Assembly (NCBI RefSeq): GCF_003226565.1
Contig: NZ_QKOE01000002.1
Location: forward strand, 62,001-126,000
Direction of reading: 5' to 3'
Source of the DNA: Parazoarcus communis SWub3 = DSM 12120
GTDB taxonomy: Bacteria > Pseudomonadota > Gammaproteobacteria > Burkholderiales > Rhodocyclaceae
Length of the DNA stretch: 64,000 nt
Below the pieces are notes generated by a model. The model made no database searches and was not told the DNA's origin. It worked only from the letters and a program-made list of their open reading frames with translations. Of the stretch, positions 1 to 64,000 are shown one piece after another (the stretch's first letter is position 1; each line of letters opens with the position of its first letter). The position numbers and the translations under genes are program-made.

Positions 1-361
1 GCATGCGCGGCGCCAGCTGATGCACTCGCGGGATCAGCCGCGGCAGCAGGTAGGGACCGATGGTGTAGATCACGCCGACACGCAAGGGGCCGGCCAGCGG
101 ATCCTTGCCGGCCGCGGCAATCTCGTGGATCTGGCCGGCCTCGACCAGCACCTTCTCGGCCTGGGCAACGATGCGGCGGCCGGTTTCGGTGATCTTGACC
201 TCGGACGCACTGCGCTCGAACAACTGGATGCCCAGTTCCTCCTCCACCTTCTTGATCGCCACCGACAAGGTGGGCTGGGAGACATGGCACTTTTCGGCCG
301 CACGGCCAAAGTGGCGTTCATGGGCCAGGGCAACGAGGTAACGCAGATCGGTCAGAGTCAT
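1..361 (-). CDS. oxyR: OxyR-type LysR regulator, N-terminal part
   Basis: This is the N-terminal 120 residues of a LysR-family regulator; the rest lies beyond the left edge. It reads from an ATG at 361 and opens MTLTDLRYLVALA, followed by the winged helix-turn-helix (GRAAEKCHVSQPTLS, about residues 19-33). The stretch DPLAGPLRVGVIYTIGPYLLP at the start of the effector domain is very typical of OxyR. OxyR senses hydrogen peroxide through a cysteine pair in the effector domain, which is outside the window, so the redox cysteines cannot be checked. It is divergent from the TonB-dependent receptor gene, with about 147 bases between the two starts. I am confident of the family and fairly confident of OxyR rather than a close LysR paralogue. 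Confidence 0.88.
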   Translation of the reverse strand, partial: MTLTDLRYLVALAHERHFGRAAEKCHVSQPTLSVAIKKVEEELGIQLFERSASEVKITETGRRIVAQAEKVLVEAGQIHEIAAAGKDPLAGPLRVGVIYTIGPYLLPRLIPRVHQLAPRM

Positions 362-508
362 CAGGCATACCAGTCTATCGAGGATGCAGCGTCAGGCTTG
401 AAACGTGTCCGGTGGCAGCCGCCAAATCAATCTTGCATCGATAATGAATTCGCGTTTGGCTGAAGGATATAATCCAGCACTCCAAGATCATTATCCCGCC
501 AAGCCAGC

Positions 509-2632
509 ATGCCGGTCCGTCTCATTTCCCGCCGAGTTGCAGGATGCCTTCTCGCAGGCTTTGCTGCAACCGTGTCGGCGCATGAAGAAGCCAGCGAACG
601 CAGCTTCTTCGAGGCCTTGCCGGTCGTGCTGACCCCCTCGCGCCTGCCACAGACGCTGCAGGATACGCCGGCTGCGGTCAGCGTCATCGATGCTGACATG
701 ATCGCCGCCACCGGGTATCGCGATCTGGGGCGGCTGTTCCGCCTGGTACCGGGGATGCAGGTGGCCCAGGAGCGGGGACACGACCAGTGGGTCACCTATC
801 ATGGGCTGGGCGGTGATTATCCCAACCAGATGCAGGTTCTGGTCGATGGGCGATCGGTATACAGTCCCTACTTCTTCGGCGGCGCCGACTGGGGTGCGCT
901 TCCCGTCCGACCGGAAGACATCGAGCGCATCGAAATCGTGCGCGGAACCAATTCGGCAACTTACGGCGCAAACGCGTTCCTCGGCGTGGTCAATATCCTG
1001 ACCCGGCACACCGCGACCGAAACCGGCAGCACCGTCAATGTCAATCTGGGCAGCCGCGGCATTGCCGACGCCAGCGCACGCATGATCAGCCAGAGCGGCC
1101 CGCTCGGTATCCGTATCAGCGCCTCTCACCAACAGGACGAAGGCATCAGCGCAGTCAAGGACAACCGCAGGATCAACGTACTGAACCTTCGCGGCGACCT
1201 CCGGCTCAGCGACACGGACGAACTCTCCATCATTGGTGGACACACCCAGGGGCGACGTGGTCAGGGCTTCGAGGGTGTGCTTTTCGATGGCAGTGCAACG
1301 CGCGACGCCAGGCATCAGGACAGCCATCTGCATCTGCGCTGGCGCCACACCCCTTCAGACCAGGAAGAATGGTCCCTGTCGTGGTTCACCAACCACGAGC
1401 GCACTCGCGATCCCTGGCAGGTAAACTCGCATGCCAACCTGGAAGGCAGCCTGGGCAGTGCCCCCGCGCTCATTGCCATGCTGCGCTCGGTTCCAGCCCT
1501 GATCATCGATGTCGATAACAATCGCGACAGCCGCCGCAACAACATCGAACTTCAGCACCGTCTGCGCAGCTCCGAGAACCTGCACCTGCTGTGGGGTGTG
1601 GAATGGCGCCAGGACTGGCTGGAGGCCGACTCGCTGTTCTACTCGGGAGAAGCCTACAGTCAGCAGGAATGGCGCATGTTCGGCAATGCCGAGTGGCGTT
1701 TTTCACCCAACTGGCTGCTCAATGCCGGCACCATGCTCGAGTACATCGAAGACGACCGCGCCCGTATCGCGCCACGTGTCTTCCTGAACTGGCAGCCCTC
1801 ACCGGATCTCACCTGGCGGGCCGGTTACTCCGCCGGCTGGCGCCAGCCCTCGCTGTTCGAACGCCATGCCGATGTCCGTATCGTTCATGCCACCCAGGGT
1901 GAGCTGCAGATCCGCCATCAAGGCAACCCCGACCTTCGGCCACAACGTATTGACGCCGTCGAGATCGGCTTCCTGGGGCTGCTGCCGCGCGCCCAGGGAA
2001 GCGTCGATGTGCGTGTGTTCCATGAACGCGTCAAGGACTTCATCGTCCGGCGGCCGACTTCGTTTGCGCTCGACAACACGCTCGACACCTATTTCCCGGT
2101 GGTTCCCGGCATCGATACGACCTACCTGTTCCAGAACCTGCTGGGGAGCACCCGCTGGGACAATGCCAGAGGAACTGTCAGGCTGACCGGTCTCGAATAC
2201 CAGCTACGGACACGCCCATGGCAGAACGGTGAGCTGATCCTCAACCACAGCATGATCAGGGCCCGCAGCTCGGACGCAGCAGTCACCGGCAGCGTTGCGC
2301 CCTATGTTGCGAGCCTGAGCTGGTTGCAGCAGATCGGCCCCTGGCAATCCATGCTCAGCCTGTTTCGCATGGGTCCGTCGGATGCGGGTACCGGTTACAC
2401 CGAAGGCGAATCCCTTAGCATGAAGGCATACACTACGCTGGACTGGAGCGTATCGCGCAGGCTGCTGTTTGGACGACAGCCGGTCGAAGTCCGGCTGACC
2501 GGCATCAATCTGCTGGGCAAGCACCAGGAACTGATCCATCGTCCAGCCGAAACCCTGCCGCAATATGCGGGTAACAAGGCAGCCAATCCGATGGAACCCC
2601 AGGTCTGGATCTCGATGCGGACGACCTTCTGA
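509..2632 (+). CDS. TonB-dependent outer-membrane receptor
   Basis: This 707-residue protein has an N-terminal signal peptide (about residues 1-24, ending near VSA-HEE). A plug domain follows, with the conserved segments TPAAVSVIDADMI, LVDGRSVY and RIEIVRGTNSATYGANAFLGVVNI (here split by family position, about residues 50-165). The rest is a long beta-barrel ending in an aromatic residue (MRTTF). Such receptors import siderophores, haem, cobalamin or other scarce ligands across the outer membrane using TonB-ExbBD energy. The substrate cannot be read from the sequence, and no transporter genes lie beside it. A TATAAT hexamer at 468-473 is a possible -10 element. The ATG at 509 has no strong ribosome binding site but gives a proper signal peptide. 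Confidence 0.9.
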   Translation: MPVRLISRRVAGCLLAGFAATVSAHEEASERSFFEALPVVLTPSRLPQTLQDTPAAVSVIDADMIAATGYRDLGRLFRLVPGMQVAQERGHDQWVTYHGLGGDYPNQMQVLVDGRSVYSPYFFGGADWGALPVRPEDIERIEIVRGTNSATYGANAFLGVVNILTRHTATETGSTVNVNLGSRGIADASARMISQSGPLGIRISASHQQDEGISAVKDNRRINVLNLRGDLRLSDTDELSIIGGHTQGRRGQGFEGVLFDGSATRDARHQDSHLHLRWRHTPSDQEEWSLSWFTNHERTRDPWQVNSHANLEGSLGSAPALIAMLRSVPALIIDVDNNRDSRRNNIELQHRLRSSENLHLLWGVEWRQDWLEADSLFYSGEAYSQQEWRMFGNAEWRFSPNWLLNAGTMLEYIEDDRARIAPRVFLNWQPSPDLTWRAGYSAGWRQPSLFERHADVRIVHATQGELQIRHQGNPDLRPQRIDAVEIGFLGLLPRAQGSVDVRVFHERVKDFIVRRPTSFALDNTLDTYFPVVPGIDTTYLFQNLLGSTRWDNARGTVRLTGLEYQLRTRPWQNGELILNHSMIRARSSDAAVTGSVAPYVASLSWLQQIGPWQSMLSLFRMGPSDAGTGYTEGESLSMKAYTTLDWSVSRRLLFGRQPVEVRLTGINLLGKHQELIHRPAETLPQYAGNKAANPMEPQVWISMRTTF

Positions 2633-2752
2633 ATAGCCCATGGGCTTGATTCCGGAACCGATGGCCCTCATGTTGCCTGCAAGCTCCCGGGAACAGGACA
2701 CCGATTCTGGCGTCAACACCCGGTCGATCGTCTTTGACTGAAAGGACTGCTC

Positions 2753-4210
2753 ATGCGAAACACTCTGGCTGCAAGCACCCTGATTCTTGCCCTGACCGCC
2801 GCCATTTCCGGCAGCGGCCTGATCACTCCGGCTCACGCACAGGTCACTCAAGGTAGCGCGGCGACGTCGATGGTCAGCCCCAATCGCTACGGCCTGCCCG
2901 ACTTTGGCGATCTGGTCGAGCAAGTTGGCCCGGCAGTGGTCAACATCAGCGTAGTGGAAGAGCGCCAGGTGGGCATGACAGACAACCCATTCGGCAACGA
3001 TCCGTTCTACGACTTCCTGCGTCGCTTCGGTGTACCCATGCCCGACATGCCGGGACAACCCGGAGGCACCCCCCGCATCAACCGCGGGATCGGCTCGGGT
3101 TTCATCGTCAGTTCCGACGGCTACGTGCTGACCAATGCCCACGTTGTCGGCGACAGTGGCGCAGAGGTCACCGTCCGCCTGATCGACAAGCGCGAATTCA
3201 AGGCCAGGGTGGTGGGCACCGACAAGCGTACTGACGTTGCCGTACTCAAGATCGAAGCCAGCAACCTGCCGACGGTCAAGATTGGCAATGCCGACCGCGC
3301 GCGGGTAGGCGAATGGGTCGTTGCAATGGGCTCACCCTTCGGCTTCGACAACACGGTCACCGCCGGCATCATCTCGGCAAAGGCGCGCCGGCTGCCTGAC
3401 GAAAACTATGTCCCCTTCATCCAGACCGACGTCGCCATCAACCCGGGCAACTCCGGCGGCCCGCTGTTCAACCTGGCGGGTGAGGTGGTCGGCATCAATT
3501 CACAGATCTACTCACGGTCTGGTGGATTCATGGGCATTTCCTTTGCCATCCCGATCGACGTCGCGATGACGGTCAAGGACCAGCTCGTCACCCACGGCAG
3601 GGTCCAGCGCGGTCGGCTCGGCATCGCCATCCAGGGCGTCGACAAGGAACTTGCCCAGACCTTTGGCCTGAGCGATGCACGTGGCGCCCTCGTTGCCAGC
3701 GTCGAACCGGGCAGTGCGGCCGACAAGGCCGGTCTGAAAGCCGGTGATGTCGTCCTGACCGTAGATGGCACCCGTGTGGTCGATTCTGCCGACCTGCCGC
3801 GCATCATCGGTGAAAAGCGCCCCGGCAACCGCGTCAGACTCGAAATCTGGCGAGACGGCAAGGCCCGCGAAGTCACCGCAACACTGGACGAACTGACCCC
3901 CGAACCCACCACCACGGCCCGCCGCAGCGGCGGCGAACCTGCAGGCGGCAAACTTGGCCTCAACGCGCGCATGCTCACCAGCCAGGAAGCGTCCCAACTT
4001 GGCGTGAGCAACGGTATCGTCGTCGAAGGCGCAAGTGGACCGGCTGCACGTGCGGGCTTGCGCCGTGGCGATGTGATCCTGGCGATCAACAACCAGCCCG
4101 TCGGATCACTGGAACAGTTCCGCCAGCAGATCGAACGCGCCGGCAATCGCTTCGCATTACTGATCCAGCGCGGCGAAGCGCGAATCTTCGTTCCCGTCCG
4201 GATCGAGTAA
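2753..4210 (+). CDS. Periplasmic serine endoprotease, DegP/MucD (Do) type
   Basis: This 485-residue Do-family protease/chaperone degrades or refolds damaged envelope proteins. A signal peptide covers about residues 1-30 (ending AHA-Q). The trypsin-like domain shows the catalytic triad: H130 in TNAHVV, D161 in RTDVAVLKI and S234 in GNSGGPLF. Two PDZ domains follow, about residues 280-375 and 395-480, the second with the GLRRGDVILAINNQPV signature. Length and two-PDZ layout fit DegP/MucD rather than DegS. The ATG at 2753 is preceded by GAAAGGA. It follows the receptor gene on the same strand after 120 bases but is probably a separate unit. A long inverted repeat lies just after its stop. Confidence 0.95.
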   Translation: MRNTLAASTLILALTAAISGSGLITPAHAQVTQGSAATSMVSPNRYGLPDFGDLVEQVGPAVVNISVVEERQVGMTDNPFGNDPFYDFLRRFGVPMPDMPGQPGGTPRINRGIGSGFIVSSDGYVLTNAHVVGDSGAEVTVRLIDKREFKARVVGTDKRTDVAVLKIEASNLPTVKIGNADRARVGEWVVAMGSPFGFDNTVTAGIISAKARRLPDENYVPFIQTDVAINPGNSGGPLFNLAGEVVGINSQIYSRSGGFMGISFAIPIDVAMTVKDQLVTHGRVQRGRLGIAIQGVDKELAQTFGLSDARGALVASVEPGSAADKAGLKAGDVVLTVDGTRVVDSADLPRIIGEKRPGNRVRLEIWRDGKAREVTATLDELTPEPTTTARRSGGEPAGGKLGLNARMLTSQEASQLGVSNGIVVEGASGPAARAGLRRGDVILAINNQPVGSLEQFRQQIERAGNRFALLIQRGEARIFVPVRIE

Positions 4211-4217
4211 GTACTCG

Positions 4218-4270
4218 ATGGCACCCGTCGGATCGGCATGTGGGCATGCATATCATCCGACGGGTGCCAT
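4218..4270 (+). terminator. 16-bp perfect inverted repeat after the DegP gene
   Basis: The arms at 4218-4233 (ATGGCACCCGTCGGAT) and 4255-4270 are exact reverse complements, separated by 21 bases. The element begins eight bases after the protease stop codon, as expected for a transcription terminator or mRNA-stabilising hairpin. No T-run follows, so it is not a canonical intrinsic terminator. Confidence 0.55.
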
Positions 4271-4367
4271 GTTCATGGCCGGTACAACATGGTCAGTGGC
4301 GACGCTGCTCGCCTTTCCGGATTCTCCTTGTTACACAGAGGGTTTATGATGTCGGGTTTGGGGAGTC

Positions 4368-5720
4368 ATGCATGACTCTCAAACACTCAGGCGATCACTG
4401 ATGCCGTTCTCGGACACCCTGGCCCACAGCCCGACCGCGTTGCTCGAAACCGTCTTCGACGCACTGCCCGACAGTGTGTTCCTGATCGACCCCGACACTT
4501 CCCGCATCGTCTATTGCAATCGAGCCGCTTGGTCCGATCTGGGCTACGACCAGGCAAGCGACCTGCTCGACCACTCGGTACTCAGCCTGCAGAAAGACGT
4601 CATCGGGCCGGAGCAATGGCGCAGCATCGCGATCGAGATCCGCGCGCGCTCGCCTTATGTCTTCATCGGTCGCCACCGCCACCGCCAGGGCTGGGAACTG
4701 CCGGTCGAGGTCTATACCAGCTGCTTCGAGTTCGACGGTCGTGATTACTTCCTGTCGGTTGCCCGCGACATCACCACCCGTACCCAGCTGGAACGCGAAC
4801 TCAGCGCACGCGATGCACAGTTGCGCTTTGCACTGAATGAAGCCAGCGACGGGCTTTGGGATTGGGACATCATCAGCGGATCGGTGTTCTTCAGCCCACA
4901 ACTCAAACGCATGCTGGGCTACGGCCCCGAAGAGCTAGCCCCCCATCTGTCGAGCTGGGCCGACAACATCCATCCGGACGACGTGGTCTGGGTCCGATCC
5001 GTCATCGATGACCACCTCGCCGGCCGGCGCGAGCGTTTCGAAGCCGAATACCGCCTGCGCAACCGCAATGGCCACTATCTATGGGTTCATGATCGCGGCC
5101 GCATCTGCGAACGCGATCCGGATGGACGCCCCTTGCGCATGGTCGGCATGGTGCATAACGTCACCGACCGCAAGAACCTCGAACTCCGACTGCAGCGCCT
5201 GGCCTCGCACGACAGCCTGACCGGCTTGTTGAACCGGCGGGAGAGCGAGATCATCCTCGAAACCCAGATCAGCCTGTGTCGACGCCTGCAACTACCGCTG
5301 GGCATCTGCCTGTTCGACCTCGACAACTTCAAGTCGATCAATGACGTCCACGGTCACCTGTGCGGCGATCAGGTCCTCGCCGGCGTCGCCGAACTATTCA
5401 ATCAGCACGTCCGCAGCGCAGACTACCTGTTCCGCTGGGGCGGTGAAGAGTTCATGCTGATCTGTGTCGACACCACGCTGGAACAACTTCAGCAGCGTGT
5501 CGAAGGGCTGCGCACCCTGCTCGAGTCCAAAACCTGGGACACCCTGCCCGCGCTGGGCAAGGTCACCGCCAGTTTCGGCATCGCGGTATTCCCTGACCAC
5601 GGCGACAGTGCCCGCGAACTGTTCATTGCTGCGGATGCGGCACTCTATCGCGCCAAGTCATGTGGTCGTAATCGGGTGGAACTTGCCGACACCTGGCCGG
5701 CAAACACCTTCACACCCTGA
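4368..5720 (+). CDS. PAS-PAS-GGDEF diguanylate cyclase
   Basis: This soluble 450-residue protein probably makes cyclic di-GMP. A PAS domain covers about residues 24-138 ([19 protein letters not shown]). A second PAS with a PAC segment covers about 150-268 ([24 protein letters not shown]). The GGDEF domain runs from about 275. Its active-site motif is intact as GGEEF (358-362). An RxxD inhibitory site (RSAD, 349-352) lies exactly five residues before it, so product feedback inhibition is expected. No membrane segments are seen. The ATG at 4368 sits only two bases after a GGGGAG sequence; the in-frame ATG at 4401 is a real alternative start. It is convergent with the chemoreceptor gene, overlapping it by 11 bases. 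Confidence 0.92.
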
Positions 5721-7332
5721 AACGCGACACCAGATCCTGCAGTCGGGCAGCAAGCTGCTCCAATTCGCGAGCCGCCTCCACCGTATTCTCGATCGCCGCA
5801 TTGTTTTCCCGCGCCATGCCGGCAATCGCGTCGATACTGGCGGTCACCGACTCGCTGGCACGATGCTGGTCGCCTGTTGCGCCAGCGATCAGATCCAGGC
5901 CTTCACCCACTTCCGTCACCGAAGAGTTGGCAGCAACCAGCACATCCGACACCACGTCGGCTGCCCGACGGCTGGAACTCAGATGATCCAGCCCGCGTGC
6001 AATCGAATCCTGCACCGAGGTCGACTGCCGGCTGATCTCCTGGGTGATCGAGTCGATCTCGCCAGCTGATCGTGCCGACTTTTCCGCCAGCTTGCGGACT
6101 TCATCCGCCACCACCGCAAAACCGCGCCCCTGCTCGCCCGCGCGCGCCGCCTCGATCGCGGCATTGAGCGCAAGCAGGTTGGTCTGTTCGGCGATCTCAC
6201 GAACCTCTTTCGTCATGTTGGTGATCGACCGGGTCGAATCGACAAAGGCACCGACCGATTCCGCCATATGCCTGACCGCCTGCTCGACGTGCGAAACCTC
6301 ACCGATCAACTGCTCCAGACTGCGCTGTCCCTCCTGCGAGCGCGCCAGACTCTCGCGCGACCGTGCCCGGACGGATTCGGTATTGCTCGCAATGCGCGAA
6401 ATTCCGGCATTGAGCTCATCCACCGACTCGGCCGCACGCACCGAACTGTCATTCTGCCGGTGCGAACTCTCTGCCAGCCGCGACGCACCCTGAACCAGAT
6501 TTCGTGCCGAGCCGGTCACCGCATCGGCCGATGTGCTGACCTGACGCACCAGGCCACCAATGGTCGCGAGCATGCGATTGAAGGTATCGGCGGTCCTGCC
6601 GATCTCATCCTTGCCCTCCGCCTCCAGACGACGGGTCAGATCCCCCCCTCCTGCAGCAATCTCCGACAGGCTGTCGGTCAGGTGCGACAAGGGCCGGGTC
6701 ACGAAACGACGGATGAAAAGATAGACAAAACCGATCAGTGGCAAGGACACCAGCAGTGCAAACAGGATGCTCTGGTTACGGAATGCACTGACTGCGGCAT
6801 TGACCTTGTCGAGCGAGATCCGCATGCTGACGACGCCCAGGGGCGTTCCTTCCGGCACCTGATGGCAGAGCGTGCAATCCTTGCCCAGGTAATTCCGGGC
6901 AGCCGGTGACGGAATCACCACCCGCAAATGATCGCCGTAGCGCTCATCACGCTGAACCTCGATGAAGGGCTGTCCATTCGCCAGTACCTTGCGTTCGGTC
7001 TCATCGAGCATTTGCTCACTGGCCGATCCGGGCCCATACACCTTGCTTACCGCCTCGCCACGGACCACCTTGAGATCGCGAACCGACGACAACTCCTTGA
7101 TCTGGTCGAGAAACACATCGCGCTGATCGACCGTACCGGTAATCATCATTCCCGTCAGCCCAGCCATCGTCATCTCATTGACCGTACTGGCGAAATCCTT
7201 GGCCTGGTCAATCGCGGTATCGCGATTCACCTTGGTCTCCCAGGCAATCATGCTGCCCCAGGCAAGGATCAGCATCAGCCAGATCGCCCCGGTCAGACGT
7301 ACCCAGATTGGTGTGTCGGACAACCGACCCAT
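5710..7332 (-). CDS. Methyl-accepting chemotaxis protein with periplasmic haem c site
   Basis: This 540-residue transmembrane chemoreceptor has TM1 at about residues 14-31, a periplasmic sensor domain at 32-186, TM2 at 187-207, a HAMP domain at about 208-262 and a cytoplasmic signalling domain with the conserved hairpin ([20 protein letters not shown], then [14 protein letters not shown]). The sensor domain contains C153-T-L-C156-H157, a c-type haem attachment motif, in a region resembling the Tll0287-like/DUF3365 sensors. This suggests that it senses redox state or a diatomic gas such as oxygen or NO. The next gene, divergent from it, encodes cytochrome c', itself a gas-binding haem protein. 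The family call is firm; haem binding is inferred from the motif. Confidence 0.93.
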
Positions 7333-7593
7333 GACTCACTCCTCGATACGACACCCTGAGGGGTGTCATCTCTTCCATTGTACTCAGGGACTACGGCCAA
7401 CTTCCGCCAAAGCTTTAGCCGATTATTCGTCGATCCGGATCAGCGCATCGAAGGTAATTTGAGTTGTCACGCAAAGGGAATATCATTCAATGACGATAAA
7501 CTCGTTGAACCAAAAGATCCGATCGATTGTCGCAGTGCGGGATTCAGATTTTCCGTATGTGAATCCGTCGATCCATCCTACTAGAGGCCAAAC

Positions 7594-8055
7594 ATGAAAA
7601 AATCCTTCGCTCGCGCCACGCTCGGCATTCTTGCCTTCTCCCTTGCCACTGCAGCTTCCGCCCAGGTCAAACCGGAAGACCAGATCAAGTTCCGCAAGGC
7701 CGGTTACAGCTTCATGAGCTGGAACATGGGCAAGATCAAGGCCAACCTCGATGGCAGCTATGATGCCGCCCAGGTCACTGCCGCTGCCAACGCGATCGCC
7801 GCCATTGCCAACTCCGGCATGGGCGCACTGTATGGTCCGGGTACCGACAAGTCGATTGGCGACCAGAAGACCCGCGTGAAGCCTGAACTGTTCCAGAACA
7901 TGCCTGAAGTCGGCAAGCTCGCCACCAACTTCAATGCAGCCACCACCGAACTGGCCAAGGCCGCCGCCACTGGCGACGCAGCGGCCGTCAAGGTCGCTTT
8001 CGGAGAAGTTGGCAAGACCTGTAAGGCTTGCCACGACCAGTTCCGCATGGACTGA
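7594..8055 (+). CDS. Cytochrome c' (class II cytochrome c)
   Basis: This 153-residue periplasmic four-helix-bundle cytochrome has a signal peptide ending at ASA-Q (about residue 23). The haem attachment motif C143-K-A-C146-H147 lies near the C-terminus, the usual place in class II cytochromes c. Cytochrome c' proteins bind NO and CO at a five-coordinate haem and are linked to NO tolerance. An AGAGG ribosome binding site precedes the ATG. Its neighbours fit: a haem-containing chemoreceptor upstream (divergent) and a cytochrome b561 downstream (convergent, sharing a terminator). Cytochrome c' and b561 genes are often adjacent in proteobacteria. Confidence 0.95.
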   Translation: MKKSFARATLGILAFSLATAASAQVKPEDQIKFRKAGYSFMSWNMGKIKANLDGSYDAAQVTAAANAIAAIANSGMGALYGPGTDKSIGDQKTRVKPELFQNMPEVGKLATNFNAATTELAKAAATGDAAAVKVAFGEVGKTCKACHDQFRMD

Positions 8056-8093
8056 TCCTGCCCCGCCAGCTGCCCAGTCTGGACAGCGTGGTA

Positions 8094-8125
8094 AAAAAAG
8101 CCGCACTCACTGGTGCGGCTTTTTT
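8094..8125. terminator. Bidirectional intrinsic terminator
   Basis: The stem AAAAAAGCCGCAC (8094-8106) pairs perfectly with GTGCGGCTTTTTT (8113-8125) across a six-base loop, with U-runs on both strands. It lies between the convergent cytochrome c' and cytochrome b561 genes and should terminate both. Confidence 0.92.
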
Positions 8126-8145
8126 ATTTTGGAGTCTCCGAATCC

Positions 8146-8844
8146 TCACCAGGCGGGCGCGGCCTGGGCCGGCGGAGGGGGAGGGGGAGGCGACAACAAA
8201 CCGCCCGTTGCGGCCCATACCGTTCCGCTCGCAAACACAAGCGCGATAATGAAAGCCACCAGCCCACCGCCCTTGGCCGCTTGCGCGGCAGGATCCTCGA
8301 CGGCCTTGACCCCGGTGATCATTGGTTTGACCAGGTTGTCCTTCTTTACATGAACATAGAAGAGGATGGCAGCCACATGCAGCGCAACCAGGGCCCCAAT
8401 CAACCAGATGTTGAGCCGATGCAAGCCTGTCAGCCAATCGCTGGTGTCCTTGCTGACCAGCGCGTACAGCGGCCCTTCAAAGGCAATGTCGTCGTTCGAC
8501 ATCAGCCCGCTGACCACCTGGAACGTTGCGACCGCCAGTAGTGCCAGCACCGACAAGGCGCCCAGCGGATTGTGCCCCAGGCCTTCCCATTCGCCCTTCA
8601 GGTAGGCCCTGATCCGGCCGGGGCCAGGAACGAAATGGGCAAAGCGCGCATAGGTCGAACCGACAAACCCCCATACCAGCCGGAAGGCCAGCAGACCGGC
8701 AATCGCAACCCCCAGACGCCCGTGCCAGACGATCAGGTTGCCACCTTCCAGACCAGTGACGAACACGCCAATCATCAACACCACCAGTAACCAGTGAAAC
8801 AATCGGGTAGGCAGGTCCCATACCCGGACATGTTTGGTATTCAT
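8146..8844 (-). CDS. Cytochrome b561-type membrane protein
   Basis: This 232-residue protein has four predicted transmembrane helices and histidines placed for two b-type haems (LFHWLL near residue 17, WHGRLG near 39, LHRLNIW and LVALHVAAI in the later helices). It matches the prokaryotic cytochrome b561 / Ni-Fe hydrogenase b-subunit family, which passes electrons from quinol to periplasmic acceptors. Convergent pairing with cytochrome c' suggests it reduces that cytochrome. After a fifth hydrophobic stretch the C-terminus carries a run of seven prolines, which is unusual. It starts at an ATG at 8844. Confidence 0.9.
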   Translation of the reverse strand: MNTKHVRVWDLPTRLFHWLLVVLMIGVFVTGLEGGNLIVWHGRLGVAIAGLLAFRLVWGFVGSTYARFAHFVPGPGRIRAYLKGEWEGLGHNPLGALSVLALLAVATFQVVSGLMSNDDIAFEGPLYALVSKDTSDWLTGLHRLNIWLIGALVALHVAAILFYVHVKKDNLVKPMITGVKAVEDPAAQAAKGGGLVAFIIALVFASGTVWAATGGLLSPPPPPPPAQAAPAW

Positions 8845-8940
8845 TGAAAAATCTCAGAAAAAAGAAAGCGTCGGGGCTAAAGACCCCTTTAGCCTGAAAT
8901 GGTTTCGGAACACAGGCACGACGCCTGAGCCGAAACCGGC

Positions 8941-11900
8941 TCAATCCCCTCCGCGACGCAAGTCGAGAAACTCCCTCAGGTGACGCCCGGTGTGCGAAGC
9001 CGGTATCGCCATTGCCACCTCGGGCGGCCCTTCAGCCACCACCCGGCCACCTCCATCCCCACCTTCCGGCCCCAGGTCGATCAACCAGTCGGCCTCGGCC
9101 ATCACGTCCAGGTCATGCTCGATCACCAGCACGGTATGGCCGGCATCAGTCAGCCTGTGCAGCACATGGATCAACTTATCCACATCGGCCATGTGCAAGC
9201 CCACCGTCGGCTCATCCAGCACATAAAGGCTGTGCTTGTCGGCCGGCAAGGGTACGCCTCCGGTATCGCTCGCCTCTCCTGGACGTCTGCGCACCTTGGC
9301 AAGCTCGGTCACCAGTTTGATGCGCTGCGCCTCTCCGCCCGACAAGGTCGGACTGGGCTGCCCCAGGGTCAGGTAACCCAGGCCGACATCCTGCAGCAGC
9401 TGCAAGGGGTGGGCGATTGCCGGATGTGCGGCGAAAAAGCCCACCGCTTCGTCTACCGGCATCGCCAGAACCTCGGCCACGGTCTTGTCGCGCCAGCGCA
9501 CTGACAATGTTTCCGGGTTGAAACGTGCGCCACCACAGGCTTCGCAAGGGGTCTTCACATCGGGCAGGAAATTCATCTCCACCGTCGTCTGACCCGCACC
9601 ATCGCATACCGGACACCGCCCAGCCCCGGTATTGAAGGAGAAGCGCGATGCATTCCAGCCCCGGGTACGGGCGTCGAAGGTGTCGGCAAACAGCTTGCGG
9701 ATCGCATCCCAGAAACCCACATAGGTTGCCGGGCAGGAGCGTGGCGTCTTGCCGATGGGCGTCTGGTCCACTTCCAGCACGCGACCAACCTGCTGCCAGC
9801 CCTGCAGCGCACGGCAACCCACCAGCGGCTGATCCACCTCGTCCGGTTGCGCCTGACCTCTCCGCCGCGCCCGCGTCGCCTCCGGATCGCCCAGACGGGC
9901 ACGCAAGTTGGCATGGATCACATCGCGCGCCAGCGAGGACTTGCCCGACCCGGACACGCCGGTCACCACCGTCAGCCGTGCCAAGGGAATTTGCACCGTC
10001 ACATCGCTCAGGTTGTGCAGATCGGCCCCCTCCACCCGGATCGCCGGATGACGCTCAGCCACCTCACGGCGTGGTCGCATCGGATGCTGCAAGGGCTGAC
10101 GGAAGCAAGCGCCGGTCGCCGACTCCGGCGCGGCCAGCAAGGCTGCCACGTCACCTTCGGCCACCACCCGGCCACCGCGCACCCCCGCACCCGGACCAAG
10201 GTCGATGACATGATCGGCACGGCGGATGGTGTCCTCATCATGCTCCACCACCAGCAGGGTGTTGCCACGGTCGCGCAAGGCCTCCAGCGTGTCGAGCAAC
10301 AGACGGTTGTCACGCGGATGCAGGCCAATGGTCGGCTCGTCGAGGATATAGCAGACGCCACGCAAGTTGGAGCCCAGCTGGGCCGCCAGCCGGATGCGCT
10401 GAGCCTCGCCCCCGGACAAGGTCGGTGCAGCCCGGTCCAGTGCGAGGTAGCCCAACCCGACGTGACGGAGAAAATCCAGCCGGCCACGGATCTCGCTGAT
10501 CAGATCGCGGGCAATATCGGTTTCGCGTGCATTCAGTTCCAATTCACTGAAGAAGCCCGCTGCCTTATCCACCGGCAACGCAGCCAGCTGATGCAGGCCG
10601 CGGTCACGGAAGCGCACTGCACGCGCAACCGGATTCAGGCGCGCACCTTCACAGGCCGGACAGGCTTCGTCCTCGCTCACCATCTCTTCGGCATCACCCA
10701 GATCGAGCGCATCCGGATCCTCGATCCGGCTGGTGGTCTTCAGGCCGGTGCCATAACATTTCGGACACCAGCCATGTTTGGCGTTGTACGAGAACAGGCG
10801 CGGATCCGGCTCCGGAAAACCCGTGCCGCAATCCGGGCAGGCACGCAGCGTCGAAAAGGTGACCGGCTGGGCGCCAAGCTTACCCAGTTCCAGCACCTTC
10901 AACACACCCTTGCCGTGCTCGAGCGCGACCTGCACGAACTCGCGCAGTGTGGTTTCCGACGCCGGCTGCACCACCACCATGCCAACCGGCAACTCGATGG
11001 TGTGTTCCTTGTAGCGATCCAGCCGTGGCCACTTGGCAGTCGGCAGGTACTCGCCATCGACGCGCAACTGGGTGTGCCCCTTTCCGCGTGCCCATTTCGC
11101 AAGATCGGTATACAAACCCTTGCGGTTACTGACCAGCGGCGCCAGCACTTCGACCGATGTATCACGGTGTTCACGCAGGATCTGGCCGACAATGGCCTCG
11201 AAGCTTTGCGGCGTGACCGGCACATTGCAGTCGGGGCAGTACTGGGTGCCAAGCTTGACGTACATCAGGCGCAGGAAGGGATGGATCTCGGTCAGCGTCG
11301 CTACCGTGCTCTTGCGCCCGCCACGGCTGGTACGCTGCTCGATCGCCACCGTGGGCGGAATGCCGAACAGGCCATCCACATCCGGACGGCTTGCCGGTTG
11401 CACGAACTGGCGCGCATAGGCATTGAGCGACTCCAGATAGCGACGCTGCCCCTCGCCAAACACGATGTCGAAAGCCAGTGTGGATTTGCCCGAGCCAGAC
11501 AAGCCCGTCACCACGGTGAAACGGTCACGTGGAATCGACACGCTGATGTTCTTCAGATTGTGCTCACGGGCATGGCGGATCTCGATCTCGGGTGCCGCCA
11601 GCGTCCGATAAGCAACCGCTGGCTCGGCCAGGATCAAAGGTGCCGCCCGTGTTCGCGCCAGCGCTTCGGCGTAGTCGCGCAAGGCTGCAGCAGTGTGCGA
11701 CAGCCGATGCGCGCGCAGCACGTCCACCGGGCCCTCGGCCACGATCTGTCCACCCGCCTCGCCTCCTTCCGGCCCCAGGTCGATGATCCAGTCGGCGGCT
11801 GCAATCACATCGAGATTGTGCTCGATGACGATCAGCGAATGCCCCGCCTGCAACAGCTTGTCGAAGGCGCCCAGCAAGGTGGCGACATCCTCGAAATGCA

Positions 11901-14556
11901 GGCCGGTAGTCGGTTCGTCGAACAGGAAGAGCAGACCGGGCTCCACCTTGTCCACAAATTTCTCAACAAGGTTATCCACAGGCCGGACCTTGCGCGCGGA
12001 CTTCTTCTGCGCCGCCTCGGCAAGATGACCTGCCAGCTTCAGGCGCTGCGCCTCGCCACCGGACAAGGTCGGCACCGGTTGCCCCAAGCGCAGGTAATCC
12101 AGCCCGACATCAGCCAACGGCGCCAGTGCAGCCAGTACCTTGGGCTGATCATCAAAAAACTGCAGCGCCTCACGCACCGTCATGTCCAGCACATCTGCAA
12201 CCGACTTGCCACGCCACTGCAACTCGAGGATTTCCGGGCGATAGCGCTTGCCATCGCAATCCGGACAACGCAGCCACACATCGGACAGGAACTGCATCTC
12301 GACATGCTCGAAACCCGAACCGGTACAGGTCGGGCAACGACCGTGGCCCGAGTTGAAACTGAAGGTGCCCGGCGAATAGCCACGCTCCTTGGCCTGCGGC
12401 AGTGCGGCGTACAGGTTGCGGATCGAATCCCAGGCACCCACATAGCTCACGGGATTGGAACGCGAACTCTTGCCGATCGCCGACTGATCGACCATCACCA
12501 CACCACGCAACTTATCCACACCTTCGAGGCGCTCGAATGCCCCCGGCGTCTCGACGGCCTCGCCAAAATGTTTGGCCAGTGCCGGATACAGTACGTCCTG
12601 GATCAGCGTCGACTTGCCCGACCCCGATACGCCCGTCAGACAGGTCATGCGGCCGAGCGGAAAATCCACCGTCAGGTTGCGCAGATTGTGCTCGCAGGCC
12701 CCGACAAGACGCAGCCGCGGCGTGTCATCGCAAACCGGTCGCGGCGGACGCTGCACATCGATACGCTTGCTGCCAGCCAGCCAGGGCCCGGTAATGGAGT
12801 CAGGATTGGCGGTGATTTCGGCCGGCGTGCCGCGCGCAACGATATTGCCGCCACGCTCGCCCGGCCCCGGTCCGATCTCCAGCAGTTCATCCGCAGCCAC
12901 CATCACCTGCGGGTCGTGCTCCACCACCACCAGGGTATTGCCGGCATCGCGCAGACGCGTCATCACCCCAAGAATCCGCCCGATATCACGCGGATGCAGG
13001 CCGATCGACGGCTCATCGAGCACGAACAGGGTATTCACCAGCGAGGTACCCAGCGCCGTCGTCAGGTTGATGCGCTGCACTTCACCGCCCGACAAGGTGC
13101 GTGACTGCCGGTCCAGGGTCAGGTACCCCAGTCCCACATCGGCCAGATAGGTCAGCCGGCTGCGGATCTCGCCCAGCACCAGTTCAGTCGCCTCATCGGC
13201 GATTCCCGGAAAGACCAGCGCATCCACGGCCTGACGGATACGATCCACCGGCAGCGCCATCAACTGGTGTATCGCCAGGCCCGGACCATCCTGCATCGGC
13301 AAGCGCCACAACAGCGCTTCGGGTTTGAGTCGGGCACCGTGGCAAGCCGGACATTCGGTGTAGCTGCGATAACGCGACAGCAGCACCCGGATGTGCATCT
13401 TGTAAGCCTTGGTCTCGAGCCAGGCAAAGAAGTGACGCACGCCATACCAGTAGCGCGGCCAGGAGCTGTCCCAGTTCTTCCACTTCTCGTCGCCTTCCAG
13501 CACCCAGCGCCGGTGCTCCGGCGGCAGGTCGCGGAAAGGAATGTCCATCGCCACCCCGGCCTTCTTCGCCATCTTGGCCAGGTCCTGCTGACATTCCTTG
13601 TAGCTCTCGGTCTGCCAGGGTTTGATCGCGCCTTCGGCCAGAGTCTTGGACTCATCCGGCACCACCAGCCCGAAATCCACCCCGATCACCCGACCGAAAC
13701 CCCGGCAGGTCTCGCACGCACCGATTGCCGAATTGAACGAGAACAGACCCGGGCTGGGGTCGTTGTAATGAATGTCGCAGTCGGCACAGTGCAGCCCATC
13801 GGAGTAGCGCCAGGCCACCTCCCCCTGCACCACGCCGTCACCACTGGCAAACACGGTCAGCCGTCCATGCCCCAGCCGCAAGGCAGCTTCCAGCGCTTCT
13901 GCCAGGCGTGACGGCTCTGCTGACGACAAGCGGAAACGGTCTTGCACCACCTGCAGCACATCTCCATCGCTACCTTCGTCCCGGCGGTGGATGCGGGTGT
14001 AGCCCTGTACATTGAGCAAGGCGGTGACTTCAGCCTCGGTGTAGGCCTTCGGTATCGTCACTGCAAAACAGATCACCAGTCGCGGATCACCCGCCGCCGC
14101 ACAGCGTTGCTGCAGATCTGCCGCAATGCTGTCTGTGGAATCCCGACGTACCGGCTCACCGCAACTGCGACAATGCAGACGCGCGGCACGTGCATACAGC
14201 AGCTTGAAATGGTCGGCGAGCTCGGTCATCGTGCCCACCGTCGAGCGCGAGGTCCTTACCTGGCTGGTCTGATCGATCGCAATCGCCGGCGGCACGCCCT
14301 CGATACGATCCACCTGCGGCTTGTCCATCCGGTCCAGAAACTGCCGCGCATACGGCGAAAAGGTCTCGACATAGCGACGCTGACCCTCGGCATACAAGGT
14401 ATCGAACACCAGCGAGGACTTGCCGGAGCCGGACACCCCGGTCACTACCGTCAGCTGGTTGAGGGGCAGATCGAGCGACAGATTGCGCAGATTGTTCTGG
14501 CGCGCACCGCGGATGCGGATGGCGTCAGGGGTGGAACGGGGATCAGCTTCGGACAT
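8941..14556 (-). CDS. uvrA: Tandem (double-length) UvrA-type excinuclease ATPase
   Basis: At 1,871 residues this is about twice the length of a normal UvrA (about 940) and contains two complete UvrA units in one chain. There are four Walker A motifs: [13 protein letters not shown] (about residue 39), [26 protein letters not shown] and [13 protein letters not shown]. Four LSGGE(V/A)QR signatures and four DEP(S/T) Walker B segments are present. Each unit has its own CxxC zinc-finger pairs (for example CADC/CETC and CPTC/CPDC in the first, CPDC/CPKC and CPVC/CEAC in the second). UvrA scans DNA for bulky lesions and loads UvrB in nucleotide excision repair. Long UvrA fusions are known in betaproteobacteria, normally beside a standard uvrA elsewhere. 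A charged insertion (about [17 protein letters not shown]) lies before the second Walker B. Confidence 0.93.
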
Positions 14557-14693
14557 GGGAATGGGGAAATCGGTGGCAGGACGCTATTGTAGGTGCGTCA
14601 GCCCTGCCCGCCATGGCTTGATCCCCGAAACCGCGGCGGACCGTTTGGTGACGACTTGAAAAGTCACCGCCTCCCGCGGCCCCAGGTCAGGAT

Positions 14694-15119
14694 TTACTGC
14701 TCCGCGGCAGCATCATCCGGCCGCTTTCGCACCGCATCAACCACGTCCTTGCCCGCATCCTTGAGTTTCAGCGCAGCTTCACGGGTGGCGTCGGCAATGC
14801 GCCGGGCGGCCTGTTCGGCGGCCTCCTTGGCATCGCGGGCGGACTCGCTGGCCACACCGGCGGCTTCAGAAGCCTGTTCACTGCCCGCTTCAACCTTTTC
14901 GGTCGCGGTTGCGGTCACCGCCTCGACGATGGCCTTGCCCGCCTCACCCGCCTTCTGTGCCGCCTCGCCAGCCTTGTCCAGCGCTTCCTTTGCGGCAGTG
15001 GCTGCCTCCTTGGCGGAACGTTCGGCCTTTTCGGTCGGGGTTTCCTGCGCACAACCGGCAAGTAGCAGGGCAGTCAGGGACAGGGCGGCGAGGTAAGGGG
15101 ATTTCATCGACTTCAACAT
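14694..15119 (-). CDS. Small alanine-rich lipoprotein
   Basis: A 141-residue protein starts at the ATG at 15119 (an in-frame ATG at 15107 is also possible). A short lipoprotein signal ends in the lipobox LLAGC, after which the mature part is Ala/Glu/Lys-rich with a heptad-like pattern, consistent with a long amphipathic helix or coiled coil (AKEAATAAKEALDKAGEAAQ). It may be tethered to a membrane face and associate with lipid or peptidoglycan, but I do not recognise a family. It lies between uvrA and efp on the same strand. The presence of a proper lipobox makes a real gene likely. Confidence 0.72.
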   Translation of the reverse strand: MLKSMKSPYLAALSLTALLLAGCAQETPTEKAERSAKEAATAAKEALDKAGEAAQKAGEAGKAIVEAVTATATEKVEAGSEQASEAAGVASESARDAKEAAEQAARRIADATREAALKLKDAGKDVVDAVRKRPDDAAAEQ

Positions 15120-15188
15120 GGACGACACAAGGAACTGGGACGATACCGGATCAGACCCACAGAGACTGCAAACAAGTTCCGACAAATG

Positions 15189-15217
15189 AAAAAACAAGGG
15201 GCCCACTCGGGGCCCCT
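15189..15217 (-). terminator. Intrinsic terminator of efp
   Basis: On the minus strand an 8-bp GC stem (arms 15197-15204 and 15210-15217) is followed after three bases by a run of six T. It lies 20 bases after the efp stop codon. Confidence 0.88.
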
Positions 15218-15236
15218 GGCGAACACTGCGCGAGAA

Positions 15237-15794
15237 TTACTTCACGCGGTTCTTGTACTCGTCGGTACGCGTGTCGATTTCGATCTTGTCACCGATTTCG
15301 ACAAACGCCGGTACCGGCAGCTCGAAACCGGTGGAGATCTTGGCCGGCTTCATGACCTTGCCCGAGGTGTCGCCCTTGACGGCGGGTTCGGTGTAGATCA
15401 CTTCACGCACCACGCTGTTCGGCAGTTCAACCGAAATCGCCTTGCCGTTGTAGAACACCACTTCGCAGGCCAAGCCATCTTCCAGGTACTTCAGTGCATC
15501 GGTCATGTTCTCGGCTTCGACTTCGTACTGCTCGTAGTCGGCATCCATGAACACGTACATCGGATCGGCGAAGTAGGAGTAGGTGACTTCCTTGCGGTCG
15601 AGCTGAACCACTTCGAACTTGTCGTCGGCCTTGTAGACCGATTCCGACGGTGCGCCGGTGAGCAGGTTCTTGAGCTTCATCTTCACGACTGCAGCGTTGC
15701 GGCCGGACTTGTTGTATTCGGACTTCTGGACCACCAGCGGGTCGCTGCCGACCATGATGACGTTGCCGGAGCGGAGTTCCTGAGCGGTTTTCAT
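15237..15794 (-). CDS. efp: Elongation factor P
   Basis: This 185-residue, three-domain translation factor binds between the P and E sites and relieves ribosome stalling at polyproline stretches. The tip of the domain I loop reads NKSGRNAA with arginine at position 32, the arginine-type EF-P that is rhamnosylated by EarP rather than the lysine type modified by EpmA. The earP gene is the next gene upstream on the same strand, 67 bases away, which supports the assignment. The start at 15794 gives the standard family length. A strong terminator follows. Confidence 0.98.
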
Positions 15795-15861
15795 GCTGTT
15801 TCCCGAGAATTGGACGTCGCGGCAAAGGCCGCAGGACGGACTGAAATTTAGGCGCGGGATT

Positions 15862-17028
15862 CTACCCCGCCGTTCGCCCGCTGTGGGAACAGAATTTTGT
15901 CAAGGCCGTCGCAAGATCGTCACAAAGTGCAAGCTCGTCACACCAGCGCTCGGCATGGCCACGCAGTTCAGGCAGCACAGCGACGTAAGCCGACCATGCC
16001 TCTGCGGGCGTGCCAACGCCGTTCCAGGCCCGCCAGAAGGTGCGCAGCGCGATCTCTGCTTCCTTTCCCAGCCCCCTGCAATAACGGTCGAGAAATGCCT
16101 CGAGCTTGTCCAGGTGCACACCTTCATCCTGGTGGTAAATCTGCCACACCAGCGGCCGACCGGCCCATTGCGCCCGGACGAAGGAATCCTCGCCGCGGAC
16201 AAAGTTCAGGTCGCAGGCCCACAGCAGGCGGTCGTAGGCCGATGGCTCGGAAAACGGCAGCACCTGCACACGCAGGCTGTCCAGCTGAACATGATCGCCG
16301 GCCTTGATCCGTTCGCGACCGAGGGCTCGGGCAAGATCGGGCAACACCCGTCCTTCAGGTACCAGCACCACGACCGGCGTCCCGGACTGCTGCCACTGCT
16401 CGAGCAACCGCGGCAGATCAGGCTGCTCATAGGCAAACAGCGAGACCAGCAAGGCCTCGGCAGGCAGATCGGCAAGCCCCATGGCCGCCAACCAGGCGGG
16501 GGCCGCCCTGCCTTGCGCGCGAAACGCTGCACGTTCGGCAAGCAGGTCGCACTCACGCAACAGACCGCCGGTCTTGGGATCGAATCCCGGAAAGAAGAAA
16601 TGCTTGGTCAAGGGCAGCCGGGGATGCGGCGACCCCAGTCCATGACACGCCTCCACCCAGGGTTCGGCCGACAGGTACTCAAGGTTGATCCATTGCGGTG
16701 CCGGCACCCTCCTCGCCATCTTGTCGATGTAGGACGCAGGCAATTCGCAGGCAAAGGCTTCGATCACCACATCCGCGGCGTCCACCTCGGGAAAGTCGTC
16801 CCTCCAGTGACGCAGACGGACACCATCGACGATGGAATCCGGCATTTCAGCCGCGGGCACCAGGCGTCGGAGCGCTGCCCAGTCATCCACCCAGAGTGTC
16901 GGCTGCAGCCCGTGTTCACTTGACAAACAGCGCGCAAGCCGCCAGCACACGCCGATATCCCCAAAATTATCCACAACCCGGCAGAAGATCGCCCATTGTG
17001 CAATGCGACATGGGTCAGAAAAGCTCAT
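15862..17028 (-). CDS. earP: EF-P arginine rhamnosyltransferase EarP
   Basis: EarP (DUF2331 family) transfers rhamnose from dTDP-L-rhamnose to Arg32 of EF-P, activating it. The N-terminal signature [18 protein letters not shown] contains the conserved aspartates (D20, D24 counted from the ATG at 17028). The nucleotide-sugar site motif [18 protein letters not shown] is near the C-terminus. The length of 388 residues is normal. The ATG at 17028 is chosen over a TTG four codons upstream. It is followed by efp, an arrangement seen in EarP-bearing betaproteobacteria and pseudomonads. Confidence 0.97.
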
Positions 17029-17039
17029 GACGGTGCACA

Positions 17040-17300
17040 ACTCATGGGAGCAAACCGGGAGAGCTTGTGGATAAAGGCTTCGCGACCGAAAGCGGTAAAA
17101 ATCATGGACATTTCATCCACACCTGTGAACAGTATTTATCAACCAAACCATCAAGCCCTGCATCGCATGAAGCGCCTGGGCAGAGCCAAGTTATCCACAG
17201 AAAACGGGGCACTGTTTACTTCTTTATCTTTATATTTAATAGAAACTTAGAACAACAAAACACTCGGCCTACGAGACCGCACCAACAGCAGTAAGCCGGA
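17040..17300. other. AT-rich intergenic region with DnaA boxes
   Basis: This gene-free stretch between earP and rsuA has two perfect DnaA boxes (TTATCCACA): one on the minus strand at 17066-17074 and one on the plus strand at 17191-17199. A third perfect box at 16967-16975 is inside earP, where it encodes the conserved VVDNFGD motif. The segment 17210-17255 is strongly AT-rich (for example TCTTTATCTTTATATTTAAT). It presumably holds the earP promoter. Whether the boxes work in replication control or DnaA titration is unknown. Confidence 0.5.
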
Positions 17301-17310
17301 AGCCATGCAG

Positions 17311-17338
17311 AAAAAAAGCCGGTCATCCTGGCCGGCTT
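17311..17338 (-). terminator. Intrinsic terminator of rsuA
   Basis: On the minus strand the stem AAGCCGGCC (17338-17330) pairs with GACCGGCTT (17324-17316), with one G-U pair and a five-base loop, and is followed by a T-run. It sits ten bases after the rsuA stop codon. Confidence 0.87.
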
Positions 17339-17348
17339 GTGTTCAGGT

Positions 17349-18080
17349 TCAGTACTCGGGGTGATCTGCCAGTTGCTGCAGATCCGCGGCTTCCAGGTAA
17401 CGCCATTGACCGGGAGCCAGCGCCGGATCCAGGATCAGGCCGCCAACCTGGGATCGATGCAGACCCTCTACCCGGTTGCCGGCAGCACCGATCATCCGCT
17501 TGACCTGGTGATACTTGCCCTCGCACAAAGTCAGCTGCAAGGTGTGGTCGCCCGTCTGGCTGCAGGCGACTGCAGCAACCACTTCGTTGTCCTCGTGCAG
17601 TTCGACACCGGCCAGCAGTTGCCGGACCAGGTCATCAGTCACGGGGTGCTTGAGCGTCACTTCATAAACCTTGGGCGTACGCTTCTTGCCCGAGCTCCAG
17701 TGGTGGATGAACTGACCATCGTCGGACAGCAGCAGCAGGCCGGTCGTGTCCTGGTCCAGCCGACCGACGCACTGCACGTTGATCGGCAAGAACTGCGGCG
17801 GCAGCAGACGGAACACGGCAGGGTGGAATGTCGGTTTGTGCGAACATTCGTAACCTGCCGGTTTATGCAGCATCAGGTAGCGTTGAGCGCGAAAGTGCCA
17901 GACTTCGTCATCGACGCTGAATTCCAGACCTGGAGAACCATTGCTGGAACCCGGATCGAAGTCGGCATTGGGGTCTTCACAGGGAACGCCGGCCACCGAA
18001 ACCAGGCCGGCACGAATGAGGGCCCGGCATTCCTTACGGCTGCCGAACCCTTGAGCATGGAGAAGTCGTTCGAGTTGCAT
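17349..18080 (-). CDS. rsuA: 16S rRNA pseudouridine synthase, RsuA family
   Basis: This 243-residue protein probably converts U516 of 16S rRNA to pseudouridine. An S4 RNA-binding domain occupies about residues 1-60 (MQLERLLHAQGFGSRKECRALIRAG). The catalytic domain follows with the RLDQDTTGLLLL motif that carries the catalytic aspartate, and the GKYHQVKRMIGAAGN motif. The ATG at 18080 begins directly at the S4 domain; an ATG three codons upstream (18089) is also possible. It is divergent from the AtaL-like gene with about 127 bases between them. Assignment to RsuA rather than RluB/E/F rests on the short form and general resemblance. Confidence 0.9.
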   Translation of the reverse strand: MQLERLLHAQGFGSRKECRALIRAGLVSVAGVPCEDPNADFDPGSSNGSPGLEFSVDDEVWHFRAQRYLMLHKPAGYECSHKPTFHPAVFRLLPPQFLPINVQCVGRLDQDTTGLLLLSDDGQFIHHWSSGKKRTPKVYEVTLKHPVTDDLVRQLLAGVELHEDNEVVAAVACSQTGDHTLQLTLCEGKYHQVKRMIGAAGNRVEGLHRSQVGGLILDPALAPGQWRYLEAADLQQLADHPEY

Positions 18081-18207
18081 GCCCGGCATGGTAGCGCAAG
18101 TACCTGTCGCATCAAGCCCTTGCAAGACTCCAGGGCACGTCAGACAAGACGGACGCCGGTCTTGTGCTCGGGGTAAACTATGCGTCCGACCGGTTCGGGA
18201 GTCCCTC

Positions 18208-18678
18208 TTGAAGTTCGAACACCTGATCGAGGTCAATGATCTCGCCAATCCCCTGCAATTCCGCCTCACCCGCGATGCCCTATGGTTCGGCCTGCTGTAC
18301 CGTGCCGAAGACGCACGCCCCTTTCTGCCAGGTCTCGATGCCTGCGTGATCCTGCAGCGCACCGACACCGTACTCACGCGGGAACTGCGCTTCGGTAGCG
18401 CGGTGATTCACGATGAAGTCACGCTGTGCCCACAGTCGTGGATACGCTTTGAATCCCGTGCGACCGAACAGCATGCAGGCGGCCGTCTGACCATCTCCAT
18501 CGAAGAGCCGCAGGTCGATGCCCTGTTCCTGCGCTTCAGCTATGTCACCACGCTGCCCGAGGGGGCCGGTAGCGAAGATGGCCAGTACGCGGACTTTGTC
18601 CGCTCCGCTTATCACGCCTCCGATCTCGATACCGTCCAGGTGATCCGCCGCCTGGCCGAGAACGGTCGCCCTCACTGA
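18208..18678 (+). CDS. AtaL-like (DUF1857) SRPBCC-fold protein, TTG start
   Basis: This 156-residue protein matches the DUF1857/AtaL-like family (MKFEHLIEVNDLANP at the N-terminus, DALWFGLLYRAEDARPFLPGLD, QYADFVRSAYHASD near the C-terminus). The fold is predicted to be SRPBCC-like, a hydrophobic ligand pocket; the biological role is not established. The start is set at a TTG at 18208 because GGGAG lies six bases upstream, the protein then begins exactly at the family N-terminus, and no in-frame ATG is nearby except one far upstream inside rsuA. It is followed after 68 bases by rdgC. Confidence 0.82.
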   Translation: MKFEHLIEVNDLANPLQFRLTRDALWFGLLYRAEDARPFLPGLDACVILQRTDTVLTRELRFGSAVIHDEVTLCPQSWIRFESRATEQHAGGRLTISIEEPQVDALFLRFSYVTTLPEGAGSEDGQYADFVRSAYHASDLDTVQVIRRLAENGRPH

Positions 18679-18746
18679 AACCTTTCACGATTCGCCGCCG
18701 GTTGCCAGGCAGCCGACGGCTTTCATTGCAAAACAGGAAAAAACCT

Positions 18747-19751
18747 ATGTGGTTCAAGAATCTGCAAATCTATCGCCTGCCCGCCAACTGGGACATGAGT
18801 ATCGAGAAACTCGAAGAACAGCTGGCGAAAAAGCCGTTCCATCCCTGCGGCAGTCAGGATATGGAAAGCCGGGGCTGGCTGTCACCGTTGGGCAACGATG
18901 TGCTCGTTCATGCGGTCGGTGGTCAGTGGCTGGTATCGCTTGGCTTCGAAAGCCGCCTGCTGCCCTCCTCGGTGGTCAAGCAGGTGGCCGACGAGCGTGC
19001 GGAAGAGCTGGCTGAACAGCAGGGTTACAAGCTTGGCCGCAAGCAGCTCAAGGAGTTGCGCGAGCAGATCACGCAAGAGCTGATGCCACGCGCCTTCACC
19101 CGCCGTCGTCGCATGTTTGCCTGGATCGATCCGGTGGGCGGCTGGCTGGTCATCGACGCTTCCAGCCCGGCACGTGCGGAAGATGTGCTCGAGCAGCTGC
19201 GCCATACCCTGGACAGCTTTCCCCTCACCCTCTTGCGTACCGAACGCTCGCCGATGTCGGCCATGGCCGACTGGCTGGCTGGCAACGAAGCGCCGGCGGG
19301 TTTCACCATCGATCAGGATTGCGAGCTGCGTTCGGTGACCGAGGACAAGGCAGCAGTGCGCTATGTCCGTCATTCCCTCGAAGGTGACGAGGTCAAGGGC
19401 CACCTCGAAGCCGGCAAGTTGCCAACCCGGCTGGCGCTGACGTTTGATGATCGCGTCAGCTTCGTGCTGACCGAGAAGCTCGAGATCAAGCGCCTGGATT
19501 TTCTCGATGTGGTCCGTGATCAGATCGAAGGTCAGGCAGAAGACGCCGAGATGCTGTTCAACGCCGAGTTTGCGCTGATGACTGGCGAACTGGGTCATCT
19601 GCTGCCGGCGGTGGTTGCTGCACTGGGTGGTGAGTTGAACAGCGATCCGATCTCGCAGGCACCGGTTGCGCCCACGCCAGTGCCTGCAGCGGCGACTGCG
19701 ATCAGCCCTGCTGCTGAGGCAAGTGCGGTGCCATACGACCCACCGTTCTGA
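18747..19751 (+). CDS. rdgC: Recombination-associated protein RdgC
   Basis: RdgC is a ring-forming DNA-binding protein that modulates RecA activity. The 334-residue sequence starts MWFKNLQIYRLP and keeps the family segments GWLSPLG, RAFTRRR and ERSPMSAM, with a non-conserved Ala/Pro-rich C-terminal tail. The ATG at 18747 is preceded by a purine-rich AGGAAAA stretch. It is convergent with gabD; the AT-rich DnaA-box region lies between them. Confidence 0.95.
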   Translation: MWFKNLQIYRLPANWDMSIEKLEEQLAKKPFHPCGSQDMESRGWLSPLGNDVLVHAVGGQWLVSLGFESRLLPSSVVKQVADERAEELAEQQGYKLGRKQLKELREQITQELMPRAFTRRRRMFAWIDPVGGWLVIDASSPARAEDVLEQLRHTLDSFPLTLLRTERSPMSAMADWLAGNEAPAGFTIDQDCELRSVTEDKAAVRYVRHSLEGDEVKGHLEAGKLPTRLALTFDDRVSFVLTEKLEIKRLDFLDVVRDQIEGQAEDAEMLFNAEFALMTGELGHLLPAVVAALGGELNSDPISQAPVAPTPVPAAATAISPAAEASAVPYDPPF

Positions 19752-19782
19752 TATCTGCCGACAGGCAGGCCCCATAAGTAGT

Positions 19783-19804
19783 GCTGCTGCCAGCAGGCGG
19801 CAGC
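19783..19804 (+). terminator. Possible rdgC terminator hairpin
   Basis: GCTGCTGCC (19783-19791) pairs with GGCGGCAGC (19796-19804), with one G-U pair and a four-base loop, 31 bases after the rdgC stop. Only a short TCTT follows, so termination efficiency is uncertain. Confidence 0.5.
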
Positions 19805-19824
19805 CCGTCTTAAAGGGTGTACAC

Positions 19825-20060
19825 AGTATTTAAAGATTTAAAAGACTATAAAGACAATAGTCAGCAAAAAACTGTGGATAAGTCGTTTTAAACTTTTAAA
19901 ACAGGTGTTTAAAAAAATTAAACCCTGTAAACAAGTTGTCTGTTTACGACGGACGAATTGTTGATGGTTCCGGACCTCGTCCTCTTTTCCACGCTTATCC
20001 ACAATTTTGCCCTACGGCTGGTCACAGCTTATACAGGCAGCCATCCCCCGGTTTGCTCAC
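19825..20060. other. AT-rich island with DnaA boxes and palindromes
   Basis: This is the convergent gap between rdgC and gabD. Bases 19825-19935 are very AT-rich in an otherwise GC-rich sequence and contain five TTTAAA motifs. A palindrome GTTTTAAA-CT-TTTAAAAC occupies 19885-19902. A second dyad, GTAAACA-N7-TGTTTAC, lies at 19927-19947. Perfect DnaA boxes (TTATCCACA) occur at 19873-19881 on the minus strand and 19995-20003 on the plus strand. The combination resembles a DNA-unwinding element next to DnaA boxes, but no dnaA or dnaN gene is in the window. Confidence 0.5.
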
Positions 20061-20099
20061 ACCATTCAGGTGGAAAAACCGGGGTCTCCACGCCGTGGA

Positions 20100-21557
20100 T
20101 CAGCGGATGCCGCCCATGCACAGGTACTTCATTTCGACGTAATCCTCGATGCCGTACTTCGAACCTTCGCGGCCGATACCGGATTCCTTGACCCCGCCAA
20201 AGGGCGCGACTTCGGTCGAGATGATGCCCTCGTTGATGCCGACGATGCCGTACTCCAGGCGCTCGGCCACCCGCCAGATGCGGGCGATGTGACTGGCGTA
20301 AAAATAGGCTGCCAGACCGAACTCGGTATCGTTGGCCATACGGATCGCTTCGTCTTCAGTGTGGAAGCGGAACAGCGGTGCCACCGGGCCGAAGATCTCT
20401 TCACGCGCGACGCGCATCTGTGGGGTCACGTCGGTCAGGATGGTAGGTTCGTAGAAGGTGCCACCCAAGGCATGGCGTTTGCCGCCGCAAGCCAGCCCTG
20501 CTCCCTTGGCAAGCGCATCGGCAACCAAGGTCTCGACCTTTGCGACCGCCTCGTCGTTGATCAGCGGGCCTTGTTGGACCTCTCCCGACAATCCGGGTCC
20601 GACCTTGAGCTGGCCAACGGCTTCGGCCAGTCTGGCGGCAAAGGCGTCGTAGATGCCGTCCTGCACCAGCAGGCGGTTGGCACACACGCAGGTCTGACCG
20701 GCGTTGCGGTACTTCGACGCCATGGCACCAGCGACCGCGGCGTCGAGGTCGGCATCGTCGAACACGATGAATGGGGCGTTGCCGCCAAGTTCCAGTGAAA
20801 CCTTCTTCACCGTACCGGCGCATTGCTTCATCAGCAACTTGCCGACTTCGGTCGAACCGGTAAAGGACAACTTGCGTACCGTGGGGTTGGCGGTCAGTTC
20901 GCCACCGACTTCGGGTGCCTTCAGCGTCGTGACGACGTTGAGCACGCCTGCCGGCAGCCCTGCACGCTCGGCCAGTACCGCCAGCGCCAGCGCACTCAGC
21001 GGGGTGTCCTCAGCGGGCTTGATCACCATGGTGCAGCCTGCGGCCAATGCCGGCCCAGCCTTGCGGGTGATCATTGCAATCGGAAAGTTCCATGGCGTGA
21101 CTGCCGCCACCACGCCTATCGGCTCCTTCAGCACGATGATGCGTTTGTCGGCACCGTGTGAGGGAATCACATCGCCGTAGATGCGCTTGCCTTCCTCGGC
21201 AAACCATTCGATGAAGGAGGCACCGTAGGCCACTTCGCCACGTGCCTCAGCCAGTGGCTTGCCCTGTTCGGCAGTCATCAGCACGGCCAGGTCGTCCTGG
21301 TTGGCCATGATCAGCTCGAACCACTTGCGCAGCACCGCTGCACGCTCCTTGGCCGTACGTGCCCGCCATGCGGGCAGCGCGGCATTGGCCGCAGCGACGG
21401 CGCGTCGGGTCTCGCGGGCGCCCAGGTCAGGCACCTGTGCCAGCACACTGCCATCGGCCGGGTTGGTTACCGCAAAGTGGCTGCCGTCGTCAGCCTCGAT
21501 CCAGTGGCCATCGATCCAGGCGTGTTGGCGGAGCAGGGTGGGGTCCTTGAGTTGCAT
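20100..21557 (-). CDS. gabD: Succinate-semialdehyde dehydrogenase (NADP+)
   Basis: This 485-residue aldehyde dehydrogenase probably oxidises succinate semialdehyde to succinate, the last step of 4-aminobutyrate breakdown. It shows the cofactor-binding PWNFPIAMITRKAGPALAAG segment, the catalytic glutamate in LELGGNAPFIVFDDADLD and the catalytic cysteine in NAGQTCVCANR; the extra Cys two residues after the catalytic one is typical of GabD. The C-terminus PFGGVKESGIGREGSKYGIEDY also fits. The ATG at 21557 has an AGAGGA site seven bases upstream. No gabT is next to it, so another semialdehyde is possible. Confidence 0.92.
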   Translation of the reverse strand: MQLKDPTLLRQHAWIDGHWIEADDGSHFAVTNPADGSVLAQVPDLGARETRRAVAAANAALPAWRARTAKERAAVLRKWFELIMANQDDLAVLMTAEQGKPLAEARGEVAYGASFIEWFAEEGKRIYGDVIPSHGADKRIIVLKEPIGVVAAVTPWNFPIAMITRKAGPALAAGCTMVIKPAEDTPLSALALAVLAERAGLPAGVLNVVTTLKAPEVGGELTANPTVRKLSFTGSTEVGKLLMKQCAGTVKKVSLELGGNAPFIVFDDADLDAAVAGAMASKYRNAGQTCVCANRLLVQDGIYDAFAARLAEAVGQLKVGPGLSGEVQQGPLINDEAVAKVETLVADALAKGAGLACGGKRHALGGTFYEPTILTDVTPQMRVAREEIFGPVAPLFRFHTEDEAIRMANDTEFGLAAYFYASHIARIWRVAERLEYGIVGINEGIISTEVAPFGGVKESGIGREGSKYGIEDYVEMKYLCMGGIR

Positions 21558-21721
21558 GGCATGTCCTCTTGAGATGTGCGATCACGGGACGTCCTGGCAC
21601 GACGGCCGGAGGCTGGCATTCAGGACGCGGAGATTTACGCCGTCACGGTCATGGCGGGCGCGTGGCAGATGTCAGCTTGCCGGGCACCGGCACACTGCGC
21701 AAGGCTTGCAAGGTGTTTGGT

Positions 21722-22237
21722 CTAACCCGGCATCCGCAGGATCAGGGTATCGCCGCGCTGGATGAACTCCAGGTGCTTGAGTACGCTCATGCCAAGCAGC
21801 ACCTGATCGTCGCGCATGCCGGGGTTCAGGTGGCTGCGGACCTGACGCACGCGGAAGGGGCCGAGACCCAGCTCGTCAATCAGCGTGGTGCGCACGGTAA
21901 CGGTGCCGTTGGCGGTCATGACCTGTGCCGCGGCGCCTGCTTGCAGGCCGAGTTCGGGACCGAGGTGAGCGGGTACCGACACCTGGGTGGCGCCGGTATC
22001 GAGCAGGAAGGTGACCGGACGGCCGTTGATCGTGCCCGGTGCCACGTAGTGACCCATGCGGTTGCGCTGCAGTACCAGTTCCTGGCTGCCGGGCTCGACC
22101 ACGATGTTGCGGTTGGGGTTGTGCTGGTCCTGCACCTTGCCGTCAAAGAACAGCCAGAGCACGCCCAGCAGCGCCAGCGCTGCCAGCCAGCTCATGACCC
22201 GGCCGATGCGCCGGGTATCGTGCTCGGGGGCGCTCAT
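21722..22237 (-). CDS. Membrane-anchored retropepsin-like aspartic protease
   Basis: This 171-residue protein has a single N-terminal transmembrane helix (about residues 14-31, SWLAALALLGVLWLFF) and a periplasmic clan AA domain with the active-site motif FLLDTGATQVSVP and the later LLGMSVLKHLEF. It matches the TIGR02281 family of bacterial single-domain aspartic proteases, which probably act as dimers; substrates are unknown. The ATG at 22237 is supported by AGGTGGAG just upstream. It is transcribed toward gabD, 165 bases away. Confidence 0.87.
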   Translation of the reverse strand: MSAPEHDTRRIGRVMSWLAALALLGVLWLFFDGKVQDQHNPNRNIVVEPGSQELVLQRNRMGHYVAPGTINGRPVTFLLDTGATQVSVPAHLGPELGLQAGAAAQVMTANGTVTVRTTLIDELGLGPFRVRQVRSHLNPGMRDDQVLLGMSVLKHLEFIQRGDTLILRMPG

Positions 22238-22363
22238 TGGCTCCACCTGCAAGCGTCACTCACCATTTGGGGAGCCTGAATGATGTGTTCAGACCGGTCA
22301 AGCCTTGTGCTGATGATCAATGCGGTCAAGTGTTTGATGTGTGATTGATCAATCCGGATCGCG

Positions 22364-22485
22364 TGTAGGGCGGAATGAAATCCCGTCTGTGGCCGCGCGG
22401 GTACGCTGGCTGGCGTCAGCCATACCGATTTTGCAGGCCATGCACCAGTGGCGGCGGGGTTGGCACCCCGCCCTACGCCAGGGTA
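22364..22485. repeat. REP-like intergenic palindromic repeat
   Basis: A GTAGGGCGG unit near 22365 is followed by a hairpin with perfect arms GGCGGGGT (22453-22460) and ACCCCGCC (22465-22472), continuing into CCTAC. GTAGGGCGG/CCGCCCTAC hairpins of this kind are common dispersed repeats in proteobacterial genomes. No second copy was seen in this window, so the call rests on resemblance. Confidence 0.5.
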
Positions 22486-22534
22486 GGGCAGCACCTTGGA
22501 TGGGATAGGGTGCAGCACCATCATGTGCAAGGCA

Positions 22535-24187
22535 TTACTCGAGCACCTGGCCGTGCTCGCGAGTGGCGTGGAAGCCGACCTTGGGCCATTTCTCCATCGT
22601 GACCGCCAGGTTGTAGCGGCTGCTGGCCAGGTAGACCAGGTTGCCATCGACGTCCTTGCCCAGACGCAAGGCCTGTTCACGCTCGAAATTGCGCCGGGTC
22701 AGTTCATCCGGGAAGGTCAGCCAGCGGGCGGTGTGGATGTCGGCCGATTCGAAGATCGCATCGACCTTGTACTCGTCCTTCAGGCGCTGGGCGACGACTT
22801 CGAACTGCAGCTGGCCAACGGCACCGAGCAGCATTTGTCCGCCTTCCTGCTCGAACACCTGGATTGCACCTTCTTCGCCCAGCTCCTGCAGGCCCTTCTG
22901 CAACTGCTTGGACTTGAGCGGATCGCGCAGGCGCGCGGCGCGGAACATTTCCGGCGAGAAATAGGGAATGCCCTTGAAACCGATCACCTCGCCTTCGGTC
23001 AGGGTATCGCCGATCTGCAGCTGGCCGTGGTTGTGGATGCCGATGATGTCGCCAGCCACGCCGTCTTCCTTCAGCACGCGTTCGTTGGCCATGAAGGTCA
23101 GCGCGTTGGCCAGCTTCATGTCGCGGCCGGCGCGCACATGCCTGACCTTCATGCCCGAGCTGTAGCGCCCCGAGCAGATGCGGAAGAAGGCGATACGGTC
23201 GCGATGCTTGGGATCCATATTGGCCTGGATCTTGAACACGAAGCCGGTGAATGCGGGCTCGGCCGGTTGCACCATGCGCTTGCCTGTGTCGCGCGCTTGC
23301 GGCGGCGGGGCCCAGTCGATCAGCGCCTGCAGGATTTCCTGAACGCCAAAGTTGTTGATACCCGAACCGAAAAACACCGGGCTTTGGGTGCCGGCAAGAA
23401 ACTCGTCCAGAGCGAAAGGAGGCGAAGCCTCGTTCAAGAGGTCGACATCGTCGCGCATCTTGCCGATTTCCATCGGATAGCGCTGATCCAGCTCGGGGTT
23501 GCGCAGGCCTTTCAGGACTTCGGCATCACTCTTGCGTTCTTCGCCGGCGGTGAAGGTCAGCACCTGGTCCTGCAGCAGGTGATACACACCGCGGAAGGCC
23601 TTGCCCATGCCGATTGGCCAGGTCACCGGTGCGCAGCTGATCTTGAGCACGTCTTCGATCTCGGCAAGCAGCTCGAAGGGCTCGCGTACCTCGCGGTCCA
23701 TCTTGTTGACGAAGGTGATGATCGGCGTGTTGCGCAGGCGGCAGACATCGAGCAGCTTGATGGTCTGCGCTTCCACACCCTTGGCAGCGTCGATCACCAT
23801 CACCGCCGCATCCACTGCAGTCAGCACGCGATAGGTGTCTTCGGAGAAATCCTCGTGGCCCGGGGTGTCGAGCAGGTTGATGGTATTGCCCTGGTATTCG
23901 AACTGCATCACCGAGCTGGTGACCGAGATGCCGCGCTGCTTTTCGACTTCCATCCAGTCCGAAGTGGCATGGCGTGCAGACTTGCGTGCCTTCACCGTAC
24001 CGGCAAGCTGGATTGCGCCGCCGTACAGCAGCAGCTTTTCGGTCAGCGTGGTCTTGCCCGCGTCGGGGTGGGAAATGATGGCGAAGGTGCGGCGTTTCTG
24101 GACGTCGCGCACGAGCTCGGGTGGATACGGAGTGGACAAGGGATGACAGCCAGTAGTGAACGGGGAGGCAGGCCGGATGTATGGCAT
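22535..24187 (-). CDS. prfC: Peptide chain release factor 3
   Basis: RF3 is a GTPase that releases RF1/RF2 from the ribosome after termination. The G domain has G1 [13 protein letters not shown], the switch II motif [15 protein letters not shown] and G4 FVNKMDRE; it opens with the typical [17 protein letters not shown]. Domains II and III follow and the C-terminal [19 protein letters not shown] is complete. Family proteins are about 530 residues, so the start is uncertain: the ATG at 22535-24187 coordinates gives 550 residues, and a TTG at 24139 would give 534. Neither has a clear ribosome binding site. Confidence 0.96.
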
Positions 24188-24288
24188 CAAAGCGGCCGGG
24201 TGGCAGGATTCTACCAAGCAATCAGGTGCTTCCGTAGTCTTGCCACGTGCTTGTCACATGTTGGCAGGCGGGTGCGTGTGCAACGGAC

Positions 24289-24906
24289 TCAGGCAGCCTG
24301 CCCGCAATATCGACCGATGCAACGCGCCAATCCACTGCGTGGCGTCTTCTGGATGGCCAGCAACAGATCATGTTCCACCCGTTTCAGCTGGTAACGCTGA
24401 CGCAGGGTTTCATCCAGTCGCATGAAGAGGTGCGCAGTCGCTTCGGCATCGGCCAGCGCACGGTGAAAGCGCCCGGTGTCGGGCAGACGCAGGCTGCTGA
24501 CCAGGGTGCCCAGCTTGTGATTGGGTGCATCGGGAAAGATCCGCCGCGACAGCAGCAGCGAGCAGATGAAGTCTGCCGGACGGCTGCGGCCGACACGGGC
24601 CAGCTCTGCATCCCAGAACTTGCTGTCGAAAGCGGCATTGTGGGCAACCAGGGGATGCGCACCGACGAACTCGGCGGCTTCGGCCATGACCTGCTCCACC
24701 CGGGGGGCGGCCCGCACCATCGCCGTTGTGATGCCCGTCAGTTGCTGAATCTCCCAGGGGACTGACAGGCCGGCATTCATCAGGCTCTGGTAACGATCGA
24801 CGATCTGGCCGTCGCGTACCAGCACCACGCCGATTTCAGTCGGCCGTGCGCCAAGATTGGGTGCCATGCCGGTGGTTTCGAAGTCGATGACGGCGTAGGT
24901 AGGCAT
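24289..24906 (-). CDS. DEDDh-family 3'-5' exonuclease
   Basis: This 205-residue exonuclease of the DnaQ/RNase T superfamily has the three exo motifs: VIDFETTG (residues 6-13), LVAHNAAFDSKFWD (about 87-100) and HRALADAEATAHL (about 147-159), giving the DEDDh metal ligands. It has no polymerase or other domain, so it is probably a stand-alone nuclease rather than the replicative DnaQ. It is upstream of prfC on the same strand with about 100 bases to the likely prfC start. Confidence 0.9.
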   Translation of the reverse strand: MPTYAVIDFETTGMAPNLGARPTEIGVVLVRDGQIVDRYQSLMNAGLSVPWEIQQLTGITTAMVRAAPRVEQVMAEAAEFVGAHPLVAHNAAFDSKFWDAELARVGRSRPADFICSLLLSRRIFPDAPNHKLGTLVSSLRLPDTGRFHRALADAEATAHLFMRLDETLRQRYQLKRVEHDLLLAIQKTPRSGLARCIGRYCGQAA

Positions 24907-25179
24907 CTGAATGTGGATCTGGCGGCATTAAAGGAGGGATTATCGCGGATCATGACCGGAGATGTTGCTCAGGCTTCAGACAGGCCGCGGTAAATCGTGC
25001 TTGATCTGCAGATCTGGCCTGGTGGCGGGGCAAGCCGTTTCAAACCGACACGCATTCCTGTGCCCTGTGGGTGAATAATGGATGGGCTGCCGGAGATCAG
25101 GAAAACGTCTGTCCGTGCGCAATGAGAGCCTGTAATGGACTGGCTGTGCAACTTACTTCAATGCATCCGGAGGTCAGGA

Positions 25180-25425
25180 ATGGGCATTATCTCGACGATT
25201 TTAATTGGTCTGATTGTTGGCCTGATTGCACGTATGGTGAAACCGGGCAATGACCCGATGGGTTTGATCATGACCGCGTTGCTGGGTATTGGCGGATCGA
25301 TGATTGCAACCTACGGTGGCCAGGCGCTGGGTCTTTACCACGCAGGACAGGGGGCTGGCTTTATCGGTTCGGTCGTGGGTGCGGTGGTCTTGCTGGTTGC
25401 GGTGGGCATGCTCCGCAAACGTTGA
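25180..25425 (+). CDS. GlsB/YeaQ/YmgE-family small membrane protein
   Basis: An 81-residue hydrophobic protein with three predicted transmembrane helices and glycine-rich turns (MGIISTILIGLIVGLIAR, ALLGIGGSMIATYGGQALG, GFIGSVVGAVVLLVAVGML). It matches the transglycosylase-associated protein family (GlsB/YeaQ/YmgE), often stress-induced; no enzymatic activity is established. The ATG at 25180 follows GGAGG at a good spacing, which decides the start over an upstream in-frame ATG at 25135. Confidence 0.87.
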   Translation: MGIISTILIGLIVGLIARMVKPGNDPMGLIMTALLGIGGSMIATYGGQALGLYHAGQGAGFIGSVVGAVVLLVAVGMLRKR

Positions 25426-25487
25426 GCAGGCGGATCTTCAAGACCCTGTGTCGACATCAAGGGCGTGGGGTCGAGGAGGCGCTGCGG

Positions 25488-26123
25488 TCAAGTCCGACCG
25501 TAGCGATGCACCAGCGCCCACAGCAGGCGAGTGGTTGAGGGGTGATGCAAGCGAGGCATCGCGTCAATGATCAGTACAAAACGGTTTATCCCAATGTGAA
25601 CCGGCCAGAATCCTACCTGGCTGTTGCCTGATGCATTGACCACCCCCCAGGCGGATGTACCCAGGCCCAGCGCATCCTGAAGCAGGGCGATGTTCCGGTC
25701 GTGAATGGAACACAGACTGGCTGAAAGGGCGGCAAGCTCTTCGGCAACGGCTTCCGGATAGCCCGTATTGGCTACGCAGAAGCCTTGGGGATCGGCCAGC
25801 ACAACCTTGCCTGTGGTCGAGAGTGCCGGCAGCAGATCGGGGAGCAGGATCTCGAAGGGTTCATTGGGTACGGTAAGCGGCCTGTCGAAACCTTCCAGCC
25901 ACCCTGCCTGCTGCATGGACCGGATGAGTGTCGTCGTATCGGTACGGTCGAGGCCGCTGAGTGACATGATCGTGTTCAGCTCGGCACGCGGACTGCGATC
26001 GCATTGCAGTATTTGCAGGATGAACTGCGCTGCCGGTTCAGGCCTGTTCATGCTGACTGCGTGGTATGCACCTGCCGGACTGGGCAGGAAGTAGCCCGTG
26101 ACCCGGGTACCTTCATTCATCAT
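25488..26123 (-). CDS. Unrecognised protein, last gene of the Roadblock-GTPase locus
   Basis: I do not recognise the full-length family. The 211-residue protein is soluble. The N-terminal half looks like a small winged-helix region (ILQILQCDRSPRAELNTIMSLSGLDRTDTTTLIRSMQQAGWLEGF), and the C-terminal half (about residues 95-200: GKVVLADPQGFCVANTGYPEAVAEELAALSA, then RFVLIIDAMPRLHHPSTTRLLW) has the alternating pattern of a Roadblock/LC7-like domain, the partner fold of small prokaryotic GTPases. The start overlaps the end of the GTPase gene by 11 bases, so the two are probably translationally coupled. A role as GTPase partner or output is inference. Confidence 0.8.
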   Translation of the reverse strand: MMNEGTRVTGYFLPSPAGAYHAVSMNRPEPAAQFILQILQCDRSPRAELNTIMSLSGLDRTDTTTLIRSMQQAGWLEGFDRPLTVPNEPFEILLPDLLPALSTTGKVVLADPQGFCVANTGYPEAVAEELAALSASLCSIHDRNIALLQDALGLGTSAWGVVNASGNSQVGFWPVHIGINRFVLIIDAMPRLHHPSTTRLLWALVHRYGRT

Positions 26124-26661
26124 CGGGCTCCATCAGGCCAGGATCGATTGAATACAGCAGGGCTTTGAGCAAGGTCCGCATGTCTTCATTGGAGCGAGCG
26201 TCGACCTCGAACACCGGGACATTCCATCCCAGTCTTGCAAGATGTGCGTGGTAGTCCTCGATATATGGATGCGGTGCCAGGTCCATATGACTCACGCCAA
26301 CGACAAAACGTGTCTGTTCGATCAAGGTGTGGAACGCCTTCAGGAAGAACTCGACTTCATCCAGTGGAGAGGGGCGATTGTTGTTGATCAGCACGACCAG
26401 TCCGATGCAGCCCTCGCTGAGGATCTCCCACATGAAATCGAATCGCGCCTGGCCGGGCGTCCCGTACAGGTGAATGTGCCCATTGCCGTCGAGATCGATC
26501 CGGCCGTAATCCATCGCGACGGTGGTGGTCAGCTTGAGCCGGGCGGTCTCATCGGAGGCCTGCGCATCCGTTCTGACAGGGTCGATATCGGAAAGTGATG
26601 AAATGGCGGTTGTCTTTCCCGCGCCCACCGGGCCGGTAAAAATGATCTTGTGATGACTCAT
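26113..26661 (-). CDS. Small Arf/SRPRB-like GTPase
   Basis: This 182-residue single-domain GTPase has a P-loop GPVGAGKTT (residues 10-18), a switch II YGTPGQARFDFMW in place of the usual DTPG, and SHMD in place of NKxD for guanine recognition. These variants are typical of the MglA/CvnD-like group of bacterial GTPases that work with Roadblock/LC7 proteins. Such GTPases act as polarity or signalling switches. The gene overlaps the preceding gene by four bases (ATGA) and the next by 11, so it belongs to a tightly coupled operon with Roadblock, CZB and EAL proteins. Confidence 0.9.
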   Translation of the reverse strand: MSHHKIIFTGPVGAGKTTAISSLSDIDPVRTDAQASDETARLKLTTTVAMDYGRIDLDGNGHIHLYGTPGQARFDFMWEILSEGCIGLVVLINNNRPSPLDEVEFFLKAFHTLIEQTRFVVGVSHMDLAPHPYIEDYHAHLARLGWNVPVFEVDARSNEDMRTLLKALLYSIDPGLMEPDDE

Positions 26662-27785
26662 GAGTATTCGTTTGCCGAGCGGCTCGAAAAGATCCGCTTC
26701 AGGATGCGGGACAGCAGCTTGCGCCTGTCGGGCTGGCCGCCTGCAAGGTCCGGTCTGGGGGCTGAGGGCTTCAGGATGCGTTGTTCATCTTGCGAATCGA
26801 TCAGCTCGAGCGCAGTGCATGCCGTGTGAAAGACGTGGATGTCGCTGGCTGAGATCATCAGCTTGCGTGCGGTTTCATCGATGGAGCATTGGCCCGATAG
26901 CCAGAGGGGGACGATCTGCATGGCGTGCGGTGTGGCGAGCAGGCGCGTCAGGTTTGGCCAATGACGCAGGCGTACCGGTGTGTCCCCGGAGGTGCCTTCG
27001 ATGAGGCGTCCGCGCGAGGTCCAGATGGCAAGACGCCACAACAGGGGATCCAGCGCTTCTGCTGCGCTGCCGGTAGGTCGAGTGATGGTGCCGTGATCGA
27101 GGGGGACAAGGTGAAAGCGTATGCGTGTCAGGGCGATGGAGCGTAGAACTTTGTCCGTCATTCCGGTGCAGGCACAGCGGGACGATGCATCGACCTTGAC
27201 GGCGGGGAGGTCCCAGCGAATCTCGACCGGCTTGCCTTGTGCCCGCGACAGGCGCCTGGCCTGCATCATGGCGCCGAACAGGTAGTTGTCGGGCTGAAAG
27301 GTGGTGGCGCTACCTTCGGTCGTGTTATCCGACTGGAACAGATAGTGGTTGAACGCTCTATCGTCCATGGCCAGCGCCACTCCCGCGACCCGGGTCGAAT
27401 GATCGTGTCCGAGGCGGGATGGCTCGGCGATCTGTTGTATTGTCGTGACTGAGGCTCGCTCCTGTGCCAGCAGGCGCTCGATTGCATGCTCGAGCGTGGC
27501 GGAAAGCGCTGAGGGGCTGACTGGCTTCTGCAGGAACAGTACGTTTTCGGGATGTGCGCGATTGGCACTGATGACGACCACGACCGAGTTGATCGGGGTC
27601 GAGTTCAGGTCGTGCTGAGCCAGGCGTCTGCCTTCCTGCGTGTCGATGTCGATCAACAGGATATTGGCTTGAGATGGATCCTCCGCAAGCAGGTATCGAT
27701 TCTCGCCGAACTGTCTGAAGAAATACTCATAGGCGTAGCGAGTCTGAAGATCCATACCAAGCAAGGCACATCTCGCCTTGCTCAT
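26658..27785 (-). CDS. Receiver-like protein of the Roadblock-GTPase locus
   Basis: This 375-residue protein appears to begin with a receiver-like domain (about residues 4-105): a strand ending LLIDID (46-48) where the phospho-acceptor aspartate would be, a serine at 73 and the conserved-type lysine in LQKPVS (87). The acidic pair normally at the end of the first strand is missing (LLGMD instead), so phosphorylation is doubtful. The rest (about 150-340) is not recognised; near its end QCSIDETARKLMISASDIHVFHTACTALELI (residues given in parts) resembles a helix-turn-helix or small helical domain. It overlaps the genes on both sides by four bases (ATGA). Confidence 0.8.
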   Translation of the reverse strand: MSKARCALLGMDLQTRYAYEYFFRQFGENRYLLAEDPSQANILLIDIDTQEGRRLAQHDLNSTPINSVVVVISANRAHPENVLFLQKPVSPSALSATLEHAIERLLAQERASVTTIQQIAEPSRLGHDHSTRVAGVALAMDDRAFNHYLFQSDNTTEGSATTFQPDNYLFGAMMQARRLSRAQGKPVEIRWDLPAVKVDASSRCACTGMTDKVLRSIALTRIRFHLVPLDHGTITRPTGSAAEALDPLLWRLAIWTSRGRLIEGTSGDTPVRLRHWPNLTRLLATPHAMQIVPLWLSGQCSIDETARKLMISASDIHVFHTACTALELIDSQDEQRILKPSAPRPDLAGGQPDRRKLLSRILKRIFSSRSANEYS

Positions 27786-28429
27786 GATCGTCGTCTGGCT
27801 GAGGCCCGGGCATCGGCCTCATCGAGGAAGTGCTCGAGCTTTCTCAAGGCGGTGAATAGCGCCGGATCCGAAGGCCATTTTTTTAGTCCGAGCGAGAGCA
27901 GATGACGTCCGGAATCGGTTCGTCCTTCAAGAATGTGGTCGCTGGCTTGCGAAAGCAGATCCTGGACTGTGCTGCCGTCCATGTTGAGGACATTGCTTGG
28001 CCTGGCTTCTCCGGTGCCATCGTCCGCGATGGAAAAGCGGGTGTTACCGCTGGTCCCACTGGCAAGTACGGATCCGAGACCGGGGGGAATGGGCTCATGT
28101 GGATCAAGTCCTGGATCCAGCTTCAATTGCAGCCACTGGGCCACGATCTCGTCCAGCCGATCGGAACACCGTTCAAGCATGTGGCGGCGCAGTCCGCAAC
28201 CCCGCTTGCCGAGCACCAGGTACAGATCGACAAGCGCACCTGCCAGCTGGGTCGGAGTGCCTTTGTCGTAAAGATGAAGGATGCGCTGCACGTGGCTGCG
28301 TAGTTCGTGGGGCTGGCGGGCAACCCGGAATGCAAACCAGCGATTGGTTTCCTCGACATCCAGTCCGCGACCTGCACGATGCAGATGTTTGCGTCCAGGC
28401 AGCACGAATCCAACGTCAGCTCTCATCAT
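27782..28429 (-). CDS. Unrecognised protein of the Roadblock-GTPase locus
   Basis: This 215-residue soluble protein is not recognised. The N-terminal two thirds are mostly helical and rich in Leu and Arg (RSHVQRILHLYDKG, LAGALVDLYLVLGKRGCGLRRHML). A Ser/Gly-rich linker follows, then a C-terminal segment (QASDHILEGRTDSGRHLLSL, then DPALFTALRKLEHFL) that could be one TPR-like helical pair. Two ATGs stand side by side at 28429 and 28426. Its end overlaps the receiver-like gene by four bases, which supports a real gene and a shared function. Confidence 0.75.
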   Translation of the reverse strand: MMRADVGFVLPGRKHLHRAGRGLDVEETNRWFAFRVARQPHELRSHVQRILHLYDKGTPTQLAGALVDLYLVLGKRGCGLRRHMLERCSDRLDEIVAQWLQLKLDPGLDPHEPIPPGLGSVLASGTSGNTRFSIADDGTGEARPSNVLNMDGSTVQDLLSQASDHILEGRTDSGRHLLSLGLKKWPSDPALFTALRKLEHFLDEADARASARRRS

Positions 28430-28479
28430 CGGGTGTCCAGAGTAGGCTTACGAAGTTTGCAGGCGGTGGTGAGGGAATG

Positions 28480-28860
28480 CTATTTGGGGCTGCGGCTGGA
28501 TTGGGTGCCGGCCTTATCCAGCTCGATCAGCAGATTCACCAGTTGAAACGACAGTCGATGCATTTCGGTGACGGCTTGTTCGGCGCCTTCGAGGTCGCCC
28601 TTTTCCTTGAGTGCAAGGGCGCGATGACTGGCTTCATGGAATGCCTCGTGCGGTCCGAACAACTGTTTGAAGATATTCGTTGCGTCGTCGCCGCAAGTCG
28701 CAACCTCCTGCATGCCTGTGCCGTGCATCCAGCTACCAAGTTTGCAGGCGGTATGAGGGCAGCCGGTAAAGTCGCCGCGACCGGCCAGTGTGGCCTCGAT
28801 GTTGTTCAAGTAGCGGATATGGTCGTTCAGCCGCTGCAGGAAGAATGCGCCTTGAGCCAT
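28480..28860 (-). CDS. Stand-alone CZB zinc-binding protein
   Basis: This 126-residue protein consists of a single CZB domain (chemoreceptor zinc-binding, PF13682-like). The 3His/1Cys zinc ligands are H14 (NDHIRYL), C39 (HTACKLGSW), H71 and H75 (GPHEAFHEA). In other proteins CZB domains are fused to chemoreceptors or diguanylate cyclases, where zinc or hypochlorous acid controls activity; a stand-alone form next to an EAL protein and a Roadblock protein suggests a diffusible sensor. A CGGAG ribosome binding site precedes the ATG, and the gene starts 14 bases after the Roadblock gene. Confidence 0.87.
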   Translation of the reverse strand: MAQGAFFLQRLNDHIRYLNNIEATLAGRGDFTGCPHTACKLGSWMHGTGMQEVATCGDDATNIFKQLFGPHEAFHEASHRALALKEKGDLEGAEQAVTEMHRLSFQLVNLLIELDKAGTQSSRSPK

Positions 28861-28874
28861 ATCGGGTGTCTCCG

Positions 28875-29240
28875 TCAGCCCACCATTCGGGCAACTTCCT
28901 GTGCGGTCCGCTTGACGTCGAGAAAAACCAGGCCAAGCTTGGCACCCGGTCGGGTCAGGACGGTGAGCACGGCGTTTTCACCCGCGTAGGTCATCAGCAC
29001 GAAACCCTTGTCACCCTTGACCAGAACCTGTTCCATGGTGCCGCGTGCCAGTTCCTGTGCGGTGCGGTCTCCCAGTGACAGCATGGCTGCGCTCATGGCA
29101 CCCACCCGATCTTCGTCCATGCTTGCCGGCAGCAAGGAAGCAATGATCAAGCCGTCTGTCGAGATGATTGCGGAGGCTTCAATGTCGGTAGAACTGCTGT
29201 TGAGTTGGCTGAGCAGTGAATTCAGCATGTCTGCGCGCAT
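28875..29240 (-). CDS. Roadblock/LC7-domain protein
   Basis: This 121-residue protein is one Roadblock/LC7 domain, like MglB: LLSQLNSSSTDIEASAIISTDGLIIASLLP, then DRVGAMSAAMLSLGDRTAQEL, and LVKGDKGFVLMTYAGENAVLTVL (segments of about 10 to 95). Such proteins dimerise and act as GTPase-activating or adaptor partners of small GTPases; a matching GTPase is encoded four genes downstream. The ATG at 29240 is used; an ATG five codons later is a possible alternative. Confidence 0.93.
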   Translation of the reverse strand: MRADMLNSLLSQLNSSSTDIEASAIISTDGLIIASLLPASMDEDRVGAMSAAMLSLGDRTAQELARGTMEQVLVKGDKGFVLMTYAGENAVLTVLTRPGAKLGLVFLDVKRTAQEVARMVG

Positions 29241-29341
29241 GATGACGTCTCATTTTCATGGTGAAGGCCCGACGCTTCCGGGGTTCATGTATGTACTCAT
29301 TATGGATCAAAAAATGACAATAGTGAAACGCTTATAGTCCA

Positions 29342-31156
29342 TCAGGATACGGAAGCGGCAGATGTGTCAGGGCTGAACGAGACGGTGCTGGCCTGTTGCT
29401 TGAGCAGCAGCGCCTGGCAGCTGGCTGAGTCCATGGCGGGATAGAACAGCCATCCCTGCATGCAGGTACAACCCATGCGCTCGAGCAATGCAAGATCGTC
29501 GAGGTTTTCGACGCCTTCAGCCACGACCTCCTGTCCGAGTAACCGGCCCAGCATCAGCGTGGCATCGACAATGGCGGCGTTGCAACTTCTGGAGGCCATG
29601 CCATTGACGAAGCGTCGGTCGATCTTGAGGCGATCGAAGCAAAGGGACTGCAAGCGCGCAAACGAGGCGAAGCCTGTACCAAAATCATCCAGTGCAAGGC
29701 CTATGCCTTTCTGCCGGAGTTGCTGGACATTGCGGGTAGCGAGATCGTGATGTTCGATCAGCGCCGATTCAGTGATCTCGAGTTCGATCAGCGAAGCCGG
29801 AACCCGGTGTTTGTCCAGCAGGCGGTCGACCGCATCGGCAAAGTCCGGGTTGGACAGGGAACATGCCGAGATGTTGATCGCCATCCGTGTCCGGATGCCG
29901 GATGCCTGCCAGTTGCTGTAGTGGCCAAGCGCCGTGTCCAGCACCCAGTTGTCCAGCCAGTAGGCCAGGCCGGCATGTTCGGCAAGCGGGACGAAGCAGA
30001 GCGGTGAAATGGTGCCGAATTCCGGGTGGCGCCATCGCAGCAGGCATTCGACACCGACGATCCTGTTCCCGGGGCATTCCACCTGGGGTTGGAAGTACAG
30101 GTCAAGTTCCTGCTGGCCGGTCTGCAGCAGATTGCTCAGGGAGGACATGATCTCGTCCTGTTGTGGTGAGTCGACCGGATCATGTGTGGACGGCTGGTGC
30201 GGACATGCATGAACCGTGGCCCCCTGGCAGACGCAGGCGGGACCTTCTCCGTGCGCGGTGGGATAGGGGGAGGCAACCAGCGAATACCATGCGGTTCCTT
30301 CACCGTCACAACGATGCACGATGACGTCGACAAGCGTCCGGAACTGCCCGGTATCGGTTCTGAAGTAAAGTTTGCGATTGCTGTGCGATCCGGTCTCGGT
30401 TGCCGATATCAGCGCCTTGACCTCGTTGGCGTCGGTGATGGTGATGACCTCATCCAGGTCCACCGGACCTGTCCGTCCTGCGCTACGAAGGCTGTTGCCG
30501 AGCGCGCGGCGCGCGGCCGGGTTCAGGTAGATCAGCTGATGGTTGGCGTTGAACTGCAGCACCCATGTGGATGCAGCTTCAACCACGGCGAGCCAGGCCA
30601 GCCGTTCGTTGTCCAGCCGAACCACTTCCTGCTCGTCGTCGACGAAGATCAGGATCGAAGTGGAGGATTCCATGGGGACCGACACCACACCGATCCGTAC
30701 CGGGTGAAGGTCTCCGCTGCTTCGCCGGATCATGGCATGTACGTCCTTGCTGCCGATCTTGGGGAAGCCTGGCCCGGACACCGGAAACAGGGTGTCGACC
30801 TGCAGCCCGACGAGGGCGATCTCGTCGAAATAGCCCAGTTGATCGAGCAGTCGATGGTTGCAGGCGAGAATCCGGCCATCATCACTGACCTTGATCAGGC
30901 CGGCAGGCAGGTCGCAGAATATGTTCTCGTAGGTACGCTGCAACTCGCCATAGCGACGGGAAAGGCTGCGAAGCTCCGTTTCGGCGGGCATGAGGCGCCT
31001 GACGGTATGGAGGGTGCCGAGCAGCCCCATCGAAAGTCCGATCAGGCTGACGAAGATGGCAATAGCACTGCCTTGCACAATCACCAGGCCAAGCGAGGAT
31101 GCCGTGATCAGCCCAAGGGCGATTGCCAGGCGCATGCTGTTATCGTTGTTCAACAT
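29342..31156 (-). CDS. Membrane PAS-PAS-EAL cyclic di-GMP phosphodiesterase
   Basis: This 604-residue protein has two N-terminal transmembrane helices (about residues 9-50), two PAS-like domains (about 70-180 and 185-290) and an EAL domain (about 345-585). The catalytic and metal-binding set appears complete: ECLLRW for the EAL motif, NISA, ELEITES, DDFGTGFAS, LKIDRRF, AEGVEN and QGWLF. It should therefore hydrolyse cyclic di-GMP. No GGDEF domain is present. It is the first gene of the minus-strand signalling locus, 101 bases before the Roadblock gene, so the two may share a transcript. Confidence 0.9.
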   Translation of the reverse strand: MLNNDNSMRLAIALGLITASSLGLVIVQGSAIAIFVSLIGLSMGLLGTLHTVRRLMPAETELRSLSRRYGELQRTYENIFCDLPAGLIKVSDDGRILACNHRLLDQLGYFDEIALVGLQVDTLFPVSGPGFPKIGSKDVHAMIRRSSGDLHPVRIGVVSVPMESSTSILIFVDDEQEVVRLDNERLAWLAVVEAASTWVLQFNANHQLIYLNPAARRALGNSLRSAGRTGPVDLDEVITITDANEVKALISATETGSHSNRKLYFRTDTGQFRTLVDVIVHRCDGEGTAWYSLVASPYPTAHGEGPACVCQGATVHACPHQPSTHDPVDSPQQDEIMSSLSNLLQTGQQELDLYFQPQVECPGNRIVGVECLLRWRHPEFGTISPLCFVPLAEHAGLAYWLDNWVLDTALGHYSNWQASGIRTRMAINISACSLSNPDFADAVDRLLDKHRVPASLIELEITESALIEHHDLATRNVQQLRQKGIGLALDDFGTGFASFARLQSLCFDRLKIDRRFVNGMASRSCNAAIVDATLMLGRLLGQEVVAEGVENLDDLALLERMGCTCMQGWLFYPAMDSASCQALLLKQQASTVSFSPDTSAASVS

Positions 31157-31878
31157 GGGTACCAGTGTCTTTGTGGTCGCACGAGGCCCGTCGCGAGCAC
31201 TGTCGTTACGGTTGCCGATGGGGGTATCCGCATCCAGAATCAGAAGCGCAATCGTGCAGGGGGTCTGATCATGCGCATGGCAGCCCTGCCAGCTCGATTC
31301 AATCCGGCATGTGAGTTTGTTGAATCCAGTCCTGGTGCGTGTTTATGTCTTGGGCCACGCTGCTCGACCGAGGCTTGCAGCATGTCTGGACCTGTAACGC
31401 AGACGTATCCGCATGCGATGAAGAATGCCGGTTCCGTGTGTAGATTCGGTTCGTTTCCGGGGGGTATGGCGGGTCCGCCGACCGCGACGAAGAAAGCCCC
31501 TGGACGAATGATGACGATGTAATGAAGCGAGTCGCCTGCTTGAAGGCGCAGGGGATACGTGCACTGGGTTAGAATCGGAATATTTGCAGATTGCACGGCT
31601 GGGTCGGGGCGACCGGTAATAGCGGTGCATCAGCTGCCTTGCGACCGAAGCCAAGGGCGTGAAGAGGCTGTATTGCGGGTGACAGCGGATGTATTGGCGG
31701 AGCATGACGTAGGGCCTTTTCAAGGGTTGGTGATGCTATATCAATACTCCGTTGGGTTCTAGTGAAGTTCTATTAAATGCTTTTTGAGTTAATCCAAATA
31801 TAAAGCAGCATATACCAGTTGGTCAACACCAAAGAGCATGGAACTTGTGATTACCACTAAAAAACAGAAGTTGCTTTC
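31157..31878. other. Gene-poor gap
   Basis: No convincing gene, RNA or repeat was seen in this 720-base stretch. Short open frames on both strands have no ribosome binding site and no family resemblance. The right part (31740-31878) is AT-rich and probably holds the promoter of the Mu-type DNA-binding gene; the left part presumably holds the promoter of the EAL-protein gene. Confidence 0.5.
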
Positions 31879-32454
31879 TTGAAAGAAACTGCTTTTTCTA
31901 CACAAGTCCTGGCCCGACTCGGGTTGCCCGGCATGCCGACCAGTTCGGAAGGCTGGCGGACGATCGCGATCAACGAAGGGTGGCCTTACCAGGAGTATCC
32001 TGGGCGGGGGCGTGGAGGTATGCGAAGGGAATATACACCGCCGCCGCGCCTGCTCGAGTTGATACAGCGACAGCAGCGTGGTGAAACCGTCACCGAGGAT
32101 GAAGTGCGTGCAGCCAGGGTACGGCGCTTGTACGAAAAGGCGTCTGGTGCACATCTTCCGCAGTTGATCGCAGAAGTGAGCAAGACGCGGCAATCCAAGT
32201 ATCCCGTCGGCGTCGGTCTTCAGCACCTCGCGCTGCGCCTCGGAATCTACACGCACGAATGCGACTGGCTGCCTCATACCTTGACGGTGGAACAGCGCGC
32301 CACCCTGGCCAGCCGTGCGGCCATTGCGCTTCAGGCTGTCGTAGATCAAGTTAAGGACGTCGGGAGCCCGGAATCGAATTCAAGTGTCCTGGAGTGTGCC
32401 TTGAAGTTGGCATGGTTGGTTCAGACACAGGATGGACACGAAACGAAACCCTGA
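31879..32454 (+). CDS. Mu-type DNA-binding domain protein (orphan)
   Basis: This 191-residue protein starts at a TTG (31879) with no good ribosome binding site. Its N-terminal 60 residues (LARLGLPGMPTSSEGWRTIA, then NEGWPYQEYPGRGRGGMRREY) resemble the winged helix DNA-binding domain of phage Mu transposase and repressor, in which GW and the Arg/Gly loop are conserved. The rest is helical and unrecognised; it lacks a transposase catalytic domain. No other phage genes are nearby, so it is either a domesticated regulator or a prophage remnant. The upstream region has lower GC than its surroundings, consistent with transfer. Confidence 0.7.
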   Translation: MKETAFSTQVLARLGLPGMPTSSEGWRTIAINEGWPYQEYPGRGRGGMRREYTPPPRLLELIQRQQRGETVTEDEVRAARVRRLYEKASGAHLPQLIAEVSKTRQSKYPVGVGLQHLALRLGIYTHECDWLPHTLTVEQRATLASRAAIALQAVVDQVKDVGSPESNSSVLECALKLAWLVQTQDGHETKP

Positions 32455-32702
32455 GCCACCATCGAACTGAACAGTGAGCGTGAGCCCGCCGTCGAGACTG
32501 CTGCAAGCATGTTCGTTTCGACCATCTTGCCCAGGGGATGGTGCGGGCAACACCGATATCCTGCCGCGTGCAGGCGCTTGGCTGGCTGCTGGTACTTTTT
32601 TCTGCTGTCAGTACGTGGGTCTGATACGGCCCAGGCGCATTCAGGCTCGTCGGGCTGTGCAACAATAGCGCTCTCCCACTCACCCATCTCAGTCTGGCGA
32701 CG

Positions 32703-33056
32703 ATGAGAAAACCCGTCTATCGTGCCTGCGGTCTGTTTGCGCTCGGCCTCGGCGGCTTGGGTGTGGCCCTGCCCTTGCTACCGACAACACCTTTCCTGAT
32801 CCTGGCGGCGTACTGCTTTTCCCGTTCCCACCCGGAATGGGAGGCCCGGTTGCTGGACCATCCCCAGGTCGGACCGGCGATCCGCGCCTGGCGGGCGCAT
32901 CGTGCCATCCCACCACTGGCAAAAGGATTTGCCCTGGTCTGCCTGGTCATCAGCGCTGTACTCGGGTGGTTCAGTTTGCCCGACTCGCTGCGCTATCTTC
33001 CCGGACTGATTGCCCTGCCGGTCGCGCTCTGGATGTTGAGCCGCCCGTCCCGGTAA
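32703..33056 (+). CDS. YbaN/DUF454 family membrane protein
   Basis: A 117-residue inner-membrane protein with the DUF454 signature: an N-terminal hydrophobic segment with LGVALPLLPTTPFLILAAYCFSRS, then HPQVGPAIRAWR, and two further hydrophobic segments at the C-terminus. YbaN proteins are widespread with no firmly established role. The ATG at 32703 begins at the usual family N-terminus. Confidence 0.88.
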   Translation: MRKPVYRACGLFALGLGGLGVALPLLPTTPFLILAAYCFSRSHPEWEARLLDHPQVGPAIRAWRAHRAIPPLAKGFALVCLVISAVLGWFSLPDSLRYLPGLIALPVALWMLSRPSR

Positions 33057-33101
33057 GTCTGCCCATATCGAACTTCCTCGCCTGTGCGAACGAGCTGATT
33101 C

Positions 33102-33656
33102 ATGAAACAGATCCTGCCCGACTGGGCCGAACCCTGGCTGGAATTCATCGTCCTTGGCCTGCAGATCGTGCTGATCCTGCTGGGGGCCTGGTTACTGACA
33201 ATGATCATGCGGCGCATCGTTCGCCGGGTCGGCGAGCGCTACAGCCTGCCGCCCGAGCTTGTGATCGGTGCCCGTCGCGTGGGTGGTTTTGTCATCTATG
33301 CCGGCGCCTTGCTGATGGCGCTGGACCGCTTCGGCGTATCGGGCATGGTGTTGTGGACCGCCTTCACCGGTTTCGCCGCGGTCGCCGCGGTGGCGTTCTT
33401 CGCTGCCTGGAGCGTGCTGTCGAACATTTTCTGCACCCTGTTGATCTTCACCACCCGGCCATTTCGCCTGTACGACCACATCGAATTGCTCGAGAACGGC
33501 GAGAAACCTGGCTTGAAAGGCCAGGTGACCGACATCAACCTGATCTATACCACCTTGCAGGAGCGTCTCGCAGACGGCAGTGATACCGTGCTGCAGGTAC
33601 CCAACAGCCTGTTCTTTCAACGCGTGATCCGGCGCTGGCGTACTACAACCCAATGA
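33102..33656 (+). CDS. Small MscS-family mechanosensitive channel
   Basis: This 184-residue protein has three hydrophobic helices (about residues 13-36, 58-75 and 80-112) and the start of a cytoplasmic beta domain (RPFRLYDHIELLENG, then GQVTDINLIYTTLQ), characteristic of MscS. The third helix is Ala/Gly-rich as in the pore-lining TM3. It is shorter than E. coli MscS (286 residues) because most of the C-terminal domain is missing, like other minimal MscS homologues. It opens under membrane tension to release solutes. It lies 45 bases after the DUF454 gene on the same strand, so the two may be cotranscribed. Confidence 0.9.
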   Translation: MKQILPDWAEPWLEFIVLGLQIVLILLGAWLLTMIMRRIVRRVGERYSLPPELVIGARRVGGFVIYAGALLMALDRFGVSGMVLWTAFTGFAAVAAVAFFAAWSVLSNIFCTLLIFTTRPFRLYDHIELLENGEKPGLKGQVTDINLIYTTLQERLADGSDTVLQVPNSLFFQRVIRRWRTTTQ

Positions 33657-33709
33657 GATAAGGGGTACGGCCTGCTGGTATATGATGGCTTGAGGAATTT
33701 CCTCGAGCG

Positions 33710-35008
33710 TCAAAGATCCTGTTTTGCCCGATACATCGCCTGATCGGCGTGCCGTAGCAGTTGTTCGATGTCATTGCCATGATCGGGGTACAGGGCGATG
33801 CCGACGCTGGCCGTGATGCGGGCCTCGGCGTTCTCCAGCGTGATGGCGGGTGCAAGCGCTTCGCGTATCTTCGCTATTACGGCCAGGACATCGGTTTCGT
33901 CACTCACATCTTCCATCAGGACCACGAATTCGTCCCCGGCAAGCCGGGCGACGGTATCGCTGGCGCGTACTGTACCTGCCAGCCGGGTGGCAAACTCGCG
34001 CAGGAGCAGGTCACCACTGGCATGGCCAAAGCTGTCGTTGATCTGCTTGAAGTCGTCGACATCCACATAAAGCAATCCCAGGCGGGACTGTTTTCGCTGG
34101 CAGCGTGCAAGTGCTTGCCGGGTGCGGTCGTAAAGCAGCCGGCGATTCGGTAGCCGGGTCAGTTCATCGTACAAGGCCGCCTGCAGCAACTCGGCCTTGA
34201 GTCGGGTGCGTTCGATGGCGATTGCGGCCTGTGCGGCGATGAATTCCATGAGTTCGCGGTCGATGCCCGAGTAAGTCTCACCTGGTGGAGTTTTGAGCAT
34301 CGCAACGCCGACTGGGCCGTTGCGGGTTGTCAGTGGCAGGATCAGCAGGTATCCGTCATCTTTCCAGCAGGCGGGAAGTGCCTTGCCCTCCAGCATCCGC
34401 GCTTTACCGCCAGCCAGCACATCCGTGCACAGGCTACTGCCAACCGGGGTGCCTGCTTCATCATCTGGCCAAAGATGGCGGTAGCTGAAGGACAACTCGT
34501 CTGATGTGCCGTGGCAGGTGGCAACAGCAACGGCGGTGACGGGTATCAGGCTGGCGACGATGTGGTGCAGCTCGGCAAACAGGGCGTCTGCATCGGCTGC
34601 ATTCTGAGTCGCTTCCGAGACGGCATAGACGGCAGCCTGCATGGTCTCCACGCGTTTCTGCCGGGTGATATCCCTCGCCACGCCCAGCCGAAGGCGGTCT
34701 CCGTCGACCCAGCGTGCGGACCAGGTCAGATGGACCACATGCCCGTCCTTGTGGCGATATCGGTTCTCGAAACCGATGCGGCCTTCACCGCCCATCACCT
34801 TGGCTGCCTCAGCCCGGGTGCGTTCGCGGTCTTCAGGCAATACCAGTTCGATCATCGGATGACCGATCAGCGACGACGGCGGATACCCCAGGATGCGCTC
34901 ACACGCTGCGTTGGCAAACACGATCCGGCCGGTTTCGTCGACCAGAAAAACCATGTCGAGCAACAGGTCGATGAAGTTGGGGATGCGCTGTTCAATGTTC
35001 GTGTTCAT
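33710..35008 (-). CDS. PAS-GAF-GGDEF diguanylate cyclase
   Basis: This soluble 432-residue protein has a PAS domain (about residues 8-120: LLLDMVFLVDETGRIVFANAA), a GAF-like domain (about 125-268) and a GGDEF domain (about 275-432). The active-site motif is AGDEF (357-361), an active variant in many cyclases. An RxxD inhibitory site (RASD, 348-351) lies five residues before it. It probably synthesises cyclic di-GMP in response to a bound small molecule or redox signal; the ligand is unknown. It is convergent with the MscS gene, 53 bases away. Confidence 0.92.
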   Translation of the reverse strand: MNTNIEQRIPNFIDLLLDMVFLVDETGRIVFANAACERILGYPPSSLIGHPMIELVLPEDRERTRAEAAKVMGGEGRIGFENRYRHKDGHVVHLTWSARWVDGDRLRLGVARDITRQKRVETMQAAVYAVSEATQNAADADALFAELHHIVASLIPVTAVAVATCHGTSDELSFSYRHLWPDDEAGTPVGSSLCTDVLAGGKARMLEGKALPACWKDDGYLLILPLTTRNGPVGVAMLKTPPGETYSGIDRELMEFIAAQAAIAIERTRLKAELLQAALYDELTRLPNRRLLYDRTRQALARCQRKQSRLGLLYVDVDDFKQINDSFGHASGDLLLREFATRLAGTVRASDTVARLAGDEFVVLMEDVSDETDVLAVIAKIREALAPAITLENAEARITASVGIALYPDHGNDIEQLLRHADQAMYRAKQDL

Positions 35009-35254
35009 GCAAGCGCCAGATGTTCCGGTTCGCTTTGCGTGGAGAATGGATGCATGTGCCGGCGAGCCGCCGCCAGCAGGTGACGAGCAGGATCGAACCT
35101 GGTCGCCACAACCGGGTGCGTCGCGCGTTTACCGCACTGGTGACACTTGGCGAAGGCGTAGAACGTCGTGTTCATCTGGCTTTCGGGTCATCAGCAAGGA
35201 GGTGCCGGCAGCTTGCAGGTTGACGGTCAATCCGTACACGCGGTGTGTGGGTCA

Positions 35255-35289
35255 CCATGCCGACACTGGAGTCTGATGTGTCGGCATGG
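35255..35289 (-). terminator. Hairpin after topB
   Basis: A 12-bp perfect stem (CCATGCCGACAC at 35255-35266 with GTGTCGGCATGG at 35278-35289, loop of 11) lies 14 bases after the topB stop on the minus strand. No T-run follows, so it may be a terminator of the Rho-dependent kind or an RNA-stabilising hairpin. The rest of the 35009-35302 gap shows no gene. Confidence 0.55.
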
Positions 35290-35302
35290 CTGGCGACAGC
35301 GC

Positions 35303-37897
35303 CTATTCCGCGCTCTTGCTCTTGGCGGGCGCCCGCTTGCGTGCGGCAGGCTTCTTTTCGGTGGCTTCTGCAGGTGCGGTGGCGGCGGTCTCGTCGGCGC
35401 CATTGGCCTTGCTTGTCTTTGCCGTGGTGGCTTTGGGTGCCTTGGCCTCGAATTCGAAGCCAACCTTGCCATCCTTGCCACGCACCAGGAAGGCCGAGAA
35501 CTTGCGCCGGGTACGTGCGGAGACGAAGCCCTTGAGCAGTTCGGTCTTGCCTTCGGTCAGCAGTTTCACCATCTGCTCGCGCTCGATCGGCTGCTGCAGG
35601 ATGATCTTGCCGGAGCGGAAATCGCAGCTCTTGCCCGGGCCGACCGATTTCTCGCACACATAGGCCATGCCGTGTTCGAAGACGTTCGACTGGCACTTGG
35701 GGCAGGCGCCGATCGGTGCCTGGTCGGAGAAGTCGACCGCTTCGGCTTCCTCGCCTTCCTTGGGCTGGCCGAAATCGAACGTGGGCTGCTTGTCCTCGTT
35801 GAGCACGATGTCGGCATTGAACAGCCGGCCCATCTTGTTGCGGAAGCCAAGCAGCGGGCCGACCTTGCCTTCGCGCAGCAAGGCCTCGATCTCGGGGATC
35901 TCGAACTGACGGCCGGCGACGATCTTCCAGGTGCTCCAGTCGCAGGACTGGCAGGCAAACTTCTTGTAGTTCTCCTTGACCACCCCGCCGCATTTCGGGC
36001 ACGGGGTCTGAAGCGTGACGAAGTCACCCGGCACGGTGTCGGATTCGAAACTTTTGGCGCGTTCCACCACTTCACGCGCCATCTCCGCGATCTCGCGCAT
36101 GAAGGCTTCACGCGACAATTCACCGCGCTCCATCTGCGCCAGCTTGTACTCCCAGCCGCCGGTGAGCTCCGGCGAGGTCAGCGCACTGACGCCCAGGCCC
36201 TTCAGCAGGGTGATCAGCGAAAAGGCCTTGGCACTGGGGATCAGCTCGCGGCCGTCGCGGTGGATGTACTGTTCGGCAATCAGGCCTTCAATGATCTGCG
36301 CCCGGGTGGCTGGCGTGCCGAGACCGCGTTCGGCCATCGCCGCACGCAGTTCCTCGTCATCCACCATCTTGCCCGCACCTTCCATCGCCGACAGCAGCGT
36401 GGCTTCGTTGAAGCGTGCCGGTGGCTTGGTCTGCAAGGACTTGAGCAGGATGTCCTCGGTGCTGACCTTCTCGTTGGGCGTGACCGCTACCAGTTGCGGG
36501 CTGCTGCCTTCCTTGGCGTCCTTGTCCTCGTTGGCGGCTTCCTTGCCATACACCGCAAGCCAGCCGGGATTGACCAGCACCTTGCCCTCGGTCTTGAAGG
36601 CCTCGCCTTCGACGCGGGTGATACGGGTGGTGATCTGATACTCGGCAGCAGGGTAGAACACGGCCAGGAAGCGGCGTGTGACCAGGTCGTAGATCTTGTG
36701 TTCGGCCTCGGACAGGGTCTTGGGCAGCGTGCCGGTGGGGATGATGGCGAAGTGGTCGGAGATCTTGGCGTTGTTGAAGATGCGCTTGTTCGGCTTGACC
36801 CAGCCCTGCTTGACGATCTCGTTGGCAAAGGGCGCGTATTGATCGGGCAGCGCGCGAATCACATCCTTCACCGTGCCGAGATAGTCCTCTGGCAGTGCGC
36901 GTGCATCGGTTCGCGGATAGGTCAGCACCTTGTGCTTTTCATACAGCGCCTGGGCCAGCTGCAAGGTGACCCGCGCGGAAAAACCAAAGCGGCCGTTGGC
37001 TTCGCGCTGCAGGCTGGTCAGATCGAACAGCAAGGGCGACAGCTGGGTTGAAGGCTTGGCCTCTTCGGTAACCACACCGGGCTTGCCTGCACACTTTGTG
37101 CGGATGGCTTCGGCCTGCGCCTTGTCCCACATGCGGAAGGCGGTCGCATGCTCGTCGCCCTCGGGCTTCTTGAACTTCTCGTCAAACCAGCGCCCCGGGT
37201 ATTCGCCTTTGGCGCAGCCGAAGCGTGCTTCGAGTTCCCAGTAGTCGCGGGACTTGAACTTGCGGATGCGATCCTCGCGTTCCACCACCAGCGCTAGCGT
37301 GGGGGTCTGCACCCGACCGACTGTGGTCAGGTGAAAGCCGCCGGTCTTGGAGTTGAAGGCGGTCATCGCCCGGGTGCCGTTGATGCCGATCAGCCAGTCG
37401 GATTCGGCCCTGCAAACTGCAGCATTGCGCAGGCCCTCGACTTCGTGGGCGGCGCGCAGGCTGGCAAAGCCATCGCGGATCGCCTGTGCGGTCATCGATT
37501 GCAGCCACAGGCGCTGCATCGGCTTCTTGGTGCCCGCATGCTCTGCAATGAAGTTGAAGATCAGCTCGCCCTCACGTCCCGCGTCACAGGCGTTGATCAG
37601 GCCGGTAACGTCCTTGCGCTTGATCAGCCGGGTCAGCAGCTTCAGGCGGTCGTCGGTTTTCTCGATCGGCTTGAGCGCGAAATGCGGTGGGATCACCGGC
37701 AGATGGGCAAAGGTCCATTTGCCGCGCTTGACTTCGTATTCCTCGGGCACGGCCAGTTCGAGCAGGTGGCCGACGGCCGACGACAGCACGTAGTGCTCCG
37801 ACTCGAAGTAGTCCTTTTCCTTGGTGAAGCCGCCCAGCGCACGGGCGATATCCTGTGCGACCGAGGGTTTTTCCGCGATGATCAGTTGCTTGCTCAT
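35303..37897 (-). CDS. topB: DNA topoisomerase III (type IA)
   Basis: This 864-residue enzyme relaxes or decatenates DNA by transient single-strand breakage. The Toprim domain is at the N-terminus (LIIAEKPSVAQDIARALGG and NACDAGREGELIFNF). The catalytic tyrosine is in LTYPRTDARALPEDYL. The C-terminal part has two zinc-ribbon-like repeats (CPKCGG...CQSC and CPKCQS...CDFRSG) and ends in a Lys/Ala-rich tail. The DAGREGE motif fits TopB of the Bacillus type found in many betaproteobacteria. It is followed upstream by smg and dprA on the same strand, a common betaproteobacterial order. Confidence 0.95.
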   Translation of the reverse strand: MSKQLIIAEKPSVAQDIARALGGFTKEKDYFESEHYVLSSAVGHLLELAVPEEYEVKRGKWTFAHLPVIPPHFALKPIEKTDDRLKLLTRLIKRKDVTGLINACDAGREGELIFNFIAEHAGTKKPMQRLWLQSMTAQAIRDGFASLRAAHEVEGLRNAAVCRAESDWLIGINGTRAMTAFNSKTGGFHLTTVGRVQTPTLALVVEREDRIRKFKSRDYWELEARFGCAKGEYPGRWFDEKFKKPEGDEHATAFRMWDKAQAEAIRTKCAGKPGVVTEEAKPSTQLSPLLFDLTSLQREANGRFGFSARVTLQLAQALYEKHKVLTYPRTDARALPEDYLGTVKDVIRALPDQYAPFANEIVKQGWVKPNKRIFNNAKISDHFAIIPTGTLPKTLSEAEHKIYDLVTRRFLAVFYPAAEYQITTRITRVEGEAFKTEGKVLVNPGWLAVYGKEAANEDKDAKEGSSPQLVAVTPNEKVSTEDILLKSLQTKPPARFNEATLLSAMEGAGKMVDDEELRAAMAERGLGTPATRAQIIEGLIAEQYIHRDGRELIPSAKAFSLITLLKGLGVSALTSPELTGGWEYKLAQMERGELSREAFMREIAEMAREVVERAKSFESDTVPGDFVTLQTPCPKCGGVVKENYKKFACQSCDWSTWKIVAGRQFEIPEIEALLREGKVGPLLGFRNKMGRLFNADIVLNEDKQPTFDFGQPKEGEEAEAVDFSDQAPIGACPKCQSNVFEHGMAYVCEKSVGPGKSCDFRSGKIILQQPIEREQMVKLLTEGKTELLKGFVSARTRRKFSAFLVRGKDGKVGFEFEAKAPKATTAKTSKANGADETAATAPAEATEKKPAARKRAPAKSKSAE

Positions 37898-38011
37898 GCC
37901 GGCCTGGCTATTGCGGCACGCCGCATGCGGCGCCCGACTGTTGGGTGGTGAAGCGGCGGATGATAAAGAGCCCGCCGGCTGACTTGCAAGCGAGCCGCGA
38001 TCCGTCCGTGC

Positions 38012-38479
38012 TCAATGAAATACGGGTTGCCACTCTTCATCGTCAATCGACAGCAGTTCGTCGATGATCAGGCTGTCGACCGGCTGCTCCTGCTGCCACA
38101 GCACCATCAGCACGATGACCTTGAGCCGGTTCAGGGTGACGGCAAAGCCATCCAGCGCCATGGCCCGTTCGATGATCAACTCGCGTTGCGCGGTGTCGAC
38201 GACACCGGCCGACTCGAGAAAGGCGATGAAACCGCGACAGGCCTGACTCAGGTGAGCGATTTCCTCGTCGGCGTAGATCCGCATCGAGCCGGCCGCCGGC
38301 GGGATGCACGGCAGGGTGCTTTCGCTGACGCGGCGCAGGCCGGCCAGCCAGTCGAGGGCCTCGTTGATTTCCTCATCCTCGAAACCTGCCGCAGACAGCT
38401 TGCGTGCAAGCTGATCGGTTTCGGGGCAGGCATCGGCGTGGATGTAGCTTTCGAAGAGGTATACAAGAACGTCGAACAT
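38012..38479 (-). CDS. smg: Smg family protein (DUF494)
   Basis: This 155-residue protein matches the Smg/DUF494 family: MFDVLVYLFESYI at the N-terminus, GFEDEEINEALDWL, and DELLSIDDEEWQPVFH at the C-terminus. It is acidic, soluble and helical. Its function is not established, but it is nearly always next to dprA, as here. The ATG at 38479 follows GGAGG, which decides the start over an upstream in-frame codon. Confidence 0.93.
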   Translation of the reverse strand: MFDVLVYLFESYIHADACPETDQLARKLSAAGFEDEEINEALDWLAGLRRVSESTLPCIPPAAGSMRIYADEEIAHLSQACRGFIAFLESAGVVDTAQRELIIERAMALDGFAVTLNRLKVIVLMVLWQQEQPVDSLIIDELLSIDDEEWQPVFH

Positions 38480-38566
38480 GATGACCTCCCGGCATGAACA
38501 TGATGGTTCAACAAGCCGTCCTGGCAATGGATGCGGACGGCGGGAGACCGACTCCCGAACGGACGC

Positions 38567-39733
38567 CTAAGGTCTGCGAAGGCGCTGGAACCGGTTACCG
38601 GCAGCACGGGCAATGCTGCCGTCGAGTTCCATGGGCAGCAGAATGGCGTACAGCGCATCCACCGTCAAGCCGGAACGCAGCGCCAGGGTGTCGATATCGA
38701 CGCAATCCTCGCCGAGTATCTCGAGCACCGTTGCCGCTTCGGGCGAGGTTGTCCCCACGTCGGTGCTGGCGACCGGCAACGCGCGTTGGGTGCGTCCGGA
38801 GGACCGCCCGCGCGTCTTGCGCAGAGCGGGCGCCGGCAGACCCTCGACCCGGTTGCGTAGCTCTTCGAGCACATCCTCGGCGGTTTCAACCAGCTTGGCA
38901 CCCTCCCGGATCAGCCGGTGACAGCCACGTGCAAGCGGTGAATGGATGGACCCCGGAATCGCAAAGACCTCGCGTCCGATCTCGGTTGCCAGTCGCGCGG
39001 TGATCAGGGAACCGCTGCCAAGTGCCGCCTCCACCACCAGCACGCCGTGGCTGAGGCCTGCGATCAGGCGGTTACGGCGTGGAAAGTTGTGGCGTAACGG
39101 TGGTGTGCCCAGTGCAAACTCGCTGACGATGACGCCATGGGCGGCGATCTCGCGTGCGAGGGCGGCATTGGCGGCCGGGTAGATGCGGTCGGCCCCGGTG
39201 CCGATGAAGGCGACAGTGCTGCCACTGCCGGCCGCCAGCGCACCGCGATGGGCTGCCGCATCGATTCCCTGGGCCAGTCCGCTGACGATGGTCAGACCCG
39301 CTTCGCTCAGGCTGCGGGCAAAGGCTTCGGCATTGGCTTCACCCTGCGCAGTGGCGGAGCGAGCGCCTACCATGGCAAGCGCCGGCGTTCGCAGTAGTGC
39401 GGCATCGCCCTTGATGTACAGCAGGATCGGCGGGTCGGCGGATTGGAGCAGTGCGGGCGGGTAGTCGGCGTCGGCCAGCGTCAGGATGCGGTTGCCGGCC
39501 TCGTCGTGCCAGGCCAGCGCGGTCTCGATTGCAGCCTTATCCGGTGTGGCAAGCAGTGCATCGGCGGCTTCGCCCCCTACGACCGCATTCAGGGCGCTGC
39601 GGCTTTGCGCAAAGATGGCGCCGGGCAGTCCGAACGCAGACAGCAAATGGCGCTGGCGCTCGGGTCCCAACCCGGGGGCCAGCGCCAGTCGAAGCCACGC
39701 AGAGAGGTCGTCGGGATCGTCCCCGGTGTTCAA
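38567..39733 (-). CDS. dprA: DNA-processing protein DprA
   Basis: DprA loads RecA onto incoming single-stranded DNA in natural transformation and protects it. The 388-residue protein has an N-terminal helical domain, a Rossmann-like core with MVGARSAT, SGLAQGIDAAAHRGAL, IGTGADRIYPA and FPRRNRLIAGLS, and a C-terminal winged-helix domain (about residues 310-385). It is complete. It lies between smg and the LysM gene; the LysM protein stop and dprA start are only five bases apart, so they are probably one operon. Confidence 0.96.
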   Translation of the reverse strand: MNTGDDPDDLSAWLRLALAPGLGPERQRHLLSAFGLPGAIFAQSRSALNAVVGGEAADALLATPDKAAIETALAWHDEAGNRILTLADADYPPALLQSADPPILLYIKGDAALLRTPALAMVGARSATAQGEANAEAFARSLSEAGLTIVSGLAQGIDAAAHRGALAAGSGSTVAFIGTGADRIYPAANAALAREIAAHGVIVSEFALGTPPLRHNFPRRNRLIAGLSHGVLVVEAALGSGSLITARLATEIGREVFAIPGSIHSPLARGCHRLIREGAKLVETAEDVLEELRNRVEGLPAPALRKTRGRSSGRTQRALPVASTDVGTTSPEAATVLEILGEDCVDIDTLALRSGLTVDALYAILLPMELDGSIARAAGNRFQRLRRP

Positions 39734-39738
39734 GGGGC

Positions 39739-40761
39739 TCAGGGCTTGCGTACGACGTCGTTGACCGAAACCGGCCCGTCGGACTCCATGATCAGCGCGT
39801 AGGCGACACGGTCGAAGGTGCGGAACACAAAGGCCAGGCCATAACGTTTCTCAGGCAGCTGGAAGGTTTCCTTGCCCTCTTCACCCTTGTACTCGGCAAC
39901 CCCCCGGTTGCGGTACAGCGCCAGCACGTGTCCGCGCTCCAGCCCGTCACGCTCACCGACGTTCAGCGTGACCACATGATGGCGGCCGGTCTCGACAACG
40001 CCACGGTAGATGCCGGCGATGCGGCCTTCGATCGCTTCGGCGGGTGCATGCGGTACGAAGGAGAACACGGATGGCTGTTCGCTTGGCAGCATCAGATCGC
40101 CCACGCCGATTTCCTCGACTGCATCGACGATCTCGAGCGTGACCGGGTCGCTGCGCTCGCTCACGCGGGCGGAGCCCAGATAGTCGGCCTCGTAGGCGAT
40201 GACTTCGTTGGTGACAGGATCCCGCAGCGGCTTGGCCGGCCGGAAGATCTGCCACACGTCGGCATCTTCGCGTACGTTCTTGCCGAAGATGGTGTCACCA
40301 GTGGCCATGTACACGCGGCTGGTTTCAGTCGCGACGATGGTGGCTGCACCGTCGATGCGGGCCTGGTCCACCACCAGCGGGCGGGTCAGGAAGGGGGCGA
40401 TGGCCTGCAGCGGGATGCTGGGAATCTCGCTGCCCAGGGCCTCTTCGTAGACCTGGGGCACCAGCTTGTCCTGGCCAATACGGCGCCCGATGCTCAGCCA
40501 CGGGCCGCTGCGGTCGAGGTGGATGATCTGGCCCGGATAGATCAGATGTGGATTACGGATCTGATCGCGGTTCAGGCGCCAGACTTCAGGCCAGCGCCAG
40601 GGTTGCTGAAGGAAGCGGCCGGAGATGCCCCACAAGGTGTCGCCCCTGACTACGGTGTACGAGTCGGGCGCGTCCTCGGCCAGCGTGACGCCCTGTGCGG
40701 TGGCAGCGCTGCTGACAAGGGTCGCGATGCTGACGATGAGAGGGAATATAATTCGTATCAT
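39739..40761 (-). CDS. Exported LysM-domain protein
   Basis: This 340-residue protein begins at an ATG at 40761 with a signal peptide (MIRIIFPLIVSIATLVSSAATAQ). A LysM peptidoglycan-binding domain follows (about residues 34-85: SYTVVRGDTLWGISGRFL, then YPGQIIHL). The remaining 250 residues are mainly beta and unrecognised except for general similarity to the LysM proteins found upstream of dprA in betaproteobacteria. It probably acts at the cell wall. It is divergent from def with 162 bases between starts. Confidence 0.9.
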   Translation of the reverse strand: MIRIIFPLIVSIATLVSSAATAQGVTLAEDAPDSYTVVRGDTLWGISGRFLQQPWRWPEVWRLNRDQIRNPHLIYPGQIIHLDRSGPWLSIGRRIGQDKLVPQVYEEALGSEIPSIPLQAIAPFLTRPLVVDQARIDGAATIVATETSRVYMATGDTIFGKNVREDADVWQIFRPAKPLRDPVTNEVIAYEADYLGSARVSERSDPVTLEIVDAVEEIGVGDLMLPSEQPSVFSFVPHAPAEAIEGRIAGIYRGVVETGRHHVVTLNVGERDGLERGHVLALYRNRGVAEYKGEEGKETFQLPEKRYGLAFVFRTFDRVAYALIMESDGPVSVNDVVRKP

Positions 40762-40923
40762 TGCTCGCTTCCGGTTGATGCGGGTCGGCACCTGCCGACC
40801 CGGAACGCCACTGGCTGGCGGGTGTCGAAACACAACGCATTCACGACGACAGGCGCAGTACATGGTCATTCATGTCAAAGCGCTTGAAATTCTGCACTTA
40901 AAGGCTTAACGCGGCAAGCATTT

Positions 40924-41427
40924 ATGGCTCTACTACCGATACTCCGTTTCCCCGATCCACGACTTCACACACGCGCCGTTCCGGTCGCCGAGGTGAACGA
41001 TGGCATCCGCAAGCTCGTCGCCGACATGGCCGAGACCATGTACGAAGCACCTGGCATCGGCCTGGCTGCCACCCAGGTGGACGTGCATAAACGGGTCGTC
41101 GTGATTGACGTCAGCGAGGACAAATCCGGCCTGATGGTCTTCATCAACCCCGAAATCGTCGAGCGTGACGGCGAGCAGGTGTGCGAGGAAGGCTGCCTGT
41201 CGGTACCCGGCATCTACGAGAAGGTCACCCGCGCCGAGCATGTCCGGGTGCGTGCGCTCGATGCCGACGGCAAGCCTTTCGAGCTGGAGGCCGACGGATT
41301 GCTGGCGGTCTGCATCCAGCACGAGATCGACCACCTCGACGGCAAGGTGTTCGTCGAATACCTGTCGCAGCTCAAGCTCAACCGCATCAAGACGCGCCTG
41401 GCCAAGAAGGCCCGCATCACCGCTTGA
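40924..41427 (+). CDS. def: Peptide deformylase
   Basis: This 167-residue metalloenzyme removes the formyl group from nascent proteins. All three family motifs are present: GIGLAATQ (residues 44-51), EEGCLSVPG with metal ligand C91, and QHEIDHLDG with ligands H133 and H137 and catalytic E134. It starts at the ATG at 40924 and is followed 19 bases later by fmt, the usual def-fmt pairing. Confidence 0.98.
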
Positions 41428-41446
41428 ACCTGACGGAAACGAATCG

Positions 41447-42406
41447 ATGAATTCTCCTCTGCGGGTGGCCTTTGCCGGCACGCCCGAATTTGCCGCATGC
41501 GCGCTCGACGCCATTATCGACGCTGGCTACGAAGTGCCCTTGGTGCTGACCCAGCCCGACCGTCCCGCCGGGCGTGGCATGAAGCTGACCCCCAGTGCGG
41601 TCAAGCAGGTGGCGCTGGCGCGTGGTATCGAGGTCGACCAGCCCGAGCGCCTGCGCACCGAGGAACAACGCGCCCGCCTGGCCGCCTGTACGCCCGACGT
41701 GCTGGTGGTGGCGGCTTATGGGCTGATCCTGCCGCCGGCAGTGTTGCAACTGCCGCGTCTGGGTTGCCTCAACATCCATGCCTCGCTGCTGCCGCGCTGG
41801 CGCGGAGCGGCACCCATCCACCGCGCCATCGAGGCGGGTGATGCCGAGACCGGCATCACCATCATGCAGATGGACGAAGGCCTGGATACCGGGCCGATGC
41901 TGCTGAGCCGCGCGTTGCCGATCCAGGCCGACGATACCACCGGCAGCCTGCACGACAAGCTGGCTGCGCTGGGTGCAGCGTGCATCGTCGATGCCCTGCG
42001 GCGCCTGCCCCGAGGCGAGCTGTCCGCTCAGGTGCAGCCGCTCGAGGGCGTGACCTATGCCAGCAAGATTGGCCGCGCCGATGCCGAACTCGACTGGCGG
42101 CGGCCGGCGGCCGAACTGGCCTGTGCGGTGCGTGCCTTCAACCCGTTTCCTGGTGCGGTCGGACACCTGCGCGATACCGCAATCAAGCTGTGGACGGCGC
42201 AGGTGGTACCGGCGGTCACCGGCGAACCGGGTGTCGTGATGCAGGCTGATGAGCAGGGGGTGGTGGTGGCTTGCGGGCAGGGTGGTCTGCGTTTTACCGA
42301 ACTGCAGCGGCCGGGTAGCCGACGTATGGCTGCGGGGGAATTCCTGCGTGGATTCGCAGTCAATGGCGGTGAGCGCTTTACCCTGCCTGAACCTGCAGAT
42401 TCTTGA
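41447..42406 (+). CDS. fmt: Methionyl-tRNA formyltransferase
   Basis: This 319-residue enzyme formylates initiator Met-tRNA using 10-formyl-tetrahydrofolate. The N-terminal domain carries the folate/catalytic segments [24 protein letters not shown] (in parts) and [17 protein letters not shown]; the catalytic Asn, His and Asp are present. The C-terminal OB-like domain is complete. It starts at the ATG at 41447, directly downstream of def. Confidence 0.98.
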
Positions 42407-42464
42407 TTTTTAGACACTTGCCCTCATCTGAAGGGCTGACCTACGATTACAGAGGAACCCGACA

Positions 42465-43304
42465 ATGTTTGGAAACTGGCTGAAGACGTCCATTCTGATG
42501 GCCGGCATCGTCGCCTTGTTCGGCGTCGTCGGCGGTGCCATCGGCGGCCAGCAGGGCATGCTGATTGCCTTGCTGCTGGGGGGCGGCATGAACCTGTGGG
42601 CCTACTGGTTCTCCGACAAGGCGGTGCTCAAGATGTACAACGCCCGCCAGGTCGATGCCAGTACCTCGCCCTATCTGTACAACATGGTGCGCGAGCTGGC
42701 GCAACGTGCCAACCTGCCGATGCCCAAGGTGTACATCATCGACGAGGCCCAGCCCAACGCCTTTGCCACCGGGCGCAATCCCGACCACGCCGCGGTGGCG
42801 GCTACCACCGGCATCATGCGCATGCTGTCCGAGCGCGAACTGCGCGGCGTCATGGCGCACGAACTGGCCCACGTCAAGAACCGCGACATCCTGATCTCCA
42901 CCATTTCGGCCACCGTCGCCGGTGCGATCTCCTCGCTCGCCCAGTTCGGCATGTTCTTCGGTGGCCGTGACGGCGAGAACCGGCCCAATCCCATCGTTTC
43001 CATCATCATCATGATCATGGCGCCGATCGCCGGCATGCTGATCCAGATGGCGATCAGCCGCACCCGCGAGTTTGGTGCCGATCGCGGTGGCGCAGAGATC
43101 TCCGGCGATCCGGAAGCGCTTGCCAGCGCGCTGGCCAAGATCGAGGCCTACGCCAAGGGAATCCCGATGCATGCTGCCGAAGCGCATCCCGAGACCGCGC
43201 AGATGATGATCATGAACCCGCTGTCGGGCGGTGGCTTGCGCGGGCTGTTCTCCACCCATCCCTCCACCCAGGAGCGGATCGCCAAGCTGCGCGCGATGCG
43301 CTGA
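42465..43304 (+). CDS. htpX: Membrane zinc metalloprotease HtpX
   Basis: HtpX degrades misfolded membrane proteins. The 279-residue protein has four hydrophobic segments (two at the N-terminus, two at about residues 142-195), and the zinc site H132-E133-L-A-H136 ([12 protein letters not shown]) with the third ligand in [10 protein letters not shown]. Length is normal. The ATG at 42465 follows AGAGGAA. It lies 58 bases after fmt and may be read from the same transcript. Confidence 0.97.
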
Positions 43305-43540
43305 TCCTGCAGTGCCGGCGCCATCAGCCGGCTGCCGACCTGTCGGGGCAAGGTGTCCAGTGCGGACCTTTGCCCCGATTGTCTTTGCATCCCATAGAAT
43401 CCGGTTCGGGGCCGATCATCCATCGGTCGTAGTCTGACGGTCAGCGTACCGTCATCCAAACTGCCTGCCATGCTGCGGGCATTGTCAGCGCCGGCGGCAT
43501 CCCGCACCGGTGTGGTTACAACAAACCGGGAGATTCATCC

Positions 43541-44908
43541 ATGACTCAGGACATACACGGCTCGCGCCGCCAGTTTCTGGCTGCGGCCGGCGGCCTGGCT
43601 GCCGCAACGGTGATCACACCGGCGCTGGCACAGGGCACTGCCGCCGCACCTTCGCTGCCACCCTTGATCGGTCGCAGCACTGACACCCTCATCCCGCGCG
43701 GCAAGGTGCCGCGGGTGGTGATTTGCGGCGGTGGCTGGGGCGGCGTGACTGCGGCCAAGTACCTGCGCCAGTACGCACCGCATCTCGAGGTGGTGTTGCT
43801 CGAGCGCAACCCGGTGTTCTTCTCCTGCCCGATGAGCAACAAGTGGCTGGTCGACGTGGTCGACACCGCTTACCTCACGCACGACTACCTGGCCGTATCC
43901 GAGAAGTACGGCTATCGCTTCATTCAGACCGAGATCCTGGAGATCGAGCGCGACCGCAAGCGGGTCATCACCGCGGCCGGGGCACTGGACTACCATTACC
44001 TGATCCTGTCCCCGGGTATCCGCTACAACTACGAAGCCTGGTTCGGCAATGACCGGCGCATGGCAGAAGCCACCAAGGCACGTTTCCCAGCGGCCTACAT
44101 TCCCAGTGCCGAACACTTTCGCCTCAAGCAGTCGCTGCAGGACTTCAAGGGTGGCACCCTGGTGATGACACTGCCGCCTCCGCCGCAGCGCTGTCCGCCC
44201 AGTCCCTACGAGCGCGCTTGCCTGATTGCCTCGATGTTCAAGCACAAGAACATCCCCGGGCGCATCCTCATCCTTGACCACAAGGACGGCGTCCGGCCCA
44301 TCGGCCCTGGTTTCCGCAGCGCCTTCGAGGAGTTGTACAAGGACATCATCACCTATGTGCCCAACGCCCATGTGCAGGAGGTCGACCCCTTCCGCAAGCA
44401 CATCAAGACCGCTGCGGGTGACTTCGACTTCGACCATGCCATCCTGATGGCACCGCACCAGGCCGGCGATCTGGCATGGAAGGCCGGTGTCGTGCCGCAA
44501 GCTGGACAGGGCAAACCGGGCGGCTGGGCCGATGTCGATCCACTGTTCCTGCACGACCGCAATGACAAGGATGTCTACGTGATCGGCGATGCAGTCGGCT
44601 TCGTCTCGCCGCAGTTTGCCTTCTACCCCAAGGCTGGCCACGTCGCCAACCGCCAGGCCCGTATTGTTGCCCGCTACATCGCCGAACGCGAGGCCGGGCG
44701 CACGCCCGACTTCGCCCTGCCCGACAACCTCTGCTTCATGATGGTCAACACCCAGCCGCAGGAGGGCATCTCGGTGCAGTTCGACTACAAGGTCAACGAC
44801 CAGGGCATCATCGAACAGCGCCAGATGGACTTCAACGAGCGCTCCCCGGCAACCATTCCGGAGGACTTCAACTGGGCGCGCCTCATTTACGAGGACCTGT
44901 TCAGCTGA
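43541..44908 (+). CDS. Tat-exported FccB/SoxF-like flavoprotein, one redox Cys missing
   Basis: This 455-residue periplasmic flavoprotein is related to the flavin subunit of flavocytochrome c sulfide dehydrogenase. The twin-arginine signal GSRRQFLAAAGG is at 7-18, the FAD-binding CGGGWGG at 62-68 and the second FAD motif VYVIGDA at 345-351. C96 in FFSCPMSN corresponds to the cysteine that binds FAD covalently in FccB, and C218 in QRCPPSPYERA to the first redox cysteine. The second redox cysteine, expected in a GWCPVD motif, is alanine here (GWADVD, A330). C227 is extra. No cytochrome subunit (FccA) is adjacent. Sulfide oxidation is therefore doubtful; another electron donor is likely. Confidence 0.85.
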   Translation: MTQDIHGSRRQFLAAAGGLAAATVITPALAQGTAAAPSLPPLIGRSTDTLIPRGKVPRVVICGGGWGGVTAAKYLRQYAPHLEVVLLERNPVFFSCPMSNKWLVDVVDTAYLTHDYLAVSEKYGYRFIQTEILEIERDRKRVITAAGALDYHYLILSPGIRYNYEAWFGNDRRMAEATKARFPAAYIPSAEHFRLKQSLQDFKGGTLVMTLPPPPQRCPPSPYERACLIASMFKHKNIPGRILILDHKDGVRPIGPGFRSAFEELYKDIITYVPNAHVQEVDPFRKHIKTAAGDFDFDHAILMAPHQAGDLAWKAGVVPQAGQGKPGGWADVDPLFLHDRNDKDVYVIGDAVGFVSPQFAFYPKAGHVANRQARIVARYIAEREAGRTPDFALPDNLCFMMVNTQPQEGISVQFDYKVNDQGIIEQRQMDFNERSPATIPEDFNWARLIYEDLFS

Positions 44909-44991
44909 TCCACCCGGTCGGCAGCGTCTGGTCGCGTGAATGTCGACCGGGCGTTGCCGTCATAGCAGGGGCGAAGCTGGCCACGCTTTGA

Positions 44992-45891
44992 TCAAGCAGC
45001 CGATAGAATGCGCTGTACCCGGTCGATCATCCAGCGGATGGCGGGCGTCGATTCATGCCGTGGATGCCAGTGCAGTTTGACATCGAAGCTCGGCAGGGCA
45101 ACCGGTACCGGGCGGGCGACAACGTCGCTCTGGGTACAGAAAGTGCGTGCAACCACCGAAGGCAGGATGACGACCAGTTCGCTGTCCGCGATCAGTTGTG
45201 GCAAGGCGGTGAAATACGGCGTGCGGATCGCCACCGGGCGGACGATGCCAAGATCCGACAATGCATCCTCCGCCAACTGGTGCCCGGAATAGGTGGACGA
45301 AACCACTGCATGGCGTGCATGCCGGAAGGCCTCCAGGTCGAACTTGCCCAGACGTTCGGCATGTGCGCGGCCCAGCAGGCAGACGTAGTACTCCCGGAAC
45401 AAGGTTGCGCTGCGGGTCTGGCCGCGGATCTGTGGCAGGTTGCCAAGTGCGGCGTCGATCTTGCCGGCCGCCAGCTGGTCGACCAGTTCATTGACCGGCA
45501 CCTGGCGGATCTCGATCGAGATCCGTGGCGCCTCGCGCAGCAGTTCGCGTTCCAGTGGCGGCAGAAAGGACATGCTGCCGATATCGGACATCGCGAAGTT
45601 GAATGTCCGGCTCGTCGAAACCGGATCGAAGTGGCGCGTCTCCTCCACCGCCTCGCCGATCAGTGACAGTGCGTCGCGAAAACGGGCGTACAGCGCGTCG
45701 GCACAAGGGGTCGGTTTGAAGAAGCGCTGTTCGCGCACGAACAGGTTGTCGCCGATCATGTCGCGCAACTTGCCCAGGCCATAGCTGACCGTGGGTTGGG
45801 TCAGGTCCAGCCGCTCGGCCGCCGCGGTGACGCTGCGGGTTTCGTAGATCGAAACGAACACGCGGATCAGGTTGAGATCGAAGCGCTCCAT
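44992..45891 (-). CDS. LysR-family regulator of the mandelate operon
   Basis: This 299-residue regulator has the N-terminal helix-turn-helix (DLNLIRVFVSIYETRSVTAA, LTQPTVSYGLGKLRD) and a periplasmic-binding-like effector domain (about residues 90-295). It is divergent from the TRAP/mandelate genes, with a LysR-type dyad between them, so it probably controls that operon in response to an intermediate such as mandelate or phenylglyoxylate; this is inferred from position only. Confidence 0.92.
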   Translation of the reverse strand: MERFDLNLIRVFVSIYETRSVTAAAERLDLTQPTVSYGLGKLRDMIGDNLFVREQRFFKPTPCADALYARFRDALSLIGEAVEETRHFDPVSTSRTFNFAMSDIGSMSFLPPLERELLREAPRISIEIRQVPVNELVDQLAAGKIDAALGNLPQIRGQTRSATLFREYYVCLLGRAHAERLGKFDLEAFRHARHAVVSSTYSGHQLAEDALSDLGIVRPVAIRTPYFTALPQLIADSELVVILPSVVARTFCTQSDVVARPVPVALPSFDVKLHWHPRHESTPAIRWMIDRVQRILSAA

Positions 45892-45938
45892 GGGACTTTT
45901 TCTTTAGTTATAGATTCCATCGATTTGTAACATAAACG

Positions 45939-45957
45939 GTATCGGTTGGATCGATAC
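45939..45957. promoter_or_regulatory. LysR-type binding site
   Basis: The dyad GTATCG-N7-CGATAC (45939-45944 and 45952-45957) contains the T-N11-A core of LysR boxes. It lies 48 bases before the start of the divergent LysR gene, the usual place for its autoregulatory and activator site. Confidence 0.65.
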
Positions 45958-46036
45958 TGACGCAGGACTACGCTTGTCTTCACAGAACGGCCCCGCGACA
46001 GATGAGGGCCGCACCCCGATAACGGAGGAGACCGGC

Positions 46037-46135
46037 ATGAGCCCCACCCTGCCCTTTGGCGCACAAGCGTCACCACACGGCCCATGTCCCGAGCCCGGCA
46101 TCCGTGCCGTGCCAAATTTCTCCTCGATACGCTGA
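46037..46135 (+). CDS. Possible 32-residue leader peptide
   Basis: A short open frame (ATG at 46037, stop at 46133-46135) has a strong GGAGGAG ribosome binding site six bases upstream. The peptide, MSPTLPFGAQASPHGPCPEP then GIRAVPNFSSIR, is Pro-rich and matches no family I know. A hairpin (CGTCCGGT-CAT-ACCGGACG, 46160-46178) lies 24 bases after its stop and 41 bases before dctP. It could be a leader peptide or a chance frame; coding is uncertain. Confidence 0.35.
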   Translation: MSPTLPFGAQASPHGPCPEPGIRAVPNFSSIR

Positions 46136-46219
46136 TCTGGTTCGCCCCGCGGGCTTTCGCGTCCGGTCATACCGGACGTGCCGGCGCGCATTCGTTTGAC
46201 TGCAAGGAGGAGACACGAC

Positions 46220-47260
46220 ATGAAAACAAAGCTGTTTGCCCATCGGCCCTGTGGCGTACTGGCCCTCGCGTTGTCGACCATGCTCGCGGCGTCAGCCGCG
46301 AATGCGCAGGAGCGCAAGGTCGAGCTGCGCTTCGCCAACTGGTTGCCCGCGCAGCACGCACTTGCCAAGACCGGTTTTGAGCCTTGGGCAAAGTCGGTGG
46401 AGGCTGCTTCGGACGGCACCATCAAGGTGATGCTGTTTCCTGCCCAGCAATTGGGCAAGGCAGCCGACCACTATGACATGGCACGTGACGGCATCGCCGA
46501 CATGAGTTGGGTCAGCCCCGGTTATCAGGCCGGCCGCTTCCCCATATTTGCCGCCAGCGAGCTGCCTTTCCAGGCCGCCGATCCCGGCCCTGGCTCGGCG
46601 GCACTCGATGGCTGGTACCGCAAGTACGCCGAGCAGGAGATGAGCGATGTGAAGTTCTGCTTTGCCCACATGCACATCGGTACCCTGCATTCGAAGAAGC
46701 CGATCACCGATCCCGAGCAGATCCGGGGCATGAAGATTCGCCCTGCCAACGGCACGGTGGCACAGATGGTGACCACGCTCGGCGGCTCCAACGTACAGGT
46801 GTCCGCACCGGAGTCGCGCGACGCCCTCGACAAGGGTGTGGCCGATGCCATTACCTTCCCGTGGAACTCGACGGTGGCCTTCAACGTTCATCGCGCGGCC
46901 AGCTTCCACACCGACATGCGCCTGTACAACGCCAGTTTCGTATGGGTGATGAACAAGGCCTGGTATCAGCGGCTGTCCGACAAGCAGCGCTCGGTCATCG
47001 ACGATCACTGTTCCAATACCTGGGCGGCCCGTGTCGGCAAGGACTGGGGCGGTGAGGAAGATGCGGGCCGAGACAAGATCGCCGCGATGAAGGACCAGAC
47101 CATCGTGGCGCTGACGCCCGAACAGCTCGACAAGTGGAAACAGGCGGTCAGGCCGGTCTATGACCAGTGGGCGCGCTCCATGCCCGCGGGTGGTCCGGAT
47201 GCCCAGCAGGTGCTCAAGGCGTACCAGGACGAACTGGCCAGTCGCGGCGGCAAGCTCTGA
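46220..47260 (+). CDS. dctP: TRAP transporter substrate-binding protein (DctP)
   Basis: This 346-residue periplasmic protein captures a carboxylate for the TRAP transporter. It has a signal peptide ending NAQ-E (about residue 30) and the DctP-family pattern, including the arginine-bearing segment RGMKIRPANGTVAQMVTTLG that binds the substrate carboxylate. The ATG at 46220 follows AAGGAGG. Its genes dctQ and dctM follow directly. Position before mandelate genes suggests an aromatic hydroxy acid as substrate; this is inference. Confidence 0.93.
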   Translation: MKTKLFAHRPCGVLALALSTMLAASAANAQERKVELRFANWLPAQHALAKTGFEPWAKSVEAASDGTIKVMLFPAQQLGKAADHYDMARDGIADMSWVSPGYQAGRFPIFAASELPFQAADPGPGSAALDGWYRKYAEQEMSDVKFCFAHMHIGTLHSKKPITDPEQIRGMKIRPANGTVAQMVTTLGGSNVQVSAPESRDALDKGVADAITFPWNSTVAFNVHRAASFHTDMRLYNASFVWVMNKAWYQRLSDKQRSVIDDHCSNTWAARVGKDWGGEEDAGRDKIAAMKDQTIVALTPEQLDKWKQAVRPVYDQWARSMPAGGPDAQQVLKAYQDELASRGGKL

Positions 47261-47279
47261 TCGCGGCGGACCTCAGCCC

Positions 47280-47759
47280 ATGAAACGACTTCTGTCGATG
47301 ACGGAGACGGTCGCGGCCGTCTTCCTGCTCGCCATCGCCCTGCTGACCACGTGCAACGTGGTCGCTCGGGAGTTCTTTGGCGTCACCATACCGGACTGGT
47401 TCGACGGTTCGCGCCTGCTGCTGGGCATTGCCCTGTTCTGGGGGATTGCGCTGGCGACTTACCGCGGCGGCCATATTTGTGTGGATCTGTTGTGGGAGCA
47501 CGTCGGGCCGCGCTGGCAACACCGTCTAGACCTGATCGCGGGTGCCATCACCCTGGCCCTGTTTGCACCGCTGGCCTGGATGGTATGGGTCAAGGTCGGC
47601 GGCCTGGGCGCCCAGGCGACCTCCGACCTGCGTCTGCCGCTGTTCTGGTTCCAGTCGGTGGCGGCGGCCGGTGCTACCGCCGGTGCATTTGCCGCACTGG
47701 CCCGTCTGGTCGTACTGGCACGCGCGCCGCGGGCAGGGGAGTTGGGTCATGGATCGTGA
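47280..47759 (+). CDS. dctQ: TRAP transporter small membrane subunit (DctQ)
   Basis: A 159-residue membrane protein with four predicted helices (about residues 9-28, 40-60, 85-106 and 128-150), matching the DctQ family: AVFLLAIALLTTCNVVAREFFG and the GGHICVDLLWEHVGPR segment. It works with DctM to drive substrate uptake by the sodium gradient. It begins 19 bases after dctP and its end overlaps dctM by 11 bases, so the two are probably translationally coupled. Confidence 0.92.
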   Translation: MKRLLSMTETVAAVFLLAIALLTTCNVVAREFFGVTIPDWFDGSRLLLGIALFWGIALATYRGGHICVDLLWEHVGPRWQHRLDLIAGAITLALFAPLAWMVWVKVGGLGAQATSDLRLPLFWFQSVAAAGATAGAFAALARLVVLARAPRAGELGHGS

Positions 47760-49050
47760 TCTGGTTGCCCTTTGCGGCTTCGTACTGATGTTCGTGCTGA
47801 TGGTGCTGCGGGTGCCGGTTGGCGTCGCGATGGGGGTGGTCGGTGTGCTGGGCTTCGGCATGCTGGCCGGCACCACGCCGGCGCTGAACCTCCTGGCCAA
47901 TGTCCCCTTGTCGGTGCTCACCGATTACAACCTGGCGGTGATCCCGATGTTCATCCTGATGGGCGCGTTTGCCGCCAATTCGGGCATGAGCCGGGAATTG
48001 TTCGAGTCCGGGCGGATGTGGTTCGGCCATCGTCGCGGAGGCCTGGCCTATGCGTCGATTGCGGCCTGTGGCGGCTTTGCCGCGATCAACGGGTCGTCGG
48101 TGGCCACCGCGGCGACGATGACCCAGGTGGCGTTGCCGGAAATGCGCAAGGCCGGCTACGCCCCCTGCTTTTCCGCTGGCCTCATTGCCGCAGGCGGCAC
48201 GTTGGGCATCATGATTCCGCCCTCGGTCATCTTCGTGCTCTACGGCATCATGACCGACACCGACATCACCCAGCTGTTCGCTGCCGGGGTGGTGCCGGGT
48301 CTGCTCGGTGTCGCCTTCTACTTTGCGCTGGTGCAGTTCATCGCCTGGCGCAAGCCGGCCAGCGTGCCGGTGGGCGCACGTCATGGCTGGGGTGAGCGCA
48401 TCCGCAGTTCGATTGGCCTGTGGCCGGTGATTCTGCTGTTCCTGATGGTACTCGGCGGTATCTATGCCGGCCTGTTTACTGTGCAGGAAGGTGCAGGGGT
48501 CGGCGCCATCGGCACGCTGGCAATCGGGGTGGTCCGGCGCAAGCTTGGCATTGTGGCGATCCGCGCGGCATTGATCGATGCCCTGCGCATCTCGTCATCG
48601 ATCATGACCATCGTTGTCGGTGCCTATCTGTTTGGCTACTTCCTGACCATCACCCAGTTCACCCAGCAGGCGGTCGACTTCCTGGTGCATCTGCCCATCG
48701 GCGCCTACGGTGTGCTGGCACTGGTACTGGTCGGCTACTTCGTGCTCGGTGCGGTGATGGACGAGCTGGCCATGATCCTGCTGACTGTGCCCATCGTGTT
48801 TCCGGCGATGATGGAGCTGGGCTTCGATCCGGTGTGGTTTGGCGTCATCACGGTAATGGCGGTGACTTTCGGCATGATCACGCCGCCAGTGGGCATCAAT
48901 GTGTTCGTCATCAACTCGATTGCACGTGATATTCCACTGGGCACGATCTACCGTGGCATCGCCCCCTTCGTGGCAGTCGACATCGTCCGACTCGTCGTAT
49001 TGTGCGTCTTTCCGGCGCTGTCGCTGTGGCTGCCGGCCATGCTGACCTGA
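47749..49050 (+). CDS. dctM: TRAP transporter large permease subunit (DctM)
   Basis: A 433-residue membrane protein with about 12 hydrophobic segments, matching the DctM/ion transporter family (VIPMFILMGAFAANSGMSREL, GSSVATAATMTQVALPEMRKAGY, MITPPVGINVFVINSIARD). It forms the transport channel with DctQ and receives substrate from DctP. Start at the ATG at 47749, overlapping dctQ. Confidence 0.95.
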   Translation: MDRDLVALCGFVLMFVLMVLRVPVGVAMGVVGVLGFGMLAGTTPALNLLANVPLSVLTDYNLAVIPMFILMGAFAANSGMSRELFESGRMWFGHRRGGLAYASIAACGGFAAINGSSVATAATMTQVALPEMRKAGYAPCFSAGLIAAGGTLGIMIPPSVIFVLYGIMTDTDITQLFAAGVVPGLLGVAFYFALVQFIAWRKPASVPVGARHGWGERIRSSIGLWPVILLFLMVLGGIYAGLFTVQEGAGVGAIGTLAIGVVRRKLGIVAIRAALIDALRISSSIMTIVVGAYLFGYFLTITQFTQQAVDFLVHLPIGAYGVLALVLVGYFVLGAVMDELAMILLTVPIVFPAMMELGFDPVWFGVITVMAVTFGMITPPVGINVFVINSIARDIPLGTIYRGIAPFVAVDIVRLVVLCVFPALSLWLPAMLT

Positions 49051-49059
49051 CCGATTGCG

Positions 49060-50205
49060 ATGATGATGAAGCTCAATACCGAAGACCACCGGCGTGCTGC
49101 CCGCCGCCACCTACCCCGTTTCGTGTTCGAATTTCTCGACGGCGGCGCCGAGCGTCAATGCTGTCTGGCGCGTAATCGGGGTGACCTCGACCGGGTGCTG
49201 TTGAATCCCCGTGTTTTGCGTGACAGCACCGTGCTCGACACCCGCATCGAGGTGTTCGGCGAAACCTGGCGGCGTCCCTTCGGCATCGCGCCGATGGGAT
49301 TCACCGGCCTGACCCGTCCGGGGGGCGACGTCATGCTGGCGCGTGCGGCGGCCGCAGCCGGTGTGCCCTTCGTATTGTCGACCGCATCGAACAGCCGCAT
49401 CGAGGCCGTGGCCCAACCCGGCTCGGCGCTTGGCTGGTTCCAGCTTTATGTCATGCGCGATCGTGCCATTGCCGGGCAGATGATCCGGCGCGCGCGTGCC
49501 GCCGGTTTCAAGGCACTGGTACTGACCGTTGATGTACCGGTCAGTGGATACCGCGAGCGTGATGTCCGTAATGGCTTCCGGCTGCCATTCCGGCCGCCGC
49601 TGGCCACGCTTGCCGATATCGCGCTGCATCCGCGCTGGTTGCTGCGTTTTCTTGGCAGTGGCATGCCGGCTTTCGTCAACCTTGCGGAGACCGAAGGAAC
49701 TGACACCCTGGCGCTGCAGGCTGCGTTGCTCAGTCGTGACATGGACCGCAGCCTGGACTGGGATGGCCTGGCCTGGTTGCGCCGCGAATGGGACGGTCCG
49801 CTGGTGCTGAAGGGTGTGCTGCACCCTGACGATGCGCGTGAGGCCTGCCGGCGTGGCGTGGACGGGGTGATCGTGTCCAACCACGGCGGTCGCCAGCTCG
49901 ATGCCGCACCATCGTCCATTGATGCCCTGCGCAGGGTGCTCGATGCGATTGAGGATCGCATTCCGGTGTTTGTTGACAGCGGGTTTCGCAGTGGTCTCGA
50001 TGTCGCCCGCGCACTGGCCCTCGGCGCGCGTGCGGTCTTCCTTGGCCGGCCCTTGTTATACGGCCTGGCTCATGGTGGCGAGGCGGGTGCGGCAGCGGTG
50101 CTCGATCAGTTCGGCAGCGAACTCGAACGCACGATGACATTGACTGGTGCCCCCACGGTGGCGGCTCTCGACCGTAACCTGCTCGCTTCCGGAGATCCCT
50201 TATGA
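49060..50205 (+). CDS. mdlB: (S)-mandelate dehydrogenase (FMN-dependent)
   Basis: This 381-residue FMN enzyme of the alpha-hydroxy acid oxidase family probably oxidises (S)-mandelate to phenylglyoxylate. It has WFQLYV, LTVDVPVSGYRERD, the catalytic His/Arg motif SNHGGRQLD, and the FMN-phosphate motif DSGFRSG. The segment HPRWLLRFLGSG after residue 180 aligns with the membrane-binding loop of Pseudomonas putida MdlB, so it may be membrane-associated. The best match from memory is MdlB rather than lactate dehydrogenase. Three consecutive ATGs open the frame (49060-49068). It starts nine bases after dctM and overlaps the racemase start by four bases. Confidence 0.88.
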   Translation: MMMKLNTEDHRRAARRHLPRFVFEFLDGGAERQCCLARNRGDLDRVLLNPRVLRDSTVLDTRIEVFGETWRRPFGIAPMGFTGLTRPGGDVMLARAAAAAGVPFVLSTASNSRIEAVAQPGSALGWFQLYVMRDRAIAGQMIRRARAAGFKALVLTVDVPVSGYRERDVRNGFRLPFRPPLATLADIALHPRWLLRFLGSGMPAFVNLAETEGTDTLALQAALLSRDMDRSLDWDGLAWLRREWDGPLVLKGVLHPDDAREACRRGVDGVIVSNHGGRQLDAAPSSIDALRRVLDAIEDRIPVFVDSGFRSGLDVARALALGARAVFLGRPLLYGLAHGGEAGAAAVLDQFGSELERTMTLTGAPTVAALDRNLLASGDPL

Positions 50206-51296
50206 ACCCTCCTGCCACCATGCGCCGTATTGCGCGCATCTGTGCCCGTGCGGTCAATGCACCGCTCGAGTATCCGGTCCACACCAGTGTCGGCTCGGTT
50301 GACGCCTCGCCACTGGTGCTGATCGATCTTCATCTCGACGATGGCACGGTGGGTCACGCCTATGTGTTTACCTATACCCCGTTGGCATTGGCAAGCGTAC
50401 GGAAAATGGTTGAGAGTTTGGGCCAACTGCTGATTGGTGAGGCGCTGGCACCCTTCGAGCTCGACCGTCTGCTGGCTGGCCGACTGCGTCTCATTGGACG
50501 CCAGGGTGTGGCGATGATGGCCAGCGCCGGGCTCGATATGTCGGCCTGGGATGCGCTGGCCAAGGTGCGGGGGGTGCCATTGGCTGAACTGCTTGGAGGA
50601 CGGGTGCGGGCGTTGCCCGCCTATGACAGTCACAGCATGGACGGGATGGAAATTGGTATTCTGCGCGCGCGCCGCGCGGTGGAAGCCGGTTTTGGTGCGA
50701 TCAAGGTCAAGATCGGTTACCGCGAGCTGTCCGAGGACTGTCGTATCGTCGAGGCCATCCGCAATTGCATTGGTGATCAGGTGCAGTTGATGGTCGACTA
50801 CAACCAGTCGTTGTCCGTACCCGAGGCTGCCCGCCGCATGCAGGCACTGGCGGCGTATGCGCCGGCCTGGGTCGAGGAGCCGACGGTACAGGAAGACTAC
50901 GCCGGCCATGCACGTCTGCGTGGCACTGCGGGTCTGGCGATACAGATGGGCGAGAACTGGTGTGGCCCCGAGGAGATGCAGCGGGCACTGGATGTGGGCG
51001 CCTGCGACTTTGCCATGCCTGATGTGATGAAGATTGGCGGCGTCACTGGCTGGTTGAAGGCCGCCACGCTTGCCCAGGTTCGTGGCGTTCCGATGTCCAG
51101 CCATATCTTTCAGGAAATCAGTGCCCATCTGCTGGCGGTAACGCCCACTGCGCACTGGCTAGAGCGCATGGATCTGGCTGCCCCCATCCTTGCACGTCCG
51201 CTCGTCTTTCGTGACGGGATGGCCTGCCCCAGTGACGAACCAGGAACCGGGGTTGCCTGGAATGAGGATGCGGTGAGCCGTCATGCCGTGACCTGA
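50202..51296 (+). CDS. mdlA: Mandelate racemase
   Basis: This 364-residue enolase-superfamily enzyme interconverts (R)- and (S)-mandelate. With a four-residue offset, every active-site residue of P. putida mandelate racemase is present: K168 and K170 (KVK; base K170), metal ligands D199, E225 and E251, D274 and H301 of the His-Asp dyad, and E321. The flanking segments also match closely: FTYTPLAL, YDSHSMDG, MVDYNQSLSVPEAA, QMGENWCGPEEM, SSHIFQEISAHLLAVTPTAH. This supports mandelate as substrate more strongly than family membership alone. It overlaps mdlB by four bases (ATGA). Confidence 0.93.
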   Translation: MNPPATMRRIARICARAVNAPLEYPVHTSVGSVDASPLVLIDLHLDDGTVGHAYVFTYTPLALASVRKMVESLGQLLIGEALAPFELDRLLAGRLRLIGRQGVAMMASAGLDMSAWDALAKVRGVPLAELLGGRVRALPAYDSHSMDGMEIGILRARRAVEAGFGAIKVKIGYRELSEDCRIVEAIRNCIGDQVQLMVDYNQSLSVPEAARRMQALAAYAPAWVEEPTVQEDYAGHARLRGTAGLAIQMGENWCGPEEMQRALDVGACDFAMPDVMKIGGVTGWLKAATLAQVRGVPMSSHIFQEISAHLLAVTPTAHWLERMDLAAPILARPLVFRDGMACPSDEPGTGVAWNEDAVSRHAVT

Positions 51297-51304
51297 CTTT
51301 TTCG

Positions 51305-51343
51305 GGCCGGTGCGCCCTGCATTCCCTCCTCCCCGCACCGGCC
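51305..51343 (+). terminator. Intercistronic hairpin
   Basis: A 10-bp perfect stem (GGCCGGTGCG at 51305-51314 with CGCACCGGCC at 51334-51343) lies eight bases after the racemase stop. It has no T-run after it, so it may tune expression between the racemase and the downstream oxidoreductase genes (for example as an RNA-stability or processing element) rather than end transcription. Confidence 0.45.
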
Positions 51344-51527
51344 TCTTGGTGCCCGCATGGACGGGCATCTTTTTTCCGACCCAAGTGGCCGGAGGGGGCG
51401 CATGCGCCCACCCTCCGCTGACCCCTCGCGTCTGGCGTCAATTCGCTGGTCATGAAGGTGATCGTCGCCACCGTGATGTTTGCACTGGCCATGGCCGGGG
51501 CACAAAGACCAGAAAGGAGACCACAGC

Positions 51528-53681
51528 ATGGAAGTATCGTTCAGCAAGGAGGTCAGCCAGCTGCGCCAGGGCGCGGGCACTACTTTCCATGGCGAGGGCA
51601 TTCTAGCCATCACCAAGGCCCTGTTGCAGTCGGGGGTGTCCTATGTCGGCGGCTATCAGGGGGCACCGGTATCGCATCTGCTGGACGTCATGGTGCAGGC
51701 CGAGGACTACCTGGCCGAACTGGGCGTGCATGTCGAAGCCTGCTCCAACGAAGCGTCGGCTGCGGCCATGCTCGGTGCGTCGATCCACTACCCCCTGCGC
51801 GGTGCAGTAACCTGGAAATCGGTAGTGGGAACCAATGTGGCGGCCGATGCGCTGTCCAACCTGTGCTCGCCCGGGGTGACCGGAGGCGCGTTGATCGTGG
51901 TGGGCGAAGACTATGGCGAGGGCGCCAGTGTGATTCAGGAGCGCACCTACGCCTTTGCGCTGAAGTCGTCGATGATCCTGATTGATCCGCGACCTGATCT
52001 CGAAGTCATGGTGCGCATGGTGGAGGAGGGCTTCGCGCTCTCCGAAGCAGCCAACACGCCCGCCTTTCTGCAACTGCGCATCCGTGCCTGCCACCTGCGT
52101 GGCCGTTTCGAGTGCAAGGACAATATCGCCCCTGCAGTCTCGCGCCGCCACCTGATGGCAGACCCCGCAGCCTTCGACTATGGGCGGCTGGCCCATCCGC
52201 CTGCCACTTTCCGCCACGAAAAGCTCAAGAGCGAGGCGCGCCTGCCGGCGGCGCGACGCTACATCGTCGAGCAGGGTCTGAACGAGCTGTTCGACGGCCG
52301 CCGCGACGACCTTGGCATCATCGTTCAGGGTGGCGTGTACAACGCGCTGATCCGCGCCTTGCAGCAGTTTGGCCTGGCCGACGCGTTTGGGGCCGGCGAG
52401 CTGCCCATCCTCAACCTTAATGTGGCTTATCCGCTGGCACCGCAGCAGATCGAAGATTTCTGCCGCAGCAAGCGCGCGGTGCTGGTGGTCGAGGAGGGGC
52501 AGCCCGAGTTCATCGAGCAGGAGATTGCGTTGATCCTGCACCGCGCCGGCATCGCGACCCGCCTGCATGGCAAGGATGTGCTGCCGATGGCAGGCGAATA
52601 CAGTGTCGAGGCCATCGCTGGTGGTCTTGCCACCTTTATCGGCGAGCATGCGCCCGAGCTGCCGCTGGCGGGCGGGCGCGACTGGCTGGCAGCGATTGCC
52701 GCGCGGCGCGAAATGGTCTCTGCCGCGCTGGGTGCTCCTCTGCCGGCACGCCCGCCGGGCTTCTGCGTGGGGTGTCCCGAGCGCCCGGTCTTCTCTGCGA
52801 TCAAGCTTGCCCAGCAGACGGTTGGCAAGGTGCACTACGCCGCGGACATCGGCTGCCATTCCTTCGCCACCTTCGAGCCCTTCTCCTTTGGCCACACCAT
52901 TCTCGGCTATGGCATGAGTCTGGCCAGCCGGGCCGGGGTCTCGCCCATGATGCAGCGACGCACGCTGGCGGTGATGGGCGACGGTGGTTTCTGGCACAAC
53001 GGCCTGCTCACCGGGGTGGAATCCGCGCTGTTCAACTGTGACGATGCAGTGTTGCTGATCATGAAGAACGGCTACACCTCGGCCACCGGTACGCAGGAGA
53101 TCATTTCCACCCCCGACGACGAAATCAAGGCGCAGACCGCCGACAAGCACCAGAGCCTGGTGGACCGCAATGTCACCATCGAGCACACGCTGCGCGGCGT
53201 TGGCGTGAAATGGCTGCGGGTGGTGCCGAGCTACGAAGTGGCACGCATGAAGGCGACGCTGGAAGAAGCCTTCAGCACCGACTTTGACGGGCTCAAGGTC
53301 ATCGTTGCCGAGGGTGAGTGCCAGCTCGAACGCCAGCGCCGGGTCAAGCCCTGGGTGGCCGGACGGCTCAAGCGCGGCGAACGGGTGCAGCGGGTCAAGT
53401 ACGGGGTGGACGAGGATGTCTGTTCCGGCGATCACGCCTGCATCCGCCTGTCGGGCTGCCCGACGCTGACCCTCAAGGACAGCAGCGATCCGCTGCGGGT
53501 CGATCCTGTGGCCACCGTCATCGACGGCTGCGTGGGCTGTGGCCTGTGTGGCGAGAATGCGCATGCGGCCACCCTGTGCCCCTCTTTTTACCGTGCCGAG
53601 GTGGTGAGCAACCCAGGGGTATTCGAGCGTCTGCTTGCCCGTCTGCGCCAAGGCGTCATCGGCCTGCTGCAACCCGCCTGA
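51528..53681 (+). CDS. IorA-type 2-oxoacid:ferredoxin oxidoreductase alpha subunit
   Basis: This 717-residue protein matches the indolepyruvate:ferredoxin oxidoreductase alpha subunit. The N-terminal half is the pyruvate:ferredoxin oxidoreductase-like domain; the thiamine diphosphate site is GDG at 484-486 with the NGY motif downstream. The C-terminus carries a 4Fe-4S motif C668-x2-C671-x2-C674 with C684-P, and an altered cysteine set C632-x5-C638-x5-C644. Such enzymes oxidatively decarboxylate aryl 2-oxoacids to acyl-CoA. Located after mandelate dehydrogenase, its likely substrate is phenylglyoxylate (inference). Start at the ATG at 51528 after AAAGGAGA. Confidence 0.88.
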   Translation: MEVSFSKEVSQLRQGAGTTFHGEGILAITKALLQSGVSYVGGYQGAPVSHLLDVMVQAEDYLAELGVHVEACSNEASAAAMLGASIHYPLRGAVTWKSVVGTNVAADALSNLCSPGVTGGALIVVGEDYGEGASVIQERTYAFALKSSMILIDPRPDLEVMVRMVEEGFALSEAANTPAFLQLRIRACHLRGRFECKDNIAPAVSRRHLMADPAAFDYGRLAHPPATFRHEKLKSEARLPAARRYIVEQGLNELFDGRRDDLGIIVQGGVYNALIRALQQFGLADAFGAGELPILNLNVAYPLAPQQIEDFCRSKRAVLVVEEGQPEFIEQEIALILHRAGIATRLHGKDVLPMAGEYSVEAIAGGLATFIGEHAPELPLAGGRDWLAAIAARREMVSAALGAPLPARPPGFCVGCPERPVFSAIKLAQQTVGKVHYAADIGCHSFATFEPFSFGHTILGYGMSLASRAGVSPMMQRRTLAVMGDGGFWHNGLLTGVESALFNCDDAVLLIMKNGYTSATGTQEIISTPDDEIKAQTADKHQSLVDRNVTIEHTLRGVGVKWLRVVPSYEVARMKATLEEAFSTDFDGLKVIVAEGECQLERQRRVKPWVAGRLKRGERVQRVKYGVDEDVCSGDHACIRLSGCPTLTLKDSSDPLRVDPVATVIDGCVGCGLCGENAHAATLCPSFYRAEVVSNPGVFERLLARLRQGVIGLLQPA

Positions 53682-53703
53682 ACCTGTTTCGGAGACTCCC
53701 GCC

Positions 53704-55320
53704 ATGACTGCCGTGCCCGCGTTCGCTTCCGTCCCTGCTTTTGATTCCCTCCACGCTGCCGCCGACCCCCAGGCCGGCACCCGGCCGCTGACAATTCTCA
53801 TTGCCGCACTGGGCGGTGAGGGCGGTGGCGTGCTCGCCGAGTGGCTGGTCGAACTGGCCACCCGATGTGGCTATGTTGCCCAGAGCACGTCGATTCCCGG
53901 TGTGGCCCAGCGTACCGGCGCCACCACCTATTACGTGGAGATCCATCCCCAGCCAATCAGCGAACTGGCGGGGCGCCGGCCGGTGCTGGGGCTGGCTGCG
54001 GTTCCGGGGGCGGTGGATGTCTTCATTGCCTCCGAGTTGCTCGAGGCGGCGCGCCATGCCGGCAATGGCATGCTCGATCCGGCGCGGACCCTGGTCATCG
54101 CCTCCACCTCGCGCAGCCTCACTACTGCCGAACGCATGCAGATGGGCGATGGCCGCAGCGATGGTGAGCACCTGCTGCGCACGGTGCGTGAGCACAGTCT
54201 GGCCTGTGTGGCCTTCGACATCGCCGGTACTGCGCGTGCCTGCGCAACGGTGCCCAGCGCGGTCATGTTTGGTGCCCTGGCCGCCAGTGGTCGCCTGCCT
54301 TTTCCGCGCGAAGCCTGGGAAGCGGTGATCCGTGCCTCCGGCCGTGGCGTCGAGGCCAGTCTGCGCGGCTTCGATCGCGCCTGGCAAAACGTGGGTGGCG
54401 CATTTGCCCCGGCGGCCGGGTTCGTGCAGCCGCCGCAGTCCTTGCCCGCCAACGCAGCCGCCGGGTTTCCTGCCGAGGTTGCCGACATCGTGAATTTGGG
54501 TCTGGCACGTGTCCGTGACTATCAGGATGCCGCATATGGCGAGCGTTACCTGGCGCGTGTCCGTGCCGTGCTGGCCTGCGAGCGCCGTCTCGATCCCGAG
54601 GTGGCCCAGGGTTACGCCCTGACGCGGGAAACGGCACGTTTTCTCGCATTGTGGATGGCGTTCGATGACATCGTCCGGGTCGCACGCCTCAAGTGCAGCG
54701 CTACCCGCTTTGCCCGCGTGCGTCGCGAGGCCGGTGCGGGCGACGATGATTTGCTGCGCATCGTCGATCACTTCAAGCCGGGCGTTCCCGAGCTTGCCGG
54801 TCTGTTGCCCGCCCGGCTCGAGGCGCCTTTGCTGCGTTGGGCGGCGCGGCGCCGTGCGAACGGCAAGGCACCGCTGGAGCTTGCCCTTCATCTCGATGTG
54901 ACCCGCATCCGTGGCTTCCTGGCCTTGCGTCTGGTTGGCGGTCTGCGCTGGTTGCGCCCGCATGGTATGCGGTTTGCCCGCGAGCAGGCGATGATCGAGC
55001 AGTGGCTGGCCTGCATCGTCGACACGGGCGACTGGGGGCTGGCCCACGAGTTGGCGCTGTGCGGCCGGCTCATCAAGGGCTATGGAGCGACCAATGATCG
55101 CGGCCGCGACAATCTGGCCCACATCCTGACCCACCTCGCGGTCGGCGCACAGCCGGCGGCCGTCCGCGCCGAGGCGGTACGCCGTGCCCGCGAGGCGGCC
55201 CTTGCCGACGAGGCCGGCACCACGTTTGACCAGGTGCTGCGCGAGCATGGCGCGCCATCGCGCCCGGTCAAGGCGCAGCCCATCAACTTTGTTCCACGTC
55301 GTGTGCAGGGGTCACGCTGA
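53704..55320 (+). CDS. IorB-type 2-oxoacid oxidoreductase beta subunit
   Basis: This 538-residue protein is the partner of the IorA-type subunit. The N-terminal 200 residues have the gamma/beta-domain motif ALGGEGGGVLAEWLVELA and the segment SIPGVAQRTGATTYYVEI seen in IorB. The remaining 330 residues are the helical extension of the long IorB form found in proteobacteria (DUF6537-like). The ATG at 53704 follows CGGAGA and lies 22 bases after the alpha gene, so the pair is cotranscribed. The substrate is not fixed by the sequence. Confidence 0.87.
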   Translation: MTAVPAFASVPAFDSLHAAADPQAGTRPLTILIAALGGEGGGVLAEWLVELATRCGYVAQSTSIPGVAQRTGATTYYVEIHPQPISELAGRRPVLGLAAVPGAVDVFIASELLEAARHAGNGMLDPARTLVIASTSRSLTTAERMQMGDGRSDGEHLLRTVREHSLACVAFDIAGTARACATVPSAVMFGALAASGRLPFPREAWEAVIRASGRGVEASLRGFDRAWQNVGGAFAPAAGFVQPPQSLPANAAAGFPAEVADIVNLGLARVRDYQDAAYGERYLARVRAVLACERRLDPEVAQGYALTRETARFLALWMAFDDIVRVARLKCSATRFARVRREAGAGDDDLLRIVDHFKPGVPELAGLLPARLEAPLLRWAARRRANGKAPLELALHLDVTRIRGFLALRLVGGLRWLRPHGMRFAREQAMIEQWLACIVDTGDWGLAHELALCGRLIKGYGATNDRGRDNLAHILTHLAVGAQPAAVRAEAVRRAREAALADEAGTTFDQVLREHGAPSRPVKAQPINFVPRRVQGSR

Positions 55321-55425
55321 TGCAGCGGATCACGACATCCCGCCGTGTCTTGCCGTATCGCGGTCTGGCAGCGGTGGCAGTCGTTGTCGTGTAGGCTGTT
55401 CGTTTGCCGACCGGAGTCGTCTGTC

Positions 55426-56310
55426 TTGCTGCCCACCCGCACCCTTGTCGCCCTCGTCCTGCTGACCTTGTTCTGGGGCGTCAACTGGCCGGTGATGAAG
55501 CTGTCGCTGGGCGAGATCACGCCGCTTTATTTCCGCGCCATCACCATTACCGGTGGCCTGCTGTTGCTGCTGGTGTGGTTTCCCTCGCGTGGCATCAGCC
55601 TGCGTGTGCCGCGCAGCCAGTGGGGGCGGGTGCTGGTGCTGGCCTTGCCCAATATCATCGGCTGGCATTGCTTTTCCATCTTTGGCCTGCAGGCACTGGC
55701 TTCCGGACGAGCGGCCATCCTGGGCTTCACCATGCCGATCTGGACGGTGTTGCTCGGCGTGCTGTTCTTCCGGGAGCGGATGAGTCCGCGCCTGTGGCTG
55801 GCAACCGCCTGCGCCGCCGGTGCGGTGTTGCTGCTGCTGTGGCATGAACTGGGCCAATTGTCAGGCAGTCCGGTCGGCATGGCCTGGATGCTGGCTGCCG
55901 CGGCATCGTGGGCGACCGGCACCTTGCTCCTGAAGCGCCTGGGGCCGGCGGTTTCCACCGAAGCACTGACCGTCGCCATGCTGGCCTGCGCCCTGCCCGC
56001 GTTGTGGACGCTGGCGGTGGTGATCGAGCCGGTTCCGTCCTTCGACTTCTCGCCACGCATGTGGCTCGCCCTGGTTTACGGTGTGGTCATTGCCTGTGCT
56101 GCGGCCCAGGTGCTGTGGTTCTCCATTGCCCGCAGCCTGCCACCGGTGGCCAGCGCGTTGTCGGTAATGATGATTCCGGTGATCGGCCTGCTGTCAGCCA
56201 TGCCGATCACCGGCGAGACACCGCACGTGCAGGACATGATGGCCGCCGCGCTGATCATGGTCGCGCTGTCGGCGGCGCTGTTGCCCAGACTGGAGAGGTC
56301 AGAGCTATAA
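55426..56310 (+). CDS. DMT-superfamily (EamA) transporter
   Basis: A 294-residue membrane protein with ten predicted helices in two EamA repeats (LFWGVNWPVMKLSLGEITP; SIFGLQALASGRAAILGFT; LPPVASALSVMMIPVIGLL). DMT transporters usually export metabolites. The start is a TTG at 55426 with CGGAG nine bases upstream; a GTG at 55345 is the alternative. It follows the IorB-type gene on the same strand after 105 bases and may be the last gene of the mandelate cluster. Confidence 0.87.
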   Translation: MLPTRTLVALVLLTLFWGVNWPVMKLSLGEITPLYFRAITITGGLLLLLVWFPSRGISLRVPRSQWGRVLVLALPNIIGWHCFSIFGLQALASGRAAILGFTMPIWTVLLGVLFFRERMSPRLWLATACAAGAVLLLLWHELGQLSGSPVGMAWMLAAAASWATGTLLLKRLGPAVSTEALTVAMLACALPALWTLAVVIEPVPSFDFSPRMWLALVYGVVIACAAAQVLWFSIARSLPPVASALSVMMIPVIGLLSAMPITGETPHVQDMMAAALIMVALSAALLPRLERSEL

Positions 56311-56584
56311 CTTTCGGCTGAAACTCAGTCAGGGTTCTTCGGGCTGCACGGGCTTTTGAAGCGAAGAAAAAACACAATGGAATTGCTTCTTATTGCCCGG
56401 ATCGTGCGTTATTGCGTCATTTCAGCCTTTTCAGGCGCATTTGTTACGATATGTTGGTGATAGCATGTGCATGCTTTCATTCGATAATCCTGATGTTCCC
56501 GGATTGCGTCGGGTCAGCCCCGGATGCATCTGCCGACTAGCCCGAAGGGCAGTGGGAACGATCATTTCGGAGTTGTGCCCGATT

Positions 56585-59500
56585 ATGTCCAGTCCTTTGT
56601 CCTGCCGCCCTCGCCTCAGCATTCTTGCGCTGGCGCTAAGTCTGACGTTCAGCCAGCAGGCCGCTGCCGGAAATTTCCGTTGGACGGGTAGTACCAACGA
56701 TCAATGGGAAACCTCAGGTAATTGGGATTGGGATGGGTTTGCCCCCCCTGGGCCTGCGGATACGGCTACGTTCGATCTACTGGCGGCACCGGTTGCGCGG
56801 CTGTCGACGACCACCTCGATCAACATGCTCGTGTTGGGTGGCGCCAGCGTAGGTCGGCTAAACATCACTGGCTCATTGACTACCGGGGCTGCGCTGATCG
56901 CCAACAGTTCGGGTTCAACGGGTGAGCTGACCGTTAGTGGAAATGGTGCAGCGTTCGTTGTTTCGGGTGGGGCACTGACGCTGGGCCAGGCCGGTACCGG
57001 CACCCTGACGGTGCAAAACGCGGCCAGTGCTTCGTCATCTGCAGGTTCGGTATATATCGGTGGTGCCCCGGGGGGCAACGGAAATCTCATCTTGCAGACC
57101 GGAGGTAGTTTCGATGCCGGTACCTCGTTGCTGTACGTGGGCTTCGGCGGCAGCGGTAATGTCGGGATCACCGAAGGGCAATTGCATAGCGATGGTGCGC
57201 GCCTGGGAGATGGCCTTGGCAGCGTTGGCGAGGTGAGCCTGACCGGTGTTGGCAGTAGTTGGACCAATGCCGGATGGCTTGATGTTGGTGGTGGAGGCAC
57301 CGGCACGCTGACACTTACCGCAGGTGCGACGGCGAGCACCAATGGTGCAGCCGTTGCAAGTACAGCAGGTACATCCAGCTCAATCGGTGTGTCCGGTATC
57401 AACAGCATGCTGACGATCAATGGTGCCTTCTCCTTCTACCTGGGTCTTTATGGCAACGCGACCTTGACCCTTGGCACTGGCGCAGCGATCAGCTCGGGTG
57501 AGACCTTGATTTCCCGATACAGCACCTCCACGAGTTCGGCCACGGTGACCGGAGGCACATGGACAACAGGTCGCCTGATCATGGGGGGCGATCCGTTTGA
57601 CGTCCTTTCAACAGGTGGCACAGCAACCCTGATTGTGCAGGCCAGCGGCACGCTGAACACTGCTGATGCTTGGTTGGGTGCCGTTGATGGCGGCACCGGT
57701 ACAGTGAATTTGAATGATGCCAGCTGGGTGGCGAGTGACCGGATTTCTGTCGGGTTTGGCGGCAGTGGCATTTTGTCGCTGACCAACGGCGCGGTGGTGA
57801 GCAGTACGGGGGGCTTGGTTGGTCATCTGGCCAGTGGCGACGGAACAGTCACGGTTTCCGGTGCTGGCAGCGCTTGGCACAACAGCGGGGTACTGTATGT
57901 GGGCAACGAAGGCGAAGGGGCGCTCACGGTGTCGGCGGGCGCTGCCGTGACCAGTACTGATGGATATGTCGGTGTTGCCAATGGCGCGCAAGGTGAGGCT
58001 GTGATCACCACAGGCGCAAGCTGGATAAATAGCGGAGATCTATTAGTCGGGCAGAGCGGTGGGGCTGTGGGCGAGGTCACTGTCAGCGGTGGTGGAAGTC
58101 TGTCCAGCCTGCAGAACATTCTCGGGGATCTGGCGGGTTCGCAAGGCACACTGACTGTTACTGGTGCCGGATCCACGATGACCGCAAGTTCGGACTTCAA
58201 TGTCGGCCGTTTTGGTTCGGGGATCCTGTCGATCAATGCGGGTGGTCAGGCTAGTGGTAATCGTATCTTCATTGCCAACGAGAACGGCAGTAGTGGCGAG
58301 GCGGTGGTTTCAGGCAGCAACTCGCAATGGACCTCCACCAACAAGCTTCATGTTGGTCTTGGCGGGAGCGGCGAACTGACCGTGGCCGATGGGGGTACCG
58401 TCAGCGCGACCGAACTGGGTATCGCCACTCAAGCGGGTTCAACCGGGGTGCTCAACGTTGGTGCCAACGCCGTTTCCGCGCCTCAGCTTGCGGGTGTGCT
58501 CGATAGCCCGGCCATCGTGTTTGGTGCAGGTAACGGAACCCTGAACTTCAACCATAGTGGCGACTACAGCTTGGCAGCCGCCTTGACTGGTAACGGGACG
58601 GTAAATCAGCTCTCCGGTAACACCATTTTCAGCGGGAACTCTCTGGCTTTCGCTGGCAATACCACGATCAGTGGAGGGGTGCTGACGGTCGGTGGCAGCC
58701 TAGGGGGCACCTTGCAGGTGTCATCGGGAGGAACCTTGTCCGGGGTTGGAACGGTGGGTAGTACCACGGTTGCAAGCGGCGGCACGATTGCACCCGGCGA
58801 TACCACGGGCGAGCTGATGGTGAATGGCGACCTGGTTTTGGCAAGTGGGTCGATCTACCGGGTGCAGGCGACTACGACAGGCGCTGATCGCATTTCCGTT
58901 AGCGGCAATGCCTCGTTGGCGGGTAACTTGAATGTGATTGCCGGCTCTTCCTCCTATGTTCCCGGTACCCAGTACGTCATCCTCAGTACTGGAGGCACGC
59001 TCAGCGGTCTGTTTGCGAGCGTCGCGAGCAACTTCAACTTCATGAACCCAGTGGTGACCTACAGTGGAAATGCAGTTTACCTGACGCTCAATGCGATCGA
59101 GGAAACCTCTGTATCGTCTTGGACAGGCTTGGCAAGTAGTGATTGGAACAATGCAGCCAACTGGGGCTGGGATGGCGTTGTGCCTGCTGCCGGCAGCAAT
59201 GCCACGATTGATGTGGCTAGTGGCACCCGCATGCCAGTGTTGGACGGAAGTGGTGCGGTCGAGACTCTGATCGTCGGTGCCACGGCAACAGGGGGGTTGA
59301 CTGTTAATGGCGCATTAGCTTCCGGAACGTTGGTGGCCGGCAATGGGATGGGATCCAGCGGGGAGATTGCCGCCAGCGGCAGTGGGGCGTCGATCCAGAA
59401 CAGCAGCGTACTGATCCTAGGTAACTCGGGCACTGGTCGCCTGAATGTGAGTGGCGGTGCGACGGTGACGTCTGCGGGTCTGGTGTCGCTTGGTGTCGAA

Positions 59501-61675
59501 AGCGGCGGCTCCGGCGTGATCGACGTATCCGGTGGTGCTCGGTTGGAGGCTGATTCAGGCTTGCGTGTCGGTAGCAGGGGCAGTGGTGTTCTGGTCGTGC
59601 GTGACGGGGGACAGGTAAGGGCGTCAAGTGTTGAGCTTGGCCAGTTTGCCAGCGGTCGGGCGTCGGCAACAATATCCGGCATGGGCAGCACGCTCGCCAG
59701 CATAGGTACCTTGCATGTGGGTGGTGTAGGACAGGCAGCATTGACGGTGGTCGATGGTGGCAAGGTGAGTACCCCAAGACTGGAGATCGCGGCTCAATCG
59801 GGGGCCACTGCTGTAGTCAATGTGGGTGCAGCAGCTGGTTCGGCGCCCCATGGTGCGGGCTGGCTTGATACGGCTTCCATTGTGTTCGGTGCAGGCAGCG
59901 GTACGCTGAACTTCAATCACAATGCAGACTACACGCTGGCGGCGGCGTTGTCTGGCAGGGGGAACGTGAGACAACTGGGCGGCAACACCACGCTGTCCGG
60001 TGACTCGTCGGCCTTCACCGGCACGACGACGATGAGTGGCGGCAGACTGCGTGTAGATGGCACCTTGGGCGGTGCTTTGAATGTGATAGCTGGGGGAACC
60101 TTGTCGGGAAGCGGAACTGTGGGGAATACCACGGTGGCGTCGGGTGGCACCTTGGCGCCGGATGCACTGGGTGGAATGCTGCGTGTTAACGGCAACCTGG
60201 CCCTGGAAGCGGGTTCGACCTATCGAGTGCAGACCACGGCGGAGGGTGAGTCGGATCGCCTCGTCGTTACCGGTAATGCCGAGCTGGCCGGTGTGCTGAG
60301 TATCCGCGCGGGAATGTCGAAATATGCCGCCAGTACGCAATACACCATTCTGAGCGCAGGCGGGCTGGTTTCCGGCACCTTCGATACTGTCATCAGTGAT
60401 TTTGCCTTCGTTACCCCAAGCCTGAATTATGAGGCACAGACCGTCGAGTTGACCCTCACGCCCAATGGCGCCAGCTACACCTCGGTCAGCCAGACGTCCA
60501 ACGAGTCAGGGGTAGCTGAGGCATTGAAGTCGGCTGCGCTGAACACTGGAACGAGTAGCGAGTTCGACCAAGCTCTGATGCGGATCAACACCTTGTCTGC
60601 CGGGCAGGCACGTGCCGCCTTCAATAGTATGAGCGGTCGTGCCCACTTGGGCCTGGGTACGTTGGGGGTGTTGTCCTCAACCATGCAGACCTTGGGCCGG
60701 CGTACGATTGGAGACATCGGAAACAGCGGAGCAGGTGGGTCGGGATTCGCATATGCGGGGGGGGAGCCAGTGTTGCTGGCGACCAGTACTCATGCGGACA
60801 CGGCCAGTGATGCAAGTGTCGGGCTGCAACTGTGGCCGAAGCGTCGTGATCGGGGTTTGTGGGCACAACTGCTGGGGGGGCATGGTAATACCCGCTCCGA
60901 TGGCAATGCCGTTGGTTATAAAAGTGACACCAGCGGCGTGCTGCTGGGTGCAGACAGCAAACTGAACGATCGTACCGCCGTTGGCTTGGCTTATCAGTAC
61001 GGGGACACCCGGCTGGATTACGCCAGTGCTGGCCACGATGATGCTCGTGTGCGGGGGCACCAGTTGGCAGCGTATGGCAGCCATGTGGTGGACGACTGGC
61101 GTCTGCAGGCAATTGCGGCTTACGGATGGAATGCCTATTCGACTGATCGCGACATCACCATCGGCGAAGCTTCGAGCCGGGCCCGAGCCGAATACGATGG
61201 TCGCGAACTCGGTGTTTTCCTCGAAGCGGCCTATCGTATCGACCGCGGCAATCATGTTCTCGAGCCAGCGCTGTCCTTGCAGAACGTCGTGCTGAAGCAG
61301 GACGGGTTCCGAGAAAAGGGGGCTGGTGCGCTGGGCCTGGAAGCCGATAGCCAGACTACACGGTCGCTGGTGTCGATGCTGGGTGGCCGTCTGCAACTGT
61401 CATTGGCACAGACCGGCCTGAGCGCCGAACTGCGCGCGTTCTGGCGTCGTCAGTGGGCGGATCGTGGTAGCGAGATGGAGGTTGCCTTCCAAGGCGCCCC
61501 TGGATCCAGTTTCCGGGTGACAGGCGTGTCGCAAGAGCGTGACAGCGCTGTTGTTGGTCTGGGGTTAAAGGGGCGGACCAGCGACAGTCTCAGCTTGGAA
61601 CTGGACTACAACCTGGGTGTGGACAGACGTCAGACCCAGCACACCCTGATTGCAGGGTTACGTTATACCTGGTAA
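56585..61675 (+). CDS. Large type V autotransporter with duplicated passenger module
   Basis: This 1,696-residue protein has a signal peptide (about residues 1-28), a long Gly/Ser/Thr-rich passenger and a C-terminal autotransporter beta-barrel (about 1425-1696, from GLWAQLLGG to the final RYTW). The passenger holds two copies of one architecture: a WTG...W...NW.WDG opening (residues 31 and 846), several short repeats of the T5SS/PEP-CTERM-associated type (VSGxGSxWxNSGxLxVGxxGxGxLTV), and a closing block (about 642-840 and 1097-1296) containing IVFGAGxGTLNFNH and TTVASGGT. It is probably an adhesin or biofilm protein. The ATG at 56585 gives a proper signal; a weak CGGAG lies upstream. Confidence 0.93.
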   Translation: MSSPLSCRPRLSILALALSLTFSQQAAAGNFRWTGSTNDQWETSGNWDWDGFAPPGPADTATFDLLAAPVARLSTTTSINMLVLGGASVGRLNITGSLTTGAALIANSSGSTGELTVSGNGAAFVVSGGALTLGQAGTGTLTVQNAASASSSAGSVYIGGAPGGNGNLILQTGGSFDAGTSLLYVGFGGSGNVGITEGQLHSDGARLGDGLGSVGEVSLTGVGSSWTNAGWLDVGGGGTGTLTLTAGATASTNGAAVASTAGTSSSIGVSGINSMLTINGAFSFYLGLYGNATLTLGTGAAISSGETLISRYSTSTSSATVTGGTWTTGRLIMGGDPFDVLSTGGTATLIVQASGTLNTADAWLGAVDGGTGTVNLNDASWVASDRISVGFGGSGILSLTNGAVVSSTGGLVGHLASGDGTVTVSGAGSAWHNSGVLYVGNEGEGALTVSAGAAVTSTDGYVGVANGAQGEAVITTGASWINSGDLLVGQSGGAVGEVTVSGGGSLSSLQNILGDLAGSQGTLTVTGAGSTMTASSDFNVGRFGSGILSINAGGQASGNRIFIANENGSSGEAVVSGSNSQWTSTNKLHVGLGGSGELTVADGGTVSATELGIATQAGSTGVLNVGANAVSAPQLAGVLDSPAIVFGAGNGTLNFNHSGDYSLAAALTGNGTVNQLSGNTIFSGNSLAFAGNTTISGGVLTVGGSLGGTLQVSSGGTLSGVGTVGSTTVASGGTIAPGDTTGELMVNGDLVLASGSIYRVQATTTGADRISVSGNASLAGNLNVIAGSSSYVPGTQYVILSTGGTLSGLFASVASNFNFMNPVVTYSGNAVYLTLNAIEETSVSSWTGLASSDWNNAANWGWDGVVPAAGSNATIDVASGTRMPVLDGSGAVETLIVGATATGGLTVNGALASGTLVAGNGMGSSGEIAASGSGASIQNSSVLILGNSGTGRLNVSGGATVTSAGLVSLGVESGGSGVIDVSGGARLEADSGLRVGSRGSGVLVVRDGGQVRASSVELGQFASGRASATISGMGSTLASIGTLHVGGVGQAALTVVDGGKVSTPRLEIAAQSGATAVVNVGAAAGSAPHGAGWLDTASIVFGAGSGTLNFNHNADYTLAAALSGRGNVRQLGGNTTLSGDSSAFTGTTTMSGGRLRVDGTLGGALNVIAGGTLSGSGTVGNTTVASGGTLAPDALGGMLRVNGNLALEAGSTYRVQTTAEGESDRLVVTGNAELAGVLSIRAGMSKYAASTQYTILSAGGLVSGTFDTVISDFAFVTPSLNYEAQTVELTLTPNGASYTSVSQTSNESGVAEALKSAALNTGTSSEFDQALMRINTLSAGQARAAFNSMSGRAHLGLGTLGVLSSTMQTLGRRTIGDIGNSGAGGSGFAYAGGEPVLLATSTHADTASDASVGLQLWPKRRDRGLWAQLLGGHGNTRSDGNAVGYKSDTSGVLLGADSKLNDRTAVGLAYQYGDTRLDYASAGHDDARVRGHQLAAYGSHVVDDWRLQAIAAYGWNAYSTDRDITIGEASSRARAEYDGRELGVFLEAAYRIDRGNHVLEPALSLQNVVLKQDGFREKGAGALGLEADSQTTRSLVSMLGGRLQLSLAQTGLSAELRAFWRRQWADRGSEMEVAFQGAPGSSFRVTGVSQERDSAVVGLGLKGRTSDSLSLELDYNLGVDRRQTQHTLIAGLRYTW

Positions 61676-61801
61676 GCGCCGTGTGCTTTGAGCGGAAATG
61701 CTCTTGAAGAGGGTCCGGAATCACGCGTTAGACAAATCTCGACTTTCCATCCCGATTTGTCTATCTTTCTGTACACTCGTTCAATAAGTCAGGAGACACC
61801 C

Positions 61802-62683
61802 ATGCCCAGCGCTTCCCGCACCACCCTTGGATTGGCCTTATCGCTTGCCCTGCTTGGCGGGGCGATGTCGCCGCCAGTGCTGGCGCAGGGTGGCGAGACC
61901 GTGCGTTTGTCCGAGCGTTGGGACGAAAAGCGGGCCACCGCCTTGCTTGAACGTGCGGTCAAGCATGTCGAGGCCAAGGGTGAGGCAGCGCTGGCGGATT
62001 TCAGCCGGCAGGGCGAGTTCATCGACCGCGACCTGTATGTTTACGCCATGGCCATGGATGGGCGTTTTCTCGCCAGTGGTGGCTCGTCGGCTGCATTGAT
62101 CGGGCAGAACGTGGCCGAGCGTACCGATGCAGCCGGCAAGCCCTTCTTTCGCGAACTGCTGGACAAGGCTGCCGCACAAGGCGGTGGCCGGGTGGAATAC
62201 CGCTGGCTGAACCCGGTGCAGAACCGCGAGGAGCCCAAGGTCACGCTGTTCCGCAAGGTGGGCGACACCGTGGTGGCGGTGGGTTTCTACGCACCGCGGG
62301 CAACGGCGGCCCAGGCCCAGGCCATGCTGGAGCAGGCGGTGGCGGCACTGGCGCTGGATGCCAATGCCGCGCTGGCCGATTTCCAGAAAATCGGCGGCAA
62401 CTACACCCAGGACGACCTGTATGTGTTCGTCGTCGACATGAAGGACGGACGCTTCCTTGCTCACGGCGCCACGCCCGCACTGGTCGGCCGCAATGGCCAC
62501 GAACTGCGCGATCCCAAGGGTAAGGCGATCATCACCGACATGATCAATGTGGCCAGCCGCAAGGGGGCGGGCGAGATCGACTACGCCTGGCGCAACCCCA
62601 CCACGTCCAAGGTGGAAAGCAAGCATACGTATTTTCGAGCGGTCGACGGCAAGCTGGTTGGTGTAGGCTACTACATTCGCTGA
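61802..62683 (+). CDS. Exported protein with two Cache domains
   Basis: This 293-residue periplasmic protein has a signal peptide (ending VLAQ, about residue 29) and two similar Cache-like sensor domains in tandem (about 45-165 and 175-293; compare [19 protein letters not shown] with [20 protein letters not shown], and [17 protein letters not shown] with [17 protein letters not shown]). Unlike chemoreceptor Cache domains it has no transmembrane or signalling part. A binding-protein role is inferred. The ATG at 61802 follows AGGAGACACCC. Confidence 0.87.
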
Positions 62684-62732
62684 CCGGTCCCGCCTTCAGA
62701 GTGCCGGCAGCTTCATCCCTCGGAGGAAGACA

Positions 62733-63233
62733 ATGAGCACAGTAACCCTGGGTGGAAACCCGATCGAAGTCGCCGGCCGCTTTCCGCAACAGGGCGCGGC
62801 CGCACCCGCGTTCTCGCTGACCGCAGCCGACCTGAAGGATGTGGGGCTGGAGGCCTTTGCCGGCAAGCGCAAGGTGCTGAACATCGTGCCCAGCCTGGAT
62901 ACTCCCACCTGCGCAACGTCCACCCGCAAGTTCAACGCCGAGGCTGCCGGCCTGACCGATACCGTGGTGCTGGTGGTATCGGCCGACCTGCCGTTTGCCG
63001 CCAAGCGCTTCTGCGTAGCCGAAGGCCTGGAGAACGTGCACACCCTGTCCACCTTCCGCAGTCTGGGTTTTGCCACCGATTACGGTGTGGCCATTACGGC
63101 CGGCCCGCTCGCTGGCCTGACCGCGCGTGCGGTGGTGGTGCTCGATGTCGACGACAAGGTGCTGCACGCCGAACTCGTGCCCGAGATCAAGGACGAACCC
63201 AACTACGCCGCTGCGCTCGCGGCGCTGGGCTGA
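62733..63233 (+). CDS. tpx: Thiol peroxidase
   Basis: This 166-residue peroxiredoxin reduces hydrogen and alkyl peroxides. The peroxidatic cysteine is C60 in [11 protein letters not shown] and the resolving cysteine C94 in KRFCVAEGL, matching E. coli Tpx with a one-residue offset. Length is normal. The ATG at 62733 is preceded by GGAGGAAGACA. Located downstream of the double-Cache gene after 49 bases. Confidence 0.97.
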
Positions 63234-63544
63234 GCCGGTCAACCGGCGACACCCGCCGCGATGACCCGCCGTCCTTCCGCCTGCACCGGCCGTCCGGCCC
63301 GGCTACCGGTTTCCGGCCGTTGCCTGATCTTCATCGGTGATCACCTCGCGCGCAGCACGCGCGGGGTGCCGGGGGCGCCTCCGCCGCAGACGGTGTCAGC
63401 GGAGGCGGTCAGGCTCGCCTGATCGACGCATGTCCTGCGGGCAACCGGGCCAAGGCCTGACCCGCAGCGTCCTGCCGTCGACGGTGGGTCGGGCGGTCTC
63501 CTGCCTTTCGTGTCTGTTCCCTTACCGAAATCAGGAGTGCCAAG
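63234..63544. other. Gene-free gap before hppD
   Basis: No gene, RNA or repeat was seen in these 311 bases; they presumably hold the promoter of the dioxygenase gene. Confidence 0.5.
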
Positions 63545-64000
63545 ATGGCTGATCTGTTTGAAAATCCCATGGGGCTGATGGGCTTCGAGTTTGTCGAGTT
63601 CGCATCGCCCGTTCCCAATACGCTCGAACCGGTGTTCGAGATGCTCGGTTTCACGCTGGTGGCCCATCATCGCTCCAAGCGGGTAAAGCTGTACCGCCAG
63701 GGCGAGATCAACTTCATTCTCAACGAAGAACCGCGCAGCAATGCCGCCTACTTTGCCGCCGAGCACGGCCCTTCGGCCTGCAGCATGGGTTTCCGGGTGC
63801 GTGATTCGCATATTGCCTATGACCGCGCGCTGGAACTGGGCGCCCAGGCGGTGGAGATTCCAACCGGGCCGATGGAGTTGCGGCTGCCGGCCATCAAGGG
63901 CATTGGCGGTGCGCCCTTGTACCTGATCGACCGCTTCGAGGACGGCCAGTCGATCTATGACATCGATTTCCGCTTCATCGACGGGGTGGATCGCCGTCCG
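63545..64000 (+). CDS. hppD: 4-hydroxyphenylpyruvate dioxygenase, N-terminal part
   Basis: The first 152 residues of HPPD, which converts 4-hydroxyphenylpyruvate to homogentisate in tyrosine breakdown; the catalytic C-terminal domain is beyond the right edge. The segment [16 protein letters not shown] and the later [11 protein letters not shown] are typical of the bacterial family. The ATG at 63545 follows AGGAGTGCCAAG. It is not adjacent to the mandelate cluster but shows further aromatic catabolism capacity. Confidence 0.93.

Follow-up and report, generated by a model that had tools for sequence, protein, structure and literature searches.

A predicted six-gene Group 3 MglA operon with a stand-alone CZB protein in Parazoarcus communis SWub3

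The 64,000-nucleotide stretch of Parazoarcus communis SWub3 DNA analysed here (the window) contains seven open reading frames between positions 25488 and 31156, all on the minus strand, as the initial annotation had reported (Table 1). The last four genes overlap by 4, 4 and 11 bases, lengths that our check of the reading frames confirmed. The EAL gene is separated from the Roadblock gene, Rob, by 101 bases, and the remaining two gaps are 14 and 50 bases. A promoter-like site lies within the 101-base gap; sites of this kind occur at chance level, 7 kb of sequence holding two of them where shuffled versions give 2.6.

Table 1. Genes and features of the MglA-type locus and its EAL neighbour, in window coordinates.
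Feature	Position	Strand	Description
EAL gene	29342..31156	-	PAS-PAS-EAL protein with hydrophobic N-terminus, 604 aa; neighbour, probably outside the unit
Promoter-like site	29299..29327	-	TTCACT, 17 bases, CATAAT; between EAL gene and Rob; 9/12 matches; weak evidence
Rob	28875..29240	-	Single-domain Roadblock/LC7 protein, MglB-type, 121 aa; first of the predicted six-gene unit; Robl_LC7 1.5e-17
CZB	28480..28860	-	Stand-alone chemoreceptor zinc-binding protein, 126 aa; CZB 2.6e-11
X4	27782..28429	-	TPR-type protein, 215 aa; placed via homologues
REC5	26658..27785	-	Receiver-like N-terminus, middle domain, winged-helix-like C-terminus, 375 aa
GTP	26113..26661	-	Small GTPase, MglA family, Group 3 by motifs, 182 aa
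X7	25488..26123	-	Winged-helix-like N-terminal part and C-terminal Roadblock domain, 211 aa; second MglB-type protein

The Pfam match of Rob bears out its earlier description as a Roadblock/LC7 protein, and it is the sole Robl_LC7 match in the whole genome. Its Asp29-Gly30 pair is invariant over 23 alignment rows, and Rob is a probable GAP for the GTPase. The initial annotation had left X7 and X4 unrecognised, and the window's own copies indeed lack Pfam matches (Robl_LC7 and TPR_19, respectively), but both can be placed through their homologues. For X7, 13 of 41 homologues match Robl_LC7; its structure model has a pLDDT of 93.3, and a fold search aligns 113 residues with MglB (6hjm; E 1.0e-4, Z 8.8, rmsd 3.3). 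The profiles of X7 and Rob barely align (hhalign probability 1.2), but the Pfam counts over homologues, the model and the fold search outweighed this profile comparison, and judged from these X7 is a Roadblock/LC7-fold protein. The front part of the model appears winged-helix-like, its fold look-up list being filled by the other domain. X7 has Gln-Gly (consensus ADxQGF) instead of the Asp-Gly pair that faces the GTPase in MglB of Groups 2-5 (PMC4316618).

The GTPase carries the motifs GPVGAGKT, GTPGQ (G3, LYGTPGQ), a G4 without the conserved Lys (VSHMD) and DAR (G5, VDARS), and its G2, TTTVAMDYG, has Thr in place of the Group 1 arginine finger; motifs G2 to G5 agree with the definition of Group 3 MglA (PMC4316618, section 15). 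The neighbourhood, with a receiver/winged-helix protein, an MglA and one or two MglB proteins, also fits Group 3, the winged-helix part being read from model secondary structure. The protein is a small Ras-type GTPase; by its motifs it belongs to the MglA family rather than being Arf-like, as first described. Its profile matches eukaryotic Sec4, Rab1 and GSP1 chains in the PDB at E up to 1e-6, and no MglA chain is among these matches. The GTPases of Snodgrassella and Neisseria, which the literature assigns to Group 3 (PMC4316618; PMC11112851), are close homologues in the same tree, which included no other MglA groups.

In the case of X4, 14 of 35 homologues match TPR_19, and the X4 profile matches TPR chains in the PDB, including FimV (4mal) at 5.7e-4. 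Most of the long X4 homologues (467-563 aa) of Neisseria-type operons start with a hydrophobic segment. REC5 had been described as receiver-like with a damaged acidic pocket. The receiver fold is supported by the model (pLDDT 83.3; receiver-fold matches up to Z 13.0), but the pocket is reduced only in part: among 37 homologues Asp46 is kept in 36, Ser/Thr73 in 35 and Lys87 in all 37, and the end of beta-1 has a single acidic residue (Asp in 26, Glu in 2) instead of the usual two. In the model the REC5 C-terminus appears winged-helix-like, the look-up list for the middle and C-terminal parts being filled by one domain; a receiver protein with a winged helix has been described for Group 3 neighbourhoods (PMC4316618, section 18).

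The CZB protein scores 44.2 bits with PF13682 (cut-off 29.4), and its 3His/1Cys site (His14, Cys39, His71, His75) is invariant in nine rows. The zinc site is intact and the product is a zinc-binding-type protein, in agreement with the stand-alone CZB zinc protein first proposed. Pfam recognises the domain, yet at E up to 0.01 the CZB profile matched nothing in the PDB. This small protein is probably a redox sensor; a preprint on Salmonella McpA describes CZB domains as signalling redox and oxygen by way of zinc (PMC13370339).

We compared 100 related loci, which are not independent of one another; some DNA is shared between sets (L210/L048, L211/L047, L213/L093 and L220/L099), and L028 and L124, on contigs of the same length, have identical GTPases. 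The usual core comprises a TPR-type protein (X4, in 78 of the 100 loci), a receiver/winged-helix protein (REC5, in 94), an MglA-family GTPase and two Roadblock proteins, and 59 loci have the core order X4-REC5-GTP-X7-Rob. The grouping of the six genes is far above chance in this comparison, and their order is identical in two other loci, L045 and L046. We hold it nearly certain that the unit is a six-gene Group 3 MglA operon, Rob-CZB-X4-REC5-GTP-X7. The initial annotation had treated all seven genes as one unit; the comparison of gene neighbourhoods keeps these six together but strikes out the EAL gene, whose clustering with the others is unsupported.

That gene does encode an EAL-domain protein as claimed (Pfam EAL 9.5e-67, with the usual EAL-domain motifs intact), and its same-strand position, 101 bases from Rob, invites a reading in which all seven genes form one unit, the PAS-EAL phosphodiesterase is governed by the CZB protein and the GTPase, and zinc and GTPase state set the level of c-di-GMP. 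Passages of PMC8262984 state that fusions of CZB domains with c-di-GMP enzymes are frequent, and among 80 Group 3 loci there is one, L098, in which a same-strand PAS-GGDEF-EAL gene directly follows Rob, in an operon variant without CZB. However, EAL matches occur in the flanks of only six of these 80 loci, L098 being the sole directly adjacent case on the same strand, and no EAL gene directly adjoins any of the 24 other CZB-type operons counted (L045, L046, L050, L155, L157 and 19 of L210-L228). Two of these have distant matches, L050 about 4 kb upstream on the same strand and L224 about 5 kb away on the other strand; in a set of 23 CZB neighbourhoods there was one EAL match, on the opposite strand and about 5 kb off. 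In L045 and L046, which carry the identical six-gene operon, the genes upstream of Rob are unrelated ones. The EAL gene is therefore not conserved with the operon as a c-di-GMP unit would require; the proposal that c-di-GMP hydrolysis is part of the unit is not supported, and we consider the seven-gene reading improbable. From these sequence comparisons the EAL gene is most likely a separate unit. Four congeners had no EAL match at E up to 1e-60 and lack the GTPase too, which does not discriminate between the two readings.

Within the six-gene operon the position of CZB calls for more discussion. CZB was found in 7 of 80 loci retrieved through the GTPase; given 119 CZB-profile matches in 369 genomes, the expected number is about 0.1 to 0.2. 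In the reverse direction, the CZB profile recovered 28 genes in 210 genomes, 26 of them with a core gene within 1.5 kb, the profile having been built from operon-linked CZBs and so favouring the recovery of further linked ones. As a control, none of 11 weaker short-frame CZB matches (frames up to 201 codons) was linked to a core gene, several of these 11 stretches ending early at contig ends. The subfamily is operon-linked in six of the seven genera that hold it in one order, and also in the window, L045 and L046. Two related CZBs (G569 and G224) have no core genes within the stretches examined, and L156 is a CZB-associated locus with a divergent Rob as its only core gene.

This linkage might also reflect hitch-hiking in a mobile gene block with no functional coupling. 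The GTPase is patchily distributed, in 17 of 150 genomes and in none of four congeners, and common descent accounts for much of the CZB label: a single genus supplies 14 of the 26 genomes with CZB in the reverse search, and on the GTPase tree (a quick tree with long branches) the label for loci with CZB alone needs five changes by parsimony, of which well-supported branches force one. For the same reason we do not claim several independent origins of CZB. Hitch-hiking is nonetheless very improbable to us, given that 26 of 28 matches are linked and that the place of CZB varies: it separates Rob from X4, stands last behind Rob, separates Rob from REC5 or directly follows the GTPase; such varying positions imply that the linkage was kept through rearrangements. 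The CZB protein is thus, on this genomic evidence, very likely a functional component of the unit. The insertion history of the block gave no drawable boundary: the four congeners have neither the GTPase nor an EAL match at E up to 1e-60, and apart from one shared DnaQ-like gene the 20-kb stretches around it showed no synteny with the window.

Most of the sampled Group 3 operons lack CZB. Short PAS proteins of the Aer type are encoded near Rob in 50 of 80 full operons (that of L084 matches the Aer PAS at 2.9e-37), and protoglobin occurs in 6 of 80 loci, in some cases in PAS-carrying operons. On the same quick, long-branched tree the label for loci with PAS alone needs 11 changes, 5 of them forced. 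A mutual exclusion of CZB and PAS was considered and dropped: Fisher's test, which ignores kinship, gave p 0.017, but five loci (L202-L206) carry both, three of these genomes being also covered by the longer stretches L226-L228. We infer that these operons reserve a position for an accessory sensor, in most cases one of redox or oxygen, and that the CZB gene occupies it beside the Roadblock gene.

The explanation we favour, and consider reasonably likely overall, is that of a Group 3 MglA operon in which CZB is the accessory sensor acting on the GTPase switch; every arrow in the mechanism is inferred, and we found no biochemistry on any Group 3 system in the literature. CZB would bind zinc as set by zinc availability or redox state, and zinc binding would alter how Rob and X7 together act on the GTPase, Rob being the GAP and X7 a partner in regulation or nucleotide exchange. 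We give action through the Roadblock pair an even chance. Operons with REC5-GTP-CZB and neither Rob nor X7 within the available stretches (L047/L211, L048/L210 and L217) imply that CZB need not act via this pair everywhere. The GTP-bound GTPase would then act on REC5, and so on transcription, and on X4, a protein-binding effector perhaps directed to the pilus or the pole, as SgmX is for Myxococcus MglA. An output in type IV pili or surface behaviour is conceivable, though we hold it with some doubt. PilT-family proteins score above the cut-off in all 15 GTPase genomes, but also in 143 of 150 relatives, and the seven relatives without PilT include none of the 17 with the GTPase (0.8 expected); PilT being near-universal with or without the GTPase, co-occurrence is uninformative and gives a pilus target no support.

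The conserved residues of REC5 could instead point to a two-component-like transcription switch, in which a kinase from another locus phosphorylates REC5, the role of the GTPase and Roadblock proteins is limited to tuning it, and CZB is either a passenger or a protein of zinc homeostasis. The retention of Asp46, Ser/Thr73 and Lys87 in nearly all REC5 homologues, the winged-helix-like C-terminus of the REC5 model and the absence of CZB from most sampled operons are consistent with such a switch. We consider it unlikely, however, as one acidic residue of the REC5 pocket is missing or variable, no kinase domain was found among the seven proteins, and the linkage of CZB to the operon across genera hardly fits a passenger. 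Returning to the sensor model, a broader version, which we put forward tentatively, would make Group 3 MglA operons a CheA-less chemosensory pathway, in which swappable one-domain cytosolic sensors, mostly of redox state or oxygen (Aer-type PAS, protoglobin, or CZB via zinc), set a Ras-like GTPase by way of the two Roadblock proteins, and the GTPase in turn directs surface behaviour and transcription; CZB-only proteins belonging to this subfamily would then be G-protein regulators.

We found no paper stating what Group 3 MglA systems sense; for these systems of beta- and gammaproteobacteria, including Neisseria, the accessory sensor genes suggest redox, oxygen and zinc as inputs. One CZB-only subfamily gains a home beside GTPase operons, and of the two previously unrecognised genes one is placed as TPR-type and the other as encoding a Roadblock protein with a winged-helix-like part. 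CZB-only sequences make up 27.1% of the census in PMC8262984, whose census passages name no partner for them and whose main text has no match for GTPase or roadblock.

The likeness in principle to MglA/MglB and to the actinobacterial conservons noted in the initial annotation is well founded, the locus being an MglA-family operon. The proposed joining of zinc sensing, c-di-GMP hydrolysis and a GTPase in one operon stands for the pairing of a zinc-binding-type protein with the GTPase, which recurs, but not for c-di-GMP. Conservons (Cvn, Mfp; Group 2 MglA) share with the window a GTPase with a DAR motif and a Roadblock protein, whereas no CvnA histidine kinase gene is present here. DUF742, the domain of CvnC, had no match in X7 (E up to 1) or in its 41 homologues (0.01). 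Both systems have accessory genes, in a subset of conservons such as CvnF (GAF) and CvnE (P450), here small sensors of other families; for conservon homologues, MfpD is reported as a GAP and MfpC as a GEF (both from passages of PMC13343842). Myxococcus MglA, with MglB, its paralogue MglC, RomR and SgmX, shares the Ras-like switch, two Roadblock-family proteins, a receiver protein and a known TPR effector (PMC7949163; PMC6785124; PMC7519303 for the effector); the window GTPase differs in lacking the Group 1 arginine finger and TVPGQ, and here the genes lie in one operon with CZB added. CZB-only proteins, DgcZ, TlpD and McpA share the CZB family and the 3His/1Cys zinc site, but the window CZB is encoded with a GTPase module and is not fused to a chemoreceptor or cyclase. 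The closest relatives are the Group 3 MglA systems of beta- and gammaproteobacteria, described in 2014 (PMC4316618) and including the Snodgrassella mgl operon (PMC11112851), which share the GTPase motifs, the receiver and winged-helix protein, one or two MglB-type proteins and the taxonomic range. CZB, zinc, PAS domain, globin and TPR are all without a match in the main text of PMC4316618, and the window operon adds a CZB and a TPR-type gene to the system as described there. The switch type is thus already known, if barely studied, and the addition of CZB is a variant of it whose pairing with the GTPase recurs in other bacteria.

All seven ORFs proposed in the initial annotation are present in the window, and the overlaps of 4, 4 and 11 bases claimed for the last four genes were measured at the same values. 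The gaps upstream are 101 bases between the genes of the PAS-PAS-EAL protein (EAL) and the single-domain Roadblock/LC7 protein (Rob), 14 between Rob and the stand-alone chemoreceptor zinc-binding protein (CZB), and 50 between CZB and the TPR-type X4. Pfam matches above cut-off were EAL and PAS in the EAL protein, Robl_LC7 in Rob, CZB in the CZB protein and ATP_bind_1 in the small GTPase (GTP), with Ras and other P-loop GTPase-type families below cut-off for the last; X4, the receiver-like REC5 and the second Roadblock-type protein, X7, had no Pfam match reaching it.

Features of the window and of one compared stretch
Feature	Position	Strand	Remark
EAL, Rob, CZB, X4, REC5, GTP, X7	25488-31156	-	seven ORFs, upstream to downstream
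ACVCQGATVHACPHQP	30170-30260	-	Cys/His-rich stretch in linker before EAL domain (by eye)
Diguanylate cyclase-like ORF	33710-35008		PAS/GGDEF-type (by eye)
Diguanylate cyclase-like ORF	4368-5720		PAS/GGDEF-type (by eye)
1871-aa ORF	8941-14556	-	resembles a tandem fusion of two UvrA-type excinuclease subunits (by eye)
CZB gene with neighbours	L156:6664-8954		beside divergent Roadblock gene and 490-aa protein

X4 and X7 had been left as unrecognised, and the window copies indeed lack Pfam matches to TPR_19 and Robl_LC7, which are found in 14 of 35 X4 homologues and 13 of 41 X7 homologues, respectively. The predicted structure of X7 (pLDDT 93.3) has a winged-helix-like start followed by a Roadblock domain, which matches Myxococcus MglB (6hjm; E 1.0e-4; Z 8.8, rmsd 3.3, 113 residues); the top row of the fold comparison was 7f8f (Z 10.2, rmsd 3.0, 79 residues). 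Because an Asp-Gly pair is kept in Rob and absent from X7, Rob may be the GAP and X7 a regulatory partner. The X4 profile matches several TPR chains, including FimV at 5.7e-4, and the long homologues of Neisseria-type operons (467-563 aa) mostly start with a hydrophobic segment. The receiver fold of REC5 is borne out by its model and fold comparison (best Z 13.0, rmsd 2.6, 117 aligned); the acidic pocket, described previously as damaged, is one acidic residue short but keeps Asp46, Ser/Thr73 and Lys87, and the C-terminus of the model looks winged-helix-like.

The GTPase carries GPVGAGKT, the G2 threonine pair, GTPGQ in G3 and DAR in G5, and its G4 motif, VSHMD, is without the lysine. These are marks of the Group 3 MglA GTPases according to Wuichet and Sogaard-Andersen (PMC4316618), whose description of the Group 3 neighbourhood names an MglA, a single MglB or a pair, and a protein that is receiver-like at one end and winged-helix-like at the other. 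PMC11112851 likewise assigns the Snodgrassella mgl operon to Group 3, and Snodgrassella and Neisseria loci fall within the best 80 of 583 GTPase matches in GTDB contigs. On motifs, neighbourhood and these two sources we read GTP as an MglA. Searching the PDB with this GTPase profile (E up to 1e-6) gave 11 chains, all eukaryotic Sec4, Rab1 or GSP1, with no MglA chain among them.

Among 150 relatives searched, the GTPase was present in 17, counting the window's own genome, and was found in none of four congeners. In a set of 100 loci, not all independent (the best 80 of 583 from the GTDB scan plus 20 further stretches), profiles matched REC5 in 94, Rob in 87, X7 in 85, X4 in 78 and CZB in 7, and the exact order X4-REC5-GTP-X7-Rob occurred in 59, many of the neighbouring genes lying a short gap apart or overlapping. 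The window order Rob-CZB-X4-REC5-GTP-X7 recurs in L045 and L046, two MAG contigs whose titles name Betaproteobacteria and Proteobacteria, with other genes upstream of Rob. Six loci (L052, L098, L111, L114, L032, L035) hold a variant Group 3-like operon, in which an ABC-ATPase fused to a dual-specificity-type phosphatase domain and a conserved 134-136 aa protein (one tested, no Pfam match) lie between the GTPase and Roadblock genes. A conserved 143-186 aa protein (two tested, no Pfam match) precedes the Roadblock gene in L049, L061, L064, L067 and L081.

His14, Cys39, His71 and His75 of CZB are invariant in nine aligned rows, and the gene is linked to the operon well beyond chance. It occurs in 7 of the best 80 of 583 loci, which were picked via the GTPase and total 1.27 Mb of DNA, against about 0.1-0.2 expected when the 119 matches (E up to 1e-5) in 369 genomes of the class, roughly 3 Mb each, are scaled to that length. 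Reverse searches started from a CZB profile built on operon-linked CZBs, and so biased toward such matches. In the class sample, when the window's genome is set aside, three of the five best matches (E up to 1e-30) adjoin core genes: L155 lies in a full operon, L157 beside Rob and REC5, and L156 beside a divergent Rob and no other core gene. L158, on a contig of 3.4 kb, and L159 have no core gene next to them. Among weaker matches, in open frames no longer than 201 codons, 0 of 11 lay beside core genes, several stretches ending at contig ends. Within the order of G497 (210 genomes), 28 matches were found in 26 genomes of 7 genera, and 26 of the 28 lie no more than 1.5 kb from a core gene; one genus supplies 14 of the 26 genomes, so independent events are fewer. 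The exceptions are L201, near a contig end, and L207 (G569), with no core gene in the 14-kb stretch round CZB. Placement varies: CZB separates Rob from X4 in the window, L045 and L046, and elsewhere it comes last, behind Rob, stands between Rob and REC5, or immediately follows the GTPase. In L156, the 490-aa protein has no Pfam match and a start resembling, by eye, a serine/threonine kinase; the 13.5-kb stretch yielded no GTPase gene.

The EAL gene, counted previously as a member of the locus, is tied to the other six by strand and the 101-base gap alone. EAL-domain matches lie within the stretches of 6 of the best 80 of 583 loci, directly adjoining the operon on the same strand only in L098, where a PAS-GGDEF-EAL gene follows Rob in a variant without CZB and with neither X7 nor REC5 found. 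The 23 stretches round CZB genes gave one EAL match (L224, opposite strand, about 5 kb off), and L050, a CZB-type operon outside these, has one about 4 kb upstream. A promoter-like site in the 101-base gap is no more frequent than chance. Since the window contains two further PAS/GGDEF-type ORFs, coincidental neighbours of this type are to be expected. The EAL protein itself looks intact, and its Cys/His-rich linker stretch could bind metal.

Other operons carry other sensors. Of 80 loci having REC5, GTP, X7 and Rob, 50 encode a short PAS protein, about 158 aa long, accompanied in 49 by a PhnD-like binding protein and in 6 by a protoglobin; 5 have CZB, 4 the PhnD-like protein alone, and 17 lack all of these proteins, 15 of the 17 falling in the Neisseria and Snodgrassella tree clade; the other 4 are of the variant with the ABC-ATPase/phosphatase fusion or its small companion. 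Aer-type PAS and protoglobin families sense redox or oxygen. The one PAS protein tested (L084), with which the others were grouped by profile, has a match in the PAS of the aerotaxis receptor Aer (8dik; E 2.9e-37); CZB senses redox and oxygen through zinc, according to a 2026 preprint (PMC13370339). Most of ten PhnD-like N-termini inspected by eye lack a signal peptide, so these proteins may act in the cytosol. CZB and PAS co-occur in some loci, and the putative sensor position is therefore additive as well as exchangeable. A quick tree built from 115 GTPase rows places the window, L045 and L046 together in a single clade with support 100; all three carry CZB. The PAS-only label needs 11 changes, 5 forced by well-supported branches, which supports repeated gain or loss of PAS; the CZB-only label needs 5, with 1 forced, and the same is possible for CZB.

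Beyond the gene content, folds, conserved residues and linkage observed here, we infer that the zinc state of CZB would alter how Rob and X7 influence GTP turnover, and that the GTP-bound GTPase would act via REC5 and X4. Type IV pili would be a reasonable target by analogy, because Myxococcus MglA acts with SgmX, a TPR effector promoting these pili (PMC7519303), and an mglB mutation in Snodgrassella alters motile flares (PMC11112851); co-occurrence of the GTPase with PilT was uninformative on this point.

Searches limited to open-access papers without their supplements turned up none that places CZB, Aer-type PAS or protoglobin proteins in MglA operons. For the conservons, PMC13343842 gives the histidine kinase as the presumed target of accessory GAF or P450 proteins, whereas the genes of the window unit include none for a kinase. 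Here the accessory sensors would most likely act on the Roadblock pair, although in the CZB-type operons L210, L211 and L217 neither Rob nor X7 lies within the stretches covered. The core operon has been known since 2014 (PMC4316618), and the window unit is like the Group 3 MglA systems both in its GTPase motifs and in its neighbourhood of receiver/winged-helix protein, MglA and MglB.
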